Of a DNA stretch of 64,000 nucleotides, positions 1 through 64,000 are shown in pieces (positions within the stretch are counted from its first letter, which is position 1; every line of letters starts with the position of its first letter). The translations under genes were made by a program, and so were the position numbers. The stretch is from Cohaesibacter marisflavi (GTDB lineage: Bacteria; Pseudomonadota; Alphaproteobacteria; Rhizobiales; Cohaesibacteraceae). The notes under the pieces are model-generated. The model did no database searches. It was not told the origin of the DNA and saw nothing but the letters and a program-made list of their open reading frames with translations. The DNA lies in the NCBI RefSeq assembly GCF_900115225.1, contig NZ_FOVR01000002.1:62001-126000 (forward strand). Direction: 5' to 3'.

Positions 1-117
1 CTCGCGTCAAGGGATAGATCTGGCATGCATCTTAATGGATCCAATCAAGATGATCCTCGCTTTTTCAGTCTGGCACAGTTATAAATTTGGAGGATATAAC
101 TACGAATAGAAAAGAAA

Positions 118-588
118 ATGAAGAAATCCACTTCACTTGATGCCTTCGATATCCAGATCCTGCGTGCCTTGGGGCAGGACGGCCGCATGCCTCTGCAGGC
201 GCTGGCGGATACCATCAAATTGAGCGCAACGCCGACGGCAAGGCGCCTCAAGCGGCTCGAAGAAAGCGGCATTATCACAGGATACAGCGCCCTGATCGAT
301 GAGGCTGCTCTTGGCTTTGATGTGACGGTTTTCGTCTCCGTGCAGCTGGATAGGCAGGTGGATGACGCTCTGGCCCAATTCGAGGCGGCGGTCGATACCT
401 TCGACGAAGTGGTCGATTGTTGGCTGATGACCGGCAATCGCGACTATATGATGCGCGTGGTCACTCGCAACCTCAAGGAATTCGAGACCTTCCTTGTCGG
501 GCGTCTGACCAAGGTGCCCGGCGTTGCCAATATCGAGAGCTCGATCCCACTGCGGCGGGTAAAGGAAGGGGTGGCGCGTACGCCCTGA
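118..588 (+). CDS. Lrp/AsnC-family transcriptional regulator
   Basis: A 156-residue protein with the two-part Lrp/AsnC layout. An N-terminal winged helix-turn-helix (about residues 7-60, with LDAFDIQILRALGQDGRMP and the recognition segment around SATPTARRLKRLEESGII) is followed by a RAM-type ligand-binding and oligomerisation domain (about 65-145). Family members respond to amino acids. The ATG at 118 is the first in frame after a stop at 97-99. A GGAGG at 89-93 lies unusually far upstream (24 bases) and no closer Shine-Dalgarno is clear. The gene converges on proX, so control of the betaine operon is possible but only inferred from position. Confidence 0.93.
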   Translation: MKKSTSLDAFDIQILRALGQDGRMPLQALADTIKLSATPTARRLKRLEESGIITGYSALIDEAALGFDVTVFVSVQLDRQVDDALAQFEAAVDTFDEVVDCWLMTGNRDYMMRVVTRNLKEFETFLVGRLTKVPGVANIESSIPLRRVKEGVARTP

Positions 589-639
589 TCCGGTTTTTTG
601 GGGCCGAAGTCTTTCCTGCTGCCAACAACAGGCACACGA

Positions 640-682
640 ATAGACACAAAAAGCCGCCACGACTTTCCAATCGTGACGGCTT
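640..682 (-). terminator. Intrinsic terminator of the proVWX operon
   Basis: On the minus strand AAGCCGTCACGA pairs with TCGTGGCGGCTT (one mismatch, 8-base loop) and is followed by TTTTTGTGTC. It lies 52 bases beyond the proX stop, between the convergent genes. Confidence 0.75.
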
Positions 683-733
683 GTCTTATGAACATTCAAA
701 ATCGGGCGCGAGGCGCCAAATCTGTCAGGTCAC

Positions 734-1744
734 TTATTTTGCAGCTGCGCGTGCATCGTCGAGCCATTTGTTGACTTCGTCCTGATGCTTTTCAATCCAT
801 GCAGCAGCCTGTGCTTTCACGTCATCGTCGCCTTCGTTCATGGCAGCGTTCTGTGCGTAGATGTCCTGAACCGGAATGCGGACTTCATCAAGAAGAGTCT
901 TGATTGCAGGGTTCTTTTCGATGAAGGCATCGTTGGCAACCGGCAGGATATCAGCTGCAGCAAAGCCCATGGAGCAAGGATCGGATACGCAGGTCTCAAG
1001 ACCTTTCACGGCCGGAGCGGTGTCAACACCATCGCGTTCCGGTACGGTGATCCACATGACATCTTCACCCGGCTTCAGCTGGTTCACAGTCCAGTTCGGG
1101 GTCCAGGTGTAGAACAGGATATGTTCGCCAGCTTCATAGGAAGCAACGGCGTCAGCCATGGAGGCAGAATAGCCAGCCTTGATCGTGTTGATATCGTCGC
1201 CCAGATCGTAGGCTTCCATATGTTCGGAGATCTTGACTTCGCAGCCCCAGCCCGGAGGGCAGGCAACCAGATCGGCTTTGCCATCGGCATTGCGATCAAA
1301 CGCTTCCTTGACTTCTGGGCGTTTGAAATCGTCCAGAGACTTGATGCCGAATTCATCAACGGCAGCCTTGTCGACGAGATAACCCTGAAGGGCGCCCTTC
1401 TCGGCGACAGCGCCAACGATGGAAGCGGTATCTTCAAAAGCAGGCTTGTAGGTGTCATGCAGCGGGAACCAGCCGTTGACCCAAAGATCCAGATCGCCAA
1501 AAGCGACGGACTGATAGAAAGCCGGTACGTCAAGCGTGGTCGGACCATCAACAGAGTAACCAAGCTTCTGGAACAGCTGGCTGTAGATTTCGGAGTGGAA
1601 CCAACCGGTATCCCAAGTGGCCTGACCCATTTTGATGGTAACGCCTTCACCTGGCATGTCAGCTGCGATGGAAGGTGCAGCATAAGCGAATACAGCGCCG
1701 GACAGAGCGGCGGCGGCAGCAAATTTACGGATAGCATTTGCCAT
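734..1744 (-). CDS. proX: ProX, glycine betaine/proline ABC transporter substrate-binding protein
   Basis: Periplasmic binding protein of 336 residues. A Sec signal peptide ends near residue 28 (PSIAA before DMPGEG). The mature part carries the OpuAC-type fold, with tryptophan-rich segments typical of quaternary-amine cages (WDTGWFHSE, WVNGWFP, WTPNWTVNQL) and four cysteines that could form two disulfides. A GAGGAG-type ribosome site precedes the ATG at 1744. It is the last gene of proV-proW-proX. The likely ligand is glycine betaine or a related compatible solute; choline or proline betaine cannot be excluded. Confidence 0.95.
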   Translation of the reverse strand: MANAIRKFAAAAALSGAVFAYAAPSIAADMPGEGVTIKMGQATWDTGWFHSEIYSQLFQKLGYSVDGPTTLDVPAFYQSVAFGDLDLWVNGWFPLHDTYKPAFEDTASIVGAVAEKGALQGYLVDKAAVDEFGIKSLDDFKRPEVKEAFDRNADGKADLVACPPGWGCEVKISEHMEAYDLGDDINTIKAGYSASMADAVASYEAGEHILFYTWTPNWTVNQLKPGEDVMWITVPERDGVDTAPAVKGLETCVSDPCSMGFAAADILPVANDAFIEKNPAIKTLLDEVRIPVQDIYAQNAAMNEGDDDVKAQAAAWIEKHQDEVNKWLDDARAAAK

Positions 1745-1828
1745 AATAAACTCTCCTCTAGTAATTTAGTGGTTAAAAATAGCAAAAGCCAGACAGACAG
1801 AGTCCATCCGGCTTTCGCAGTTGTTTCA

Positions 1829-2752
1829 TCAAGCTTTTTGTTTGTCGGAAGCCGTTGCGGACTGCCCCTTGAAAATGGATGCAATGAAGCCCAGCAGAGA
1901 CGTGTTGCTTGTGCTTGGTTCAGCGAAGCCCTGCGTGATGCGGTCAAGAATGATCGCCAGAATGACGATACCGACACCGCCGGCAGTTGCTCCGCCAACG
2001 TCAAGGCGACCAAGACCGGTGTTTACCACCAGCCCAAGACCACCAGCACCAATGAGAGCGGCAATAACGACCATGGACAAGGCCAGCATCAGGGTCTGGT
2101 TTAGACCAGCCATGATGGTGCGCAGAGCCAGAGGAATCTGGACTTCCCACAGAATCTGGAAATAGGTCGCCCCGAATGACTCCGACGCCTCGATCAGATC
2201 CTTGCGCACGTTGCGAATGCCAAGGTTGGTCATGCGAATGATCGGCGGCAAGGCAAAGATAATGGTTGCAATGATACCCGGAGCCATACCGACACCGAAC
2301 AACATGACAATCGGCACAAGATAAACAAAGCTTGGAACCGTCTGCATTATATCCAGAATGGGGCGGACGATTTTCCAGGCCGTATCGCTGCTTGCGGCGA
2401 GGATGCCGACGGGAATACCGATCACGGCGCAGAAGAGCACCGATGTAATAATCATCGACAGGGTTGTCATGGTTTCCGGCCAAAGGCCGATCATATCAAT
2501 GAAGAAGAAACCGATAATGGTCGCGATGGCCATGGTGCGGTTGACAACGCGCCAGGCGACCAAAGCAAAAACGAGTGTGATAATGAGCATCGGCATCCAG
2601 GCAAAGAAGCCATCAAGTGCCTGAAGAACCTCGTTCACCGGCACCTGCATCGCCCTGAAAAACGGGCGAAAGTTAGGAACCAGAAACCCGCGAACGAAGC
2701 TGTTGACCACGTCATCAAACGGAATGGTTAAAAAGTCTGAAGGGCTGATCAA
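1829..2752 (-). CDS. proW: ProW, glycine betaine ABC transporter permease
   Basis: Inner-membrane permease of 307 residues with about seven hydrophobic segments. It has the binding-protein-dependent transport signature near residues 175-200 (EASESFGATYFQILWEVQ), the EAA loop that contacts the ATPase. The long N-terminal extension before the first membrane segment is usual for ProW. The gene lies 13 bases after proV and 84 bases before proX on the minus strand, so the three genes form one operon. The last 20 residues (KGQSATASDKQKA) are a polar cytoplasmic tail. Confidence 0.95.
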   Translation of the reverse strand: MISPSDFLTIPFDDVVNSFVRGFLVPNFRPFFRAMQVPVNEVLQALDGFFAWMPMLIITLVFALVAWRVVNRTMAIATIIGFFFIDMIGLWPETMTTLSMIITSVLFCAVIGIPVGILAASSDTAWKIVRPILDIMQTVPSFVYLVPIVMLFGVGMAPGIIATIIFALPPIIRMTNLGIRNVRKDLIEASESFGATYFQILWEVQIPLALRTIMAGLNQTLMLALSMVVIAALIGAGGLGLVVNTGLGRLDVGGATAGGVGIVILAIILDRITQGFAEPSTSNTSLLGFIASIFKGQSATASDKQKA

Positions 2753-2765
2753 GTCAGTCTCCTAA

Positions 2766-3974
2766 TTATATTGCTGCGCTTGTGATGCTGTCCGGGCCGG
2801 TCTCTTCTTCATCTGAAGCCAGATGCTCGAAGATATTCTCGGCGGAAACAACACCAACCAGCTTGCCGTCATCATCGGTTACGGCCAAAGGCATACCGGT
2901 TTGCGCTTCTGAATAGATTTCATTGAGATAAGCGTCTTGTGGCACGGTCGGCGGGTGGGCATGCATGATGTCCATGACGCGTGCCGATGTTTTTGCTGAT
3001 TCCACGTCGCTACGGGTCAGAAGCCCGGCCGGAACGCCATCCTTGACCACATGAATGATCTCGGTTTCGGTCCGGTCCATTGCTGCAATGGCATCGGAAA
3101 CCCGCGCGGTGAGTGGAACGCGAGAGGCATCCTCGGCAATGTCGGAAGCGGTGTAAACGCGGCTGCGGTCGATATCGGCGACAAACGCTTTCACATAGGC
3201 GTCTGCCGGATCGGAAACAATGTCCTGCGCCGTCCCTACCTGAACGAAGGCGCCATCTTTCATGATCGCAATGCGATCACCCAGAAGCAGGGCTTCGTTG
3301 AGATCGTGGGTAATGAAGATGATGGTTTTCTTCAGCTCACGCTGGAGAACGACCAGTTCATCCTGCATCTCGCGGCGGATCAACGGGTCAAGCGCGCCGA
3401 ACGGTTCGTCCATCAAAAGGATTTCCGGATCGTTGGCCAGACCGCGTGCCAGACCGACACGCTGCTGCATGCCGCCCGAAAGCTCGCCGGGATAGCTGTC
3501 TGCATGCGCATCCAGCCCCACTTTATCAAGGGATTCAAGCGCTCTCTTGTAGCGTTCCTCTTTGGGAACACCGTTGACCTTCAAACCGAAGGCCACATTA
3601 TCCAAGACAGTCTTGTGCGGGAAAAGCGCGAAATGCTGGAATACCATGCAGCATTTCTCACGCCGAACCTTTCGAAGCTCTTCCTTTGAGCAGGAGGCCA
3701 CGTCGACGTCGTCGACCCAGATCTCCCCCGCTGACGAAGGGATAAGGCCGTTCAAAGTGCGCACCAGTGTGGACTTGCCGGATCCGGAGAGACCCATGAT
3801 AACGAAGATCTCGCCTTCGTTCACGTCAAAGCTGACATTGTTGATCCCGACGGTGACGCCGGTCTCGCGAAAAATCTGCTCTTTGCTTTGTCCTTGCTGA
3901 ACGCGCTTCCAGCCTTCACCACTCTCATCATTAAAGAGCTTGGAAACGTTCCTAACTTTCATTTTAATAGTCAT
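2766..3974 (-). CDS. proV: ProV, glycine betaine ABC transporter ATP-binding subunit with CBS domains
   Basis: ATPase subunit of about 402 residues. It has a Walker A motif (GLSGSGKST), a Q-loop ([10 protein letters not shown]), an ABC signature ([15 protein letters not shown]) and a Walker B motif ([13 protein letters not shown]). A C-terminal tandem CBS region (about 280-385) senses ionic strength in characterised homologues. The ATG at 3974 is preferred because AAGG lies 8 bases upstream; a GTG at 3992 would add six residues. First gene of the proVWX operon, divergent from the GRE locus. Confidence 0.95.
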
Positions 3975-4751
3975 GGAGTAGGCCTTTAGCACACTCGTGC
4001 TGAAAATGAAACCGTGATCAAAATTTTCATCAAAATTTCAAATTGAATGCCTAAATTAAATGCAAGATGAACTTCTTGAATTTCGTATTTTTCAGCCACG
4101 AAAACCAATGAAATACGCTGCATTTGGGCGTGTCGATTGCGAATGACTGAAGGGCTATATAGTTTTACACAAAACAGCTTTTAACATGAGGTGTAAATAT
4201 TTAAAAACTTCGTTTGTCAATAAAACATAATCTTATACAGTATTTTTATTTTTATTATTGGTAATTCTATTTCATGGAAGTCTGAAGGTTCAGTATATGT
4301 GGAAAGAAGTGAGCTTAAAAGAATTTACATGTGAGATAATTTGTAAATTATCCGAAAAATATGCGTATAGTTATCTATTTAATTTGTATATATGGTAAGC
4401 GAAAATTTTATAGAGCGAAAAATTTAGTATTTGTCGTCTTTATGAGCGTCAGGGTAAGAGTTTTATATTTTTTATAACAAAAATAGGATTTGAATTTTGC
4501 TTCAATCTCATACCTAGGTGGAAGCATCTCTACCTGATTGCGGACAGGTTGTGTGTCGTGAAAATGCGCGCCGAAGAGAAAGGTTAAGTGGGTACAAACA
4601 CTTAAGTAGAATACGGCAAGTTGACTTGTGCAAATCTGTTTCATAAAAAGATTGTGCGTAATAACGCACAATCTGGGGCGCTATGACGCAACAACGCGGA
4701 ATAGCGCGTAGCGTCGTTTCGCGCGCATGATGACGCAAGCGGAGCAAACTG
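3975..4751. other. Long AT-rich divergent intergenic region (proV / GRE)
   Basis: About 780 bases with no convincing coding sequence. The stretch from about 4020 to 4640 is visibly AT-rich compared with both flanks. It must hold the promoters of proV (minus) and of the GRE gene (plus). The last 100 bases before the GRE carry the palindrome and repeated TGACGCA motifs listed separately. Confidence 0.6.
4649..4674. promoter_or_regulatory. Perfect 11-bp inverted repeat upstream of the GRE gene
   Basis: Two perfect 11-base arms, AGATTGTGCGT and ACGCACAATCT, are separated by AATA, 78 bases before the GRE start. Related TGACGCAA motifs recur downstream near 4684 and 4732. The shape suits an operator for a dimeric regulator, possibly the local XRE-cupin or GntR protein; which one is not shown by sequence. 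It lacks a T-run, so it is not an intrinsic terminator. Confidence 0.5.
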
Positions 4752-7139
4752 ATGCTTAAAACGATGACGCCTGTTTCTGACCGCATCGAACGGCTGCGGC
4801 AGAATTATGTCAATACCAAACCCTCTATCTGTTATGAGCGCGCCAAGATCTATACGGAGTCGCACAAGAAGACCGAAGGCAAGCCGACCATTCTGCGTCG
4901 TGCTCAGGCTTTTTATGATTTCTGCGCGCAATTCCAGGTCCGCATTTTCGAGGATGAGCTGATTGTCGGAACGGCTGGCAAGTTCCGCCGGACAGGGATT
5001 CTGACGCCGGAATATTCCTGGAAGTGGGTCGACAAGGAAATGGACACCTTCCCCACACGTCCGCAAGACCCCTATCAGATTACGCCGGACCAGTGTGATG
5101 TCGTGCGCGCAGAGATTTTCCCCTATTGGCATGGCAAGTCGCTGGAGGAGCATTTTCTAGCAGCGTTGCCTGAAGAAACCGCCAGAATCGCTGTGGATAC
5201 GGGCATCATCGACAATGATTCCAAATGGCGACAGGCCGTGGGTGAAATCACGCCGGACTATGAAGGCCACCTGTTCGTCAAGGGCTATGGCGGCATTCTG
5301 AAAGATGCAGAAGAAAAGCTCGCTACGCTTGATTATCTCAACGCCGAAGATATCGATCGGATCCACTATTATCAGGCGACCATCCTTAGCGCCAAGGCTA
5401 TTATCCTGCTGGCCAATCGCTATGCCGATTTGTCAGAAAACATGGCGGAAGAGGAAGCTGACGCTGACCGTATGGCCGAGCTGTTGGAGATTGCTCGCGT
5501 GTGTCGTCGCGTGCCGGAATATCCGCCGCAAAGCTTCCATGAAGCCACACAATTCATCTGGTTTGTTCAGCTGGGCGGCATCATCACCGAGAATCCGCTG
5601 GCGCTCAATCCGGGCCGCTATGACCAGTTCATGTATCCCTACTATGCGGCAGACATGGACAAGGGGCTTCTGGACAAGGCCGGCGCCAAGGAACTGATCC
5701 ACGCTCTGTGGCTAAAATATTCCGAATGGGTCTGGACCATCTCGGAAAACACCACAGGCTATTTCGCCGGCTATAACCAGTTTCAGAATCTGACCGTTGG
5801 CGGCAAGAAGCGCGATGGCAGCGATGCCACCAACGAGCTCACCTATCTTTGCCTTGAGGCAACCGATGAAGTGCGCACCCACCAGCCGGGTCTCAGCGTG
5901 CGTGTACAATCGGATTGTCCGCCAGAATTTCTCTATGCCGTGTCCGATCTGGTTAGTAAAGGGACTGGCTTTCCGGCAATCCATAACGATCAGGCCGGAA
6001 TACAGATGCTGTTGCAGGCCGGTTATGAACCCGAAGACGCCCGCGACTGGAACAATTGCGGCTGTGTTGTGCCTCACTTCCGCCAGACAGGGCAATGGAC
6101 CAGCGCGGTCAATGTCAACTTCGCCGCAGCGATGGAATATGCCCTTAATGAGGGCAAGAGCCGCCTGACGGGCGAGAAAATGGGGCTTGAAGCCAAGCCT
6201 CTGGCAGACTATGCCAGCTATCAGGAAATCGAGGATGCCACCTTCGAGCAGGTGGGTAATCTCATTCATCATTCGGTGGTCTCCACCGTCATCGCCCAGA
6301 AACTCCACGCGGAAATGGTGCCGCGTCCATTCCTGTCCACCTGCATTGGCCATTGTCTGGAAGAGGGCAAGGATCTTTCTCGCGGGGGCGCGAAATATAA
6401 TGTTGGTCCGGTTCTAACCGGTATCGGCCTTGCGGTCGTCGCTAACTCGCTGGCTGTCATCAAGAAGCTTGTGTTCGAAGACAAGGTGACCACGCTCGCC
6501 GAACTGGATGCCGCGATGAGCGCCGACTGGGAGGGCTATGACGCCCTGCGTACCAAGGCGCTTGCTGTGGTCAAATATGGCAATGATGATGACTATGTCG
6601 ATGCCATCGCGCGCGATCTGGCTAACTATTATTATCGCAAAACCCGGGCCTATAAAGACAATTTTGGTTCGCCCTTCAACTCGGCCTTCATGGGCATTTC
6701 CAACTATATCCCCACGGGCCGGATTGTCGGGGCCACCCCTTGTGGGCGCAAGGCGACCAAGCCGATTACGGAAGGGGTTTCTCCCTTTGCCGGCAGCGAT
6801 GTGAAAAGTCCGCTTGCGGCCATGCGCTCCAGCGCCAAGATGAACCATGATGTGCATACCGGCGGCACATTGCTCAACTTGCGTCTCAGTGAAGATCTGG
6901 TCAGCACGCCAAAGGGCAAGCGCGATCTGGGCGGCATCATCCGCGCCTATTTCTCGCTCGGGGCTTTTCATGTGCAGTTCAACACGCTGTCCACCGAAAC
7001 CCTGCGCAAGGCCCAGAAAAACCCTGAAGATTATAAGGATCTTCTGGTGCGGGTGGCTGGCTACAGCACGCAGTTCGTCAATCTTTCGCCTGAAATGCAG
7101 GAGGCGATCATCGCGCGGTCGGCTCATGGCAGCTATTGA
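4752..7139 (+). CDS. Glycyl radical enzyme, PFL2/dehydratase-like, substrate unknown
   Basis: A 795-residue glycyl radical enzyme. The C-terminal radical motif is RVAGY, with Gly770. The active-site cysteine loop is NNCGCVVPHF, with Cys438 as the probable thiyl site. The length, QNLTVGG and the C-terminal HVQFN segment fit the PFL2/dehydratase-like branch. Known eliminases of that branch (glycerol dehydratase, CutC, HypD, IslA, HpsG) and arylacetate decarboxylases have Glu two residues after the Cys; here it is Val440. GGAG at 4741-4744 sets the start. The activase overlaps the 3' end. The enzyme should work only without oxygen. No dehydrogenase or microcompartment gene reveals the product. 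Confidence 0.93.
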   Translation: MLKTMTPVSDRIERLRQNYVNTKPSICYERAKIYTESHKKTEGKPTILRRAQAFYDFCAQFQVRIFEDELIVGTAGKFRRTGILTPEYSWKWVDKEMDTFPTRPQDPYQITPDQCDVVRAEIFPYWHGKSLEEHFLAALPEETARIAVDTGIIDNDSKWRQAVGEITPDYEGHLFVKGYGGILKDAEEKLATLDYLNAEDIDRIHYYQATILSAKAIILLANRYADLSENMAEEEADADRMAELLEIARVCRRVPEYPPQSFHEATQFIWFVQLGGIITENPLALNPGRYDQFMYPYYAADMDKGLLDKAGAKELIHALWLKYSEWVWTISENTTGYFAGYNQFQNLTVGGKKRDGSDATNELTYLCLEATDEVRTHQPGLSVRVQSDCPPEFLYAVSDLVSKGTGFPAIHNDQAGIQMLLQAGYEPEDARDWNNCGCVVPHFRQTGQWTSAVNVNFAAAMEYALNEGKSRLTGEKMGLEAKPLADYASYQEIEDATFEQVGNLIHHSVVSTVIAQKLHAEMVPRPFLSTCIGHCLEEGKDLSRGGAKYNVGPVLTGIGLAVVANSLAVIKKLVFEDKVTTLAELDAAMSADWEGYDALRTKALAVVKYGNDDDYVDAIARDLANYYYRKTRAYKDNFGSPFNSAFMGISNYIPTGRIVGATPCGRKATKPITEGVSPFAGSDVKSPLAAMRSSAKMNHDVHTGGTLLNLRLSEDLVSTPKGKRDLGGIIRAYFSLGAFHVQFNTLSTETLRKAQKNPEDYKDLLVRVAGYSTQFVNLSPEMQEAIIARSAHGSY

Positions 7140-8043
7140 TCGCGGTGAATTAGGCAACAGCGGAGTAATCCTGCAAATGCAGGATTACTCCATCCATGAT
7201 GGAGAAGGTGTTCGTACGACCATCTTTTTGGCCGGATGCGGCCTCAGGTGCCAGTGGTGCGCCAATCCGGAGAGCTGGACACAGCATAAAAAACTCGCCT
7301 ATCACGCCCACAAATGCAAAGGTTGCCACACGTGCCGCTCTGTCTGCCCGGAAGGGCTCGACCCGGCGTCGGAAGGCTTTGATATTGCCCGCTGCACTTT
7401 CTGTGGGGACTGCGTAGCCGCGTGCCCGGAAAAGGCACTTCAGCTCGCCTGTGAAGCGATGGATGCCGATGCGGTTCTTGACCAGATTCGCCGCGACGAG
7501 ATTTTCTTCCGCCATTCCGGCGGTGGGGTGACCTTCTCAGGCGGAGAGCCTTTTGTGCAGCACCAGTTTCTTCGGCGTCTAATGGCCGGTTGCGAAAAGC
7601 TCGGTGTTTCGGTCTGGGTGGAAAGCTGCGGCTTTTTCAAATGGGACCAATGCAGCGACCTGATGGCGGGCATTGACCATATCTTCTTTGATATCAAGCA
7701 TATGGATAGTGAAACTCACCGGAAGTTTACCGGCTTGGGCAACGAAACCATTCTTGAAAACGCCAAGAGGATCTGCGCTGCAGGCGTTCCGATGACGGTT
7801 CGTATTCCCCTGATCACGGAAGTGAATCTGGACGGCAGGAACCTCACCGCAACGGCGCGCTTCATGCAGGAGCATCTGCCGGGCAGCCTGATCGAGCTGT
7901 TGCCCTATCATGAGCTTGGAAAGGCCAAATACAGCGCCTTTCGCATGCAGGATGACTTTCATGCCTTTACTACGCCGACCGCAGCGCAAATCGAGGCTGC
8001 CTACAGCATCTTCGAGCATCACAGCATTGGGCGCTATCAGTAG
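7126..8043 (+). CDS. Glycyl radical enzyme activase (radical SAM)
   Basis: A 305-residue activating enzyme that would install the glycyl radical on the upstream GRE. It has the radical-SAM cluster motif CX3CX2C (Cys38, Cys42, Cys45), then an insert with two ferredoxin-like cluster motifs (Cys64/67/70/74 and Cys90/93/96/100). SGGEP near residue 145 binds S-adenosylmethionine. The ATG at 7126 overlaps the GRE by 14 bases. A later ATG at 7177 has a GGAG upstream but would remove the first beta strand (GVILQMQDYSIHDG), so 7126 is preferred. Translational coupling with the GRE is likely. Confidence 0.93.
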   Translation: MAAIDRGELGNSGVILQMQDYSIHDGEGVRTTIFLAGCGLRCQWCANPESWTQHKKLAYHAHKCKGCHTCRSVCPEGLDPASEGFDIARCTFCGDCVAACPEKALQLACEAMDADAVLDQIRRDEIFFRHSGGGVTFSGGEPFVQHQFLRRLMAGCEKLGVSVWVESCGFFKWDQCSDLMAGIDHIFFDIKHMDSETHRKFTGLGNETILENAKRICAAGVPMTVRIPLITEVNLDGRNLTATARFMQEHLPGSLIELLPYHELGKAKYSAFRMQDDFHAFTTPTAAQIEAAYSIFEHHSIGRYQ

Positions 8044-8567
8044 CTGACAATATTCTGGAAGACGACCATTTGGCTCGCCGCGCGATATCCATGGGGCTGA
8101 TCGGCGTAGAAGCGGAAGGATCCGCCCTCTCTTACCGTCTGCCAGTGACCATCGGCAAAGATCTCCAGAGTTCCCTTCACAACAATCACGCTCTCCACCA
8201 CGCCATGGGCATGAGGATCGGACATCTGGCAATGATGATTGGTCAGAGTGATTTCATGGATCTCGAAATTCACCGCTTCGCTATAGGGAAAGATCGACAC
8301 CATTTTCATGTCGGGATCGTTTGGAAAGCTCGGACTTTCTTCCGGATCGGTCGATTGGCTGAGAAAGGCGGAGAAGGAGGTTTCCAGCCCGGTCGCGATT
8401 TGCCAGAGCTTGGCAATGGTGGGGCTTGATTCTTCCCGTTCGATCTGTCCGAGCATCGCCTTGGAGACACCTGTCAGTTTGGCGACATCATCAAGGCTGA
8501 GTTTGCGCTGGCTGCGTATCGTCTTCAGGTGGGCTGCGACAGAGTGTTTGAACCGGTTTTCCGACAC
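8037..8567 (-). CDS. XRE-family regulator with C-terminal cupin domain
   Basis: A 176-residue regulator. The N-terminal XRE helix-turn-helix spans about residues 10-65 (LSLDDVAKLTGVSKAMLGQIER). A C-terminal cupin (about 95-172) has histidine-rich first-motif elements (NHHCQMSDPHAHGVVE) and GTLEIFADG. HTH-cupin proteins usually bind a small metabolite and control neighbouring catabolic genes. The stop overlaps the end of the convergent activase gene by 7 bases. It sits between the GRE genes and the TRAP operon, so either could be its target. Confidence 0.92.
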   Translation of the reverse strand: MSENRFKHSVAAHLKTIRSQRKLSLDDVAKLTGVSKAMLGQIEREESSPTIAKLWQIATGLETSFSAFLSQSTDPEESPSFPNDPDMKMVSIFPYSEAVNFEIHEITLTNHHCQMSDPHAHGVVESVIVVKGTLEIFADGHWQTVREGGSFRFYADQPHGYRAASQMVVFQNIVSY

Positions 8568-8649
8568 GATCGAATCTCGTTCTTCATGGTCTTTGCTGGA
8601 CTATTCATACCAGCAAGACCACATCTCTGGCTATGCCCAAAACCAAAGG

Positions 8650-9291
8650 CTATAGCTGTTCCCCCAGTGCAAGATGCAGGGAATTGTTGATGTGGCGCTC
8701 AAGAGCCTCTTCGGCTTCGGCAATGTCGGACGAAAGCATGGGGCGCAAAATGGCCAGATGTTCACCTGTGATGCGCTCTGCGTTGAATGGAGTGACTTGA
8801 AGGCGAGATTGTACGACCATGTGAATCTTGACCGAATTGACGCGGTAGACATTAGCGATCAGCGCATTTTGCATGCTGCCAATCAAGGCTGCATGGATAT
8901 CCCAGTCGAGCTTCTGCATAGCATCGGCGTCATCCTGATCGGATTTAGCCTGTATGTTTGCCAGATAGGTTTCATGCTGCTTGATCCACTCTGCAATCGT
9001 CTCCTTGGGAATGCGCTTGACCGCAGAGCTGATCGCACTCAATTCCAGAATACGACGCAGCTCATAAGCATCACGCACAAAGGAAACATCAAGAGAGGGC
9101 ACCATCAGGCCGCGCTTGGGGATGGTTTCAAGAAGGCCGTCAGCTTCTAGGCGCGGAATGGCTTCTCGGATGGAGCCAAGCGTCGAACCGGTCATTTCCA
9201 TCAGTTCGCGTTGCGACACCAGCGTACCCGGTTTCAGGGCACCCTGATCGAGTAGTTCCACGATGCGTTCATAGGCCGCGCGCTTTAGCAT
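8650..9291 (-). CDS. GntR-family regulator (FadR subgroup, FCD domain)
   Basis: About 213 residues. An N-terminal winged helix (LKRAAYERIVELLDQGALKPG, then VSQRELMEMTGSTLGSIREA) is followed by an all-helical FCD-type effector domain from about residue 75, with the usual DAYELRRILE opening. The ATG at 9291 is chosen because AGGA lies 7 bases upstream and the domain begins there; longer starts at 9309 (ATG) and 9351 (TTG) are possible. The gene is divergent from the TRAP-dehydrogenase-aldolase-kinase operon, the classic position for its repressor. Confidence 0.9.
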   Translation of the reverse strand: MLKRAAYERIVELLDQGALKPGTLVSQRELMEMTGSTLGSIREAIPRLEADGLLETIPKRGLMVPSLDVSFVRDAYELRRILELSAISSAVKRIPKETIAEWIKQHETYLANIQAKSDQDDADAMQKLDWDIHAALIGSMQNALIANVYRVNSVKIHMVVQSRLQVTPFNAERITGEHLAILRPMLSSDIAEAEEALERHINNSLHLALGEQL

Positions 9292-9458
9292 TCTCAAGTC
9301 CTGTCTCATGCATTGGGCTGCCGGATTGCCGTATCCGGCTTGTTCCCTCAATACGCGCCCCGGTTCGTCAGTGCAACCATGTTGCTCACATCCAACCTAT
9401 GCGCCAAGAGGGCCCATTCTATTCACAAATTTTCGTAACAGGTCAAAGTTGTGATTGC

Positions 9459-9468
9459 TAACATGTTA
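9459..9468. promoter_or_regulatory. Palindrome TAACATGTTA, candidate GntR operator
   Basis: A perfect 10-base palindrome in the gap between the divergent GntR gene and dctP. Partial copies (GTAACA at 9435, CATGTTAATA at 9473) flank it. Position and symmetry suit an FCD-type regulator; binding is inferred only. Confidence 0.35.
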
Positions 9469-9541
9469 CTTGCATGTTAATACACCAAGTCAGCATCAGG
9501 CGCAAGGAGGCGCCGTTGCTTCGGAGGAATTAGGAGGACTT

Positions 9542-10567
9542 ATGAAACGTTCAGTTAAATTGCTGGCCGGTGTCGCCGCAGTAGCCCTTTCAGCCATGGT
9601 TTCCATGTCAGCACAGGCCGAAACCCTGCGTTTTGCCACAACCCTGCCAGAAGCAGATAACCCAGAAACCCACGCCATGAAGGCGTTTGAGCAATATGTC
9701 GAGTTCCACACCAATGGCGACATTGATGTGCAGCTGCTTCATGGTGGTGTCGGTGGCGACCGTGAAATTCTGGAAAGCGTTCGCAACGGCATCTTCCAGA
9801 TGACCGCAACAACCGATGGGGCTCTTGCCTCTTTCTATCCGGGTGTGCAGGTCTTCTCGATGCCATATCTGTTCCGCTCGACCCGCCATGCTGTGGAATT
9901 CATGAATAACGCACCTGTCATGGATGACTTTGTGGCTGACGTGGAAAAAGAAGCCGGTCTTCGCATTGTTGGCTTTGCGGCTGATGGCTTCCGTAACTTT
10001 GTGAACAACAAGCACCCGATCAAGACCCCTGCAGATGTGGAAGGCCTCAAGCTGCGTTCCATGGAAAGCCCCGTCATGATCGCGCTGATGAAAAGCCTCG
10101 GCGCTGCGCCAACGCCAATTCCGTTCCCGGAAAGCGCCATGGCGATCCGCCAAGGTGTTGTTGACGGCGGCGAAAACCCCCCATCCACCGTTATCAATGG
10201 CGGCTGGGCCGAAGTTATCAAATATATGTCTCTGGATGAGCACATCTTCTCTGCCGTGTTTGCCTATGCCAATCCGGCTTTCCTTGATGGCTTGAGCGAG
10301 CAGAATCGCGCAGCGGTTCTGGATGGCGTGAATCTTTACACCACCATCATGCTGGCTGGTAAAGGGCAGGGCTACCTCTCCGACACCCAGAAGATCAGCG
10401 ATATGGGCGTTGAGGTCTATGTGAACTCGCCTGACGAGAAAAAAGCATTCGGTGAAAAGGCCCAGAAGCCGGTACGCGAGTTCCTGTCTGAAGAACTCGG
10501 TGCTGACTATGTGGATGGTTTCCTGGCCGCTGTGTCGGATACTGAAGCCAAACTCTACGGCGAATAA
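9542..10567 (+). CDS. dctP: TRAP transporter solute-binding protein, DctP family (system 1)
   Basis: A 341-residue periplasmic receptor. The signal peptide ends at AQA (residue 26) before ETLRFATT. The segment GLKLRSMESPVMIALMKSLGAAPTPIPF is the DctP-family stretch that supplies the ligand carboxylate-binding arginine (here in KLRSME). The ATG at 9542 is fixed by AGGAGG at 9532-9537. It heads the operon dctP-dctQ-dctM-dehydrogenase-aldolase-kinase. The ligand is very likely an organic acid, probably a sugar acid or hydroxy acid judging by the downstream enzymes. Confidence 0.94.
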   Translation: MKRSVKLLAGVAAVALSAMVSMSAQAETLRFATTLPEADNPETHAMKAFEQYVEFHTNGDIDVQLLHGGVGGDREILESVRNGIFQMTATTDGALASFYPGVQVFSMPYLFRSTRHAVEFMNNAPVMDDFVADVEKEAGLRIVGFAADGFRNFVNNKHPIKTPADVEGLKLRSMESPVMIALMKSLGAAPTPIPFPESAMAIRQGVVDGGENPPSTVINGGWAEVIKYMSLDEHIFSAVFAYANPAFLDGLSEQNRAAVLDGVNLYTTIMLAGKGQGYLSDTQKISDMGVEVYVNSPDEKKAFGEKAQKPVREFLSEELGADYVDGFLAAVSDTEAKLYGE

Positions 10568-10590
10568 GTCTTTTTCGCTGTAACCAATGC

Positions 10591-10642
10591 GCCTGCCGGC
10601 TCCGAGCCTCCCTTTCACATCCCTCTATGGGAGCCGGCAGGC
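10591..10642 (+). other. Perfect 12-bp hairpin between dctP and dctQ
   Basis: GCCTGCCGGCTC and GAGCCGGCAGGC form a GC-rich stem with a 28-base loop, 24 bases after the dctP stop and 23 before the dctQ start. No T-run follows, so it is more likely an mRNA-stabilising or processing element that raises receptor level over membrane subunits than a full terminator. Confidence 0.6.
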
Positions 10643-10664
10643 CTTATCCGAATGGAATTTTCTT

Positions 10665-11168
10665 ATGGCATCTTCTCTGACACAGAGTTATCTGCGTTGG
10701 ACAGCCAAGCTGTCGAACGCTACGGAATATCTGGCGGTGGCGATATTTGCCGGGATTGTATTGGTCAACTTCATGGCTGTGGGGGCGCGCTATGTGCTCG
10801 CCGATCCCATTGGCTGGAGTGAAGAAGCCCTGCGCTATGCCATTGTCTGGGCTGTGTATCTGGTGGCTGGTGCCACCTTTCGTCATGGCGAACAGATGAT
10901 GATCGACCTCATCGTCATCATTCCGTCCGACATGATCAAGCGCATCGCGGCCCTTCTTTCCCTTCTGACCACATTGGTACTGGCTGCAATTGTTGTCGCG
11001 CTCGGCATTCCATTTCTTATGGACACGGGGCAGGTTTCCCCCTCCATGCGCCTGCCTATGTGGATCCCCTACGCGTCAGTTGTCATCGGCTACCTGATGA
11101 TCGCGATCCAAGCGATTGCCGGTTACATCGAGCAGCCTGTGCTTGGCAACAAGGAGCCTGCAAAATGA
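10665..11168 (+). CDS. dctQ: TRAP transporter small permease, DctQ family (system 1)
   Basis: A 167-residue membrane protein with four predicted transmembrane helices and the DctQ element WSEEALRYAIVWAVYLVAG near residues 55-75. The ATG at 10665 gives a normal DctQ length; an upstream in-frame start would place coding sequence inside the intergenic hairpin. The stop overlaps the dctM start (ATGA), so translation of the two membrane subunits is probably coupled. Confidence 0.92.
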   Translation: MASSLTQSYLRWTAKLSNATEYLAVAIFAGIVLVNFMAVGARYVLADPIGWSEEALRYAIVWAVYLVAGATFRHGEQMMIDLIVIIPSDMIKRIAALLSLLTTLVLAAIVVALGIPFLMDTGQVSPSMRLPMWIPYASVVIGYLMIAIQAIAGYIEQPVLGNKEPAK

Positions 11169-12442
11169 GCCCGGCAGCAATCTTTTCAACCTTCTTCTTT
11201 CTGGTATTGATCGGCTCTCCCATCGCCGTGGCGCTGGGTTTGACGGGTGCCTCTGCCGCCTGGTTTGCGCATCTTCCGATGGTCATCATCCCGACGCGCT
11301 TTTTCAGCTCTCTGGACAATTTCTCACTCCTCGCCGCGCCGTTCTATATTTTTGCCGGTGAAGTGATGAACCGGGGTGGCATTACCGAAACGCTGATTAC
11401 CTTCGCGGCAAAGATCACCCGCTTTGTGTCCGGTGGTGCTGCCTATGCCAATATTCTGGCCTCTGTGCTATTTGCCGGCATCTCGGGCACAGCGATTGCC
11501 GATACGGCAGCTCTTGGCAAGATATTTATCAACGGCATGCCCAAGCAGGGCTATACCAAGGAATTCTCTGCCGCTGTTACCGTTGCCAGTTCCATGATCG
11601 GACCGATCATTCCCCCTTCGGTGATCATGATCGTCTATGCGTCGGTGGCTCAGGTTTCCATCATCAAGTTGTTTGTCGCTGGCATCGTTCCGGGGTTGAT
11701 CCTCGGGGGCGCATGCGCCGCCATTGTGCTGATCACCGCTCTGACCAAAGGGTTGCCAAAGGGCGAGATCAAGGCGGTCGACAAATCGGATAAACAGCTG
11801 GTGTTCGAAACCGCGCTGGTCTTCTCCATTCCGCTGTTCATCGTTTTCGGTACGCTTTCGGGTGTCTTTACGGCAACCGAGGCAGGCGGCATTGCCTGTG
11901 TCTATGCGATGGTTCTGGGGCGGTTTGTTCTCAAGACCCTGTCGGGACGCAACATCCTCGCCTGCATGCGGGCCTCCATGCGGACAACAGCAAGCCTTTA
12001 TCTGGTGATCGCAGGGGCATCGGTGCTGTCCTACATTCTCACCGTAACCGGCGCCATTTCTTCGGTTCGATCTTTGACTGCGATCTTCTCGGGCGATCCG
12101 ACAATCTTTCTGTTCTTTGTGCTGGGCATTCTGATTGTTGCAGGCTTCTTCCTTGAGCCGGGCGTTCAGGTACTGCTGCTGGCGCCGATCTTCTTGCCGA
12201 TCTCCCGCAGCCTGGGCATCGACGAAATGCAATTCGCCATGGTCTTCCTGCTTTCGGGCACCCTGAGCCTGATGACCCCTCCTGTCGGCATCTGCCTCTT
12301 CGTGGCCGCGCAAATAGGCGAGATAAGCATCGGGCGCATGTTCAAGGCGATCATGCCCTTCCTGATCGCCCAGATCATCGCAATCTCTCTTCTCATCATT
12401 TGGCCGGATCTTGTCACGTTCCTGCCCAACATGGTCAACTAG
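11165..12442 (+). CDS. dctM: TRAP transporter large permease, DctM family (system 1)
   Basis: A 425-residue permease with about twelve hydrophobic segments. It has the DctM signatures GISGTAIADTAALGKI and IIPPSVIMIVYASVA, and a second related region near LMTPPVGICLFVAA. Together with DctQ it forms the Na+-coupled membrane complex that accepts substrate from DctP. It starts at the ATG overlapping the dctQ stop. The next gene begins 2 bases after its stop, which ties uptake to the downstream dehydrogenase. Confidence 0.94.
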   Translation: MSPAAIFSTFFFLVLIGSPIAVALGLTGASAAWFAHLPMVIIPTRFFSSLDNFSLLAAPFYIFAGEVMNRGGITETLITFAAKITRFVSGGAAYANILASVLFAGISGTAIADTAALGKIFINGMPKQGYTKEFSAAVTVASSMIGPIIPPSVIMIVYASVAQVSIIKLFVAGIVPGLILGGACAAIVLITALTKGLPKGEIKAVDKSDKQLVFETALVFSIPLFIVFGTLSGVFTATEAGGIACVYAMVLGRFVLKTLSGRNILACMRASMRTTASLYLVIAGASVLSYILTVTGAISSVRSLTAIFSGDPTIFLFFVLGILIVAGFFLEPGVQVLLLAPIFLPISRSLGIDEMQFAMVFLLSGTLSLMTPPVGICLFVAAQIGEISIGRMFKAIMPFLIAQIIAISLLIIWPDLVTFLPNMVN

Positions 12443-12444
12443 CA

Positions 12445-13434
12445 ATGACAAAGCAAAAAATCCTCGTTCTGACGGAACAGTTCACCAATGAATGCCCTCT
12501 GTTCGATCCTCTGCGTGATGCGGGATATGACGTGGTCGTGAACGAAACCGGACGTCTCCCCGACGAACCGACCCTTAAGGAAATGCTCTCCAGCGGTGTG
12601 GTGGCCACCATTGCCGGAGGCGAACCCTATACCCCTGACGTGATCGCTTCAGCCAAGGATCTCAAGATGATTGCGCGTTGGGGCGTCGGATATGACAAGG
12701 TCAATGTCCCCGCAGCGACCGAGCATGGCATCCCCCTTGCCATGGCTTTTGGTCAGAACCACGAGAGCGTGGCCGAATATGCGCATGCAATGGCTCTGTC
12801 TCTTGCCTGCGGTATCGGGCGCCGCGATGCCATGGTGCATGGCGGTACATGGATGTTTGATGGTTTCCATCCCGGTCTTTGGGAGCGCACCGCTGGTCTC
12901 ATTGGCCTTGGCCGCATTGGTGGAGCCATGGCACGACGCCTCAATGGGCAATCCATGCGGGTTCTGGTCTATGATCCATATGTGACCGAAGAACAGGCCG
13001 AAGCTGCTGGTGTCGAGAAATGTGATCTCGATACGCTTCTGGCCGAGAGTGATCTCATTTCGGTCCATGCTCCCTCAACCCCAGAGACGCGCCACACGCT
13101 GAATGCTGAAACCTTCGCCAAGATGAAGGATGGCGTCATTGTCATCAACACCTCGCGCGGGCCGCTGATTGACGAGGCCGCTCTGGTCGATGCGATCAAA
13201 TCCGGCAAGGTCTATGGTGCTGGTCTGGACGTGTTCGAGACCGAGCCTCTGCCGGCCGATAGCCCGTTGCGCAGCTGTGACAATGTCATTCTCAGCCCGC
13301 ATGTGTCCGGTATGGACAAGATGGCCGAGAAGCGAGTGACCCTGCGCTGCGTCTATAACATTCTGGCTTGGCTCAACGGCGATCCCAAAGAGCTTCTGCC
13401 CTATGTGGTCAATCCCGAAACGCTGAAAATCTGA
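12445..13434 (+). CDS. D-isomer-specific 2-hydroxyacid dehydrogenase (SerA-like)
   Basis: A 329-residue NAD(P)-dependent dehydrogenase interconverting a D-2-hydroxyacid and its 2-oxoacid. The nucleotide-binding loop is GLGRIGGA, with an acidic residue at the next strand end (VYDPY) favouring NAD. Catalytic residues fit the family: Arg in NTSRGPLID, Glu in DVFETEPL, His in LSPHVSG. It lacks the C-terminal ACT domain of biosynthetic SerA. It starts 2 bases after dctM and precedes an aldolase acting on 2-oxoacids, so a hydroxyacid-to-oxoacid step after uptake is a reasonable inference. The exact substrate is unknown. Confidence 0.9.
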   Translation: MTKQKILVLTEQFTNECPLFDPLRDAGYDVVVNETGRLPDEPTLKEMLSSGVVATIAGGEPYTPDVIASAKDLKMIARWGVGYDKVNVPAATEHGIPLAMAFGQNHESVAEYAHAMALSLACGIGRRDAMVHGGTWMFDGFHPGLWERTAGLIGLGRIGGAMARRLNGQSMRVLVYDPYVTEEQAEAAGVEKCDLDTLLAESDLISVHAPSTPETRHTLNAETFAKMKDGVIVINTSRGPLIDEAALVDAIKSGKVYGAGLDVFETEPLPADSPLRSCDNVILSPHVSGMDKMAEKRVTLRCVYNILAWLNGDPKELLPYVVNPETLKI

Positions 13435-13472
13435 ACGGCAAATCCCGAAAGTCTAATAAGAGGAATATAACA

Positions 13473-14408
13473 ATGACCAAAGAAATCTCGGGCATCATCC
13501 CCGTTGTATTGACGCCGTTCACCGACGACAACAAAATCGACTGGGCTGGCTATGAGCGCCTGATCGAGTGGTATCTGGAAAATGGCGCAACAGCGCTGTT
13601 TGCGGTCTGCCAGTCGTCCGAAATGCTGTTCCTGAGCGTTGAAGAACGCGCCGAGTTGGCTCGCTTCACGGTCAAAAAGGTGGCCGGGCGTGTGCCTGTC
13701 ATGGCATCGGGTCATATCTCCGATTCTCTGGCAGATCAGAAAACCGAGCTAGGCGCCATGGTTGATACCGGTGTTGACGCCATTGTTCTGGTGACCAACC
13801 GCCTTGATCCGGACCAGAAAGGTGCAGATGCCTTCCGCACCAATCTTGATGCGCTTCTCGACTTCCTGCCGGACGATCTGCCTTTGGGCCTTTATGAATG
13901 TCCCGCTCCCTATCGCCGCCTGATGAGCGACGATGAAGTGACCTATTGCGCCAAATCGGGCCGCTTTGTCATCGTCAAGGATGTCTCTTGCGATCTGGAA
14001 ACGGTCAAGCGCCGCGTGGAACTGGTCAAGGGTACGCCGATGAAAATCTGCAACGCCAACGCCGCCATCGCGACGCCAGCCATGCAGGCGGGCTCGGCAG
14101 GCTTCTGCGGCGTCTTTACCAACATCCATCCCGATCTCTATCGCTGGGTGATGGACCATGGCGCAGAGCATCCAGAGCTGTGCGAAGAACTCTCCGTCTT
14201 CCTCGTTCTCGCAGCCACGGTTGAGCCAATGGGCTATCCGAAAATGGCCAAGCTCTTTCATCAGCGTATGGGCACATTCTCCAGCATTCACAGTCGCGTG
14301 GTTCCCTTCGATATCGAAGAGAAATTCTGGGCTCTGGGGGCTATCATCGACCGCATCGAGCAGGGCACGGATCTGTATCGCAAGAAAATCGCGGCTCTGG
14401 GAGAATAG
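13473..14408 (+). CDS. DHDPS/N-acetylneuraminate-lyase family aldolase
   Basis: A 311-residue class I aldolase-fold protein. The Schiff-base lysine is in FVIVKDVS (about residue 168) and the catalytic tyrosine in GLYECPAPYRR (about 140). The carboxylate-binding GTTGE loop of typical members is replaced by CQSSEM (about 46-51), so lysine biosynthesis is unlikely. Cleavage of a 2-keto-3-deoxy acid to pyruvate and an aldehyde is more plausible. The start is set by AAGAGGA at 13458-13464. The next gene begins 5 bases after the stop. Confidence 0.88.
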   Translation: MTKEISGIIPVVLTPFTDDNKIDWAGYERLIEWYLENGATALFAVCQSSEMLFLSVEERAELARFTVKKVAGRVPVMASGHISDSLADQKTELGAMVDTGVDAIVLVTNRLDPDQKGADAFRTNLDALLDFLPDDLPLGLYECPAPYRRLMSDDEVTYCAKSGRFVIVKDVSCDLETVKRRVELVKGTPMKICNANAAIATPAMQAGSAGFCGVFTNIHPDLYRWVMDHGAEHPELCEELSVFLVLAATVEPMGYPKMAKLFHQRMGTFSSIHSRVVPFDIEEKFWALGAIIDRIEQGTDLYRKKIAALGE

Positions 14409-14413
14409 CATCC

Positions 14414-15331
14414 ATGTCGATCACGGTATTCGGATCTGTCAATCTGGATCTGACGGTATCTGTTGAGCAGATGCCGGAACCGGGCGTAACCAGCCATGCC
14501 ACCGGCTTCCTCAAGGGGCTCGGTGGCAAGGGCGCCAACCAGGCGGTTGCGGCCACCAGACTGGCCAGGGGGGCGGTGCGCTTTGTGGCCGCCATCGGTG
14601 CCGATGCTTTTGGCGATAGTCTGAAGGCCAGCCTGGACGGGCTTGGTGTTGATACCAGAGATCTGGTCACGATGCCGGAGCATGATTCCGGTATCGCCCT
14701 TATCCATGTCGATGTCTCTTCACAGAATACGATCACCGTCGTTGGCGGGGCCAATATGGCCTGGTCAGCTGAGGGACCTGATGCGTGCTGCTTTGATAAG
14801 TGCAAGGTCGCCTTGTTCCAATTGGAAACGCCACAGGACGCCACCATTGCTGCCATGCGCAAGGCACGCGCAGCCGGTGCCTCCGTCATTCTGGATCCCG
14901 CACCGATCACCACTTCCGGCATGGATGCCCTGTTGGCCGAGGCGGATATCATTACCCCAAATGAAACCGAAGCGGCCGGCCTTTCGGGCACCAAGCCAAC
15001 CAATCTGGAAGAAGCGCGGGAGGTTGCCCGCAGTCTTTGCGCACGCGGTCCTCGAACCGTTATCGTCAAGCTCGGCGCCAAAGGGCTGGCCTATGCCAGT
15101 AGTGAAGGGCAGGGCGGCATAATGGAGCCTTTTAAGGTCAAGGCGATAGATACCGTGGCGGCGGGAGACAGCTTTAATGGTGCCTTGGCTGTGGCTCTGT
15201 CAGAGGGTATGCCGCTTGAGGCTGCTCTGCGCTTTGCCTCCGCAGCAGGGGCGCTGGCCACTACGAAAAAGGGCGCCAGCGAAGCGGTTCCCGATCGCGC
15301 CGCAGTGGATGGCTTGATTTCGAACGCTTGA
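14414..15331 (+). CDS. PfkB/ribokinase-family carbohydrate kinase
   Basis: A 305-residue sugar kinase. GGKGANQAVAA (about residues 37-47) is the first PfkB signature, and DTVAAGDSFNGALA near residue 245 is the second, containing the catalytic Asp and the anion hole. The N-terminus MSITVFGSVNLDL matches ribokinase. It closes the TRAP-dehydrogenase-aldolase operon and could phosphorylate a sugar or the aldehyde product of the aldolase. Ribose is not specifically supported because no ribose importer or RbsD is nearby. Confidence 0.88.
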   Translation: MSITVFGSVNLDLTVSVEQMPEPGVTSHATGFLKGLGGKGANQAVAATRLARGAVRFVAAIGADAFGDSLKASLDGLGVDTRDLVTMPEHDSGIALIHVDVSSQNTITVVGGANMAWSAEGPDACCFDKCKVALFQLETPQDATIAAMRKARAAGASVILDPAPITTSGMDALLAEADIITPNETEAAGLSGTKPTNLEEAREVARSLCARGPRTVIVKLGAKGLAYASSEGQGGIMEPFKVKAIDTVAAGDSFNGALAVALSEGMPLEAALRFASAAGALATTKKGASEAVPDRAAVDGLISNA

Positions 15332-15736
15332 AATGAACGCTACAAGAGAAAAGACAGCTAAAGGGCTGGGCTTGCAGATGCAGGCTCTGCCCTTTGCGCA
15401 TTCAGGACTCGCCGCCGGTCCCTTCGGCTCGCTATCACGACAATGTGAATGGGCCGGTGCAAAATTTGGCTCATATGCGCGCAAATGAGGTTAATAGGGA
15501 ACCATTACCGTCGTGGCGCGTTCCCTTCAAACTGGAAAAAAGCCGGGTTTTGTGGTAAAATGTTCCCTCATAATAACGGGTTGAATTTGGCTGATCCCGG
15601 TGCGCTGTACCACAAATCCGCTTTTCAAAGGTGGCCTGTGGGAAGCCTGATTGTCTCTAGACTATGAGACAGTTTCATTCGTTCATCGCCTCGGTGTCGG
15701 GCATGGCAAACCAACAAAGCAAGCGGGGACAAGGAT
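15332..15736. other. Intergenic region between kinase and BA14K-like gene
   Basis: About 400 bases without a credible gene. AAAGGGC (15360-15366) and GCCCTTT (15389-15395) form a weak hairpin after the kinase but lack a T-run. The promoter of the downstream secreted-protein gene should lie here; no clear boxes can be assigned. Confidence 0.4.
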
Positions 15737-16132
15737 ATGAAATTACGTAGAACAATCGTGGCTTCGGCTATTGCACTGTGTATGGGAATTACCGGTTTGC
15801 CTCTGGGCAATGTCAACGCATCACTGGGCGTGGTTGGTGTTTCCGAAGCGCAAGCCCAACCGGCTCCGAGATGGCGGAAAAAACCAATTCGTCGCAGACC
15901 GCCAGTTCGACGTAGAAGCAACAGCAACAATGTGGGCGCTGGCGTCGCAGGGGCGATCATCGGACTGGCCGTCGGTGCCATTGCAGCAGATGCTGCACGC
16001 AAGAATTCCAATCGCTACCGTGCGCCGGAATGGTGCAACGTGCGTGCCTGCTCAAGCCGCTACAGAAGCTTCCGGGCCTATGACTGCACCTTCCAGCCTT
16101 ATAACGGCCCACGCAGATATTGCCGCATGTAG
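15737..16132 (+). CDS. BA14K-like secreted cysteine-containing protein
   Basis: A small exported protein of 131 residues. A signal peptide ends near AQAQ (about residue 41), then comes an Arg/Pro-rich basic stretch and a Gly/Ala hydrophobic helix (about 73-93). The C-terminal module holds four cysteines with [20 protein letters not shown], resembling the BA14K lectin-like family of Brucella and other Hyphomicrobiales (motif RYRSF then a Gly/Arg/Cys end). It is probably in the envelope. The ribosome site AAGGA is very close to the ATG. Function is unknown. Confidence 0.8.
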
Positions 16133-16188
16133 GGCATTGGACGCATGAAGGGACGATGCGAACGCGCCTCTTGATGGTCATTGTTACG

Positions 16189-16224
16189 AGCCGATCATCC
16201 GGGATACCGGGTGGTCGGCTTTTG
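16189..16224 (+). terminator. Intrinsic terminator after the BA14K-like gene
   Basis: AGCCGATCATCC pairs with GGGTGGTCGGCT (two G-U pairs) and is followed by TTTTGTG, about 57 bases after the stop codon. Confidence 0.75.
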
Positions 16225-16636
16225 TGTGCAACTGCTAGCAATTTCTTGTGACCAAACCATGCTAGCGCAGCAATTTTCTGGCTTGGAGAGGATCAAAAGG
16301 TGTTTCTTGTGGTAAGACAAAATTCGGTTTATAGGGTTGGTCCCGTCAACTATTTGATACTTTAAGTAGTTGTACCTATTAGGAAATCTTTGAAACTATT
16401 TTCGATCCATGTGACGATACGCTATCAGCACATATCTGCCATGCAATTAAATTCATCATTGCGAATCCAGCGATTTAAAGGAACTATTAGAGCTGTTCTA
16501 ATTTTGATTGCACTGCACAAAAATGATAATCTGTGTATCTGATCTGCGTTTGAGGAATAGGTCGTCATCTGGACGTGCATTCCACGCAAGTGATATACCA
16601 ATGTCTAGTTCTAGAATGAAGTGATGTAGAGAGTTC
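16225..16636. promoter_or_regulatory. Upstream region of pta-ackA with an inverted repeat
   Basis: About 400 AT-leaning bases without a gene. An imperfect inverted repeat at 16347-16372 (CAACTATTT and AAGTAGTTG) could be an operator. It does not match the FNR consensus TTGAT-N4-ATCAA. Confidence 0.35.
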
Positions 16637-18049
16637 ATGACCGTCCCTCCCTCCGCACTCCAGCAACCGATCACAAAGCTCACGTCTCTGACTTTCGATG
16701 AGCTTATGATTGGTCAGTGTGCCAGCGTAACCCGAAGCCTGACACAAACAGATATGAATCTGTTTGCGACGGTCTCTGGCAACGTGGATCCTCTTCATTT
16801 TCCTGAAGGGGCGGATAATGCTGTCTTCTCGCAGCCGGTTGGTCATGGTATGTGGGCTGGCGCTATTTTTTCCGGCTTGCTCGGCTCGCATCTGCCCGGA
16901 CCGGGCACCATCTATCGCAAGCAGAATTTGAAATTCCGCGCCCCCATTCCTCTGGGGGCCTGCGTTACGGCTTCGGTTTCCGTGGTCTCCAAAAGAACCA
17001 CGCCCAAGGGCCACAAGCTGGTAAACTTTGATTGCCGGATGACGGATCAAGAGGGCACAGTGCTGGTGGAAGGCACAGCAGAAGTCATTCCGCCACGCAC
17101 CCATTCCGATCAACCCGGGCACAGTTTGCCGGATTTTCAATTTATCACGCATGACCAGTTGACATCCCTGTCAGACCAGTGCGCGAATTATGACCCTCTG
17201 CCTACTGCAATTATCTACCCCTGCGATGCCCTGTCCCTGCAAAGTGCGTGTGACAGTGCAAAAATGGGGTTGATTGATCCGGTTCTGGTCGGGCCGCAGT
17301 CTGTCATTGAGGCGCTTTCCCGTGATCTGGAGCTTGATATATCAGCCTTCCGCCTTGTGGATGCGCGCCATGAAAAGGACGCTGCGCTCAAGGGTGTTGC
17401 TCTGGCAAAAGCCGGTGAAGTGGGCGCCGTGATGAAGGGCTCCCTGCATACGGATGAACTGATGGCAGCCGTCGTGCGTCGCGATAGTGGTCTGCGTACC
17501 TATCACCGCATTAGCCATGTGTTCGTCATGAACGTGCCGACCTATCACAAGCCCTTGCTGATCACCGACGGTGTCGTCAATATTTCTCCCAACGCCGATG
17601 ACAAGGCGCATATCATTCAAAACGCAGTTGCGCTGGCCCATGTGCTCGGGGTGGAAACACCCAAGGTGGCCATTCTCTCTGCGTTGGAAACCGTAAATCC
17701 GAAAATCATTTCCACCGTTGATGCTGCGGTTCTGTGCAAGATGGCAGACCGAGGACAGATCAAGGGTGCCATTCTTGACGGTCCCTTGGCCTTCGACAAT
17801 GCCATTTCGAAGGACGCAGCAATGACCAAGGGCATCAAATCAGAGGTTGCTGGTGATCCGGACATTCTTCTGGCTCCGGATCTTGCATCCGCAAATATGC
17901 TGGTCAAGCAGCTTTCATTTCTGGCCCATGCCAATGCCGCCGGTATTGTTTTGGGGGCTGCTGTTCCGGTTATCCTGACCAGTCGTGCTGACAGTTTGTC
18001 GGCGCGCCTTGCTTCATGTGCTCTGGCTGTTCTGTTGTCAAACAGATAG
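16637..18049 (+). CDS. pta: MaoC-domain / phosphate acetyl(butyryl)transferase fusion
   Basis: A 470-residue two-domain protein. Residues about 15-155 form a MaoC hot-dog domain (NLFATVSGNVDPLHF, then VGHGMWAGAIFSGLLG), as in R-specific enoyl-CoA hydratases. Residues about 185-470 form a PTA/PTB phosphotransacylase converting acyl-CoA and phosphate to acyl phosphate. This fusion beside ackA is a recurrent alphaproteobacterial arrangement. With acetate kinase it would make ATP from acetyl-CoA, or activate acetate, and suits a facultative anaerobe. Whether the MaoC domain is active is unknown. Confidence 0.93.
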   Translation: MTVPPSALQQPITKLTSLTFDELMIGQCASVTRSLTQTDMNLFATVSGNVDPLHFPEGADNAVFSQPVGHGMWAGAIFSGLLGSHLPGPGTIYRKQNLKFRAPIPLGACVTASVSVVSKRTTPKGHKLVNFDCRMTDQEGTVLVEGTAEVIPPRTHSDQPGHSLPDFQFITHDQLTSLSDQCANYDPLPTAIIYPCDALSLQSACDSAKMGLIDPVLVGPQSVIEALSRDLELDISAFRLVDARHEKDAALKGVALAKAGEVGAVMKGSLHTDELMAAVVRRDSGLRTYHRISHVFVMNVPTYHKPLLITDGVVNISPNADDKAHIIQNAVALAHVLGVETPKVAILSALETVNPKIISTVDAAVLCKMADRGQIKGAILDGPLAFDNAISKDAAMTKGIKSEVAGDPDILLAPDLASANMLVKQLSFLAHANAAGIVLGAAVPVILTSRADSLSARLASCALAVLLSNR

Positions 18050-18085
18050 TCGGGCCTCCTAGTTTGAATAGAAAGAAAAGAACCA

Positions 18086-19288
18086 ATGACAGATATTAAA
18101 AAAGGCGCTTTGCTGGTCCTGAATAGTGGATCATCAAGCGTAAAATTCACGGTATTTCAGGTTGGTGACGCTGACCAGAAAATTGCGCTTTATTTCGGTG
18201 GTCAGCTCGATGGCATCGGCTCTTCGGCTCACCTCAAGGTGAAAACTGCTGCAAAGGAACTTCTGGCAGACGACTCCTGGGAGCATCTGGATCAGGGCAC
18301 GGTTCCTGCGATTCTGCCACATCTGTTGGAATGGATCGAAAGCAAGTTGCCTGCAGATCTGCCGCTGATCGGCGCAGGCCATCGCGTGGTTCACGGTGGT
18401 GAAACCTTCGACAAGCCAATGCTCATCACAGATGAAATCATCGAAAAGCTGACCAGCCTTGCTCCGCTTGCCCCTCTGCATCAGCCGCAGAATGTTGCTG
18501 CCATCAAGGCCTTGGCCGCCAGCCGTCCTGATCTGCCACAGGTTGCCTGCTACGACACCGCTTTCCACCGCACCATTCCGGCCATCAACGGCACCTTCGC
18601 CATTCCCAAGGAATATACCGACGCCGGTGTGACCCGCTATGGCTTCCATGGTCTGTCCTACGAATACATCGCCTACAATCTGCGCCAGAACAAACCGGAC
18701 CTTGCCAAAGGCAAAGTCGTGGTAGCTCACCTTGGCAGCGGCGCGAGCCTTGCAGCCCTGCAGGATGGTGTCAGCATCGACACCTCCATGGGCTTCTCCG
18801 CGCTTGATGGCATCCCGATGGGTACCCGTCCGGGCAGCATGGATCCGGGCGTACTCATCTATTTGATGCGCGAGCACAACATGGATGTCGATGATCTGGA
18901 GAAGATGCTCTATTACAAATGCGGTATTCTGGGCATTTCCGATATCTCCAACGACATGCGTGACATTGAAGAAAATCAGGAACCGGGAGCCGTTCTGGCT
19001 CTGGACATCTTCTGCCAGCGCACAGCCAAGCAGATTGCTTCTCTGGCTGTCTCCCTTGGTGGCATCGACGCTCTGGTCTTCACCGCAGGCATCGGCGAAA
19101 ACGGCCCGATCATCCGCGACAAAGTCTGTGCCGATCTGGCCTTCATGGGCATCAAGCTCGACGCTGAGAAAAATGACACGCGCGGTGTGGAACTGATTTC
19201 TACAGAAGAATCTGTTCCAGTCATGGTTATTCCGACCGACGAGGAATTCATGATCGCGCAGCATGCCGTGAACATCCTGTCTGCGTAA
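18086..19288 (+). CDS. ackA: Acetate kinase AckA
   Basis: A 400-residue ASKHA-family kinase converting acetyl phosphate and ADP to acetate and ATP, reversibly. The N-terminal phosphate-binding segment is VLNSGSSSVKF. The substrate-site motifs GHRVVHGGE, DTAFHRTIP and VAHLGSGASLAAL are all present, and length is typical. It lies 36 bases after pta with its own ribosome site (AAAGAAAAG) and forms a two-gene operon ending at a strong terminator. Confidence 0.97.
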   Translation: MTDIKKGALLVLNSGSSSVKFTVFQVGDADQKIALYFGGQLDGIGSSAHLKVKTAAKELLADDSWEHLDQGTVPAILPHLLEWIESKLPADLPLIGAGHRVVHGGETFDKPMLITDEIIEKLTSLAPLAPLHQPQNVAAIKALAASRPDLPQVACYDTAFHRTIPAINGTFAIPKEYTDAGVTRYGFHGLSYEYIAYNLRQNKPDLAKGKVVVAHLGSGASLAALQDGVSIDTSMGFSALDGIPMGTRPGSMDPGVLIYLMREHNMDVDDLEKMLYYKCGILGISDISNDMRDIEENQEPGAVLALDIFCQRTAKQIASLAVSLGGIDALVFTAGIGENGPIIRDKVCADLAFMGIKLDAEKNDTRGVELISTEESVPVMVIPTDEEFMIAQHAVNILSA

Positions 19289-19312
19289 ACCAGACAAACA
19301 GACATAAGATGC

Positions 19313-19348
19313 AAACCGGCTTCAGGAAACTGGAGCCGGTTTCTTTTT
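19313..19348 (+). terminator. Intrinsic terminator after ackA
   Basis: AAACCGGCT pairs perfectly with AGCCGGTTT across a 12-base loop, followed by CTTTTT, 25 bases after the ackA stop. Confidence 0.85.
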
Positions 19349-19505
19349 GGCCGATATGTGCCTTTGTGGCAGGCTCTTTTGTCGAGGATGCGGATAAAGA
19401 GTTGCAAGCCAGCTGGCCGATACGCTAAGCACAAAGCCTCAACATCAGGTGGTTGCGCCCAGCCGGGGCCAAGCGCTGAGCCGCCGCAGGAAGAAAGAAA
19501 AAGTC

Positions 19506-20516
19506 TTGAAACGCGTCTTCATTACGGGCACCGCCGGCTTCATCGGTTTTCATCTCGCCAAATTGCTCCTTGCCGAGGGGTTTGCTGTGCATGGCTATGA
19601 TGCCATGACCGACTATTACGACGTGAGACTGAAAGAGCGTCGCCACGCCATGTTGCAGCAAAATGAGCATTTTCAGGCAACCATCGGCATGCTGGAAGAT
19701 GCTGACCTGCTCAATCGGGTGATGGAGGATTTCCGGCCCGATGTGATCGTGCATCTGGCCGGTCAGGCTGGCGTGCGCTACAGCATGGAAAATCCACGCT
19801 CCTATCTGGAATCCAATATTGTCGGTAGCTTCAATATTCTTGAAGCCGCCAACCAGCTCAAGGTCGAGCATCTGCTGATGGCTTCCACCTCGTCGGTCTA
19901 TGGCGCCAACGAGGTTCAGCCTTTCCGCGAAACAGACAAGGTGGATCTTCAGGTCTCCTTCTATGCGGCTACAAAGAAGTCCTGCGAGAGCATGGCCCAT
20001 TCCTATGCCCATCTGTGGGGGCTGCCGGTGACCATGTTCCGTTTCTTCACGGTCTATGGTCCGTGGGGACGGCCAGACATGGCGCTGTTCAAATTCACCG
20101 ATGCCATTCTCGATGGTCGCCCGATTGACATCTATAACAATGGCGAAATGTATCGCGACTTCACCTATATCGACGATCTAGTGCGCGCCATTCACCTACT
20201 GATTGAGGCGGTGCCTGAGCGCCCGGAAGACGGACAGGTGGACGAAGGGGACAGTCTGTCTCCTGTTGCCCCTTATCGCGTGGTCAATATCGGCAACTCC
20301 AATAAAGTACGCCTGCTTGATTTTGTCGATGCCATCGAAGCGGAATTGGGCATCAAGGCCGAGCGTAACTATCTACCCATGCAGAAGGGCGATGTCTATG
20401 AGACTTACGCCAACTGCGATCTGCTTAAATCATTGACCGATTATGCGCCAAAAACCGATATTCGCGCTGGCGTTGGCAAATTCATACACTGGTTCCGCGA
20501 TTATTACGACAAGTGA
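19506..20516 (+). CDS. lpsL: UDP-glucuronate 4-epimerase (extended SDR)
   Basis: A 336-residue epimerase converting UDP-glucuronate to UDP-galacturonate for surface polysaccharide. The NAD loop is TGTAGFIGFHLAK at the N-terminus. The catalytic residues are in STSSVYG and YAATKKSCE (YxxxK). GPWGRPDMALFKF is the signature that separates UDP-glucuronate epimerases from GalE. The family normally begins MKRV...TGxAGFIG, so TTG at 19506 with AGGAAGAAA upstream is preferred; a GTG at 19449 would add 19 basic residues. No other polysaccharide gene is adjacent. Confidence 0.9.
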   Translation: MKRVFITGTAGFIGFHLAKLLLAEGFAVHGYDAMTDYYDVRLKERRHAMLQQNEHFQATIGMLEDADLLNRVMEDFRPDVIVHLAGQAGVRYSMENPRSYLESNIVGSFNILEAANQLKVEHLLMASTSSVYGANEVQPFRETDKVDLQVSFYAATKKSCESMAHSYAHLWGLPVTMFRFFTVYGPWGRPDMALFKFTDAILDGRPIDIYNNGEMYRDFTYIDDLVRAIHLLIEAVPERPEDGQVDEGDSLSPVAPYRVVNIGNSNKVRLLDFVDAIEAELGIKAERNYLPMQKGDVYETYANCDLLKSLTDYAPKTDIRAGVGKFIHWFRDYYDK

Positions 20517-20695
20517 TGGCCCGTGAGAGCATAGCGCGGCTGTGTAATTGGCAAAGCTTGGCATCGGCTCTTGAGCAAAATCGGGAGTATGAAGCCATTT
20601 CTGCTGCCTTTTTGCAGCCTGCGTCATGATGACTGCTGCAAAAAGATAACTTGTTCCCGCCCTTTACGGTTCCTATTTTTTGCTTGAAATTCAAA

Positions 20696-20723
20696 AAAAT
20701 GTCATCTTTAGCGGTGACATTTT
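20696..20723. promoter_or_regulatory. Inverted repeat in the malonyl-CoA decarboxylase leader
   Basis: AAAATGTCA and TGACATTTT, perfect 9-base arms with a 10-base spacer, lie 37 bases before the decarboxylase start. It may be an operator or a leader hairpin; no regulator gene is adjacent. Confidence 0.35.
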
Positions 20724-20759
20724 GCCTTCAAGATCAAAGAGACCAAAGGGGTTTACACT

Positions 20760-22112
20760 ATGGCAGCCAAGAGTTTTCTCAGTGACATGCTTCAACGCAT
20801 TGCAAACGCAGGCCCCTTCCTGTCGTCCAAGGCGGCTATGACGCCGGATCATCTGATCCCGCTTTGCAAGGAACTGGTCGGCGACAAGGGCGAAGCCTCG
20901 GGGCTGAAAAATGCTCTCAAGATTCTGGAGATCTATGAAGCAGCCTCTGAAGAAGAGCGCCACAGTTTCTTCGTCAAGGTCGCAGAAGAATTCGGCGTTG
21001 ATCACGATGCGCTGGCAAAGGCCGTCTCTCAATGGGAACCGGGAGATCACGCAGCCGCTCGCGAACTCTATTTCGCTGCCGAGCCCAAAAGTCAGGAACT
21101 TATCCGCCGCCTCAATCGCGTGCCCGGCTCAACGGCACGTCTTGTGAATATGCGCGCTGATTTGTTGAGTTATGTAAAGGCCGAGCCAGAACTCAAGAGC
21201 CTGGATCATGATTTTCAGCATCTGTTTTCCGCATGGTTCAACCGTGGTTTCCTCGAAATCGAGCGGATCGACTGGTCCACGTCAGCTGAAATTCTGGAAA
21301 AGATCATCGCCTATGAAGCGGTACACCGTATTCATGGCTGGGATGACCTGCGCCAGCGTGTGGCCGATCCGGACCGCCGTCTGTTTGCCTTCTTTCATCC
21401 GGCGATGCCAACAGATCCGCTGATCTTTGTGGAAGTGGCTCTGACGCGTGAAATTCCCAAATCCATCGCCTCCATTTTGGAGCAGGAAAGGGAGCATATT
21501 GAACCGGGTGCAGCCAATGCCGCGATTTTCTATTCTATCTCCAACTGTCAGGTTGGCTTGCGCGGCATTTCTTTTGGCAACTTCCTGATCAAGCAGGTTG
21601 TCGCCGAGCTGCAGAAGGAATTCCCGGCTCTGCACACCTTTGTCACCCTGTCTCCGGTGCCCGGCTTCCGCCGCTGGGTCAAGAGTGCCATTGAAAATGA
21701 GGATCCGCTTCTCAAGCCTGAGGAACGCGCGGTTCTGGAACAGCTTGGCGATGATGAGCTGCCAGCGGATGATTTCGTCCAGCGTCTGGCTGCACGGTAT
21801 CTGGTCAATGCCCGCAGCAAGAAGGGCACGGCCTATGATCCTGTTGCCAACTTCCATCTGGGCAATGGTGCGCTGCTGCATAAGGTTCATGCCAATGCCG
21901 ACCATTCCGAGCGCGGCAGAAGCATCAGCTGGGGCGTGATGGTCAACTATCTCTATGACGAGAATAAAATTGAAGAGCACCATCAGGCCTATGCAACGGA
22001 CGGAACGGTTGCTGCGTCCTCCGAAGTCAAGTCTCTGGCCAATGCCAAAGTCAAGTTGGCCCCGGTCGCTGCAGCCAAGGCTGCCACGCCTCCTAAAGCA
22101 GAAACCGCTTGA
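20760..22112 (+). CDS. Malonyl-CoA decarboxylase
   Basis: A 450-residue MCD-family enzyme converting malonyl-CoA to acetyl-CoA and CO2. An N-terminal helical domain (about 1-180) precedes a GNAT-like catalytic domain with FYSISNCQVGLRGISFGNFLIK, the probable catalytic serine in TLSPVPGF, and histidine in NFHLGNGALLH. The C-terminal 25 residues are Ala/Lys-rich and probably disordered. MCD often accompanies malonyl-CoA synthetase MatB in rhizobia, but here it stands alone with its own terminator. Confidence 0.93.
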   Translation: MAAKSFLSDMLQRIANAGPFLSSKAAMTPDHLIPLCKELVGDKGEASGLKNALKILEIYEAASEEERHSFFVKVAEEFGVDHDALAKAVSQWEPGDHAAARELYFAAEPKSQELIRRLNRVPGSTARLVNMRADLLSYVKAEPELKSLDHDFQHLFSAWFNRGFLEIERIDWSTSAEILEKIIAYEAVHRIHGWDDLRQRVADPDRRLFAFFHPAMPTDPLIFVEVALTREIPKSIASILEQEREHIEPGAANAAIFYSISNCQVGLRGISFGNFLIKQVVAELQKEFPALHTFVTLSPVPGFRRWVKSAIENEDPLLKPEERAVLEQLGDDELPADDFVQRLAARYLVNARSKKGTAYDPVANFHLGNGALLHKVHANADHSERGRSISWGVMVNYLYDENKIEEHHQAYATDGTVAASSEVKSLANAKVKLAPVAAAKAATPPKAETA

Positions 22113-22142
22113 GTCTGCTGAGGCTTATTCATCAAATAAGAC

Positions 22143-22179
22143 ACCCGGCAAGCTTTCGCGTGCCGGGTTTTTATTTTTT
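22143..22179 (+). terminator. Intrinsic terminator after malonyl-CoA decarboxylase
   Basis: ACCCGGCA and TGCCGGGT form the stem, followed by TTTTTATTTTTT, 30 bases after the stop. Confidence 0.88.
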
Positions 22180-22489
22180 CTGAATGCAACCAGAACAATA
22201 CTGATATTGTATCATTATTTTCTTGCATCAGAAAGTCGATTGAAGACTTTAGGTGAATGCTCTTATTCTATTGCAGTAATATATTGTAAATTAGCATACA
22301 TATTTCTTTTTCTTCTTAACCAACTGTCCACTATATCTGCCTACCCTATCAAAAAAAGGCCCTGCACTTATGGATCTAAGGCGCTCGCCTTTTCGTCCCA
22401 ACAGGCTCAGGGCTTTGATTGCATCGCATGATAAGAGCTGATGCCATTCTGTTGAGGTTGAGTGTTGCTGGTGCAACAGAAGGGGAGAC
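22180..22489. other. Intergenic region upstream of chemoreceptor 1
   Basis: About 310 AT-rich bases with no credible gene. It should hold the promoter of the chemoreceptor; no clear boxes or repeats were seen beyond a strong AGGGGAG ribosome site at 22481-22487. Confidence 0.4.
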
Positions 22490-24169
22490 ATGATGCGTTT
22501 TACCATTGCTAAACGGCTGTATTTGCTAGTGGGCCTGTTTTTTGTCGGCCTTTCTGTGCTGACTATCACGATGGACTTCAGCTTCCGAGGCGAGCTTTCA
22601 GAACAGAAAGCGGCAGAACTAGAGAGCCTTGTTGATGCCGCGGTCAATGTGGCCGAGTCGAAATATGAGTCCTTCAAGGCAGGAGACCTCAGCGAAGCAG
22701 AAGCTCAGGCTGCAGCTGCCAAGGCAATTGAGGCGATGCGTTACCGTGGCAAGGAGTATTTCTGGATCAATGACATGAAGAACGTCATTGTGATGCATGC
22801 GGCCAAGCCGGAACTGGTCGGTAAGGATCTCTCAAGCCTCAAGGATGCCAATGACGTCGCCATCTTCCCCACATTCGTGAAAACCGTACAAGCTGAGGGC
22901 GCTGGTTTTGTAGGCTATATGTGGCCCAAGGCTGGCTCTGATACGGCTGTCGACAAGCTTTCCTACGTGAAGGGCTTTGCACCTTGGGGCTGGGTCATCG
23001 GCACTGGCGTCTATATGGATGACCTGCAGGCGATCCTCTGGACCAATACAAAGATCATGTTCGGCCTTGGGGGGCTCGTGCTGTTGATCTGCTTTCTGGC
23101 CGCGTGGTTTACTCTTCGCTCCATCATAACGCCAATGGGGTCGTTGAAAAGGGCCATGTTGTCGCTGGCTTCAAACCAAACGGTTACCGAGATTCCGGCA
23201 GAAGGGCGAAGCGATGAGTTGGGCGAAATGGCCGAAGCGGTCAAGACATTCCGCGATATGGGGGCCGAACGCAGACAGCTGGCCATGCAGCAGGAGAAGG
23301 ATCAGGCGGCACAGGCCGAGCGTCAGGCCCGCATTGACCAGTTGATTGCGTCCTTCCGTCAGGAAGCCAGCCAGGAGCTGCATGTGGTGTCCGAGCAGAT
23401 GCAACGCCTTCAGGCGACGGCCAACAATCTGGCAGATCTGTCGCAATCCTCAGCCACCCGCTCCCATCAGGCACAGGATGCAGCAACTCTTGCTTCTTCG
23501 AATGTGCAGACCGTGGCTGCGGCCAGTGAGGAATTTTCTGCTTCCATCGGTGAAATCGCCCGACAGGTTGATCAGGCGACCAGCGCTGTCAACACGGCGA
23601 TGATCACGACTGGAGCTGCCAATGATCGCGTTGGCAGTCTGGCAGAGGCCGCCCAGCAGATTGGAGATGTTGTCAGCCTCATTCGCGATATTGCCGAACA
23701 AACCAACCTGCTGGCGCTGAATGCCACCATCGAGGCGGCCCGTGCTGGGGAAATGGGTAAGGGCTTTGCCGTCGTGGCAGCCGAAGTGAAAGAACTGGCC
23801 AATCAGACCAGCAAGGCAACCGAGCAGATCTCTGCCCAGATCAACGCCATTCAGGGCGAAACGCAGGAAGCGGTGCAGTCCATCGAGGAAATCGGCACGA
23901 CGATCGAGCAGGTCAACAGCTTCACCGCGTCGATCTCCGAAGCCGTCCAGCAGCAGAATCTGGCGACCAACGAAATCGCCAACTCTATTCAGGAAGCTGC
24001 CAGAGGCACAACGGCTCTCAGTCAGGATATCAGCGTTGTGTCAGGCGCGGTGGGCCAGACAAACAGTGCGGTGGATGAAGTCAATACCGTGTCCAGAGAT
24101 GTGAATGCCTGTGCAGACGGGCTGGCCAACACGGTGGACCAGTTCCTGCTCAAGGTATCAAAAGCATAG
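22490..24169 (+). CDS. Methyl-accepting chemotaxis protein with single Cache domain
   Basis: A 559-residue receptor. First membrane helix about 8-28; periplasmic sCache_2-type sensor about 30-185 ([28 protein letters not shown] and [13 protein letters not shown] are characteristic); second helix about 190-212; HAMP about 213-265; and a cytoplasmic signalling domain with the hairpin tip [18 protein letters not shown]. sCache_2 sensors commonly bind small carboxylates. ATGs at 22490 and 22493 are both possible; spacing from AGGGGAG favours the second. No che genes lie nearby. Confidence 0.95.
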
Positions 24170-24231
24170 AGGCTTGGGGCGGCTGCGTTGGCTTTGGTTC
24201 GCGCTGTACTGGTACTATGTGCATAGAAAAG

Positions 24232-24260
24232 CAAAGGGCGGGGTTTCCGCCCTTTTTCTT
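24232..24260 (+). terminator. Intrinsic terminator after chemoreceptor 1
   Basis: AAGGGCGG and CCGCCCTT form an 8-base stem with a 5-base loop, followed by TTTCTT. Confidence 0.82.
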
Positions 24261-24346
24261 GCGTGTCTCCCTGCCAGTCGCTATAGAAGAGCCCCAGATA
24301 CGGTGTTTGATCCGGTACTCCAGACAGATAACGCTCAAGGATGATT

Positions 24347-25567
24347 ATGGCACAGCGGCGCGGCGGACAGTCTTCCAGACAGGGAAACCCCAAAGGCGGG
24401 GCAAAAGCAGGCTCAGGCGGCAAACGCGGCGCTACGGGTGCTCCGCGCGGCAAGGACGAGCGCGGCGGACGCAGCAACTTTTCAGGCCGCAAACCCGAGT
24501 TCAAACCGGGCCGTATTGTCAAACATGGCGACCAGGACAAATCCCAGTCGAAAACTGCTTCCAAGTCTCAGAGCCAAACACAGGCGAAAACGCAGCATGA
24601 AGCGCGTGAACCCTTTGTGCTGCCGCCACGCCCTCAGGGCCCTCAGCCACGCCGGGCACCCTTCGCGCTGATGGTGACCAAGCCTTGGCAAGACTATGCA
24701 CTGCTGGATATGGGCCACGGTCGCAAGTTGGAACGCTATGGCCCTTACACCATCGTGCGCCCCGAGCCGCAGGCCATGGGCAGTCCACGCCTGAGGGCGG
24801 ATATTTGGGAAGCTGCCGATGCATTTTTCACCGGCGATCTGGAAGAAGAAGGTCCGGGCCGCTGGCGCTATCCTTCTCCGCTGGGAGAAACCTGGGAAAC
24901 CAGCTGGGACGATATCCGCTTTTACGGACGCTTCACGGCCTTTCGCCATGTGGGCTTCTTCCCTGAGCAGGCCGCTCATTGGGCCTGGATGGACAAGCAG
25001 ATTCGCTCCGCCTATCTGGGACGTGCACCGCGAGTGCTCAACCTGTTTGGCTATTCCGGCGTTGCCTCGCTGGTTGCGGCCCGTGCTGGCGCCGAAGTGA
25101 CCCATGTGGATGCCTCAAAGAAGGCCGTGGGCTACGGCAAGGAAAACCAGATGCTTGCCGGTCTTGATGACAAGCCCATCCGCTGGATTGTCGATGACGC
25201 CATGAAATTCGTTCAGCGCGAGATCCGTCGCGGCAATGTCTATGACGGCATTCTGCTCGATCCGCCCAAATTCGGGCGCGGGCCCAAGGGCGAGGTCTGG
25301 CAATTGTTTGAAATGCTGCCCGAGATGCTGGATGCCTGCCGTCAGATCCTTTCGAAAGAAGCGCTCTTCTATACGCTCACTTGCTACGCCATGCGCGCTT
25401 CCTACGCGGCCTTTGACGAGTTGATGATCGAAGTGATGACCGGGCAGGGTGGGATCGTTGAATCCGGCGAGTTGATGATTGCCGAGGAGGGCGGAGCCCG
25501 CACGCTCAACACCTCACTTTATACCCGCTGGCGACCACTCACCAAAGAAGAGGAGGCGGACCAATGA
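24347..25567 (+). CDS. Class I SAM-dependent methyltransferase (RlmI/RsmC-like)
   Basis: About 406 residues. The N-terminal 100 residues are Gly/Arg/Lys/Gln-rich and probably disordered, fitting RNA binding. The C-terminal Rossmann methyltransferase has NLFGYSGVASLVAARAGAEVTHVDASKKAV as SAM motif and ILLDPPKFGRG as the catalytic DPPxF motif of base methyltransferases. Substrate is probably rRNA. AAGG at 24337-24340 favours ATG 24347 over 24341. The stop overlaps the next gene (ATGA), so two RNA methyltransferases are co-translated. Confidence 0.9.
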   Translation: MAQRRGGQSSRQGNPKGGAKAGSGGKRGATGAPRGKDERGGRSNFSGRKPEFKPGRIVKHGDQDKSQSKTASKSQSQTQAKTQHEAREPFVLPPRPQGPQPRRAPFALMVTKPWQDYALLDMGHGRKLERYGPYTIVRPEPQAMGSPRLRADIWEAADAFFTGDLEEEGPGRWRYPSPLGETWETSWDDIRFYGRFTAFRHVGFFPEQAAHWAWMDKQIRSAYLGRAPRVLNLFGYSGVASLVAARAGAEVTHVDASKKAVGYGKENQMLAGLDDKPIRWIVDDAMKFVQREIRRGNVYDGILLDPPKFGRGPKGEVWQLFEMLPEMLDACRQILSKEALFYTLTCYAMRASYAAFDELMIEVMTGQGGIVESGELMIAEEGGARTLNTSLYTRWRPLTKEEEADQ

Positions 25568-26415
25568 CAGAATTGGAAAGCCGCGCGACCAAAAAAGGTC
25601 TGATCAAGGAAATCACAGCCGTTTCCAACCAGCATATCAAGGATATTCGCGCCCTTGAGCGGCGCAAGGTGCGCAATCAGACCGGCCAGTTCATGGCCGA
25701 AGGGTTGCAGCTGGTGGCCTTCGCGCTGGAAGCGGGCTGGGATGCGGACATTCTGGTCTATGCCAAGAATATCAAGAGCCATGAGCTGGTCCAGCAGGTT
25801 GCCGCCAAGGTCTATGCCAGGGGCGGGCTCATTTTGGAAGTCTCCGAGCAGGTGCTCTCCAAGCTCACCCATCGTGATAACCCCCAGCATGTAATCGGCG
25901 TCTTTCGCCAACGTTATGGCAAACTCACCGATCTGGCTTCTGACCTTGAAGCTGCCGGAGGCGATATGGTCGTGGCCATGGAAGGGGTGAAAGATCCGGG
26001 CAATCTGGGCACCTCCATCCGTACTTCCGATGCTGTGGGCGCCAGCGCCTTGCTTCTGATTGGAGAGACCACGGACCCCTTTAGTCTTGAAGCCGTGCGG
26101 GCCACCATGGGCTCCATTTTCCATGTGCCGCTCTATCGTGCGACACGAGAGGAATTTCTCAGTTGGCGCAAGAGCTGGCCCGGCGACATTGTCGGCACCC
26201 ATCTGAAAGGTGCGGTAGACTATCGGTCCGTCAAGCCGAAGGATCCCCTGATGGTGATGATGGGCAACGAACAATCGGGCCTGCCTGATGAGTTTGCAGA
26301 AAGCTGCGATCATCTGGTCAAGATCCCCATGGATGGAAGGGCCGAGAGCCTCAATCTGGCCGTTTCCACCGGCATCACGCTCTTCCGTTTGCGCGAAGGC
26401 AAGCTGGGGCTTTAA
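25564..26415 (+). CDS. TrmH/SpoU-family RNA 2'-O-methyltransferase
   Basis: A 283-residue SPOUT enzyme. An N-terminal L30e-like substrate-binding domain (about 15-110) precedes the knotted methyltransferase domain. Its motifs are VAMEGVKDPGNLGTSIRTSDAVG (motif 1), MVMMGNEQSGLP (motif 2) and IPMDGRAESLNLAVSTGI (motif 3). The family methylates ribose in tRNA or 23S rRNA; the exact site cannot be read here. Start ATG overlaps the preceding stop by 4 bases. Confidence 0.93.
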   Translation: MTELESRATKKGLIKEITAVSNQHIKDIRALERRKVRNQTGQFMAEGLQLVAFALEAGWDADILVYAKNIKSHELVQQVAAKVYARGGLILEVSEQVLSKLTHRDNPQHVIGVFRQRYGKLTDLASDLEAAGGDMVVAMEGVKDPGNLGTSIRTSDAVGASALLLIGETTDPFSLEAVRATMGSIFHVPLYRATREEFLSWRKSWPGDIVGTHLKGAVDYRSVKPKDPLMVMMGNEQSGLPDEFAESCDHLVKIPMDGRAESLNLAVSTGITLFRLREGKLGL

Positions 26416-26469
26416 TTACGTCACAAGGGTTCCTATATGGGCTGGACTGTTGCTCACAAAGGAATCCTC

Positions 26470-27114
26470 ATGACCAAAGCTGTTCATATCGATATTGTCT
26501 CGGATGTTGTCTGCCCGTGGTGCGCCATCGGTTACCATCAGTTGCGCACCGCGCTTGATGAACTGGGAATGGACGCCGAAATCCACTGGCAGCCCTTTCA
26601 GCTCAATCCGGATATGGGCCCCGAGGGGCAGAATCTGGGCGAACATCTGGGCGAGAAATACGGCATCACACCTGCGCAGAGCCGTCAGAACCGTGATCAT
26701 ATCACCGCAGTCGGTGCCGAGCTTGGTTTTACCTTCCGCTTCACAGATGAGATGCGCATGGTCAACACCCACGATGCGCACCAGCTCATTCACTGGGCGG
26801 CCCTTGAGGGGCGCGACACCGAGGTCAAGCAAGCCTTCCAGAAAGCCTATTTCACTGATGGGCTTGATGTGAGCGATCGGGACGTGCTGGTCAAACTGGT
26901 CTCCGATCTTGGCTTTGATGCCGATGAGGCACGCGCGATCCTTGAAGATCAGCGCTATGATGGTGCGGTGCTTGAGCAAATGGATTTCTGGCGCCAGCAG
27001 GGTATCAACAGCGTGCCCGCTATCATCTTCGAACGTAAATATCTGGTACCCGGTGCGGCAGGTGTAGAGCAGTTCCGTCAGGTGCTCTCCGAAGTCGCCC
27101 AGCAACAGGCCTAG
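26470..27114 (+). CDS. DsbA-family (FrnE-like) thiol oxidoreductase
   Basis: A 214-residue thioredoxin-fold protein with CPWC in VSDVVCPWCAIGYHQL near residue 15, a helical insertion, and the cis-proline region INSVPAIIFERKYLVPGA. No signal peptide is present, so it is cytoplasmic like FrnE. ATG 26470 has AAAGGA at 26458-26463. It is the third gene in the run after the two methyltransferases and ends at a bidirectional terminator. Substrate unknown. Confidence 0.92.
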   Translation: MTKAVHIDIVSDVVCPWCAIGYHQLRTALDELGMDAEIHWQPFQLNPDMGPEGQNLGEHLGEKYGITPAQSRQNRDHITAVGAELGFTFRFTDEMRMVNTHDAHQLIHWAALEGRDTEVKQAFQKAYFTDGLDVSDRDVLVKLVSDLGFDADEARAILEDQRYDGAVLEQMDFWRQQGINSVPAIIFERKYLVPGAAGVEQFRQVLSEVAQQQA

Positions 27115-27140
27115 AGCAGAACAGCGTGGTGCAGACAATA

Positions 27141-27170
27141 AAAAGCCCTGCTCAGAGGCAGGGCTTTTTT
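27141..27170. terminator. Bidirectional intrinsic terminator
   Basis: AAAAGCCCTGC and GCAGGGCTTTT form a perfect 11-base stem with A- and T-runs on both sides. It serves the plus-strand DsbA-family gene and the minus-strand chemoreceptor. Confidence 0.9.
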
Positions 27171-27201
27171 GATTGATTGCCAATCCGGATGGGGCATTGG
27201 C

Positions 27202-29205
27202 TCAGGCGGCGCGGACCGTTTCCAGAAACTGGCTCATCTGCTCCTGAAGGGTGCGGGCCTGATTGGTCAGGTTCTGCGAGGCCGCCAATACCTGCGTTGC
27301 ACCACTGCCCGTGCTTGTAGCCGTCTGGGCAACTTCCTGAATGCTGTTGGACACATGGGTTGTACCTGATGAGGCATTGACCACAGCCTGCGCAATTTCG
27401 CCCGTTGCATGGCCCTGCTCTTCCACTGCAGACGCGATGGCTCCTGAGGAGCTGCTGATCTCCCCGATAATTTCAGAGATGCTGCCGATGGCATCCACCG
27501 CCTGATCCGTGGTGAGCTGGATATGGTTGATTTGCTGGCTGATCTCCTCGGTGGCCTTGGAGGTTTGGTTGGCCAGCTCCTTCACCTCGGCAGCAACGAC
27601 AGAGAAGCCCTTGCCTGCTTCGCCTGCACGCGCAGCCTCGATGGTGGCGTTGAGCGCCAGGAGGTTGGTCTGTTCGGCAATGCCGGAAATCAGATTGACA
27701 ATATCACCAATATGGATGGCTGCCTGTTGCAGTTCGCCGACAATGACGCGGGTGTCCTCCGCTTTGCCGGAGCCTTCATTGCTCTGGGATGCGGAATTGT
27801 CCACGAGGCGTTTGATGTCGCGGATAGAGGCTTCCAGCTCTTCGGCGGCACTGGCCACATAGGAAACATTGGCCCCGGCCTCTTCTGCCGATGAGGCAAC
27901 AGACCCTGCCTGCTGGGACGTCTGGTCCGCAGAGCGTTCCAGTTCAGAGGCTGTCTGGTGCAACTGGCTGGCCGAGCTCGACACTTCGCTGACAATGCCG
28001 CCCACGGAATGCTCGAACTGGTCGGCAAGCTGCGCCATCATGGCCTTGCGCTCATTCAGTGCATTGTCTTCACGCTCGCGGGCGTCTGCTTCTAGCGTCC
28101 GACGCCTGAGCAGGGCCGCGCGCAACAACTCCGAAGAGCGCGCCATTTGCCCGATTGCGTCATTGCGGCTGGTATAGGGGATGCTGATTTCGAGCTTGTC
28201 TTTGGCCAGTTCTGCCAGAACCGTCTCGCTGTCACCGATCAGCCTTTGCAGGGCGCGCAGGCCAAAGAAGCTGACGCCAATGGCCGCGAGTAGAATAACA
28301 AAAGTCCCGATCATGTAGATCAGCAGATTGCTGTGGGCATTGGAAAGCTTGTTGGCTGCTAGCGCGCTGCTGGCTTCGAATGCATCGTGGGTCAATTGCA
28401 GGGTTATCTTGTCATGCGCTTGCGCTGCTTCAGTCCAGAGCCCCTTGATGCCCTCGGGCAACTGTTCGTGATGGGCGATGATCTGATTGAAAAAGCGCGA
28501 GATGTTTTCGCCATCAGGCCCGTTTCGGTAGGCCTTGTAGGCAGCGACGGATGCCGCAGGACCATTATCCTCGAAAATCGGCGCAAAATAGCCTTCCTGC
28601 AACTGGCCGCGCAAGATAATCGAGATCTGGGGGACGTTGGCCGCATTGGCTGCGAAAACCGGCGGAACAACACTGCTGATCATATTGTGGCTGTCTCGGA
28701 TCTGCTGGCTTGCAAAATAGGCGAGCAGGGTGTTCGACAGGTCAGCATCGGGAATAAGAGAGGCACCGCGCCGCATCAGCTTGTTGGCCAGAGCTGAAAT
28801 GGGTTGGAGATATTTGACACCCAGAACGGGCGAATCGTTGCCCTTGTCTATCTCTGCACGGAAGGCGGTCACGTTGGAGCGTATGGCGTTCAGCTCACGC
28901 TGGATTTCAATGAGGCCCGGATCGGACGAGCCGACCGCATCAAACTGCCCCAGAACTTTGTCATACAAGCTGTCGGTCTCCTGACGCTTCTGGCTGCGCT
29001 CGCTCGGAGAAGCGAAGACTTCTCTGGGCAGCCCCTCTGACAGCTGGCCACCCGCATTACCCAAGGCAACCAGATCGGTGGCATATTTCATTTGATGGTA
29101 AGTCTCGTAGGATTGATAGGAGAGAAACCCTCCAAGACCGAGGATAGCCAGAACCGGGATAGACACGATCGCGGCAAGCAACCGGTTGAGTAAAAGATGC
29201 CTCAT
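27202..29205 (-). CDS. Methyl-accepting chemotaxis protein, NIT-like sensor
   Basis: A 667-residue receptor. An N-terminal membrane helix (about 8-30) is followed by a large helical periplasmic domain (about 35-300) resembling nitrate/nitrite-sensing NIT domains ([20 protein letters not shown]). Then come a second helix (about 300-322), HAMP, and a signalling domain with the conserved tip [18 protein letters not shown]. The ATG at 29205 has GAGGAA upstream. It is the second orphan receptor in this window and shares its tip with the first, so both probably use the same signalling array. Confidence 0.93.
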
Positions 29206-29746
29206 CAAACGTTCCTCAAAGTAAATCGAGCGCCTCCTTCATAGAGGACACTTATGGATTTCAAGACCTTTGGATTACACGCTGTGAGCAATCTGTTAAT
29301 TTGTTATAAATGGCCCAAAACCCTCAAAACCGCAGATTTTGGGCATAAATCGAGAGAGAATGAGGCCTTTTGGGGTGCACTTTTCGATAGGTATTTATGA
29401 CAGGGTGGAAAGAATGCTCTGACCTAAATGTATGAAAAGCCGAGGAAAATCGGAAGGTAATTTTCCAGATTAAACTTGGGTGAAGGTGCGTGGAATATTT
29501 ACCCATCTGGAAAAGCTAAGTAGATTTCCCTTTAAAAGTATCGCATGGTGATACGAAAATCGGCTCCTTTGTGTAAAAGCCAGCCAAAATACCCTTCAAT
29601 TCTGTAGCTGAAGTAAGTCTTTACAAGGTGAAGAGGGGGAGGGAAGGTAAAACGGCATTTTATGAAGTGCTGTTTGTAGACCTCTTTGTGTTTGCTCACT
29701 ATGCCAAAAGACCATGGCTTGCTCCACCATGCATGAGTTGGTGCTG
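29206..29746. other. Intergenic region without recognisable features
   Basis: About 540 bases between the minus-strand chemoreceptor and the end of uppP. The right part, next to uppP, is purine-rich (GGTGAAGAGGGGGAGGGAAGG). No RNA, repeat or convincing small gene was recognised. The receptor promoter must lie near its left edge. Confidence 0.4.
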
Positions 29747-30553
29747 TTAGCCGACCATATAAAGTCCGATAAATCCCGCAACCCCCACGACAATACGCCA
29801 GATGGCAAAGGGCATGAAGCCATGGCGGGAGACGAAGTCGAGCAACTGCCGCACGACAAAGACTGCAGCGATGAAAGCGGCAATAAAGCCTACCGTAATC
29901 ACGCCAGCCTGATCCAGACTGATAATGTCCCGGTTCTTGTAGAGATCATAGGCAAAGGCGCCTGCCATGGTCGGCATGGCCAGAAAGAAGGAAAATTCCG
30001 CAGCCGAGCGTTTGTCTGTCCCCATCAATAAGGCTCCGGCAATCGTCGAGCCCGATCTGGACATGCCCGGTACCAGCGCCAGACATTGGAACAGGCCGAT
30101 CTTGAAGCAGAGCGAGAGGGGATAATCCATAATGTCGGTATAACGTGGCTTGAGATCGAGCCGATCAATCCAGGCCAGTGCAACGCCGCCAACAATCAAT
30201 GTGGTGCATATGAGTCTTGGGCTTTCAAACAGCACCTGCTTGATGAAGCCATGCAAGCTTGCCCCCAGCACGGCTGCGGGTAGAAAGGCCAGCAGAATAC
30301 CAGCCACAAACAGACGCGCCTTTTGGCTGGTGGGCAGATCAACCGCAATCTTGATGAGCCGGTGCGAATAGACCGTGAGAATCGCCAGAATGGCGCCGAG
30401 TTGGATCAGAACCTCAAATGTCTTGCCGTCATTTTGAAATCCCAGAAAGTGTCCGGCGAGCAAGATATGGCCGGTGGATGAAACAGGGAGAAATTCGGTA
30501 AAGCCCTCAATAAGGCCGAGGATGACAGCTTCGAAATATGTGGCAAGATCCAT
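29747..30553 (-). CDS. uppP: Undecaprenyl-diphosphatase UppP/BacA
   Basis: A 268-residue integral membrane phosphatase recycling undecaprenyl diphosphate for cell-wall synthesis. Both catalytic motifs are present: [14 protein letters not shown] near residue 17 and [14 protein letters not shown] near 160. About eight hydrophobic segments. ATG 30553 gives the standard N-terminus [10 protein letters not shown]; a longer start at 30595 would add 14 polar residues. It is divergent from fzlA. Confidence 0.95.
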
Positions 30554-30767
30554 TTTTATCTCATTCTTTCTCTGGCAGAAAAATGCTTCTGCCACTATGG
30601 TCCCCTTTCAACCCCAAATCGGGTGAAAGTGCGGCACCTAATGGACGTTTTTAAATCACGTCTGTTAAATAGCTGATAATCATTTCATACTTGAATGGTT
30701 GAGCGTCCACACTTTTGCCAGTTTTCTGCTCGAAGAAGCGTTAGGCACGAAAGGAATCGCACGGGCA

Positions 30768-31460
30768 ATGCTACTGCTCTACCACACCATGATGTCAGTT
30801 CCTTCTCGCTTTACACGGCTGATTTTGGCCGAGTGCAAGGCGAATGCAGAATTGACCGAAGTTCTTCCCTGGGAGCGGACAGAAGAGTTTCTGCTGGTCA
30901 ATCCGGCGGGTACTGTTCCTGTGCTCAGAGAGAATGACGGGCCACCGGTATGTGGAGCGATGACCATCGCCGAATATTTGGACGAAACCCGTGGCTATGC
31001 GCTCGGCAGCCGTCGCCTTTTGCCAGACCATCCCAACCATCGCGCTGAAGTGCGCAGGCTCGTGCACTGGTTTCTCAACAAGGCCGTGGATGAAAGCGCC
31101 CGCTTTTTCGTTGACGAAAAAATCTACAAGCGCATGCGCCGCCCGAGCGAAGGGGGCGGGTCTCCCGACTCAACCCTTCTGCGCGCAGCCAGAGGCAATC
31201 TGAAGATTCATCTCAACTATATCGCCTATCTGGCCGAGCGCCGGAAATGGCTCGCTGGTGAGAATTTCTCCTATGCCGACCTCGCAGCAGGGGCCATGCT
31301 TTCGACCATCGATTATCTGGGCGAAGTGCCATGGGAGAAGGAACCGATCGTCAAGGATTGGTATCAGCGCATCAAATCACGTCCGGCGTTCCGCCCCATT
31401 CTGGCCGATAGCCTCAAGGGGATACCACCTTCGAGCCAGTATATGGATCTGGACTTCTAG
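30768..31460 (+). CDS. fzlA: FzlA, FtsZ-binding GST-fold cell-division protein
   Basis: A 230-residue GST-fold protein with a thioredoxin-like N domain (LLLYHTMMSVPSRFTRLILAE, then NPAGTVPVL) and a helical C domain. The C-terminal tail RPAFRPILADSLKGIPPSSQYMDLDF matches my recollection of the FzlA family of alphaproteobacteria, whose C-terminus regulates FtsZ filaments during constriction. Context with uppP (cell wall) and queG agrees. It is therefore unlikely to be a detoxifying GST. The start MLLLYH is chosen to match the fold. Confidence 0.82.
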   Translation: MLLLYHTMMSVPSRFTRLILAECKANAELTEVLPWERTEEFLLVNPAGTVPVLRENDGPPVCGAMTIAEYLDETRGYALGSRRLLPDHPNHRAEVRRLVHWFLNKAVDESARFFVDEKIYKRMRRPSEGGGSPDSTLLRAARGNLKIHLNYIAYLAERRKWLAGENFSYADLAAGAMLSTIDYLGEVPWEKEPIVKDWYQRIKSRPAFRPILADSLKGIPPSSQYMDLDF

Positions 31461-31484
31461 TCTCACCTCCTACAATGATGGTGC

Positions 31485-32672
31485 ATGACCGTGCCAAACC
31501 CGGATAAACAGGCAAAATTGCGCGCCTTCATTGACAAAGAGACTCAGGCGCTGGGCTTTGCCCAATTGCGGGTCTGTCGCGCCAGTGATGCCAAGAGCCG
31601 CGAAGCAGTTTTGCGGCACTTTGTCGAGAAGGGCTATCACGGCTCCATGGACTGGATGGAGGAGACGCTGGACCGCCGCGCCCACCCGACCAATCTGTGG
31701 GATGATGTGCAATCCATCCTCATGCTTGGTTTTAACTACGGTCCAGACGAAGATCCTCGAGATCTTCTGGCGCATCCCGACAAGGCCAATATTTCGGTTT
31801 ATGCCCGCCATCGCGATTATCACGACCTGATCAAGGGGCGATTAAAGCAGCTTTCAGCCAAGCTGCTCTCGCGCGTGCGCGACAGCCAGCCGGATGGTGC
31901 CATCAAGGTGTTTGTCGACACTGCCCCCGTGATGGAAAAACCGCTGGCAGAGCTTGCCGGACTGGGCTGGCAGGGAAAGCACACCAATCTGGTTAGTCGT
32001 GAGTTTGGCTCATGGCTGTTTCTGGGCGCAATCTTCACCAATCTGGACCTTGTCCCCGATGAAGCCGAGATGGACCGCTGTGGCTCCTGTGTGGCCTGTC
32101 AGGAGGCCTGCCCAACGGGGGCCTTCCCAAAACCATATCAGATCGACGCCAGCCGCTGTATTTCCTATCTGACCATCGAGAATAAGGGCCCGATCCCGCA
32201 TACTTTGCGCGGGGCCATCGGCAATCGCATCTATGGCTGTGATGATTGCCTGGCCGCTTGTCCATGGAACAAGTTTGCGCAACAGGCCAGCGAAGCCAAG
32301 CTCAAGGCGCGCGCCGACCTCAAGGCTCCGGCGCTTGTCGATTTTCTGGCGCTGGATGACGCGGCCTTCCGCCAGCATTTCTCCGGCTCTCCCATCAAGC
32401 GCATTGGTCGCAATCGCTTCATGCGCAATGTGCTGATTGCTGCAGGCAACGCAGGTAAGGGAGACGATACGGAAATATCCGGGCTGATCGGGGCGGTCAC
32501 ACCGCATCTTGGAGATGCTGATCCTCTGGTCAGGGGGGCCGCTATCTGGGCGCTTGGGCGCCTGATGCCCGCACAGGAATTTGTTCAAATGGCAAAAGAC
32601 CGCATTGACGGGGAAACAGCCCTGGATGTGAATGAAGAATGGCACTTGGCGCTGGAAGGAAAGACCCAATGA
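31485..32672 (+). CDS. queG: Epoxyqueuosine reductase QueG
   Basis: A 395-residue cobalamin- and iron-sulfur-dependent reductase for the last step of queuosine synthesis in tRNA. An N-terminal cobalamin-binding reductase region (about 15-190; YARHRDYHDLIKGRL, MEKPLAELAGLGWQGKHTNLVS) is followed by two 4Fe-4S motifs (CGSCVACQEACPTGAF and CDDCLAACPWNKFA) and a C-terminal HEAT-like part (about 320-395). The next gene overlaps its stop (ATGA). Confidence 0.96.
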   Translation: MTVPNPDKQAKLRAFIDKETQALGFAQLRVCRASDAKSREAVLRHFVEKGYHGSMDWMEETLDRRAHPTNLWDDVQSILMLGFNYGPDEDPRDLLAHPDKANISVYARHRDYHDLIKGRLKQLSAKLLSRVRDSQPDGAIKVFVDTAPVMEKPLAELAGLGWQGKHTNLVSREFGSWLFLGAIFTNLDLVPDEAEMDRCGSCVACQEACPTGAFPKPYQIDASRCISYLTIENKGPIPHTLRGAIGNRIYGCDDCLAACPWNKFAQQASEAKLKARADLKAPALVDFLALDDAAFRQHFSGSPIKRIGRNRFMRNVLIAAGNAGKGDDTEISGLIGAVTPHLGDADPLVRGAAIWALGRLMPAQEFVQMAKDRIDGETALDVNEEWHLALEGKTQ

Positions 32673-33547
32673 AACTGTTTATCTTCGGATATGGCTATAG
32701 CGCTCGAGCCATTGCGCAGGAACTGGCTCCAGACTGCGACTGGATCGCGGCAACCACACGCTCGGAGGAAAAAGCCGCAGCGATGACTGCCGCCGGGCTG
32801 CGTGCCTTTCCATTTGATGGCGAAAGCCCTTCTACAGCCCTTAAGGACGCGCTGGCAGAGGCAACACACCTGCTTATTTCAATCGCGCCGGGGGCCGAGG
32901 GCGATCCTGTTCTCAATTGCCTGCGCGAAGACCTGAAACGGCTTCCCGCGCTTTGTTGGATCGGTTATCTCTCAACCGTTGGCGTCTATGGCAATCATGA
33001 TGGCGCATGGGTGGATGAAGACACCGAATGCCGTCCCGTTTCGCGCCGATCGGTGCAGCGGGTAGCGGCTGAAAAAGACTGGCAAGCACTGGCATCAGAG
33101 CTGAACATGCCACTTGGCATCTATCGGCTGGCTGGCATTTATGGCCCCGGGCGCAACCAGATGATCAAACTGGATGCAGGCACCTGCCGGGCCATCAACA
33201 AACCCGGACAGGTGTTCAATCGCATTCATGTGGCAGATATCGGTCTGGCCGTTGCCAAGGCCGCCAGGCTGAGCCACAACGGAATTCTCAACGTGGTGGA
33301 TGATGAACCCGCCGCACCACAAGAGGTGATTTACTATTGCGCCGATCTGATGGGACTGCCTCGCCCCGAAGAGCAGTCATTCGAGCAAGCCGACATGAGC
33401 CCCATGGCGCGCAGCTTCTATGGCGAGAATAAGCGTTGCAGCAATATTCGTCTGCATGAGTTGATCGGTGGCATCTTGCACTATCCGACTTATCGGGAAG
33501 CATTTGCCCATATGTGGCAAACAGATAGCTGGCGCAAGAAAGACTAG
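32669..33547 (+). CDS. SDR-family NAD(P)-dependent oxidoreductase (YeeZ-like)
   Basis: A 292-residue Rossmann protein with the N-terminal dinucleotide loop FIFGYGYSARAIA. It has GYLSTVGVYGNHDGAWVDEDT and RLAGIYGPGRN, motifs of the atypical extended SDR group that includes YeeZ. The usual YxxxK pair is not obvious. It overlaps the queG stop by 4 bases, so the two are co-translated. Substrate unknown. Confidence 0.88.
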   Translation: MKLFIFGYGYSARAIAQELAPDCDWIAATTRSEEKAAAMTAAGLRAFPFDGESPSTALKDALAEATHLLISIAPGAEGDPVLNCLREDLKRLPALCWIGYLSTVGVYGNHDGAWVDEDTECRPVSRRSVQRVAAEKDWQALASELNMPLGIYRLAGIYGPGRNQMIKLDAGTCRAINKPGQVFNRIHVADIGLAVAKAARLSHNGILNVVDDEPAAPQEVIYYCADLMGLPRPEEQSFEQADMSPMARSFYGENKRCSNIRLHELIGGILHYPTYREAFAHMWQTDSWRKKD

Positions 33548-33557
33548 ATCGATCCAC

Positions 33558-33588
33558 AGGGCGTTTGTGCACCGCTTTCAAACGCCCT
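33558..33588 (+). terminator. Hairpin after the SDR gene, possible terminator
   Basis: AGGGCGTTTG and CAAACGCCCT form a perfect 10-base stem 11 bases after the stop. No T-run follows, so termination would be weak or factor-assisted. Confidence 0.45.
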
Positions 33589-33749
33589 GACAACGGCTCT
33601 TTCGCGGCTTTCCGCCATCTCTTTTCACAGGCTTGCTCAACGCTGTTAAAAAAATGAAATAAAAACCAAAACGCCCTTGCCAACTCGGCCAATAGGGATT
33701 AGACAACAGCCTCACTTGCCGAGCTCAAAACGAGCATGGCACACAGGTT

Positions 33750-33826
33750 GCGCTGGTAGCTCAGTTGGATAGAGCACCAGACTACGAATCTGGGGGTCGG
33801 GGGTTCGAATCCTCCCCAGCGCGCCA
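33750..33826 (+). tRNA. tRNA-Arg (anticodon ACG)
   Basis: A complete 77-base cloverleaf. Acceptor arms GCGCTGG and CCAGCGC, D-arm GCTCAGTTGGATAGAGC, anticodon stem-loop CCAGA-CTACGAA-TCTGG with ACG, T-arm GGGGGTTCGAATCCTCC, discriminator G and encoded CCA. The 3' half from the anticodon loop is duplicated at 45412-45458. It is the attachment target of the adjacent integrase and remains intact after integration. Confidence 0.97.
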
Positions 33827-33828
33827 TT
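33782..33828. repeat. attL direct repeat (47 bp, inside tRNA-Arg)
   Basis: Identical over 47 bases to 45412-45458. Similarity continues for ten more bases with one mismatch. It covers the anticodon loop through CCA and two bases beyond. Confidence 0.95.
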
Positions 33829-33869
33829 TTCCCCTTTATTATCAATGCTCTTTTCCATGGTCATTGTCC

Positions 33870-34928
33870 CTATTGGGCTTTGGTTTGCAGTTGGTTTGCA
33901 AATTCCGTTCCCTGAGCGTTCTCAAATTTGCTCATTGCTTGATCTGCAAGGGTTCGAGTTTTGGCAAGGTACTTGTCCAGTATTCCAGAAACGTGTCTGA
34001 GGCTGTGCCCTGTGATAGCTGCGATCTGGGGAGCGGTGCATCCCGCTTCTGCTAGCATCGTTACTGCTGTGCCTCTGAGGTCATGAAAGTGCAAATCTTC
34101 AATCTTTGCCGCAACCATGGCGTCTTTCCATCGATGCTGAAAATTCTTAGATTTCCAAGGTTGCCCTGATGCACTGAGAAGAACAGTGGCGGCCTCACGG
34201 GGCATATTGTCCAGCATAGCCCGCAATGCCTTTGTGCATGGTATCTCTACTAAGACGTTACCCTTGCCTTGCCGGAGGCGAATATATTGGCCGTCGTAGT
34301 TACTCCATGAGAGTTTGAGCAAATCACCTTGGCGTTGCCCCGTATGCAAAGCCAGAATCAATGCTCGCTGCAATCCTATACTCGCCTTAGACATGAAACG
34401 TTCGATATCCGAAGGAAGCCAAATCTTGTCTGCACGATCTGAGTTGTAAACCCGCTCAAAACTCTCAAGAGGATTCTTTTCAATCAGGCCTCTGTCGTAA
34501 GACCAAGATAAGACGGCTTGCAGTGTCGCCAGTCGGTTGTCTGCCTCACGAGGGGCCCGCCTAGCTGTTTCGTCTCGCCAATCCAGAAAGATGGACTTAA
34601 CCCGCCGATCTTCTAGAGCTGCGAGTGGCATTGTCCCGAACTTGTCTTCAATTTTACGCATCAAGCGGCGTCGATCTGACTTCGTGCTAGTCGCGAGGCG
34701 ATCAAACTTCAGAGAGTTGCTATATTGCCGCAAAAGGCCTGCTAGTGTATTCCGGTCTCTCTGTGTGAAGCTGGCCTCAGCTTCGGTATAAGAGGTCGCA
34801 AAAGACACGTCTCCGGGCTTGCCAGCCAAACGCCTGTTTGTCGCACGATGATAGTAATAAACACGCTTAGCACCGCTCGCCAACGTCTTAGTGACACGGT
34901 TGACACCGGGAAATGAGGCTCTAACCAT
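33870..34928 (-). CDS. int: Tyrosine recombinase (integrase) of the satellite
   Basis: A 352-residue phage integrase. Catalytic residues are visible: Arg in LHTGQRQGDLL, His and Arg in HFHDLRGTAV, His in TGHSLRHVSGIL, and the Tyr nucleophile in LDKYLAKTR. The N-terminal arm and SAM-like core-binding regions span about 1-165. ATG 34928 gives MVRASFPGVNRV, usual for rhizobial prophage integrases, and overlaps the alpA-like stop by 8 bases; an ATG at 34985 would add 19 residues. The 3' end faces tRNA-Arg. Confidence 0.95.
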   Translation of the reverse strand: MVRASFPGVNRVTKTLASGAKRVYYYHRATNRRLAGKPGDVSFATSYTEAEASFTQRDRNTLAGLLRQYSNSLKFDRLATSTKSDRRRLMRKIEDKFGTMPLAALEDRRVKSIFLDWRDETARRAPREADNRLATLQAVLSWSYDRGLIEKNPLESFERVYNSDRADKIWLPSDIERFMSKASIGLQRALILALHTGQRQGDLLKLSWSNYDGQYIRLRQGKGNVLVEIPCTKALRAMLDNMPREAATVLLSASGQPWKSKNFQHRWKDAMVAAKIEDLHFHDLRGTAVTMLAEAGCTAPQIAAITGHSLRHVSGILDKYLAKTRTLADQAMSKFENAQGTEFANQLQTKAQ

Positions 34929-35166
34929 CTCTAGCCATCCCTTGATCCAGTGCGTTTGATGTGGTGGTGTTTGTGGTGAGGCCACTTAAGCGATCCAAGG
35001 CGGCATCCAGTGCACACCTGTCCCAACGCCTGGTTTCGGGAATGGGGCCTGGTATTACAAATTTGCCCACAAGGCGAGTAAAGGCGCTGGCTGAGAGGCC
35101 GCAATATTCTGCCGCCTCTTTTTCATTCAGCCCTCTTTTGGGGATGTTCATAGGAAGAATGGTCAT
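34921..35166 (-). CDS. AlpA-like/excisionase helix-turn-helix protein
   Basis: An 81-residue protein with a MerR-like/AlpA winged helix (LNEKEAAEYCGLSASAFTRLVGK, then RRWDRCALDAALDRL). AlpA proteins activate integrase expression or act as excisionases in satellites and prophages. It lies directly upstream of int and overlaps it. The stop TAG is inside the int start region. Three bases separate it from gpW. Confidence 0.8.
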   Translation of the reverse strand: MTILPMNIPKRGLNEKEAAEYCGLSASAFTRLVGKFVIPGPIPETRRWDRCALDAALDRLSGLTTNTTTSNALDQGMARDG

Positions 35167-35169
35167 TAC

Positions 35170-35385
35170 CTAAGCCCCCTTATTGGAAATGATGCGGGCA
35201 CGTTTGAGTGTCTTGCCGCTCATGGATGAAATCTGGCGTTCGATGCGCAACAAAGCTGCGCGCATCTCACTATCGCTTTTGTATTCAGTCTTTCTTCCGT
35301 CGCTGAATTCGACGGATCTGACGCCACTTGCCTTGGCTTTTTCAAGGGCATCGCGCCAGATCATCAGCTCATTAAGGCTAGGCAT
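35170..35385 (-). CDS. gpW-like head-tail joining protein
   Basis: A 71-residue protein close in length to lambda gpW (68). An N-terminal helix (LNELMIWRDALEKAKASG) is followed by a beta hairpin (VRSVEFSDGRKTEYKS) and a C-terminal helix (MRAALLRIERQISSM), the gpW fold. gpW fills the portal exit and accepts the tail. Its ATG overlaps the capsid stop (TGATG). It is the only head-completion protein recognised; no tail genes follow. Confidence 0.75.
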   Translation of the reverse strand: MPSLNELMIWRDALEKAKASGVRSVEFSDGRKTEYKSDSEMRAALLRIERQISSMSGKTLKRARIISNKGA

Positions 35386-37178
35386 CAGGCTCCCTCGTTG
35401 AGTTGCCATCCGCGCCAGTCCATAAAGGCAGCGCCGAAATCGAGACGAACTTTAACGGCCACCCCGTCGACTTCGAAACCAACTTTGGTTTCAGTTTGCG
35501 GACCGGGTTCACCTTCAAGATAGGCATATTCAAGCCCGTCGATCACGCCATTTCCCGCCGCTACATACCAACGGTCGGCATTAGAAAATCTGCCCTCAAC
35601 AACCATTTCAAGATTGGAAAATGGGTTTGCATTGTCTGTCGAAGTTGGAGTGATGGCTGTCAACAGCATCTCTGTGGTAGTTTCGAGGTCGGCCGGTACA
35701 ACAACATATTTGGGACTGAGATTGAGCCTCTTGCCAGACATGCTTGTTTGATGGCGTAGCGCCTTTCTCATTGCTGAGAGTGTGTCTGAGGTTGGGGCAG
35801 CTCCAGTCGCTGCAAGGTTGTTGTGATCGGCATGAAATAGAGTTTTCCCGTCTGCCATATTCGGTCCGAGTCCATCGTTCTGATCAAGCAGATCGACGAA
35901 GAACTCAGCTTCAAAATCAGCAGCTGCAATGCCCATTTTACGGGGAACATCCTGCAGTGCACCCAGATCATCATTAATCATCATCTGGCGTGAAAAACGC
36001 ATCATTCGTCCGAAAGTGTCGACTTTGATGCTTTCGCCTGCTTCGAGCATGTAGTCATCTTGATACTCACCGTTTTCTGCTACGAGTTTCAGATCAGGTG
36101 CTTCAGACATGGTGATGGCTTGGCGAGTGCGAAAATCCTTCACGGTAATTTGTCGAGCCAATCTTTTGAGTGCGCTTGGAGCACTTTCATATGACTGGCG
36201 AAGGACGCGTCCAACGGTGTCCCCCATGATCAATGGATAGTCGCTGGTGCTGAGCGCACGGGTCACAAGCGTTGATGCCGACATGCCCATCGTGTTGACA
36301 TTGGAATTGCGTAGGCAATCGCGGGCGATCTCCGGGATAGTCAGGCCAACAAATTCGCGGGCGCTTTCCTCAGGGGTATGAGACGGGTCTATCCGGACTA
36401 TCAACGCGTCGGTCATGCGCTGGGCACGAGCAATCGGATCAGTGTGGTCGGTGATAATTCGGGCTGTCTGTGTCCGGATCAGTGGTGTGGCCCTCTTCTC
36501 GGCCTCAGCGATTGCTGCAGCCCGGACTTCATTCAGTTCGCAGTCGGAGTCGATCTGGGAATTGGCCCATTCATCGCCGAGCTTCAGGGTGGTGGCCATG
36601 GCGCGGATTTGCTGATTGCGCAAAGCCATTTCGTTGGCCTTGGGTTCAGTTGTGGAGAGTGCCTCCGGTTTATTTGGCATGCTTCGAATCCTTGCATCAG
36701 TGTCAGCCGGTACGCTTACGAAGCTCACTTCCTTGGGGGTAAACTGTGTGATGGTCCGAATAAGCCGGCCAGTGTCCTGGGCGCGCTTGTCTGTCCATTT
36801 CATTGGCTGATAGCCAATCGAGACGCCAGTGATCAAACCGTCGCGAATGTCTGCGATTACGGGATCTGCCCGGCTGTCGGATGTGAATTTGATAGTAACA
36901 ATAATGGCTGTGCCTTCTCGTTTGGCATTTGTCACCGCGCCAAGGACAGCTTGAAGGCTATCTTGGCGGTGACTGTCCAGAACGGGGCAACCGATGAAGG
37001 CTTCCGGATTGGTGGCCTGCGGGTCGAGCCTTTCGATAAAGGCTCCCCGGTCGACATCCCCGAAGGCTGTTGCAACGGCAACAACTGTGCGGTCTTCTTC
37101 ACTTAGCGTTCGAGAGCCAATAGAGAAATCTCTCGTTTCTATGGTACCAAGCTGGTGATGGTCGACTGGGGAATTCAT
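35385..37178 (-). CDS. Prohead protease-major capsid protein fusion
   Basis: A 597-residue fusion. Residues about 15-170 form an HK97-type prohead protease with catalytic His in VLDSHRQDS and Ser in LITGVSIGYQP, followed by KEVSFVSVPAD. A charged helical linker (about 175-260) may act as scaffold. Residues about 270-597 form a major capsid domain (SEAPDLKLVAENGEYQDDYM, MMRFSRQMMINDDLGAL, FHADHNNLA). The fused gene implies the satellite builds its own shell. The start overlaps the portal stop by 4 bases. Confidence 0.88.
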   Translation of the reverse strand: MNSPVDHHQLGTIETRDFSIGSRTLSEEDRTVVAVATAFGDVDRGAFIERLDPQATNPEAFIGCPVLDSHRQDSLQAVLGAVTNAKREGTAIIVTIKFTSDSRADPVIADIRDGLITGVSIGYQPMKWTDKRAQDTGRLIRTITQFTPKEVSFVSVPADTDARIRSMPNKPEALSTTEPKANEMALRNQQIRAMATTLKLGDEWANSQIDSDCELNEVRAAAIAEAEKRATPLIRTQTARIITDHTDPIARAQRMTDALIVRIDPSHTPEESAREFVGLTIPEIARDCLRNSNVNTMGMSASTLVTRALSTSDYPLIMGDTVGRVLRQSYESAPSALKRLARQITVKDFRTRQAITMSEAPDLKLVAENGEYQDDYMLEAGESIKVDTFGRMMRFSRQMMINDDLGALQDVPRKMGIAAADFEAEFFVDLLDQNDGLGPNMADGKTLFHADHNNLAATGAAPTSDTLSAMRKALRHQTSMSGKRLNLSPKYVVVPADLETTTEMLLTAITPTSTDNANPFSNLEMVVEGRFSNADRWYVAAGNGVIDGLEYAYLEGEPGPQTETKVGFEVDGVAVKVRLDFGAAFMDWRGWQLNEGA

Positions 37179-38596
37179 GCTGCATCCTCCGTTTTGGGAG
37201 CGGGGTTGGTACCGGCTGACAGTGGGTTGGTAAGACCCCGCTCCCTCTCGCTATCGCGCTTGCGTTCCGCGTCGATCTCTTCGACGGAGAAGCCACGTTG
37301 CGCGACAACTCGGCTACGACTTGTCAGCCCGTTTTCGATTTCAAGGATTGCTGCCTTGGCATCACTTTCAGGATCTACCCACGGCCATGCTGGCGGTAGA
37401 TACTCGGCTTTATGAAAGGCCTCTGGCTCTGCTGAATAGGCGGATAGATCGATTGTGCCTTCAAGCGCCCAGAGGGCAACAAGGCGTTCATAGATTGGTT
37501 GCAGGCATTGTTTAACCAGAACTGTGTGCTGGATGCTTTCAATTCTGCGGCGAAATTCCAGAAGGGCTGCGCGGCTGGAAGAATAAGTTGAGTTTGAATA
37601 GTCGCCAGTCAGCTGCTCATATGTGAGGCCAAGCCCTGCCGCCATGGCTCGCAATTGCCACTGAATAAAAGAGGGAAAATCACTGACATCTGGCATGTTG
37701 GGAAATTCAATGTCAGATCCTGCTGGCAGGAAATGCACCGCCCCCGGCTCAATGCCGCTTTCAAAGATGCCGTCCTTTTGTTCTCCTTCCAGAGGATTGG
37801 ACGTTCCGTCGACGTCGCGAATAAATCCGGCAAAGAGAGCGGCGACCTGTTGTCTTTTGAGCTGCGCGTCTTCATAGCTATCCAGCGTTTGGGCTCGCAA
37901 GAGCACAGACGTGAACCACGAAAGACCGCGCACTTGTCCCGGCTCAATCGAAACAAAGACATGAAGCATATCTTCTGCAGGAATGCGAACATGTCCTAAA
38001 TTCTGTAAGATAGATGTTCCGCGTCGTCGCGGGAGTACATGGTAGGCGATGCGCTGGCCATATTCGTCAAACTCGATCCCCGCTGTGATATAGCGATTCT
38101 CACCCAACTCGCGGTTAAGCGAGGCGTCAACCATATCGGCAGGGATAGTCTTGAGGCTGAGCTTCGTGCCTTGCTGAATGAGCTGCACAAAGGCCTCACC
38201 CTTGATCACCAATTCTCGGGTGATCTGGGTTTGAAGGCCATAGAAATCATGGCGTTCCTCAATGTCGCAAGTTTCAAGCCACCGCTCCAGTTCGTTTTGA
38301 AGCTGCTCGCGAATGCTATCTGTTTCACATTTGGAGCGCGTTACAATGCCTGATCCGATCAGGTTGGAAACAAGGCTTTCGACTGCCTTGGCGAGCCATG
38401 GATTGTTGACCACTCCGCCGATTGTGCGGCTTTGGATGGTTCTTGACCCTGCATGTGCAGCCTCGGAAAGATTGCTGATGCTGCTGACGCCCTGCCAACG
38501 TGGGCCATATCCTGCAGCTTCAATCTTGCCGCCAAACATGCGATAAAGCCAATCACCAGCGCTTTGCGCTACGGACTTCTTTGCTTGTCTACTCAT
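37175..38596 (-). CDS. Phage portal protein, lambda GpB family
   Basis: A 473-residue portal protein forming the dodecameric DNA gate. It has RTIQSRTIGGVVNNPWLAKAVESLVSN near residue 50, HVLPRRRGTSI, IPAEDMLHVFVSIEPGQVRGLSWF and YEQLTGDYSNSTYSSSRAALLEFRR, all typical of the Phage_portal_2 family. The start ATG overlaps the stop of the upstream MerR-like gene, and its stop overlaps the capsid start. Length is normal, so it looks functional. Confidence 0.92.
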   Translation of the reverse strand: MSRQAKKSVAQSAGDWLYRMFGGKIEAAGYGPRWQGVSSISNLSEAAHAGSRTIQSRTIGGVVNNPWLAKAVESLVSNLIGSGIVTRSKCETDSIREQLQNELERWLETCDIEERHDFYGLQTQITRELVIKGEAFVQLIQQGTKLSLKTIPADMVDASLNRELGENRYITAGIEFDEYGQRIAYHVLPRRRGTSILQNLGHVRIPAEDMLHVFVSIEPGQVRGLSWFTSVLLRAQTLDSYEDAQLKRQQVAALFAGFIRDVDGTSNPLEGEQKDGIFESGIEPGAVHFLPAGSDIEFPNMPDVSDFPSFIQWQLRAMAAGLGLTYEQLTGDYSNSTYSSSRAALLEFRRRIESIQHTVLVKQCLQPIYERLVALWALEGTIDLSAYSAEPEAFHKAEYLPPAWPWVDPESDAKAAILEIENGLTSRSRVVAQRGFSVEEIDAERKRDSERERGLTNPLSAGTNPAPKTEDAA

Positions 38597-39075
38597 TCGT
38601 TGGCTTCCTTTATAACGGCAGTATTCGTCGCATTCCAGAAGCTTCGGAATTCGTTTTTGACCGAACTTGGTAGCCGCTGGACTAGACCTTCAAGACTGAA
38701 CAAGAATCCCCCGATATCGGACTTCTCCATCATCTCATTTGGTTGTTCCAATAGAGCGTGGCTGAATTGATTGCCTTTCGGGTAAAGCAGCATGAAGCGG
38801 TTTGGCTGGTCTGGCTGGCGTACAAGTGAGTGAAGATACATTTTGAAGTTGAGTTCATGATCAAAAATGGTCTTCAGCTCTAATCCCATTTCTATGAGAA
38901 TGGGAACTGAACTCAGAAATAGCACCTCTCCGATGCTATAATTCCAACGTCCTCGATTGTCTTGTTGTCCAATGCCATCCAGCAGACCACGCCTGCGCCA
39001 GTCGCGCAAATTATCAACGCTCAGCGAGTTTTCGACCAACTTAACGACTTTAGAAGGGCTGAAGGCATCTGACAT
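38593..39075 (-). CDS. MerR-like DNA-binding protein heading the capsid operon
   Basis: A 160-residue protein. The N-terminal 60 residues resemble a MerR-type winged helix (VDNLRDWRRRGLLDGI, then GRWNYSIGEVLFLSSVPILIEMGLEL). The rest is a mixed domain with no recognised match. GGAG 9 bases upstream supports the ATG at 39075. It overlaps portal, so it is translated with the head genes. Paired 15-bp inverted sites directly upstream suggest it autoregulates the capsid operon, an inference from position. It could be the satellite's control switch. Confidence 0.65.
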   Translation of the reverse strand: MSDAFSPSKVVKLVENSLSVDNLRDWRRRGLLDGIGQQDNRGRWNYSIGEVLFLSSVPILIEMGLELKTIFDHELNFKMYLHSLVRQPDQPNRFMLLYPKGNQFSHALLEQPNEMMEKSDIGGFLFSLEGLVQRLPSSVKNEFRSFWNATNTAVIKEANE

Positions 39076-39086
39076 CTTTTAATCTC

Positions 39087-39128
39087 CGTGAGAATATCTC
39101 ACAATAATATGTGTGAGATATTCTCACA
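39087..39128. promoter_or_regulatory. Paired palindromic operators upstream of the capsid operon
   Basis: GTGAGAATATCTCAC (39088-39102) and GTGAGATATTCTCAC (39113-39127) are exact reverse complements, each with GTGAGA/TCTCAC arms, spaced 25 bases centre to centre. They begin 13 bases before the MerR-like start and probably cover its promoter. Confidence 0.7.
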
Positions 39129-39147
39129 TGTCAAGTCTTTTCATGGT

Positions 39148-39672
39148 TTAGTTACTTCTTGGAGGAACCTTTTTTCGTAAGTCGGCCCATTGCAACACCC
39201 CTAAGGTGTTTATTATCCGGTAAATCCCAAATTCATCAGGCATACATCTACAGCCTTTAAAGACGAATTGTTCACCGCTTACAGGTTCTTCGAGGACAGC
39301 ATAGTCAGCATGGCAATCGATAAGGATTCCGCAATACTCAGTTTCTTCTCGATCACCCGTTTTTGCATCTTCGGTTATCACCGAGACTAATGCGAGTTCG
39401 CCAATCTTCCTTTTGAATAATGAGAAGAAATAGGTTTCATGCCTCTGATATTTGGGCTCGAAGTTATCGGCCAATAAAGTACGAGAGTTAGGATGAGAAT
39501 TTATCTCGGCTAAATATAAAAAATACTCCATTTGCTCTTTTGAAAAATTGTCTTCGTTTACATCTGACAAAGCTAGAGGTTGATGATCCATTTTAGTCTC
39601 TAAAGTATGAGGATTAGCTTTGTAATTCATAGCGGTCGCAGCGAGCAAAGTGGGGTTGACGTGCATGTTCAT
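39148..39672 (-). CDS. Hypothetical protein of the satellite
   Basis: A 174-residue protein not recognised. The N-terminal 60 residues are polar; the C-terminal part is mixed alpha/beta with FFSLFKRKIGELALVSVITE and a Cys-Arg-Cys (CRC) near residue 143. GGAG 7 bases before ATG 39672 supports the start. It diverges from the XRE repressor, whose operator overlaps the shared promoter region, so it is likely an early repressor-controlled gene. Transcription could continue to the MerR-like and head genes. Confidence 0.7.
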   Translation of the reverse strand: MNMHVNPTLLAATAMNYKANPHTLETKMDHQPLALSDVNEDNFSKEQMEYFLYLAEINSHPNSRTLLADNFEPKYQRHETYFFSLFKRKIGELALVSVITEDAKTGDREETEYCGILIDCHADYAVLEEPVSGEQFVFKGCRCMPDEFGIYRIINTLGVLQWADLRKKVPPRSN

Positions 39673-39697
39673 TGGTGTGCTCCAATTATTGCAAAAT

Positions 39698-39761
39698 GTA
39701 GCGGAATCGCTACTATGTAATCATAATAAGGAAAATCACAACGTCAAGGCGAAATCGCTAC
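39698..39761. promoter_or_regulatory. Repressor operators between the divergent control genes
   Basis: O1 at 39698-39713 is GTAGCG-GAAT-CGCTAC. A partial copy, GCGAAATCGCTAC (39749-39761), abuts the XRE start codon. The arrangement suits a small repressor acting on both divergent transcripts. Confidence 0.6.
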
Positions 39762-39995
39762 ATGGAAGCGAAAATTACATCTGAACAATGCAAAATGGCG
39801 AGGGCAGGGCTTGGACTCGGCGTTCGTGAACTGGCTGAGCTTGCGAAAGTGTCAACAAATACAGTTACGCGATTTGAGCGAGGTGAAGAATTGAAGCCGA
39901 GAACAATCGACGCATTGCAATCAGCGCTAGAATCGGCTGGAGTAGAATTCATTCCAGAAAATGGCGGTGGTGCCGGAGTGAGAATGAAGAGGTAG
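39762..39995 (+). CDS. Small XRE-family repressor
   Basis: A 77-residue single-domain helix-turn-helix protein (CKMARAGLGLGVRELAELAKVSTNTVTRFERG). Such proteins are common as lysogeny-type repressors. The start codon abuts an operator half-site, so autorepression is likely. The downstream membrane-protein gene begins 4 bases after the stop. These two are the only plus-strand genes in the element, as expected for genes expressed in the integrated state. Confidence 0.88.
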   Translation: MEAKITSEQCKMARAGLGLGVRELAELAKVSTNTVTRFERGEELKPRTIDALQSALESAGVEFIPENGGGAGVRMKR

Positions 39996-39999
39996 TTTG

Positions 40000-40662
40000 A
40001 TGGAGTGGCTAACCCAGCTTCCTGAGTTTACTAAGGATCCCACTTTTCAAGGCACAGTCATGGTTGGCTTGCTTTCAATTTTATTAAGTGTCGTCAAAGG
40101 GTACCGAGATCGGAAAGGGCGCATCGCATGGGGGGTATCTCACGGGCACACTTACGCATTTCCCAATACAACTCCAGCAGAAGAGAATGTGGAGGTTGAT
40201 GGTCATGATGAAATTGAAGAAGACTCTGATGTATCAGATTCAAGGGAGATAGATCGGAAGGAGATAGAGAACCAAAGTGTGATAGTCAGAACTATCGAAA
40301 TTTGGGTTCAAAACATCGGTGGGGCAACAGCAAGTGACGCTGAAGTGATATTAAATTATCGGCCTCAGCACTTCGATATTTGGCCTCCTTTGCAATATAA
40401 AGAGCTCGTAAATTCAGATGGACGCTTTGTTGTCATTGTGAAGAAATTGCACAAAAGACAACATTTCACTCTATCGATGCTTGTTGTTGGAGGGGAAATT
40501 CCACATGTTGTTGGCGTCTCGTGGAACCAAGGATTGGGAAAAGAAGTTCGTATAGGGCCTCAACAGCTGTTCAGTCCGTGGGTTGGACGTGTGTTCGCTT
40601 CTTTGATGTTTATTGGAATTTCGTCAGTTCTGTATTTTTCTGTAAGCTTGATATTTGGATAG
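40000..40662 (+). CDS. Two-helix membrane protein, probable satellite cargo
   Basis: A 220-residue protein not recognised. An N-terminal membrane helix (about 17-34, VMVGLLSILLSVV) and a C-terminal helix (about 195-218, VFASLMFIGISSVLYFSVSLIFG) flank a soluble middle. That middle has an acidic stretch (about 65-90) and a beta-rich Ig-like region (IEIWVQNIGGATASDAEVIL). It shares a transcript with the XRE repressor, so it is probably made while the element is dormant. Superinfection exclusion or phage defence is a hypothesis from position. ATG 40000 has GAGG upstream. Confidence 0.65.
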   Translation: MEWLTQLPEFTKDPTFQGTVMVGLLSILLSVVKGYRDRKGRIAWGVSHGHTYAFPNTTPAEENVEVDGHDEIEEDSDVSDSREIDRKEIENQSVIVRTIEIWVQNIGGATASDAEVILNYRPQHFDIWPPLQYKELVNSDGRFVVIVKKLHKRQHFTLSMLVVGGEIPHVVGVSWNQGLGKEVRIGPQQLFSPWVGRVFASLMFIGISSVLYFSVSLIFG

Positions 40663-40670
40663 TAAAAGTT

Positions 40671-42527
40671 TTACCTTGCCATCCATTTTGACCGGACAAC
40701 CTTGCGATTGTCTGCTACACACATTTGTTTTTCCATCGTTTCTGACTTGATCGGTTTTTCTGCCAACATATCAGCTAACTCGTTGAGCCGGATGCCCGTT
40801 GTGGCGACACCGTGCAAGGCCGCATAGGCATAGACACGGCAATCTAGCGGCTCGTTTCTGACCCCGGAAACTGGCACCCATTTAATTCTGGCCACGCCAT
40901 TCTTGTAGACCTTAATCGGCTTTTCTGCGGTAATGCCACGATAATAATCCAAATCGCGCTCCTGAGGAAAATGGCAGTAGCCGGGACCGGGTTCTTCAAT
41001 CCGGAGGCGTGAGAGGAATGTGTGCTTGATTGCATCAACCCCGATAATGAATAAGGGAGCACTGCCCTTTTTCGGTTTTGGTGGTCGCTTTGGCCAAGCA
41101 GGAATGCCAGGTCCGCCTCGTCCCTTGATAGCCCAGATCCTTCTATTTTGACGCTGGCGGCAGAATGACATTACGTTGGGCGTCCTGTGGCCGCCGCTGT
41201 CGATTGAAGCGGCATAGATGGATAGGTCGGAAACATCCCTTGGATGCGGGTAGGTTTTGGCGAGTAGTCGTTCCAGTTCCTTCCAGACATCGGGTTTTGA
41301 AGGGTCTCCCCAAAGGACATGATACCCGAGTGACCAGCTTTCCTCATCCTTACCCCAGCCGACAATCTCCATTTCAAGCCGGTCGTCTTGGGTGTCAATC
41401 CCGGCTGTGATAAGTGCGACACCATCAGGAAGGATAGGCCCAGCTTGTTCCGACCTGTTGAGCAGGCGTTGAGCTTCAATCGGGGCAAGATCCCGATCTT
41501 CGAAGGCTTCACCCAAGCGCGTGTTGATAAAGGTTTGGAGACGGGGTGGATCATTTTTGACAGTGACAAATTCGCGCGCCATCTCACCCCAACTTTCAAA
41601 TGGGGAATAGAGGCCGGGGAGCCAAAAGCCTGCCGTACGTCCATCGCCATGGCCGGTGGAACGCCATTCGCCCAAGGCAAGCATTTTGTGCTTTTGAGCC
41701 TCATGGATAGCGTGACCGCAATGTTCGCATTCAAGGTACGCGTCTTCAGGGAATCCGCTGGGCCATTTGATGCGTTTCCAAGCTATGGTTTGGAAGCCGC
41801 CACATTCAAGGCAGGGGACAAAGTATTTTCGCTGGTCGCTTTCGTTATATGCCTTCTCGATGCGGGACACTCCGGCGACTGTGGGAGTAGAGCAGAGATA
41901 AATCTTTCTTCGCCCTTTATAGGTTGCTGTTCTTCGAATGGCGAGTTCTACAGGGTCGCCTTCACCACTGGCGTCTACGGGATATCCGTCCACCTCATCA
42001 AGGAAGATATAGCGTACAGGGGTAGAACGGAGGCCGGTTGGTGAATTGGCTCCGGCCATGACCAGTTCTCCACCAATGAAGCTTTTCAGGTCAATGGTAT
42101 TGCCCTTCTCTCGCGCCTTCGGCGGAGCCACCTTGTCCTTGAGGGCCGGAGTTGACGCGATCAAAGGATCTATACGAGTGCGACTATTGCGCTTGAGCAT
42201 GTCCAGCGATGGCATAACGAGAAGCATGATACCTGGTGCGTGATCGATGACATAACCAATCCAGTTCAATCCAGCCTCGGTTTTGCCGATCTGTGCGCCA
42301 GCCATGAAGACCACACGTTCAACGCTGGAAGCAGTAGAAAGGCAGTTCATGATTTCTTGCAAGTATGGAACCCGATTTGTTCTCCAGCGCCCCGGCTCGG
42401 CACTCGTTGAAGGGAGTTGGCGATACTTGTCAGCCCATTCGCTGACAGTTAGCTGTCGCTCTGGGGCGAGCCCTTCGCGCCAGATTTCATCAGCCCAGAT
42501 CATTGTCAGTTCTGCAAGATCAGTCAT
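40671..42527 (-). CDS. Terminase large subunit, GpA family
   Basis: A 618-residue packaging motor. The ATPase has Walker A (AGAQIGKTE, about residue 77) and Walker B (YIFLDEVDGYP, about 172). A zinc-binding CLECGG/CEHCGH pair lies near 240-275. The C-terminal nuclease domain has ITAGIDTQDDRLEMEIVGW and an SGVRNEPLD segment. It belongs to the lambda GpA family, which often cuts at cos sites. The start overlaps TerS by 8 bases. Confidence 0.95.
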   Translation of the reverse strand: MTDLAELTMIWADEIWREGLAPERQLTVSEWADKYRQLPSTSAEPGRWRTNRVPYLQEIMNCLSTASSVERVVFMAGAQIGKTEAGLNWIGYVIDHAPGIMLLVMPSLDMLKRNSRTRIDPLIASTPALKDKVAPPKAREKGNTIDLKSFIGGELVMAGANSPTGLRSTPVRYIFLDEVDGYPVDASGEGDPVELAIRRTATYKGRRKIYLCSTPTVAGVSRIEKAYNESDQRKYFVPCLECGGFQTIAWKRIKWPSGFPEDAYLECEHCGHAIHEAQKHKMLALGEWRSTGHGDGRTAGFWLPGLYSPFESWGEMAREFVTVKNDPPRLQTFINTRLGEAFEDRDLAPIEAQRLLNRSEQAGPILPDGVALITAGIDTQDDRLEMEIVGWGKDEESWSLGYHVLWGDPSKPDVWKELERLLAKTYPHPRDVSDLSIYAASIDSGGHRTPNVMSFCRQRQNRRIWAIKGRGGPGIPAWPKRPPKPKKGSAPLFIIGVDAIKHTFLSRLRIEEPGPGYCHFPQERDLDYYRGITAEKPIKVYKNGVARIKWVPVSGVRNEPLDCRVYAYAALHGVATTGIRLNELADMLAEKPIKSETMEKQMCVADNRKVVRSKWMAR

Positions 42528-43059
42528 CGGCTAGCTCCTTCAGGGGCAGTTCTGCAAGGTCTGCAAGGTGATCGCGGACAAGCTTGTCCATTAGCGCAAA
42601 GGCATCTTTGGGGTCTGCTTCCAGCTCGCTGGCAAGTGCCACACTGGCCCGACTTGCCCAACCGATCCATGCATCACGTTCCGCTCTGGCTCGTGAGAAA
42701 ATGGCTTGTTTTGCGGCCATCCGGTCAATCAAGTTGCCTTTCTCTCGTTCGAGGTCCAGCTTGGCTCGTTCCACTCTGACTGCATCAAGCTCAGCACGGG
42801 CGCTTGTTGGGATGTTTTCAGTCAGAGCTTTGCGACGATTTGGGGAGCAATGCGCGGAATACCATGTCTTGCCTGCTTCGGAATCGATCATGCCATTGGG
42901 TTCGACGGGCAATCCGTCCTTTATCAACTGACTGACGCGACCTTTGGAAATTCCTAGAAACTCGGCGAACTTCGTCTTTGCCATCAACCGTTTTTCTTTG
43001 GCTGATAGAGGCAAAAGTAACGAATTTTGATCCTCGCTTGAGCTATGCGTAGACTGCAT
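42520..43059 (-). CDS. Terminase small subunit, Nu1-like
   Basis: A 179-residue protein. A Nu1-type winged helix (AKTKFAEFLGISKGRVSQLIKDGLPV) lies at about 26-55, followed by a long charged helix (about 85-125) for oligomerisation and a C-terminal acidic tail that could contact TerL. It selects DNA for packaging, so its sequence specificity would decide satellite rather than helper DNA. ATG 43059 has GGA upstream; an internal ATG at 42984 is possible. Confidence 0.82.
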   Translation of the reverse strand: MQSTHSSSEDQNSLLLPLSAKEKRLMAKTKFAEFLGISKGRVSQLIKDGLPVEPNGMIDSEAGKTWYSAHCSPNRRKALTENIPTSARAELDAVRVERAKLDLEREKGNLIDRMAAKQAIFSRARAERDAWIGWASRASVALASELEADPKDAFALMDKLVRDHLADLAELPLKELADD

Positions 43060-43187
43060 GAACGTTCCGTTTTACCTCGCTAAACCTCACTAAAGTTTAG
43101 ATAAATTCCCAAGTTCAGTGTAAATAACCTTGGGGCCCAGCCCACCCGTATTGCTCTGATGCCGCAAGGACCCGAGCCGTTGGGATC

Positions 43188-43268
43188 GGACACCGGACAC
43201 CCCTTTAGGGGGGGTGTCCGGTGTCCGTCCCCTGCGGGACATTAAGGGACATGTCCCTGCGGGACATC
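43188..43268. repeat. Repeat-rich gap between primase and TerS: candidate origin or packaging site
   Basis: GGACACCGGACACCCC (43188-43203) and its exact reverse complement (43211-43226) form a 16-bp inverted repeat with a 7-base spacer. Two near-copies of GTCCCTGCGGGACAT and a central AAGGGACAT follow up to the primase stop. No T-run is present. Iteron-like repeats beside a primase suggest an origin; proximity to TerS allows a cos or pac site. Confidence 0.6.
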
Positions 43269-45171
43269 ATTGTCTCGTATTCCATACATAAGGTTCACAT
43301 ATGCCGATAAGCCCTTTTTCTTGAAGCGTGCGGCAGGCTCGTTGGAAGGCTTTCTTCTTCGCTTCATCGCTGCCTGTTGGACTGATACCAAGCAAATAGG
43401 CTCGTGCTCTCCAAGCCTCTATAGAAACCACTCTGACATTCTCAGGAATAATCTTGCCGCCCGGAGAAGACTGCCCATCGTCGACCAATGCATCGTTCAA
43501 TGCGCGTCGGGCAATTTCTGCAGCTCCAGACAGCCGAGGTCTATCCCCTCTTTCTCCCTCACTGTTACCCGTGGGCTCAACAATGCATGAGGTAATTTCA
43601 TCCCCATCTTCATCAAGACCAAGAGCAACCTGTGAGAGTTTGAAGCGGAAGGTTGTTCCGTCCTCGCCATCTTTCTGCTTATCGATGGTGGCTTTGCAGA
43701 TGTCGCTATCACCTGCCTTCTCCAACTCGATTACTGTGTCAGAGCAGTCTCGAAGGGTAGTTGCTCCCCTCATGCCGCGATCCCTATCCTTGCCGGTGTG
43801 GTGGACTATCAAAACATGTGCATTTGTCTTCTCCCTGAGTTTTTCAACTTGGACTATAAAGCTTGCCATATCGCGCGGATCTGCGTCAGTTCCGCCCGCC
43901 ATCATGCGAGATAAAGTATCGATGATAATCAGTGAAACAGGCGAGCCCGCCCTCCGACCTATCTCCTTTATGTCCGCGGCAAGTGAGGATATATCCGAGC
44001 TATCTGGCGACCTCATATCAACCGCTTTGGGGATCATGACGAAGGGAATCGGTGTATCTATCGATTGATGCTCTCGCCATGCTTTGAGGCGTTGCCTTGC
44101 ACCGGTGCCCCCCTCTCCTGCGACGTAGACAACAGGCCCGGATAAAACCTTGTTTTCGAACCAAGGAAGGCCAGCGGCTATCCTGAGGCCCAGATCAATA
44201 GCCAAGAAGCTTTTTCCAACACCTGATGGGCCGTAGATGACTGACATTTCTCCTGTCGCCAGCACTTTCTTTACGAGCCAACTTCTTGGAGGAAGGTTGT
44301 CCTCTTCTCCGTACCAGATCATAGGGAAATGGGTTGGCGTTGGGGCAGGTTCCCAATCCCGGGCGACTTCAGAAAGCCGGTAGAATTCTTCGATAGTTCT
44401 TCCACCCTCAAGCCAATCAGAGACATCCCCTTTTTTGGGAAGGTTTGGAAGATCTAGTACACGGATGCGCCGCGCAATACCGTCTAGGCTTCTGGCAACT
44501 ATATCCCGATGCTCGCGGCCTGCATCATCATTGTCAGGAATGATGAAGACATCAGCTTGCAAGAAATGTGAATTAACGCTTTCTGGCCACTTCTTTGCGC
44601 CACCTGGATTGCATGTCGCTACTATTCCAAGCTGCTCCAAGCGCTCAACATCCTTTTCGCCTTCAACAATATAGATCGGTTGCTCTTGGGCAATGGCTTC
44701 CAAGAGCTCTGGCAATCTATATGGCGCAAGGCGAGTGCCTTTGACCTTCCATTCCCAGTCGCTATCCTTTTGGGGGTGCTTAACTCCCGGCTTTGGGCGC
44801 CGTTGTCGAAAATCCTTCGGGTCCATGCGGACGACTTGAAAAAGAAGACAGCCTTCTTCATCCACATAGTCGTAGGCTGCGACAATATTGGAACGATTTT
44901 GGTGTTGACGAAATCCAGATCCAAATCTTAAGTCAATCCAGATGCCTGCGTCTTCCTTTGAGCAACCGCGTTTTTCCATCACTAGATCAATAACGCCGCC
45001 GCCTTCATTTGTTTCGTGATTAAAAAAAGTTCCCTTTTCTTCTCCCGTGGTCTTAACGCTTAGACTTCCACGGTTCCCAAAGCGCAGCTCCCCGTTTTTA
45101 GACAAGTGCTTGTTTGGCTCACCACACAGTTCGCGAGATATCGGATCAATCAAGTCACGAATGTCCATCAT
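43267..45171 (-). CDS. Primase-ATPase (TOPRIM plus RepA-like AAA domain)
   Basis: A 634-residue replication protein. The N-terminal region (about 1-125) resembles a degenerate primase zinc-binding/fold region. A TOPRIM domain follows (IYIVEGEKDVERL, FIIPDNDDAGREH, about 165-235). A RecA-like ATPase has Walker A GPSGVGKSFL (about 315) and LIIIDTLSRM, then VLIVHHTGKDRDRGMRGAT (about 410-475). The C-terminus may be a winged helix. Primase-helicase proteins of this kind drive satellite replication. GAGG 7 bases upstream of ATG 45171 supports the start. Confidence 0.92.
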   Translation of the reverse strand: MMDIRDLIDPISRELCGEPNKHLSKNGELRFGNRGSLSVKTTGEEKGTFFNHETNEGGGVIDLVMEKRGCSKEDAGIWIDLRFGSGFRQHQNRSNIVAAYDYVDEEGCLLFQVVRMDPKDFRQRRPKPGVKHPQKDSDWEWKVKGTRLAPYRLPELLEAIAQEQPIYIVEGEKDVERLEQLGIVATCNPGGAKKWPESVNSHFLQADVFIIPDNDDAGREHRDIVARSLDGIARRIRVLDLPNLPKKGDVSDWLEGGRTIEEFYRLSEVARDWEPAPTPTHFPMIWYGEEDNLPPRSWLVKKVLATGEMSVIYGPSGVGKSFLAIDLGLRIAAGLPWFENKVLSGPVVYVAGEGGTGARQRLKAWREHQSIDTPIPFVMIPKAVDMRSPDSSDISSLAADIKEIGRRAGSPVSLIIIDTLSRMMAGGTDADPRDMASFIVQVEKLREKTNAHVLIVHHTGKDRDRGMRGATTLRDCSDTVIELEKAGDSDICKATIDKQKDGEDGTTFRFKLSQVALGLDEDGDEITSCIVEPTGNSEGERGDRPRLSGAAEIARRALNDALVDDGQSSPGGKIIPENVRVVSIEAWRARAYLLGISPTGSDEAKKKAFQRACRTLQEKGLIGICEPYVWNTRQ

Positions 45172-45173
45172 CG

Positions 45174-45413
45174 CTATGCCTCTATTTGGCGAGCAATGAC
45201 ATTCAGGCGCTCGAATGCATCGTGCTTGGCTTCTAGAATGGTCTCAGGGGTTTGGGCTCGGTCAAATCCAATTCGTCGAATATCGCGGGCTACTTCGCGA
45301 ATTTGCCCTGCAATTTGGTTTGCAGACCGCCTACTAAGTGATTGATCTTTGGTCGGATAATTTGAAGAAGTTTGAGGTGAACTGTTTGACTTTCCAAAGC
45401 TTTGGATGTGCCT
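45174..45413 (-). pseudogene. Open frame without a start codon, completed only by circularisation
   Basis: On the minus strand an open frame of 79 codons from the attachment repeat ends 2 bases before the primase ATG (TAGCGATG), and the primase ribosome site GAGG lies inside it. The C-terminal half is amphipathic and coding-like (RRSANQIAGQIREVARDIRR, then ILEAKHDAFERLNVIARQIE). No ATG, GTG or TTG occurs in frame up to and through the repeat. Joining the element's left end supplies an ATG in frame (33858). It may be a remnant, or a gene active only in the circle. Confidence 0.5.
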
Positions 45414-45458
45414 ACGAATCTGGGGGTCGGGGGTTCGAATCCTCCCCAGCGCGCCATT
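45412..45458. repeat. attR direct repeat (47 bp copy of the tRNA-Arg 3' half)
   Basis: Perfect copy of 33782-33828, marking the right end of the element. It lacks the 5' half of a tRNA and is not a functional tRNA gene. Confidence 0.95.
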
Positions 45459-45573
45459 CTCCCCTTTACATCAGTATCTTATCGCTTAGGCAGCATGCTG
45501 CATATGTGTGTTCGTATGGTCTTTTGGCTGTGCCTGCAGTATACCCCCTCATGCATTGGCAAAATGCTTTGCC

Positions 45574-45599
45574 AAAAAAAAGGCCCCGTTTCCGGGGCC
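45574..45599 (-). terminator. Intrinsic terminator of the second TRAP operon
   Basis: On the minus strand GGCCCCG-GAAA-CGGGGCC is followed by TTTTTTT, about 45 bases after the dctM stop. Confidence 0.9.
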
Positions 45600-45644
45600 A
45601 AGAGGGGCACTGGCAGAGGATTGCCAGCGCATGTGTTTTAGGGC

Positions 45645-46919
45645 TTATTTGAAGAGATACGGCAACGTGGTGGAAATCGGTTCAATCATCGTGATCATCA
45701 GCAAGGCGACGATCAGCGCGCCTAGATAGGGAGCGGTCGATTTCATGACCTTTTCCAACGGGACCTTGGTGATGGCACTGGCCACGAACAGATCCAGCCC
45801 TACCGGAGGCGTGATACAGCCGATGGCAAGGTTGACGACCATGATTACGCCGAAATGGATCGGGTCAATGCCCATGTTGAGGGCGACCGGCAGGAAGATC
45901 GGAGTCAGGATGACCACCGCCGCCGACGCATTCACAAGGGTTCCCAACACCAGAAGCAGCACGTTCATGATCAGCAGGAAGACGATGCCAGAACTGGTGA
46001 ACTGGATAATGGCTTCACCGATCATGTGCGGGATCTGCAGGTTGGTCATCAGCCAGCCGAAGACCTTGGCAGCGCCCACAAGGAACATGATGAGCGTTGT
46101 GCCGATCACTGCCTTGAAGACGATTTCAGGGAAATCCCGAATGGCCAGCTCTTTATAGATGAACAGACCGACCAGGATGCCATAGACCGCAGCAACAGCG
46201 GCCGCTTCCGTTGGCGTGAAAATACCCGAATAGATGCCGCCGATAATGATGACCGGCGTCATCAGAGCCCAGAAGGCGTCCTTGAGGGCCAGAGCGAGGC
46301 GCTTGCAGGAGAAAGACCCGTCGGGGGGGATCTGGCCTTTCTTGGCAAGATACCAGCCCATGCCGCACATGGCGCCGCCCATCAGCAGGCCCGGAACAAC
46401 ACCGGCCATGAACAGATCGCCGATCGAGACGTTGGCAATAACCCCATACACCACGAAGGTGATGGAAGGCGGAATGACGATGCCGACTGTACCGGCCGCA
46501 GCCACGATGCCGGTTGCCATTTCGCGTTTATAGCCCTTCTGCTCCATTTCGTTGACCATGGTTGAGCCGATGGCTGCCGTGGTCGCAGCGGAAGACCCCG
46601 AGATGGCAGCAAAGAACATGCCGGCCACAGCCACGGCCTGAGCCAGACCTCCGGTAAAGGAACCGACCATCGCTTGCGCCACATTGACCAGACGCGAGGT
46701 CACCCCGCCTGCGGACATGAAGGCACCGGCAAGCATGAAGAAGGGCACCGCCATGAAGGAGAAGGAATCGATGCCGGAGAAGAGGTTGTTGGTAATGAGA
46801 ACCTGTGGCAGGTCCATGTAGAACGCCAGAACGAAGGAGACCGAAAGAGCCAAGGCATAAGCCACCGGCACACCGATCAGCGCCATCGCGACGAAGGAAA
46901 GAATAAGTGCGACTTCCAT
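45645..46919 (-). CDS. dctM: TRAP transporter large permease, DctM family (system 2)
   Basis: A 424-residue permease with about twelve hydrophobic segments. It has the signatures AAISGSSAATTAAIGSTM and VGIVIPPSITFVVYGVIA, plus the second-half motif CITPPVGLDLFVASAI. Its dctQ lies 15 bases upstream. The conserved VGLDLFVAS region and the linked dctBD genes favour a C4-dicarboxylate system. Last gene of the operon, ending at a strong terminator. Confidence 0.95.
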   Translation of the reverse strand: MEVALILSFVAMALIGVPVAYALALSVSFVLAFYMDLPQVLITNNLFSGIDSFSFMAVPFFMLAGAFMSAGGVTSRLVNVAQAMVGSFTGGLAQAVAVAGMFFAAISGSSAATTAAIGSTMVNEMEQKGYKREMATGIVAAAGTVGIVIPPSITFVVYGVIANVSIGDLFMAGVVPGLLMGGAMCGMGWYLAKKGQIPPDGSFSCKRLALALKDAFWALMTPVIIIGGIYSGIFTPTEAAAVAAVYGILVGLFIYKELAIRDFPEIVFKAVIGTTLIMFLVGAAKVFGWLMTNLQIPHMIGEAIIQFTSSGIVFLLIMNVLLLVLGTLVNASAAVVILTPIFLPVALNMGIDPIHFGVIMVVNLAIGCITPPVGLDLFVASAITKVPLEKVMKSTAPYLGALIVALLMITMIEPISTTLPYLFK

Positions 46920-46934
46920 GATATCAGGCTCCCG

Positions 46935-47453
46935 CTAGTCCGTTACAACCGATGTGTCATCGGCATTGTCGTCTTCAGCTTTGCCAGCGAGCGAGCGGAA
47001 GATGCTTATGGTGTCCTTGATGTGATACATCAGCATGAGAACACCCGAGACGGGCATGATGATATAGACATAGCTCATCGACAGGCCGAGACCGGGAGAG
47101 GTCTGGAAGGTCATGGTCTGCGTCATTTTCCAGCCCTGTATGATTAGCAGCAGGATGAAAACATAGCCGCAGGCATTGATGAACAGATTGAGCACGAAGC
47201 CGGGCTTTGTGCCATTGAGAAGGCGCGGGACCAGCTCAACAGCCAAATGGCCGTCTTCGCCCATTATAAGCGCGGAGCCAAGGAATACGACCCAGACAAA
47301 CAGGAAGCGGGCCAGCTCTTCGGACCACTCGAACGAGAAGCCGAACAGATAGCGGGTGATCACCTGTATGAAGATGATTGTCAGCATGACAAGCATGGCA
47401 ACGACGGAAATCCCATACAGCAACTTGCGCAGGATTTTGAATATGGCGTCCAT
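46935..47453 (-). CDS. dctQ: TRAP transporter small permease, DctQ family (system 2)
   Basis: A 172-residue protein with four membrane helices and the DctQ element FSFEWSEELARFLFVWVVFLGSA. The C-terminal tail (about 150-172) is acidic. ATG 47453 gives the standard N-terminus; an upstream TTG-type extension would run into the intergenic hairpin region. It is separated from dctP by 246 bases, unlike the tight junction with dctM. Confidence 0.92.
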   Translation of the reverse strand: MDAIFKILRKLLYGISVVAMLVMLTIIFIQVITRYLFGFSFEWSEELARFLFVWVVFLGSALIMGEDGHLAVELVPRLLNGTKPGFVLNLFINACGYVFILLLIIQGWKMTQTMTFQTSPGLGLSMSYVYIIMPVSGVLMLMYHIKDTISIFRSLAGKAEDDNADDTSVVTD

Positions 47454-47601
47454 GAATTGAGACCTTTTATGAGGCCGGAGAAGCCTTCGGAAACGCTCCG
47501 GGCCAAGCCTTGTTGTTGATTGGATCATGAATTCGGGTGATGAGGCCCGAGGAGCCTTGCGCTGCGGACTGGCCGAATTGGCCAGAATGGATGTGCGCAG
47601 T

Positions 47602-47635
47602 GGGCTGACCCGGGGTCTTGCGACCGGGCCAGCCC
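47602..47635 (-). other. GC-rich hairpin between dctP and dctQ (system 2)
   Basis: GGGCTG-A-CCCGG pairs with CCGGG-C-CAGCCC around a short loop within the dctP-dctQ gap. No T-run follows. The placement parallels the hairpins in the other two TRAP operons. Confidence 0.5.
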
Positions 47636-47699
47636 CTGCCCAAGCTCGGCACGAGCCCTGATATGTGTTTGTTGTGGGCTCTCTTGGGGCTGGCTTTTG

Positions 47700-48677
47700 T
47701 TATTCGGCCAGAGCGTTGATCTTGTCGATATTGTCCTGACCAACGGTATCGGCGAACATTTCGATCACAGGAGCCGTAGCGGCCTTGAATTTGGAGCGAT
47801 CAACGTCGATGACTTCCATTTTGCCAGTCGCGATGATCTGATCCCAATATTCATTGTCCTGCTCTTCAGAGATCTTGCGCTGCCATGCAATCGCTTCCTT
47901 GGCGGCGTCCTGAATGATGGCTTTCTGCTCATCATTGAGTTTTGCCCAGCTGATCATGGAAATGATCATCGGTTCCGGAGAATAGGCGTGTGCAGTCTTG
48001 GAGGCATATTTCTGGACTTCATAGAAGCGTTTGGTGAAGATATGCGCAGAAGGGTTTTCCTGACCATCAACCGTGCCCTGCTGCATGGCAGAATAGAGTT
48101 CGCTGAAGGCCATAGGGGTTGGAGATGCACCCAGAGATTTCATCATTTCAACAAAGATCTTGTTGGTCATGACGCGGATCTTCAGGCCTTCCATGTCGGC
48201 CGGTTCCTTGATGGGGCGGACATTGTTGGTAACGTGGCGGATGCCGTTTTCCATATAGCCCAGCAGCTTGATGCCGCGGCCTTCCAACTCCTTGCCAAGC
48301 TCCATGCCGACGCTGTCCAGAGACTTGTAGGCATGCGGCCGGTCGTTGAAGATGAAGGGAAGGTCGAAGATGGAAATCTGTGGCTGGAACTGGCCCAGAA
48401 CAGCGGTGCCGACCAGAGCCATGTCAACAGCACCGAAAACCATGCCTTCGATCAGGTCTTTCTGACCACCCAGCTGGGAGCTTGGAAAAACCTTGACTTC
48501 GATGGAGCCGTTGCTCTTTTCGTTGACGAGTTTGGCGAAATAGTCAGCGCCCTTGCCATACGGATGGTCTGGCACGGCAATATGGCCGAGCTTGAGGGTG
48601 ACGTCGGCAGCGAAAGTCGGGGCTGCGAGCGACAGGGCCATAAGGCCAGCGCCGAGAATACTTGCGAGACGGATCAT
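47700..48677 (-). CDS. dctP: C4-dicarboxylate-type TRAP solute-binding protein DctP (system 2)
   Basis: A 325-residue receptor. The signal peptide ends near residue 23 (PTFA before ADVTLKLGH). The ligand-binding stretch GLKIRVMTNKIFVEMMKSLGASPTPM contains the conserved carboxylate-binding Arg, and QGTVDGQENP is the usual family motif. AGGGAGGAAA upstream supports the ATG. It is read from a sigma-54 promoter about 280 bases upstream, and dctD/dctB lie beside it, so succinate, malate or fumarate are the likely ligands. Confidence 0.95.
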   Translation of the reverse strand: MIRLASILGAGLMALSLAAPTFAADVTLKLGHIAVPDHPYGKGADYFAKLVNEKSNGSIEVKVFPSSQLGGQKDLIEGMVFGAVDMALVGTAVLGQFQPQISIFDLPFIFNDRPHAYKSLDSVGMELGKELEGRGIKLLGYMENGIRHVTNNVRPIKEPADMEGLKIRVMTNKIFVEMMKSLGASPTPMAFSELYSAMQQGTVDGQENPSAHIFTKRFYEVQKYASKTAHAYSPEPMIISMISWAKLNDEQKAIIQDAAKEAIAWQRKISEEQDNEYWDQIIATGKMEVIDVDRSKFKAATAPVIEMFADTVGQDNIDKINALAE

Positions 48678-48732
48678 TAGGTTTCCTCCCTATCCTGTCT
48701 TCAAAAAAAGCCTGTTATTCGAATGTAGCTTC

Positions 48733-48897
48733 GACACCGCGAGGGTGTCTGATCTGTGAGTCGAACCGCCCTCATAGCAATAGAAGCCGGATCAACCTGA
48801 TTTCTTTTGGATCCTGCGATCCGGGTTTCATTTCATGATGGGGCGAGGCCTCACCTCGCTCCCTGTATGCTCCTCCTTCATAGGATCGGTTGATCCT
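48733..48897 (-). other. Structured 5' leader of dctPQM
   Basis: Four short stem-loops lie in the predicted untranslated leader: 48733-48749 (GACACC/GGTGTC), 48809-48822 (GGATC/GATCC), 48843-48859 (GCGAGG/CCTCGC) and 48882-48897 (AGGATC/GATCCT). The roughly 280-base leader has no convincing gene. Confidence 0.45.
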
Positions 48898-48967
48898 GAG
48901 CACGCCAGTCCCCGGTTCGATTGTGGAGTTCCACCCAACGAGCTTGCGTGCCGCTTGTACAAACATC

Positions 48968-48984
48968 AGCAAGCCCCGTGCCAA
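48968..48984 (-). promoter_or_regulatory. Sigma-54 promoter of dctPQM
   Basis: Minus-strand TTGGCACGGGGCTTGCT matches the -24/-12 consensus YTGGCACGRNNNTTGCW, with GG and GC correctly spaced. Transcription should start near 48957. The sigma-54 activator DctD is encoded next door. Confidence 0.85.
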
Positions 48985-49205
48985 ATAGTAGCCGAAGGCG
49001 CACAAAAACGGTGTGCCGGAAGGCACAAGCGGAGCTTGCAGCCTGATCGCTCAATCATTAACCATTTGTAACATTGATGCTTTTTCACCAGTGAGCAGGA
49101 GAAGGACTCTCATGGTGATGCGGACAAATTTTTTCAAGAAGGGCTCAAAGAAAATTGGAAGAGGTTAGGAGGCTTGATCCTTAGTCTAACGAAAATGCGC
49201 GGGAT

Positions 49206-49255
49206 TGTGCGGATTTCCAGACACCCTCAGGAGCAAGTGTCACGATATCCGCACA
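49206..49255. promoter_or_regulatory. Candidate DctD enhancer site
   Basis: TGTGCGGATTTC (49206-49217) and GATATCCGCACA (49244-49255) form an inverted pair with one mismatch, about 225-270 bases upstream of the -24 element. That is normal enhancer distance for sigma-54 activators. Confidence 0.5.
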
Positions 49256-49500
49256 TAGTTGCGTAGAGTGCGGGGACAAGATGCCGCATGGACCTGTTAA
49301 AACCGGCAAAAAGTCAGTTTTGGCCACTTCCTTCTATCGAGCGCCTCGACGCTTGCTTCGTTATGTGTATAAAGTTGAAGGGTTGGAGGAGGGCAAGAAG
49401 AGCGGTTCGCGGGTGGTATGGTCCGAAATAAGGGACAGCCCGATGAACTGCCCGCCGTGGTGAGGACCTTGCGGGTTGCCCTGTCAGAGAGGACCAAGGC

Positions 49501-50859
49501 GTGGATCAAATCGATATTTCGATACTTTACATCGAAGACGATAAAAGCGTGCAATTTGCGTATCAGCAATCCATGGAAATGGCTGGCTTTACTGTTTCTA
49601 CAGCAGACAATGCGGAAGACGGGTTGAAGCTGGTGCGAAAGCATCCGGCCTCGGTCGTTCTGACCGACATCCGCCTGCCGGGCATGTCTGGCGTCAAGTT
49701 AATGGAAAAGGTACTCGCCATTGATCCGGCTATTCCCGTGGTGCTGATCACGGGGCATGGCGATGTGGAAATGGCGGTCAATGCCATGAAGCAGGGCGCC
49801 CATGACTTTATCGAAAAACCATGCAGCAACAAGCGCCTGACGGAAATCCTGCAGCGGGCGGTCGACAAGCGTCGGCTGGAGCTGGAGAATGTCCAGTCAC
49901 GCTTGCAGCAAAAGGCGGCCAATGGCCCCGTGATGATTGGCTCGAGCAAGGCGATGAACCGTATTCGGGAGATGATCCTGAACATCTCGGATACAGATGC
50001 CGACGTGCTGGTGCAGGGTGAAACGGGCACAGGCAAGGAAGTGGTGGCCAATGCCATCCATATGTGGAGCGATCGGCGCAATGCCAATTTCGTGCCGCTC
50101 AACTGTGCTGCCTTCCCCGATAGCCTGTTTGAAAGCGAAATGTTCGGTCATGAGGCAGGCACCTTCACCGGCGCCACCAAAAAGCGGATCGGCAAAGTGG
50201 AATATGCGCATAAGGGTACGCTGTTTCTCGATGAGATCGAAAGCATGCCGCTGGATATTCAGGCCAAATTTCTGCGCGTGTTGCAAGAGCGCACCGTCGA
50301 GCGATTGGGCAACAATGTGCTCGTGCCGGTCGATTGCCGTGTGGTGGCAGCCACGAAGGAAGATCTTCAGGAGCTGAGCGAAAAGAAGGCCTTTCGCTCA
50401 GACCTCTATTATCGGCTGAATGTCGTTACCATTCATCTGCCACCCCTGCGCGAGCGGCGTGAAGACATTCCCGAGCTGTTTTATCATTTTGCCTTTCAGG
50501 CCGCCCAGCAATATCGGCGCCCGATGCCGGACATTAAGCCCGAGCTTATTATTTGGCTACAAACCCAGAAATGGCCGGGCAATGTGCGCGAGCTGAAACA
50601 TTTCGCCGACCGCTATATTCTCGGTTTTGTGCCCCCTGAGACGGACGGCTTCTCCATTTCGGATGAAAACCGCATGAGCCTCACGGAATGTCTGGATTCC
50701 TTTGAGAAGCAACTGATTGAGGATGCCCTGCGTCAGACCGGAGGACATGTCGGCTCGGCTGCCAAGCAATTGTTGCTGCCGCGCAAGACCCTTTATGACA
50801 AGCTCAATCGCCACGACATCAAGCCCGATGCCTTTCGCTCGAACAACCTGGCGGATTAG
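49501..50859 (+). CDS. dctD: DctD-type sigma-54-dependent response regulator
   Basis: A 452-residue NtrC-class activator. Receiver domain about 6-125 with acidic pocket YIEDDK, phosphoacceptor Asp in VVLTDIRLPG and Lys in FIEKP. AAA+ domain about 145-380 with Walker A GETGTGKE, Walker B TLFLDEIES and arginine-finger region. The sigma-54 contact loop is GTFTGA rather than GAFTGA. A C-terminal Fis-type helix-turn-helix spans about 405-440. Start is GTG 49501. It is convergent with, not downstream of, dctB. Confidence 0.94.
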   Translation: MDQIDISILYIEDDKSVQFAYQQSMEMAGFTVSTADNAEDGLKLVRKHPASVVLTDIRLPGMSGVKLMEKVLAIDPAIPVVLITGHGDVEMAVNAMKQGAHDFIEKPCSNKRLTEILQRAVDKRRLELENVQSRLQQKAANGPVMIGSSKAMNRIREMILNISDTDADVLVQGETGTGKEVVANAIHMWSDRRNANFVPLNCAAFPDSLFESEMFGHEAGTFTGATKKRIGKVEYAHKGTLFLDEIESMPLDIQAKFLRVLQERTVERLGNNVLVPVDCRVVAATKEDLQELSEKKAFRSDLYYRLNVVTIHLPPLRERREDIPELFYHFAFQAAQQYRRPMPDIKPELIIWLQTQKWPGNVRELKHFADRYILGFVPPETDGFSISDENRMSLTECLDSFEKQLIEDALRQTGGHVGSAAKQLLLPRKTLYDKLNRHDIKPDAFRSNNLAD

Positions 50860-50895
50860 GCCAGCTGTCGGTTGTGCGCTTACAAGGCTTGATGC

Positions 50896-52587
50896 CTAGA
50901 TGGTGTCTTCTGATGGAACTTGCGTCGCGTCGACCCATTCGCGCCATTTGATAATGAACTCGGCCCCGCCTGCGGCATGATTCTGCGCCTTGATGGAGCC
51001 ACCGGAATTCTCGACAATCCCCTTGATGATCGCCAGCCCGAGACCGGTGCCCCGCTGCTTGGTGGAGAAGTAGGACTCAAAGATCCGTGTCGGATCGGAA
51101 ATGCCGCAGCCATTGTCGCGCACCCGCACCTGCACCTTACCCTCTTCCTTGCTGATCAGTATGAGCAATCTCTTCTTTTCACGATTGCTCATGGCGTCAA
51201 GCGCATTGGTGATCAAGTTACTGAAAATCTGCTCCAGACCAATGTCATTGCAGGGCACCTGTATGACATTGTGACTGGCCTGGAATTCGAGTTGCACATT
51301 GCTCTTCTTCAGTGTGGCCTGAAACAGCTTGATGGAAGAATTCGCTACCAACACGATGTTGGCATTGCCGCTGGAGATGCGATGCCGGCTGGCAAAGGAT
51401 TTGAGTTCCGATATCTGTTGCGTCATGCGCTCGATATGAGAGGCCACCAGCGCCAGATTTTCGTCCACCTGCGGATAGAGCTTGCGTTCAAGCAACAGTC
51501 GGGAGGTATCAAGCAGCATATAGATGGCCGAAAGCGGCTGATTGAATTCATGCGCCAGTTCCGTCGCCATCTGGCCAATCGAGGCCAGCTTGCTGTTTTC
51601 AACCAGCTGGTTCTGCAGTTTCTGGATGCTGCGTTTGTATTTGTTGCGGAAGTTCCGATAGGCAAACAGGATGATGCCATAGATCAGCAAAGCTAGAAGG
51701 ACAGCAAGTACGGCGAGCGCATAATAATAGTGTGTGCTTTGCAGCGACAGAATAGTCCAGCCATAGTCGAGAATGTCCTCTTGGATAGAAAAGATACCCG
51801 GAAGCGCGCAGCCGAACTTGGAATTGCTGTAGAAGGTCATTTCGCCCACGCTATAACAGCGCGACAGGGCAATAGGGCTCAGCAGATGCCGGACGAACTG
51901 CTTCTCCGAATCCACCTTGTCGATGGCCCGCGCGCTGATATCGCCAAGGGTCTTGTTCTTCCAGGCCTTGTTGGAACTCAGAAAGATAATGTTATGGACA
52001 TCCGAGACGATGATTTCATCGGGACCGGACGCCCAGACGTCCTCCAGATCGGAGAGATTGATCTCGATTGTAATGGTACCGATGATCTCTCCGCCCGACT
52101 TCAACCCGTAGGAAATGAAGTAGCCCGGGGTGAGAGATGTGATGCCAACCCCGTAAAACTGGCCAAGTCGTCCCGCCATGGCGGCCTTGAAATAGGGTCT
52201 GAAACCGTAATTTTTGCCGATATAGCTATCGGGCCTGTCCCAGTTGCTTGAGGCGATGGTCTTGCCGGATTTATCCTGAACAAAGACGGTGGCAACGTTG
52301 GTGGCATATTTGATGCGCTGCAGGAAATAGCCGCTTTCAACCGAATCCAGATCGCCTGTGGTGATGTCGACGATCTTCTGGTTTTGCGAGAGGATGAAAG
52401 GAAGAAATTTATATTGGTAAATCGAGGATTCCAGGCTCGATTTATACATGTTGATGATCAGCTTGCTGGCATTGATCCGGTTCTTCATCTCCTCATAGAA
52501 GGGAAAGGAAATGATCAATATAAGCAGAGTGATGATGAGCAGGTGAAAGGACTTGATCCTTATAAAGGGTATCAGCTTTTCAACCAT
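50896..52587 (-). CDS. dctB: DctB-type sensor histidine kinase
   Basis: About 563 residues. Two membrane helices (about 12-32 and 290-312) enclose a double-Cache-like periplasmic sensor with RIKYATNVATVFVQDKSGKTIASSNWDRP and YIGKNYGFRPYF, as in C4-dicarboxylate sensors. The kinase has the H box ELAHEFNQPLSAIYM, N box NLITNALDAM, and GTGLGLAIIKGIVENSGG. ATG 52587 is preferred; starts farther upstream would add up to 41 residues. It would phosphorylate DctD, which ends 36 bases away on the opposite strand. Confidence 0.93.
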   Translation of the reverse strand: MVEKLIPFIRIKSFHLLIITLLILIISFPFYEEMKNRINASKLIINMYKSSLESSIYQYKFLPFILSQNQKIVDITTGDLDSVESGYFLQRIKYATNVATVFVQDKSGKTIASSNWDRPDSYIGKNYGFRPYFKAAMAGRLGQFYGVGITSLTPGYFISYGLKSGGEIIGTITIEINLSDLEDVWASGPDEIIVSDVHNIIFLSSNKAWKNKTLGDISARAIDKVDSEKQFVRHLLSPIALSRCYSVGEMTFYSNSKFGCALPGIFSIQEDILDYGWTILSLQSTHYYYALAVLAVLLALLIYGIILFAYRNFRNKYKRSIQKLQNQLVENSKLASIGQMATELAHEFNQPLSAIYMLLDTSRLLLERKLYPQVDENLALVASHIERMTQQISELKSFASRHRISSGNANIVLVANSSIKLFQATLKKSNVQLEFQASHNVIQVPCNDIGLEQIFSNLITNALDAMSNREKKRLLILISKEEGKVQVRVRDNGCGISDPTRIFESYFSTKQRGTGLGLAIIKGIVENSGGSIKAQNHAAGGAEFIIKWREWVDATQVPSEDTI

Positions 52588-52922
52588 TTGCTCTGCTCGC
52601 CGTAAAGGACTGAAAGAAGCCGCAAAGCGCACATGCGCTCTAGGCCGTTGCAACATGTCATTATAGGCGTGTTTGTGCCCATCGTGCCAGCCCGCTTGCG
52701 CTCCGACCAAAGAAGAGCATCAAACACAATGGTGAAAAGGTCAGGATTTCCTTTGGAGGGAAAGGCAAAGCCGTGCGGGGTGCAGACATGCGAAAGGCCG
52801 CGAACCGCGGCCTTTGAAATAGACGAACCTGTATGAGCAAATGTGGGCTCATTATGCTCATTTGACAGCAGGGCCCTTACAAAAAACAATGCCTGCTTAT
52901 GGTTCTGATCGAGAACCCAAGG

Positions 52923-52997
52923 CTAAAAAAGCAATGCTCCAGTAACAAGGCCGAATGTGAAGCATACAGAGAGTATGCTCAAACCGACATAAAACAT
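52923..52997 (-). CDS. 24-residue single-helix membrane micro-protein
   Basis: MFYVGLSILSVCFTFGLVTG then ALLF and stop. A perfect AAGGAGGAAAGAG ribosome site precedes the ATG at 52997. The peptide is almost wholly hydrophobic, as in small transporter or kinase accessory proteins. Its neighbours are dctB downstream and the Gfo/Idh gene upstream. Function is unknown; support is the strong ribosome site and clean single-helix composition. Confidence 0.5.
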   Translation of the reverse strand: MFYVGLSILSVCFTFGLVTGALLF

Positions 52998-53187
52998 CTC
53001 TTTCCTCCTTAGACTTGCTGATCATCCCGTCAAGTCACGCTTTTATTAGACCGCAACAGGATGAAAAAGTCTCTTCACTCTTACAATTATAATGTAATGT
53101 CGTTAACAAATAATACAACATTCAGAGATGCTTAAAGTTCCATATAGCCTTTTCGGCTGGCCGCTGGATGGGCATTTGGCTGGACAT

Positions 53188-53215
53188 GAAAAAGGGGGCC
53201 CGATGAGCCCCTTTC
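53188..53215 (-). terminator. Intrinsic terminator after the Gfo/Idh gene
   Basis: On the minus strand AAAGGGGC and GCCCCCTTT form the stem, followed by TTTTTC, about 57 bases after the stop at 53273. Confidence 0.78.
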
Positions 53216-53272
53216 CCTTTAATTTTCGCTGCGACAAGAGAAGGCTTCCCCATGAGGGAAGCCGGCCTCTCC

Positions 53273-54259
53273 TTAGATATCAACCCAGCCGTCGTTGAGG
53301 TCCGCTGCATACAGTGCGTCAATAGCAGCCTGATTGGCGCGTGAGCTTTCCAGCGTGAAGATCGTGGCCTCCTCACCGGCGATCTTGTCGCCGAAGGCCT
53401 CGACCTGAAGCTGGTACTGATAGGCACCCTGGAAGGACCATTTCTTCATTTCGCTGCGATTGTTGTTGTAAAGGCAAACATTCACTGCATCGTAGTTCAA
53501 GGCATTGAACGGTGCGCTTACTTCAATCAACCCTTTGTCGCCATGGAATGACATGCTTTGCCGCAAGGCAAGCTGGGTGGAGCAGTAGAAGGTCATGTCA
53601 AAGCTGCCAAAATCATATTGGCAGTTGGCATAGATATCCGTCCCGAAATCTGGATCGCGCTCAATGGAAGCTCTGGCCCTAACCGGGTCTTTACCGGTGG
53701 CAAAACGGGCTGTCACCGTCGGATATACGCCGATATCAGGCAGTCCACCACCGCCCAGCTCGACCTTGTTGCGCATGTTGTCTGGATCAACATTGTAATA
53801 GCTGAAGGCGCCCTGAATGTGACGCAAGGTGCCGATTTCACCATTGGCGATCAAGTCACGCACCAGCTGCCATTGCGGATGGTAAGTGACCATGAAGGCT
53901 TCGCTGGCGACAAGGCCGCTTTTGTCCCGAGCTTCAATCAGAGTATCAATTTCCTTGGCATGCAGGGAAATCGGCTTTTCGCAAAGGACATGTTTACCTG
54001 CTTCCAGACAGCGCTTGGTCCACTCCACATGCTGGGATGTTGGCAGCGGAATATAGATTGCGTCCACCTCCGGGCTGCTAAGCAAGTCTTCATAACTACC
54101 ATAGGCCAGAGGCATGCCAAACCTCTCGGCAAAGGCGTCAGCGCTCGCCTGACTGCGGCTGGCAACAGCCTGCAGGGTTCCGTTTCGCGATGCTTGAATG
54201 GCTGGTACCAATTGCTCTCTGGCAATTTTGGCGGTTCCTAGAATGCCCCAACGGATCAT
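53273..54259 (-). CDS. Gfo/Idh/MocA-family NAD(P)-dependent oxidoreductase
   Basis: A 328-residue sugar or inositol dehydrogenase-type protein. The N-terminal Rossmann fold begins IRWGILGTAKIAREQLVPA. CEKPISLHAKEID holds the conserved EKP lysine. The C-terminal domain is an open beta sheet (about 125-328) with GGGLPDIGVYPTVTAR, including the catalytic Asp and substrate-side residues. It probably oxidises or reduces a sugar or polyol. It stands alone with its own terminator; the divergent YCII-like gene is 140 bases away. Confidence 0.92.
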   Translation of the reverse strand: MIRWGILGTAKIAREQLVPAIQASRNGTLQAVASRSQASADAFAERFGMPLAYGSYEDLLSSPEVDAIYIPLPTSQHVEWTKRCLEAGKHVLCEKPISLHAKEIDTLIEARDKSGLVASEAFMVTYHPQWQLVRDLIANGEIGTLRHIQGAFSYYNVDPDNMRNKVELGGGGLPDIGVYPTVTARFATGKDPVRARASIERDPDFGTDIYANCQYDFGSFDMTFYCSTQLALRQSMSFHGDKGLIEVSAPFNALNYDAVNVCLYNNNRSEMKKWSFQGAYQYQLQVEAFGDKIAGEEATIFTLESSRANQAAIDALYAADLNDGWVDI

Positions 54260-54398
54260 TTTTCTCTCCCGTGTTTCTTATGTAATTCTAACAGTTGATA
54301 TGTGTCACTAACAAAGGTCAAGGCCACAATTTTGCTCGGATTTTGACACATTTACCATTAAATCAGACACTCCGATATATATGACATGGAGTGTGGTG

Positions 54399-54716
54399 GT
54401 GCCCAAGTACAATTTATTTTTTCACTCAAAACAATTGCCTGAGACCTTCGAAGAAGGCGAAAAGGATCTTGCTGCCTTGAAGGCTTGGAGCAAGTCGTTC
54501 GAAAAGTTCGTCGTCAATCCAGGCAGTGTTTTGAAACAGTCTCTTATTGTCACGTCTGAAAATGTTGAAACCGTGACGCCGGGTGAAACCTTGTCAGCCT
54601 ATGCCGAGATTGAAGCTCGGAACAAGGATGAAGCCGTTAAGATAGCCAAAAGCTGGCCGATTCTCGATAGCGGGTTTGTCTTGATTTCCGAGGTCGTGGA
54701 TATGGAACTTGACTAG
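54399..54716 (+). CDS. YCII-like small protein
   Basis: About 105 residues with a likely dimeric alpha/beta barrel fold: PKYNLFFHSKQLPETFEEG at the start and EARNKDEAVKIAKSWPILDSG near the end, resembling YCII-related/DGPF proteins. GTG 54399 with GGAG 7 bases upstream is preferred; ATG 54381 would add six residues but lacks a ribosome site. Biochemical role unknown. Confidence 0.72.
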   Translation: MPKYNLFFHSKQLPETFEEGEKDLAALKAWSKSFEKFVVNPGSVLKQSLIVTSENVETVTPGETLSAYAEIEARNKDEAVKIAKSWPILDSGFVLISEVVDMELD

Positions 54717-54820
54717 GGCAACGTCTCTGTTTTGAGAACTTTACCTCCTTCAAAGCTGGGTTGAGTTACGTTTACCTGCTTCTTATTGGGTGTGTGACGC
54801 ATATGGGACATATATGAAAT

Positions 54821-54879
54821 GTGTTGCAATTTTTTGCATTGTGTTGCATATTTTTGCGGAATAATGCAAAACTATGCAC
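54821..54879. promoter_or_regulatory. Operator array upstream of the DeoR gene
   Basis: GTGTTGCAATTTTTTGCA (54821-54838) and GTGTTGCATATTTTTGCG (54841-54858) are direct repeats with a 20-base period. A third, inverted copy (AATGCAAAACTATGCAC) follows. Two-turn spacing fits cooperative binding by a DeoR oligomer. Confidence 0.6.
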
Positions 54880-54894
54880 GGCGCATGGTCCATC

Positions 54895-55659
54895 ATGACA
54901 GACCTTACACTCAACAATCCTTCCGTCAGACAGACCTTGCTGCGATCCCGACTGGAGAGCGGTGAGCAGCTCGTCGCTGTCGACTTAGCCAATGAATTCG
55001 GTATTTCCCTCGATACCATCCGCCGTGATCTACTCGCGTTGGAAGACGGAGGGCTGGCGCGACGGGTCAGAGGTGGAGCCATCCCGGTTCGTTCAGCAGC
55101 CACGCCTTATACCGAACGAAGAGCCGAGCCAGCGGCCAACCATGACACGCTTGCAAAGGCCTCCTTGCCACTGATCAAAAGCGGCATGACGATTATTCTG
55201 GGAGGCGGAACGACACTTGTCCGTCTGGCGGCCTATCTCGAGCCACTTGACGATCTGTTTGTCATCACTCCCGCGCCTGCCATTGCCTCGATTACGCTTG
55301 AAAAGTCGATCCAGACTTATCTCGTTGGAGGGCGGCTGAGTCCATGGGGCGCGTGTGCTGTTGGGTGTGAAGCGGAAGCCGCACTGGGCAACCTCGCCGC
55401 AGACCTTGCCTTTCCCGGTATCTGTGGTCTGGACCAGGCATTCGGGTTCAGCATGGATTATACCGATGAGGCTGGTATGACCCGCGCGATGATCAAGGCG
55501 GCCAATGAAGTCATTCTCGTCTGCGCGAAAGAAAAGGTCGGCCAGCGGGCGCGGCATCGTATTTTGCCGGTTAAAGACATCACCACTATTGTTACAGACG
55601 CCGACGCACCCACGATGCAGCCATTCGGGGATGCCGGTGCGGAGATCATTCATGCATAA
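54895..55659 (+). CDS. DeoR-family transcriptional regulator
   Basis: About 254 residues. An N-terminal DeoR helix-turn-helix (VAVDLANEFGISLDTIRRDLLALE) is followed by the sugar-phosphate-sensing domain (about 80-245) with SGMTIILGGGTTLVRLAAYL and GICGLDQAFGFS. ATG 54895 is preferred because the operator array ends just before it; ATG 54874 lies inside the array. The next gene, an MFS permease, overlaps its stop, so the regulator probably controls its own operon. Confidence 0.93.
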   Translation: MTDLTLNNPSVRQTLLRSRLESGEQLVAVDLANEFGISLDTIRRDLLALEDGGLARRVRGGAIPVRSAATPYTERRAEPAANHDTLAKASLPLIKSGMTIILGGGTTLVRLAAYLEPLDDLFVITPAPAIASITLEKSIQTYLVGGRLSPWGACAVGCEAEAALGNLAADLAFPGICGLDQAFGFSMDYTDEAGMTRAMIKAANEVILVCAKEKVGQRARHRILPVKDITTIVTDADAPTMQPFGDAGAEIIHA

Positions 55660-56851
55660 CCCTTCGACATTCGCCAATGCGCCCTTGCCATGGAATGGTC
55701 TCCGCACGCCGAGGAAGGCCGTTTCGGCCATGTTTATGCTCAATGGGGCCTTTTTCGGCATGTGGGCTTCGCGCGTACCGGCCATTGCGCAAATGCATCA
55801 ACTCAGTGAGACCATGCTTGGCATTTTGCTACTGAGCATGTGCGCCGGGGCTATTGTCTCCTTCCCCACAACCGGCAGTCTGGTGGAACGCTATGGCAGC
55901 GCGTCTGTCACGAAAGTTGTCGCCCTTGTCTATAGTGCGGCGCTTGCCGGTCTAGCCTTCGCTCCCAGCGCCCTGCTGCTTGGAGCTGCCCTGTTTGCCT
56001 TTGGGGCGGCACACGGGGCCATGGATGTGTCCATGAATGCATGGGCCGGAGAAGTGGAGAAAGCGCGCGGTAAGCCTATCATGTCTTCCTTTCACGCCAT
56101 GTGGAGCCTCGGGTCGGGGCTTGGGGCAGCAACAGGATTTCTGGCAGTGCATCTAGCGCTCAGCCCGATGGTGCATTTCTTGATTGGAGGTGTAGTCTGC
56201 CTGCTGCTGGCGCTTCCTTTTGGCTATGTAGCCTGGTCGTCGCCACGCATCGAGCGCAAGCCGGGCGCCAAGCGAGCTTTGTTCGTCTTACCCAAGGGGG
56301 CCTTGGCGCTCGTGGGCATCATGGGGCTTTGTGCCGGGCTGGGCGAAGGGGCCATGGGCGATTGGGGTGCCATTTTCCTCGTACAGGTCGCCCAGACCAA
56401 CGAGGGCACGGCCGCTCTTGGCTATACCTGCTTTTCTGTCGCGATGGTGGTTATGCGTCTTGCAGGCGATTTCATTATCAGTCGGTTGGGAGCGGTGAGG
56501 GCTGCGCGTATGAGTGGCCTTCTCGCCGCAAGCGGGTCGTTGCTGGCTATTTCCTTTGCAAGTCTTCCTGCCATTTTTGTCGGCTTTGCCATGATGGGAC
56601 TTGGCTATGCCTTCATAGTGCCTTTGGCCTTCTCGCGTGCTGGCAACGATGATACCATGTCGCCCGGTCCGGCCATCGCGGCCGTGGCGACCTTCGGCTA
56701 TGGTGGGGGACTATTTGGGCCGGTAGCCATCGGCTTGCTCGCGGATACCTTTTCCATCCGCTGGGCGTTCCTGCTGCTTTCCTCTCTGGCTCTGCTTATC
56801 ATTCTGTTGGCTCCCAATCTTGCTCCGCCCCAAAAGAGCGCGGCGCGTTAA
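55652..56851 (+). CDS. MFS transporter (YbjJ-like)
   Basis: A 399-residue permease with about twelve hydrophobic helices. The N-terminal half has FFGMWASRVPAIAQ and SLVERYGSASVTKV, a variant of the MFS inter-helix motif. The second half has FIISRLGAVRAARMSG. The start overlaps the deoR stop by 8 bases with GGAG 7 bases upstream. A sugar or sugar-derivative substrate is suggested by the DeoR partner, but direction is unknown. Confidence 0.9.
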   Translation: MHNPSTFANAPLPWNGLRTPRKAVSAMFMLNGAFFGMWASRVPAIAQMHQLSETMLGILLLSMCAGAIVSFPTTGSLVERYGSASVTKVVALVYSAALAGLAFAPSALLLGAALFAFGAAHGAMDVSMNAWAGEVEKARGKPIMSSFHAMWSLGSGLGAATGFLAVHLALSPMVHFLIGGVVCLLLALPFGYVAWSSPRIERKPGAKRALFVLPKGALALVGIMGLCAGLGEGAMGDWGAIFLVQVAQTNEGTAALGYTCFSVAMVVMRLAGDFIISRLGAVRAARMSGLLAASGSLLAISFASLPAIFVGFAMMGLGYAFIVPLAFSRAGNDDTMSPGPAIAAVATFGYGGGLFGPVAIGLLADTFSIRWAFLLLSSLALLIILLAPNLAPPQKSAAR

Positions 56852-57040
56852 CGGCACGGATTGCAACTTCTGTCTGTTTTCTTGCGTATAACTCCGCAGG
56901 CCGTGTCGATAATGTGCCTTCAAGGCATGAAAATTTGTCAAAAATTACGTTTGTTTCCCGCCTTTTCCTTGCAGCCTTGGGAAATTTGGCTAGTGTGGGG
57001 ACCAACAAAACCAAAGCTTTCCAAAATCGGAGGAAATACA

Positions 57041-57997
57041 ATGCTCAAATGGGGTGGAACTCTCCTCGCAGCCGCCGCTGTTGTGGCAACAGCTGGGCTG
57101 GCTCATGCCGAAACACGCGTGACCTATAAATCTGCGAAAACCTCTTCATCCTACTACCAGATGGGTGTTCAGATCGCCGAAGCCATCAAGGCCGGTACCG
57201 ACGGTGATATCATCGTCACGGTCGAAGAAAGCCAGGGCTCTGTGCAGAATGTCATGGAAGTGCGCGGCCGTGGCGCCGACTATGTCTTTACCACGCCGCC
57301 AGCACTGGTCGGCCTTGCGCAGGCTGGCAAAGGCGCCTTTGAAGGCAAGACAAGCCCGAAATTCGCTGACATCCGGGCGCTCTTTCCGATCCCGAGTCTG
57401 ACAATGCATTTTGTTGTTTCCAAAAACAGCGGCATCACGGATTTCGCTGGCATGGAAGGCAAATCCATCCTGCTCGGCAAGGGCTCTTTTGGTGCACGCG
57501 AAGGGGAAAAATATCTCAAGCTGTTTGGCCTTGAAGGCAAGATCGATCTGGCCGAGGTAGAACTGTCCAACGCAGTGCCGGCTCTTAAGAATGGCCAGAT
57601 TGACGGCTTTGTCACCTCCGGTTCCTATCCGGCACCGAACGTTGTGGAAGCTGCCGCATCCACTGATGTAACAATCCTGTCCCTTTCCGAAGAGCAGATC
57701 GCCAAGACCAAACGTGCAAAGCTGGTTATTCCGGCCGGAACCTATGCCGGGCAGGACACGGACGTTGAAACCACCTCGCTGCCGGTTGTTGCCTACGCAA
57801 CCGCAGCCATGGATGAAGCCACCGCTTATGAACTCACCAAGACCTTCTGGGAACAGAAAGCCAAGATGAGTGAAACCGCACCATGGTGGAAGGGTGTCAA
57901 CAAGGCACTGATGAGCAACATCACCACCAAGCTGCATCCTGGCGCTGTAAAATATTATAAGGAAGCCGGTTTCGAGCTTTCCGAAAGCCAGATGTAA
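57041..57997 (+). CDS. TAXI-family TRAP solute-binding protein (system 3)
   Basis: A 318-residue periplasmic receptor of the TAXI type, distinct from DctP. The signal peptide ends at AHA (about residue 23). The mature part has SSSYYQMGVQIAEAIKAG and the substrate stretch VTVEESQGSVQNVMEV, typical of TAXI proteins. CGGAGGAA at 57028-57035 fixes the start. The fused permease follows 139 bases later after a hairpin. TAXI ligands are often amino acids or dicarboxylates; the one here is unknown. Confidence 0.92.
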   Translation: MLKWGGTLLAAAAVVATAGLAHAETRVTYKSAKTSSSYYQMGVQIAEAIKAGTDGDIIVTVEESQGSVQNVMEVRGRGADYVFTTPPALVGLAQAGKGAFEGKTSPKFADIRALFPIPSLTMHFVVSKNSGITDFAGMEGKSILLGKGSFGAREGEKYLKLFGLEGKIDLAEVELSNAVPALKNGQIDGFVTSGSYPAPNVVEAAASTDVTILSLSEEQIAKTKRAKLVIPAGTYAGQDTDVETTSLPVVAYATAAMDEATAYELTKTFWEQKAKMSETAPWWKGVNKALMSNITTKLHPGAVKYYKEAGFELSESQM

Positions 57998-58023
57998 GCC
58001 AGCATCTGATCAAGACAAAATGA

Positions 58024-58048
58024 AGCCGTGGCCCTTTCGGTCACGGCC
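58024..58048 (+). other. Hairpin between TAXI receptor and permease
   Basis: GCCGTGGCC and GGTCACGGC form a short GC-rich stem (one G-U pair) after the receptor stop. The following CTTGTTATAC is not a strong T-run, so attenuation or mRNA stabilisation is likelier than full termination. Confidence 0.5.
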
Positions 58049-58136
58049 TTGTTATACCTGCCCTTTAAGGCTCTTGGACCTCCGTAAACCCAAGCGCCAT
58101 TCAACGATAAGAAACTGATAGAAAAAGAGCCGTCCC

Positions 58137-59939
58137 ATGATGCAAGCCCCTGAAGTCAAGAGCCTGCCGATCCGTCTGATTGTAACCTTTTTGGCAATCG
58201 TGCTCGTGGTCTTTCATCTTGGACTGATCTTTTCGGGCTTGACGCCCAATCTGGTCTCGCGCCCCATTCATATGGCGCTGGCTCTGCCATGGATTCTCAT
58301 CATCGGCACGCGCGCTGGAGAGGGCAATCAGCTCTATCGCTATTCTGGCTGGCTGCTCGCTGCTGCCGGTATTGCGGCCTGTCTTTACATCGCGATCAAT
58401 CAATCCGATCTCATCGATCAATATGGGTTTCTTGAGGGCAACGGCCAGATCCTCATGGCGAGTGTACTGATTGTAGTCGTGCTGGAAGCCGCAAGACGCG
58501 CCATCGGCTGGCCTCTGCCCATCGTTGCCTTCCTTGCGCTGATGTATGGCTTGTTCGGTCAATATATTCCCGGCGAGTTCGGTCATTCGCCCATGCCGTT
58601 GGGTTCTTTTCTTGGGACTCTGACGATTGCTGAGGGTGGTCTTTGGGGCAGCCTGACAGGTGTTTCCGTATCAGTGGTTGCCATCTTCGTTATTTTCGGC
58701 GCGGTGCTCAATGCCGGGGAAGCCGGGCAGGGCTTCATGAATGTGGCCGCTGCGGCCGCCGGGCGCCTCACGGGTGGCGGTGCCAAAGTGTCTGTGGTTT
58801 CTTCTGCGCTGTTTGGTTCCATTTCCGGTTCGGCCAGCGCCAATGTGGCTTCCACCGGTGCGATCACGCTGCCCGCCATGACGCGTCTTGGCTATCCCAA
58901 GAAATTGGCAGGGGCCGTGGAGGCGGTGGCGTCTTCGGGAGGGCAGATCATGCCGCCATTGATGGGGGCAGGCGCCTTCGTGATGGTCGAGCTGACCGGA
59001 ACTCCCTACACGTCGATCATTATGGCGGCGCTGCTACCTGCTGTCCTCTATTTCTTTGCCGTATGGATCGGCATCAACGCTTATGCAACAAAATTCGAGC
59101 TCTCCGGCATCGCCGAGGAAGACCGTCCGCCTTTGCGGGATGTGCTGATCACGTCGGCATTCTTTCTGGTGCCCTTCTTCGTGCTCTTGTGGGGTATGTT
59201 CGTGGCCGAATACACGCCACAATATGCGGCGAGCCTGTCCATTTTGGCTGGCGCTCTCATGCTCTTCATCAACCGCAGTCTGAAGGCCGTGCCCAGCCAG
59301 ATCATCCGGCGCTTCGAGATTGCCTTCAACACGGCAGCCAGACAGGTTGCCATGATCGCCTCGATCATCCTGTGTGCAAGTATTATCATCGGGGTGCTGT
59401 CGGTTACGGGGCTGGGGGTCAAGATCACCTCTCTGATCCTGTCCGGCTCATCGGGCCTGCTCTGGCCATCTCTGCTGCTGACGGCGCTTGCCTGCCTTGT
59501 GCTGGGGATGGAGGTGCCAACCACGGCTGCTTACGTCATTTGCATATCCGTCGCAGGTCCGGCATTGGTGGAATCGGGTCTTGAGCCTCTTCAGGCCCAT
59601 CTGTTTGTCTTCTGGTTTGCGCTTCTCTCCACGATTACGCCACCGGTCTGCGGCGCCGTGTTCATTGCGGCAGGCATGATAGGGGAAGACTGGCTCAAGG
59701 TAGCGCTTGCGGCAATGTCCCTTGGCATTGGTCTCTATATCATCCCCCTTGGCATGATCGCCAACCCCGAGCTGATCCAACTGGGGCAGCATCCAATTGA
59801 AGCCTTGCTGGTGGCCTGTCAGGTCGGGGCTGGTCTTGCTGCCATTTCCTACGGGCTGATCGCCAATTACCGGTTGCCCCTGCGCATTGGGCTGATCCTT
59901 GGCGGGCTATTGATCGTCTTCGTGCGTGCGATGTTCTGA
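58137..59939 (+). CDS. TRAP transporter fused permease (4TM/12TM, system 3)
   Basis: A 600-residue membrane protein joining DctQ-like (about 1-130) and DctM-like (about 130-600) halves. SISGSASANVASTGAITLPAM and SGGQIMPPLMGAGAFVMVELTG are the DctM signatures, and STITPPVCGAVFIAAGMIG the second-half motif. Fused permeases are the regular partners of TAXI receptors. The start has two adjacent ATGs. Confidence 0.95.
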   Translation: MMQAPEVKSLPIRLIVTFLAIVLVVFHLGLIFSGLTPNLVSRPIHMALALPWILIIGTRAGEGNQLYRYSGWLLAAAGIAACLYIAINQSDLIDQYGFLEGNGQILMASVLIVVVLEAARRAIGWPLPIVAFLALMYGLFGQYIPGEFGHSPMPLGSFLGTLTIAEGGLWGSLTGVSVSVVAIFVIFGAVLNAGEAGQGFMNVAAAAAGRLTGGGAKVSVVSSALFGSISGSASANVASTGAITLPAMTRLGYPKKLAGAVEAVASSGGQIMPPLMGAGAFVMVELTGTPYTSIIMAALLPAVLYFFAVWIGINAYATKFELSGIAEEDRPPLRDVLITSAFFLVPFFVLLWGMFVAEYTPQYAASLSILAGALMLFINRSLKAVPSQIIRRFEIAFNTAARQVAMIASIILCASIIIGVLSVTGLGVKITSLILSGSSGLLWPSLLLTALACLVLGMEVPTTAAYVICISVAGPALVESGLEPLQAHLFVFWFALLSTITPPVCGAVFIAAGMIGEDWLKVALAAMSLGIGLYIIPLGMIANPELIQLGQHPIEALLVACQVGAGLAAISYGLIANYRLPLRIGLILGGLLIVFVRAMF

Positions 59940-60358
59940 GAGAAACATGATGCTTTTTTGACACCTGTCTGTCTAAAAATCAGAACATTTTGAAGGATTT
60001 GTGAATATTTTTGCCGAAGAACATGCCGAATACTCTTCTTTTTGAGCCAAATTAGACTTTTTATTGATTCTTTGATCGACTTTTGAGCAGCGATTGCGCA
60101 AAAAGTGTGCGCTGTTAGTCAAGTCTTAACAATTGGGACAAGTCTGTCCAATTGTGGTCGATGGCTGTTCGATGTGCCGCGCAGGGATTTCTCTAAGTCA
60201 GAGTCCTGTCCGGTTGAGCAGCTTGGTGGAGCGGCCAGTCCCTGAGGGCTTTCAGGAGTGCCTGAGGGGGCGGACCAGTACGAGCAGTTTGGAGCTGGTG
60301 GTCACTATCCCATGAGGGAACAACCATCCGATAAAAATGCTTTGGGAAGAAATCAACA
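59940..60358. other. Intergenic region upstream of the sodium symporter
   Basis: About 420 bases. The first 180 are AT-rich with no gene or clear repeat. The region must contain the symporter promoter; no sigma-54 consensus or operator was recognised. Confidence 0.4.
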
Positions 60359-61720
60359 ATGAGTGCCAAACGCGAACACTGGGGCTCCCGCCTCGGTTTC
60401 ATCATGGCGACAGCGGGATCAGCTGTCGGCCTTGGAAATATCTGGAAGTTCCCTTATATGGCTGGCGACAACGGGGGAGCGGCCTTCATCATCATCTATC
60501 TGGCTCTGGTCTTTACCATTGGCCTGTCTGTTCTTCTGGCCGAAATCATGATCGGTCGGGCGAGCCAGTCTGATGCCGTGAACGCCTTCAAGAAGCTGGG
60601 GCCGGGTTTCTTTTCTATCGTCGGTTATATGGGCATCGCCGCCGCTTTCATGATCCTGTCTTTCTATTGCGTTGTCGCAGGCTGGACCATTGATTATGTC
60701 ATCAAGTTTGCCAGCGGTGCCTTCTCTGGCATGGATGCAGACGCATTGGGGCAGGCCTTTGGCGGTTTTATCTCTGACCCGGTGCAGCCAATCATCTATC
60801 AGGCTATCTTTGTTGCCCTGACGGTGATGGTCGTGCTTGGCGGCGTTGCCAATGGCATCGAACGGGCAGGCAAGATCTTGATGCCGATCCTGTTCCTCAT
60901 CCTGATTGCCTTGGTCATCCGTTCGGTCACGCTGCCGGGCGCAGGAAAAGGGCTGGCCTTTTTCCTTGCTCCTGATTTTTCCAAGATCACCGGCGAAACC
61001 ATCATGGCGGCGCTCGGGCAGGCCTTTTTCTCCCTGTCACTGGGCATGGGCGCCATCCTGACCTACGGCTCCTATCTGGATAGGGAAGCCAATCTGGGCA
61101 AATCCGCCTGGCAGGTGACGTTCCTTGACACATCTGTTGCCATTCTGGCCGGTCTTGCCATTTTGCCTGCCGTCTTTGCTTTTGGCATGGACCCGGGCGC
61201 AGGGCCAGGCCTGACCTTTGTCACGCTGCCTGCCGTCTTCATGTCGATGCCCGGTGGCATCTTTTTTGGCACGCTCTTCTTCCTGCTGCTGACGATTGCG
61301 GCGCTGACCAGCTCCATTTCGCTGCTAGAGCCGCTCGTCGCCTTCTTCTCGTCCAAAGGCTACACCCGCAAGCAGATCACGGTTACCTCTGGTTTCCTGT
61401 CCTTCCTTCTGGGCATTCCCTGCTCTCTGGCGATGGGTATCTGGGGAGATTTTACCATCTTCGGGAAGAATTTCTTCGATCTGATGGACTTCCTGACCTC
61501 GAACCTCATTCTGCCAATCGGCGGCTTCCTGATTGCCATCTTTGTTGGCTGGGTCGTTACCCCGCGTGCTCTCAAGGAAGTGTGTGGTGATGATGCGCCT
61601 GGCCTGTTGGCCAAGACTTGGATCTTCATTCTGCGCTTCATCGCGCCTGTTGCGATTCTGCTGATTCTGCTGTCTGGTCTCGGGCTTCTGGATGATTTGC
61701 AAGCCGCTCTGGGGCTATGA
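60359..61720 (+). CDS. Neurotransmitter:sodium symporter (SNF/NSS family)
   Basis: A 453-residue LeuT-fold transporter with about eleven helices. The first helix has GSAVGLGNIWKFPYMAGDNGGAAF, containing the unwound substrate/Na+ site. The sixth-helix region AALGQAFFSLSLGMGAILTYGSYL is also typical. Bacterial members import amino acids such as tryptophan, tyrosine, leucine or glycine with Na+. The short 11-TM form is common in prokaryotes. It stands alone with its own terminator. Confidence 0.95.
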   Translation: MSAKREHWGSRLGFIMATAGSAVGLGNIWKFPYMAGDNGGAAFIIIYLALVFTIGLSVLLAEIMIGRASQSDAVNAFKKLGPGFFSIVGYMGIAAAFMILSFYCVVAGWTIDYVIKFASGAFSGMDADALGQAFGGFISDPVQPIIYQAIFVALTVMVVLGGVANGIERAGKILMPILFLILIALVIRSVTLPGAGKGLAFFLAPDFSKITGETIMAALGQAFFSLSLGMGAILTYGSYLDREANLGKSAWQVTFLDTSVAILAGLAILPAVFAFGMDPGAGPGLTFVTLPAVFMSMPGGIFFGTLFFLLLTIAALTSSISLLEPLVAFFSSKGYTRKQITVTSGFLSFLLGIPCSLAMGIWGDFTIFGKNFFDLMDFLTSNLILPIGGFLIAIFVGWVVTPRALKEVCGDDAPGLLAKTWIFILRFIAPVAILLILLSGLGLLDDLQAALGL

Positions 61721-61727
61721 TCTTATG

Positions 61728-61761
61728 AAGGCGGGCTTAATTGATAAGTCCGCCTTTTTTT
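61728..61761 (+). terminator. Intrinsic terminator after the sodium symporter
   Basis: AAGGCGG-G-CTT pairs with AAG-T-CCGCCTT and is followed by TTTTTT, 8 bases after the stop. Confidence 0.85.
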
Positions 61762-61927
61762 GCTGCTGGCCTCTGTCTCCCAAATTTGCGTTTGAGTCTG
61801 TGACTATACATGAATAGGCGCGATCTTGAGGCATATTGACAAAATGTCTTCGCAAAACTGTCACATGGTCGAGATATGAAAATGCTCGCGCCTCTATAGG
61901 GAGGCGGTCTGGACCGGAGTTTCATGC

Positions 61928-62812
61928 ATGTCCTCTCGCAGACATGTCGCGCGTGACATAACCTATGCCTATTCTGCGGAAACCAGACGGGGCCGCGCCA
62001 TTATCAAGCTGCTGGAAAACACAACCGGACGCTTGCAGCTGATCAAACGTGCCGATGGCTATGAGCGTGAAGTCGCTGCTGGTCGGGATTTCTGGGAAGT
62101 GATGGTCGAGCGCTACGGGCTTTCGCTGGATGTGATCGGCGGACACCTGAGCAACATTCCGCGCAGCGGTCCACTTATTCTCATTGCCAATCATCCCTAT
62201 GGCATTCTGGATGGACTGATGATGGGGCATATCCTGTCTGAATTGCGCGGTGATTTCCGCATTCTGGCCCATAAGGTCTTCCGCAAGGCCGATGACATCA
62301 ACCGCATCATTCTGCCCATTTCCTTTGAAGAGACCAAGGATGCCGTGCGGCAGAATATAGAGACCCGCAAAACCGCATTGCACTATCTCGGTGATGGCGG
62401 TGCTATTGGTATTTTTCCCGGCGGCACGGTGAGCACGGCCGCCAAGCCGTTCTCCCGTCCCATGGACCCCAACTGGCGCGGCTTTACCGCCCGCATGATC
62501 GGCAAGTCCGACGCCACTGTGGTGCCGATCTTCTTTGATGGGCACACATCGCGCCTGTTCCAGATCGCCAGCCACATGCATTACACCTTGCGCATGGGGC
62601 TGTTGCTCAAGGAATTCAGGAAAAGGGTCGACACACCGGTCAAGGTTGTGGTTGGCGAACCGATCGGGCGCGACGTGCTTGATCCCCTGTCCAAGGACAG
62701 TAAGGCACTGATGCGCTATTTGCGCGAAGCCACCTATTCTCTTTCCCCCAACCCGCTGGAAGCCTGCGAGGTGGGGTTCGAATTCGAAGAAAAATACAGG
62801 CTCCACGCCTGA
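61928..62812 (+). CDS. Lysophospholipid/ornithine-lipid-type acyltransferase
   Basis: A 294-residue acyltransferase-fold protein. LILIANHPYGILDG is the active-site motif, with five residues between His and Asp rather than the four of classical PlsC (HX4D); hemolysin/OlsA-like groups have similar NHPxGxxDG motifs. GAIGIFPGGTVS is the substrate-binding FPEG-equivalent with Gly in place of Glu. No membrane helix is strong. It probably acylates a lipid at the inner membrane; acceptor unknown. A same-length minus-strand frame over it is a shadow. Confidence 0.85.
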   Translation: MSSRRHVARDITYAYSAETRRGRAIIKLLENTTGRLQLIKRADGYEREVAAGRDFWEVMVERYGLSLDVIGGHLSNIPRSGPLILIANHPYGILDGLMMGHILSELRGDFRILAHKVFRKADDINRIILPISFEETKDAVRQNIETRKTALHYLGDGGAIGIFPGGTVSTAAKPFSRPMDPNWRGFTARMIGKSDATVVPIFFDGHTSRLFQIASHMHYTLRMGLLLKEFRKRVDTPVKVVVGEPIGRDVLDPLSKDSKALMRYLREATYSLSPNPLEACEVGFEFEEKYRLHA

Positions 62813-62874
62813 ATACAGACTTTTGCGGCTCTCTGAGGTAAGCCAAGAGCGCTCATGCAGGTCTCAGGTGCAGC

Positions 62875-63996
62875 TCATCGCGCCGTATAGACAAGCGGGA
62901 ATTGTCGGGCACTGGTCTCAACGCCATCGCATGTTGGCTTCTCGCGATATTCCAACAGGAAGAATTCCAGAGCCTCCCCTTCCACCGAACGCAGCTGATA
63001 GGCTTCAAAGCTGCCGCAGCTGCCATCTCCATCATAATATTCCGAGGTGACAGTACCGTTTGCGACATTCATCTGCGGATTGCGGATCTCGTGGTTTTCT
63101 TTTCGAGAGCCTATGCCGGGAAGAGCAGGGAAGGGCAGTACGGTGGCATAATCCGCATTGTCATTCATGCTGACCACATAGGTAGAGCTTCCCGCATGAG
63201 CATAGAGGTTGCAGGGCACTTCCCACAGGGTGACGGCATCGCTGATGGCATAATGGGCGCCAAAGCCGGCTGTCTGCTCCATGTCACATTCCGGTGCGTC
63301 TCGACGGATGGCATTGCGCACGCCGCGGGGCACAGCATCGAGTCGGTCAAAGGACACCGCGTCTCCCAGAGGCACCGGATCACCGAAGGGCGGATCGACC
63401 TGAATGGTGCTGTTGCTTGCGGTCTGGTTGGGCTGGGGGTGCTGGCTTGCCTGACTTTGCTCTGGCTGTTGCGGACAGAAAATGCCTCCCTTGACGGAGA
63501 TGACGAAGGGATAATGCTTGTTGCGCGTAATGGTCAGCTTGGCGCGGTCCACAACGATTGAGTCGCCAGATACATGCTGATCCAGAACCTCCACAAGTGT
63601 TGTATAGGTGCCCTTGGAGGTGCGATAGAGCCGCAAGGGCTCCAACGTCTGCCCACCACTTGTGCCTTTATCCTGCCGTTGGAACTCATAGACCGTCTTG
63701 CCCACTTTCATCCATGCTGGCAACTCTTCCCCATCATTGAAAGGCGCATAGAAAACATAGGCATATTTGTCGGTCTTAGGATTTTTGTTGGCCTGCCAGA
63801 ATGCCAGATGGCACCCGTTATAGCTTTCTATGACATTCTGCCCGAACAGCCGCAAATCAATATCGGAGTCTGCATCCGCCGCTTGAGCGTTCCCGCCGGA
63901 CAGCGCGAGCAGAACTGCAACACATAGACCGAGCCAATGTCTTTTATGAGTGTTCTGTAAGGATTGGATCAAGGAAACGGACTGTCGCAAGGCCAT
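62875..63996 (-). CDS. DUF1176-like secreted protein
   Basis: A 373-residue exported protein. A signal peptide ends at AQAA (about residue 40). The mature part has two segments separated by a Gln/Pro/Ser linker (about 177-195). The C-terminal region (YYDGDGSCGSFEAYQL, LEYREKPTCDGVE) carries the two-cysteine pattern typical of DUF1176 proteins. Six cysteines suggest periplasmic disulfides. ATG 63996 is four bases from the window edge, so a longer N-terminus beyond the window cannot be excluded. Confidence 0.75.
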   Translation of the reverse strand: MALRQSVSLIQSLQNTHKRHWLGLCVAVLLALSGGNAQAADADSDIDLRLFGQNVIESYNGCHLAFWQANKNPKTDKYAYVFYAPFNDGEELPAWMKVGKTVYEFQRQDKGTSGGQTLEPLRLYRTSKGTYTTLVEVLDQHVSGDSIVVDRAKLTITRNKHYPFVISVKGGIFCPQQPEQSQASQHPQPNQTASNSTIQVDPPFGDPVPLGDAVSFDRLDAVPRGVRNAIRRDAPECDMEQTAGFGAHYAISDAVTLWEVPCNLYAHAGSSTYVVSMNDNADYATVLPFPALPGIGSRKENHEIRNPQMNVANGTVTSEYYDGDGSCGSFEAYQLRSVEGEALEFFLLEYREKPTCDGVETSARQFPLVYTAR

Positions 63997-64000
63997 GGTG

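Follow-up and report, generated by a model that had tools for sequence, protein, structure and literature searches.

An open reading frame across the joined attachment site of an apparent capsid-encoding satellite of Cohaesibacter marisflavi, and its possible dependence on excision

Integration-dependent immunity was reportedly described for mycobacteriophage BPs by Broussard et al. in 2013, and satellites of the cf-PICI type carry, in addition to capsid genes, int, an AlpA-like gene, primase and terminase, and have no tail or lysis genes. In BPs, attP lies within the repressor gene, next to int (PMC4557955), and in Tn916 the transfer genes, which serve the next step, are transcribed only after the att ends have been joined (Celli and Trieu-Cuot, 1998, cited in PMC6540685). 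As presented in the parts of these sources drawn on here, both are already known parallels of the arrangement reported below. The cf-PICI are small capsid-making satellites of about 14 kb on average (PMC10803314).

A stretch of 64,000 nucleotides of the C. marisflavi genome (the window; contig NZ_FOVR01000002.1, positions 62,001 to 126,000) was analyzed. It holds a small, virus-like chromosomal element which appears to be a capsid-encoding satellite: int, capsid, portal, primase and terminase genes are all present on it, and its two att copies lie 11.6 kb apart (repeat spacing). The integration target is tRNA-Arg(ACG) (33750-33826, plus strand; ARAGORN), the 3' part of which sits in the att core. 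The main features of the element are as follows.

33782..33828, unstranded: att core, left copy (attL side), exact 47-bp direct repeat
33870..34985, minus: int, tyrosine integrase, 371 aa (PF00589, E 6e-20; phrog_1 integrase)
34921..35166, minus: excisionase/AlpA-like protein (phrog_66, E 4e-5)
35170..35409, minus: head-tail adaptor (phrog_2545, E 2e-14)
35385..37178, minus: prohead protease-major capsid fusion (PF04586, PF25209)
37175..38596, minus: portal protein (PF05136, E 1e-88)
39720..39747, minus: promoter-like site, divergent from the HTH regulator (consensus match only)
39762..39995, plus (opposite strand): HTH (XRE-like) regulator (PF13560, E 4.6e-6)
40671..42527, minus: terminase large subunit, TerL, GpA type (PF05876, PF20454)
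42520..43059, minus: terminase small subunit, TerS (phrog_57, E 4e-25)
43267..45171, minus: primase/helicase-like protein, AAA_25, 634 aa, first gene past the small gene (PF13481, E 1.5e-41; phrog_239 DNA primase/helicase)
45412..45458, unstranded: att core, right copy (attR side), exact 47-bp direct repeat
45582..45599, minus: terminator-like site, 7 G-C pairs and 8 T, host flank just beyond attR

No tail or lysis gene was found among the 10 proteins scanned; ORFs 38593-39075 and 39148-39672 are without an assigned function, as is the cargo gene. ORF 38593-39075 gave a weak MerR-like match under the cut-off. The cargo proteins had no match in PADLOC except a weak ZorA-like one (E 0.009) in the relative L023. 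Promoter-like sites in the region numbered 4, against 10.6 in shuffles, and the window scan found none directly 5' of the primase or the small gene. The terminator-like site would block host read-through into the primase side of the integrated element. RNA structure at the primase start was not significant in the window (z -0.99), with z values of 0.47, -0.94 and -1.83 in the relatives L066, L023 and L063. Of 8 elements inspected by eye, 7 carry an HTH gene similar to that of the window, encoded on the opposite strand at a distance of 4.4-6.1 kb behind the primase start.

The sequence-only reading had proposed that a gene is completed when the ends of this element are joined, and its description of the frame was borne out. 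Joining the ends as attP gives 104 open codons on the minus strand, from ATG 33858 after int to the primase side (106 codons in a longer version from ATG 33864). When integrated, the left part runs from ATG 33858 into host DNA for 48 codons and ends at 33712, and the right part has no start of its own, since no ATG, GTG or TTG occurs from the preceding stop, which lies in the host flank, up to the conserved domain; int itself stays whole. The order int, spanning frame, primase, TerS and TerL on one strand of the circle was likewise correct. ATG 33858 lies 11 nt past the int stop, with AGGGA 8 nt 5' of it, a site of modest strength (18% of background sites are equally strong by duplex energy), and the stop of the frame, TAG 45176-45174, is placed 2 nt ahead of primase ATG 45171.

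33867..33871, minus: AGGGA, Shine-Dalgarno (SD)-like, overlapping the int stop (sequence; duplex energy)
33712..33864, minus: spanning frame, 5' half; integrated, 50 codons from ATG 33864 and 48 from ATG 33858
45174..45411, minus: spanning frame, 3' half; no in-frame ATG, GTG or TTG from the core to the stop
45177..45311, minus: conserved domain of the small protein, 45 aa, predicted two-helix hairpin (own HMM; AlphaFold2)

Frames antisense to a tRNA, as over the core, are typical of spurious frames. The frame of the window was obtained by chance in 1.5% of shuffled spacers, and in 17-19% with the conserved domain given; the window alone places it only weakly beyond chance. That the right half is conserved coding sequence, a further claim of the same reading, was upheld: a purpose-built HMM of the domain matches relatives, changes between the domains of L067 and L188 are distributed as 4, 3 and 18 over the three codon positions, and AlphaFold2, run on 54 residues, confidently predicted a helical hairpin (pLDDT 94.8). 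The small protein has no family match in Pfam, NCBIfam or PHROG, and no HTH was recognized.

The relatives, whose named hosts include Pseudovibrio and Bradyrhizobium, show how often the frame is linked. Seven attP-testable elements of about five lineages have no ATG of the small gene's own within the element (the window, L066, L067, L289, L188, L231 and L315), and in all seven a start on the int side is in frame across attP; an eighth ATG-less small gene (L062/L045) is on a contig without int and falls outside this count. Every kind of start is absent only in the window and L066, whereas the other five have an in-frame TTG 21 nt ahead of the domain (L067, L289, L188) or a GTG or TTG (L231, L315) in the element, L315 also having an ATG in the host flank. 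The distance from core to domain is 103, 106 or 139 nt, all the same modulo 3. In L315, whose int end was fetched later than its right end, the start overlaps the int stop as ATGA and the joined frame runs for 108 codons; the order of inspection (right end, then int end) is all that is on record, with no expectation written beforehand. The linked relatives differ in their att cores, and their integrases are 23-50% identical to that of the window where compared.

Starts that overlap or abut the int stop are found in L066, L231 and L301 (GTGA), L315 and L219 (ATGA), L188 (TAATG), L290 (TGATG), L063 (TAAATG), L064x (TAAGTG) and L077 (TAATTG), and the end of the frame overlaps the start of the next gene in L066, L067, L063, L077, L188, L208, L246, L231, L301, L312 and L315. 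Among 20 candidate starts, drawn only from elements judged positive, SD-like pairing was in the top 10% of the background in nine, with two expected; L066 combines a strong SD with its GTGA start on the int side.

The arrangement is common in the relatives, not universal. The expectation that homologues keep the frame across attP stood in many, where an int-side start is in frame, and failed in some, which have a stop or no connection. In-frame stops, or a start codon of the small gene's own, had been named as evidence against the proposal, and L060, a Pseudovibrio element, and L293 have both an in-frame stop and an own ATG. In L060 the small gene's own start is overlapped (ATGA) by the end of another frame spanning attP. 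No attP-crossing frame reaches a next gene in L207, L251, L298, L300 and L303. A Met upstream of the domain is present in L177, L186 and L201 (trimmed records) and in L226, L234 and L239 (weaker matches). Seven contigs that carry int upstream and in the same orientation were also compared. Of these, only L206 and L234 show a frame that leads from the int stop and overlaps the next start; L244, L232, L250, L123 and L125 did not fit.

Elements were accepted on the basis of att repeats. In the first batch of the first set (9 elements including the window) those of the window, L060, L065, L066 and L067 were accepted at once and that of L063 later (a 16-bp repeat starting 7 nt past the int stop), and L062, L064 and L068 had none. 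The second batch (10 elements) contributed only L077, the 14-bp repeats in L069, L070 and L082 being judged chance, and the third (9 elements) only L096, of which L095 is a shorter version, giving 8 accepted elements in total. Left out were L061 (a repeat of L060), L085-L087 and L090 (extended, no repeat). The first hold-out went from 79 loci to 15 with a repeat, 11 tested and 9 counted; the repeat was too far from int in L198, L214, L233 and L244, and its distance from int, 298 nt in L229 and 488 nt in L235, led to the exclusion of these two as well. The second started from 30 regions (stronger matches), of which 12 had int and a repeat and 11 were counted, L302 being dropped as the element of L231. 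A primase search of genome contigs gave 3 loci only; in a phage collection it gave 821 records, all below 60% identity and one covering 80% of the query, and a second portal search of viral contigs gave 2 loci, both already in the sample.

With the domain kept, the chance of a linked frame was 0.17 for the window, 0.40 for L066 and 0.16-0.28 for the others; with per-element values of 0.16-0.40 the case therefore rests on recurrence. An automatic criterion was passed by 6 of 9 elements in the first hold-out, a count that includes L200 (judged ambiguous) and excludes L064x (positive by eye), and by 5 of 11 in the second, for which the criterion was coded at its first use and not recorded earlier. 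This criterion, one of translational coupling that accepted every start, close to the stop, of a frame with 45 codons or more, was dropped as a control for being too permissive, because mismatched arms passed it in 56/56 cases in the first set and in 40/72 and 37/110 in the hold-outs; over both hold-outs true pairs passed in 11/20 against 42% of mismatched ones (P 0.06). The replacement, chosen after this result had been seen, was a frame-matching test against the longest frame open beyond the core. Permutation on hold-out elements whose open frames reached 220 nt or more, leaving aside the kin of L067, gave 9 linked pairs out of 11 true ones (L200 among them is doubtful); mismatched arms were linked in 45% (P 0.009), and the permutation P values lay between 0.001 and 0.03. 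The spanning frame is probably not a chance frame.

From these observations we infer that the spanning gene would be transcribed and translated in the circle, coupled to the gene after it, and of regulatory benefit. On balance we favor the circle being one unidirectional operon that is cut by integration, which would make the genes for replication and packaging depend on excision. It would start at the promoter-like site 39720..39747 near the XRE-like gene, presumed to be regulated, and continue through the structural genes, the AlpA-like gene, int, the small gene, primase and TerS to its end at TerL, with the 5' third of the small gene containing the att core (the tRNA 3' end). Ribosomes would initiate at the SD-like site and ATG behind the int stop, cross the core in frame, make a product of about 104 residues with a C-terminal helical hairpin, terminate where the primase begins and initiate again at that point. 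Upon integration the start would stay beside int, separated by 11.6 kb from the domain and from the genes for replication and packaging; the small gene would then lack a start codon and any preceding promoter-like site, with a terminator-like site on its upstream side. Integration would sever both gene and operon, so that output of the small protein, primase and terminase would be tied to excision; the proposed benefit is that no in-place replication occurs within the chromosome.

More tentatively, capsid satellites as a class may keep the start of their first replication-side gene across attP, which would make this gene circle-only and license translation of primase and terminase through start-stop overlaps, a reading-frame on-switch that would have survived exchanges of integrase and tRNA site. 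If the proposal holds, site-specific recombination itself would complete gene and operon, a fail-safe of the satellite against replicating inside the chromosome; the small first gene would go unnoticed in integrated copies or be annotated wrongly, and proviruses trimmed at int and primase would lose it.

A transcriptional switch of the Tn916 kind, in which the int transcript crosses attP into the primase genes and the frame is incidental, is a distinct possibility that falls short of probable. The genes run one way from the promoter-like site divergent from the regulator, a terminator-like site stands beyond attR, no promoter-like site was found just 5' of the primase, Tn916 offers a precedent (PMC6540685), and such a switch could also serve elements in which no frame spans attP (L300, L303); it leaves unexplained, however, the frame matching and the missing start of a conserved gene in the window and L066. 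The same two startless copies weigh against the small gene being translated also in the integrated state from an unusual start (ATT in the window, TTG or GTG elsewhere) with attP irrelevant, as they have no ATG, GTG or TTG, and no SD-like site was seen by eye just 5' of the in-frame ATT of the window. We consider this improbable, even with the TTG that precedes the domain by 21 nt in L067, L289 and L188, the GTG or TTG in L231 and L315, and the own ATG of L060 and L293.

Rather unlikely, in our view, is an unselected by-product, a frame through the tRNA remnant that is open by chance and either untranslated or of irrelevant translation. As the circular genome is densely coding, attP must fall in or beside a gene; the per-element nulls are mostly 0.1-0.5, frames are closed or unconnected in L207, L251, L293, L298, L300 and L303, L060 and L293 have own starts, and the permissive coupling test fails to tell true from mismatched arms. 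Set against this are the conservation of the domain in the startless window and L066, the seven linked elements out of seven (L315 having been inspected from its right end first), the permutation P values, the excess of SD-like sites and the numerous start-stop overlaps. Decay of the small gene of the window, with its start codon lost and the open frame a remnant, has an example in G011, of the same genus, where the primase is decayed (6 stops) and the small gene frameshifted. We judge it very improbable here: the other scanned genes of the element keep long open frames, the domain retains the family pattern and folds confidently, and in the equally startless L066 a GTGA start with a strong SD is present on the int side.

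The comparison with known systems draws on parts of the sources cited. The element resembles cf-PICI in gene content, as a small satellite with its own capsid genes (PMC10803314); cf-PICI hosts are mainly Enterobacteriaceae and Firmicutes groups, whereas Pseudovibrio and Bradyrhizobium are among the hosts here, and the part of that source used makes no mention of an attP-spanning gene. In helper-embedded PICIs a gene interrupted by the satellite is expressed only after excision, as is proposed here, but that gene belongs to the helper prophage and here it is the satellite's own (PMC10111431). SGI1, a helper-dependent island, has a small upstream ORF, S004, whose translation is needed for that of the replication gene repA; unlike here, the S004 leader is not placed across attP in the text drawn on, and a stem-loop is involved, none being significant at the primase of the window (PMC7826253). 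As in suicidal integrases of the SSV1 type in archaea, the att site lies within a gene that integration splits, which is int there, whereas int stays intact here (PMC8371274). State-dependent promoter switching in ICEKp1 and ICEclc also lets the joined ends of the circle supply a new upstream signal, there a promoter for int itself and here a coding frame (PMC13023037). Gene order and strand would fit read-through of the joined att site as in Tn916, for which transcripts were shown; the argument here is instead a frame and start codon across attP, and the genes are satellite primase and terminase (PMC6540685). Like BPs, the element has attP inside a frame adjacent to int, and integration alters which protein can be made (PMC4557955). 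BPs loses the 3' end of its repressor gene and makes a shorter prophage product, whereas here the 5' end and the start are lost (PMC4557955); the gene of the satellite would be off when integrated, and its product is no recognizable repressor, the HTH regulator being encoded at 39762-39995.

The integrated element is bounded by two copies of a 47-bp repeat, and all but two of its identified genes lie on the minus strand:

33782-45458, integrated element, repeat to repeat
33750-33826, tRNA-Arg gene, its 3' part covered by the repeat
33870-34985, minus strand, tyrosine integrase (int)
43267-45171, minus strand, primase/helicase
Also minus strand: AlpA-like gene, head-tail adaptor, protease-capsid fusion, portal, two unknown ORFs, TerL and TerS
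39762-39995, HTH regulator, first exception to the minus-strand series
Behind the regulator, 221-aa gene without family match, second exception

This gene set fits a capsid-encoding phage satellite. The att copies stay alike beyond the 47 exact bases (33829-33838 and 45459-45468), with one mismatch and then TCCCCTTTA at each copy; the stretch that they truly share thus exceeds 47 bp. Near both element ends (33879-33890 and 45314-45325) stands a direct repeat of 12 bp that reads CTGCAAACCAAA on the minus strand, with a third, similar stretch beside the int stop; these copies are candidate arm-type integrase sites, one of them inside the small gene described below. The position behind the regulator holds a different gene in each of five elements and resembles a cargo slot (window 39997-40662; L023 14531-15787; L066 7054-7929; L067 9403-10206; L063 10003-10665). 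The Pfam scan of these cargo genes gave nothing above family cut-off, and the sole PADLOC match among their proteins was a weak ZorA-like one in L023.

When the element ends are joined as attP, as in the excised circle, a single minus-strand frame runs from ATG 33864 or 33858, 5 or 11 nt behind the int stop, across the core to TAG 45176-45174, 2 nt ahead of the primase ATG (106 or 104 codons). While the element is integrated, the left part stops after 50 or 48 codons, and the right part holds no ATG, GTG or TTG, either from the upstream stop to the conserved domain or from the core to its own stop. The sequence-only reading had described a 104-codon frame made only by circularisation; that observation was right, and the rejoined ends bear out its coordinates and codon counts. 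In the excised circle this frame is probably a genuine gene.

A frame antisense to a tRNA, as over the core, has by itself the typical look of a spurious frame. The right part of the frame, unlike the stretch over the core, does not look spurious: a homologous small gene precedes the primase, or the first gene of the right arm, in related elements (L060/L023 of Pseudovibrio, L066, L067, L062, L188, L231, L293, L315 and others), and a two-helix hairpin is confidently predicted for the core of the small protein (54 residues, 9 sequences, pLDDT 94.8). Comparison of L067 with L188 shows 4, 3 and 18 changes in the domain at first, second and third codon positions. In the linker from core to domain they number 13, 8 and 17, and its alignment has two compensating three-codon indels; this linker is thus weakly constrained yet frame-keeping. 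Pfam, NCBIfam and PHROG models gave no match to the small protein in the batches of 2, 5 and 5 sequences tried. In a genome of the same genus (G011; L013/L068), a decayed primase and small gene lie beside a further tRNA-like 3' end, and an iteron-like 11-bp repeat, CCGCAGTATGT, stands about five times in tandem just upstream. Genome G383 apparently carries two members of this element family on separate contigs (L315/L316 and L062), and their small genes are related.

Eight elements (the window's own and seven found via the primase with both att ends present, L060, L063, L065, L066, L067, L077 and L096) gave rise to the hypothesis and are no test of it. In all eight a frame crosses the core and enters the next gene's start; relative to the int stop it begins anywhere from 11 nt before to 29 nt behind, or 67 nt behind in L060. 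This frame is the small gene in the window, L066 and L067. In L063 and L077 it has 45 or 53 codons and its end meets the primase start as ATGA or TGATG, in L096 it has 62 codons and overlaps that start by 8 nt, in L065 it has 44 codons and a TGATG end on another gene, and in L060 it has 51 codons and its end overlaps, as ATGA, the well-marked ATG that belongs to the small gene itself. The shuffled-spacer null ranges from 0.015 to 0.47 per element, and the coupling criterion is permissive, mismatched arms of different elements passing in 56/56 cases in this set.

Two hold-out sets were assembled. The first comprised nine capsid satellites found by portal in IMG/VR and genome G320, with the core at most 100 nt from int; six passed the automatic criterion (L188, L200, L208, L219, L231, L246), L200 being doubtful by eye, L064x, whose next frame is short, appears by eye to fit, and L207 and L251 fail. 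The second drew on portal matches across 297 genomes of the order (48 matched), from which 30 fetched regions yielded 11 distinct elements that had both int and a repeat. Five passed (L289, L290, L292, L301, L312), L295 and L296 have a crossing frame without coupling, and L293, L298, L300 and L303 fail. The spanning frame of L292, L301 and L312 is a large gene running from int across attP (390, 444 and 345-350 codons), with internal in-frame starts, and by eye primase-like in L292. The 202-codon frame across attP in L296, with its ATG on the int side, resembles by eye an HNH/AP2 endonuclease. Integrated L229 repeats, about 300 nt behind int, a 21-bp stretch from close to the beginning of the right-arm gene, possibly as a recombination scar at attP.

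Over both hold-outs the coupling criterion was passed by 11/20 true pairs versus 160/380 mismatched ones (P 0.06). A stricter test, which requires only that the longest open frame beyond the core be in phase with a start on the int side, was picked after this outcome was known and is not fully independent; with open frames of at least 220 nt and the close kin of L067 (L188, L289) removed, 9/11 were linked, the doubtful L200 included, versus 45% of mismatched pairs (P 0.009), and other thresholds and sets gave P 0.001-0.03. SD-like pairing placed 9/20 starts in the top tenth of the background (2 expected), a figure inflated by scoring candidate starts of elements judged positive.

The small-gene family provides the cleanest set for the question, namely seven attP-testable elements whose domain has no ATG of its own in the element.

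Null value and core-to-domain distance in the seven elements
Window: 0.17; 106 nt
L066: 0.40; 106 nt
L067: 0.22; 103 nt
L289: 0.23; 103 nt
L188: 0.16; 103 nt
L231: 0.28; 139 nt
L315: 0.20; 106 nt

In 7/7 the domain is joined in frame across attP to a start on the int side, and the product of the nulls is about 8e-4, counting only L067 of the kin L067, L289 and L188. The distances are equal modulo 3. The right end of L315 was seen first, open across another tRNA-like core; its int end, fetched afterwards, has a start that overlaps the int stop as ATGA and opens 108 in-frame codons. Every start is absent only in the window and L066, the other five having an in-frame TTG or GTG, and L315 an additional in-frame ATG in the host flank. 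The domain is preceded by its own ATG in two attP-testable relatives (L060, L293), and a Met lies upstream of it in trimmed records (L177, L186, L201) and weaker matches (L226, L234, L239) outside the testable set. L062/L045 have the domain without Met, int being off the contig.

Direct reading covered seven contigs in which int precedes other genes of the same strand. In L206, an 11.5-kb metagenome contig whose att core was not identified, int is succeeded by a 107-codon frame that begins with TTG and closes as GTGA on the next gene; with its 127-bp terminal repeat, L206 is apparently a satellite of this family caught as a circle. L234 is similar, with ATGA. L244 is a counterexample, with int, a core resembling that of L246 and then a gene with its own ATG, and L232, L250, L123 and L125 showed no coupled frame on direct reading. 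Over all the elements compared, the attP-spanning arrangement recurs in a satellite family but is not universal.

Scans of the window, weak evidence with fewer sites than in shuffles, gave two minus-strand promoter-like sites outside coding sequence, both near the regulator (39747-39720 and 39134-39106), none immediately ahead of the primase, and a terminator-like site just outside attR (45599-45582). A similar opposite-strand HTH gene lies, by eye, 4.4-6.1 kb behind the primase start in 7/8 elements, with L065 ambiguous. Because of these features a single operon is possible in the circle, which would run from near the regulator through the structural genes, int, and attP with the small gene to the primase, TerS and TerL, and which integration would open between int and primase. 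Since a transcriptional relay could exist together with a spanning gene, the confidences attached to the rival readings overlap. The keeping of the reading frame itself suggests that translation, besides transcription, is carried across attP, and we infer by reasoning that the attP-spanning gene may serve as a switch.

No report of an attP-spanning gene heading a satellite primase operon was found among the PMC titles and abstract openings that the literature searches listed. Excerpts of published work offer several parallels. The repressor gene of phage BPs contains attP and is shortened by integration (PMC4557955), certain transcripts of Tn916 need joined ends (PMC6540685), the int promoters of ICEKp1 are switched by state, with similar findings for ICEclc (PMC13023037), and archaeal suicidal integrases are split upon integration (PMC8371274). 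In SGI1 a leader ORF serves repA translation (PMC7826253), and with a helper-embedded PICI a helper gene is delayed until the PICI excises (PMC10111431).
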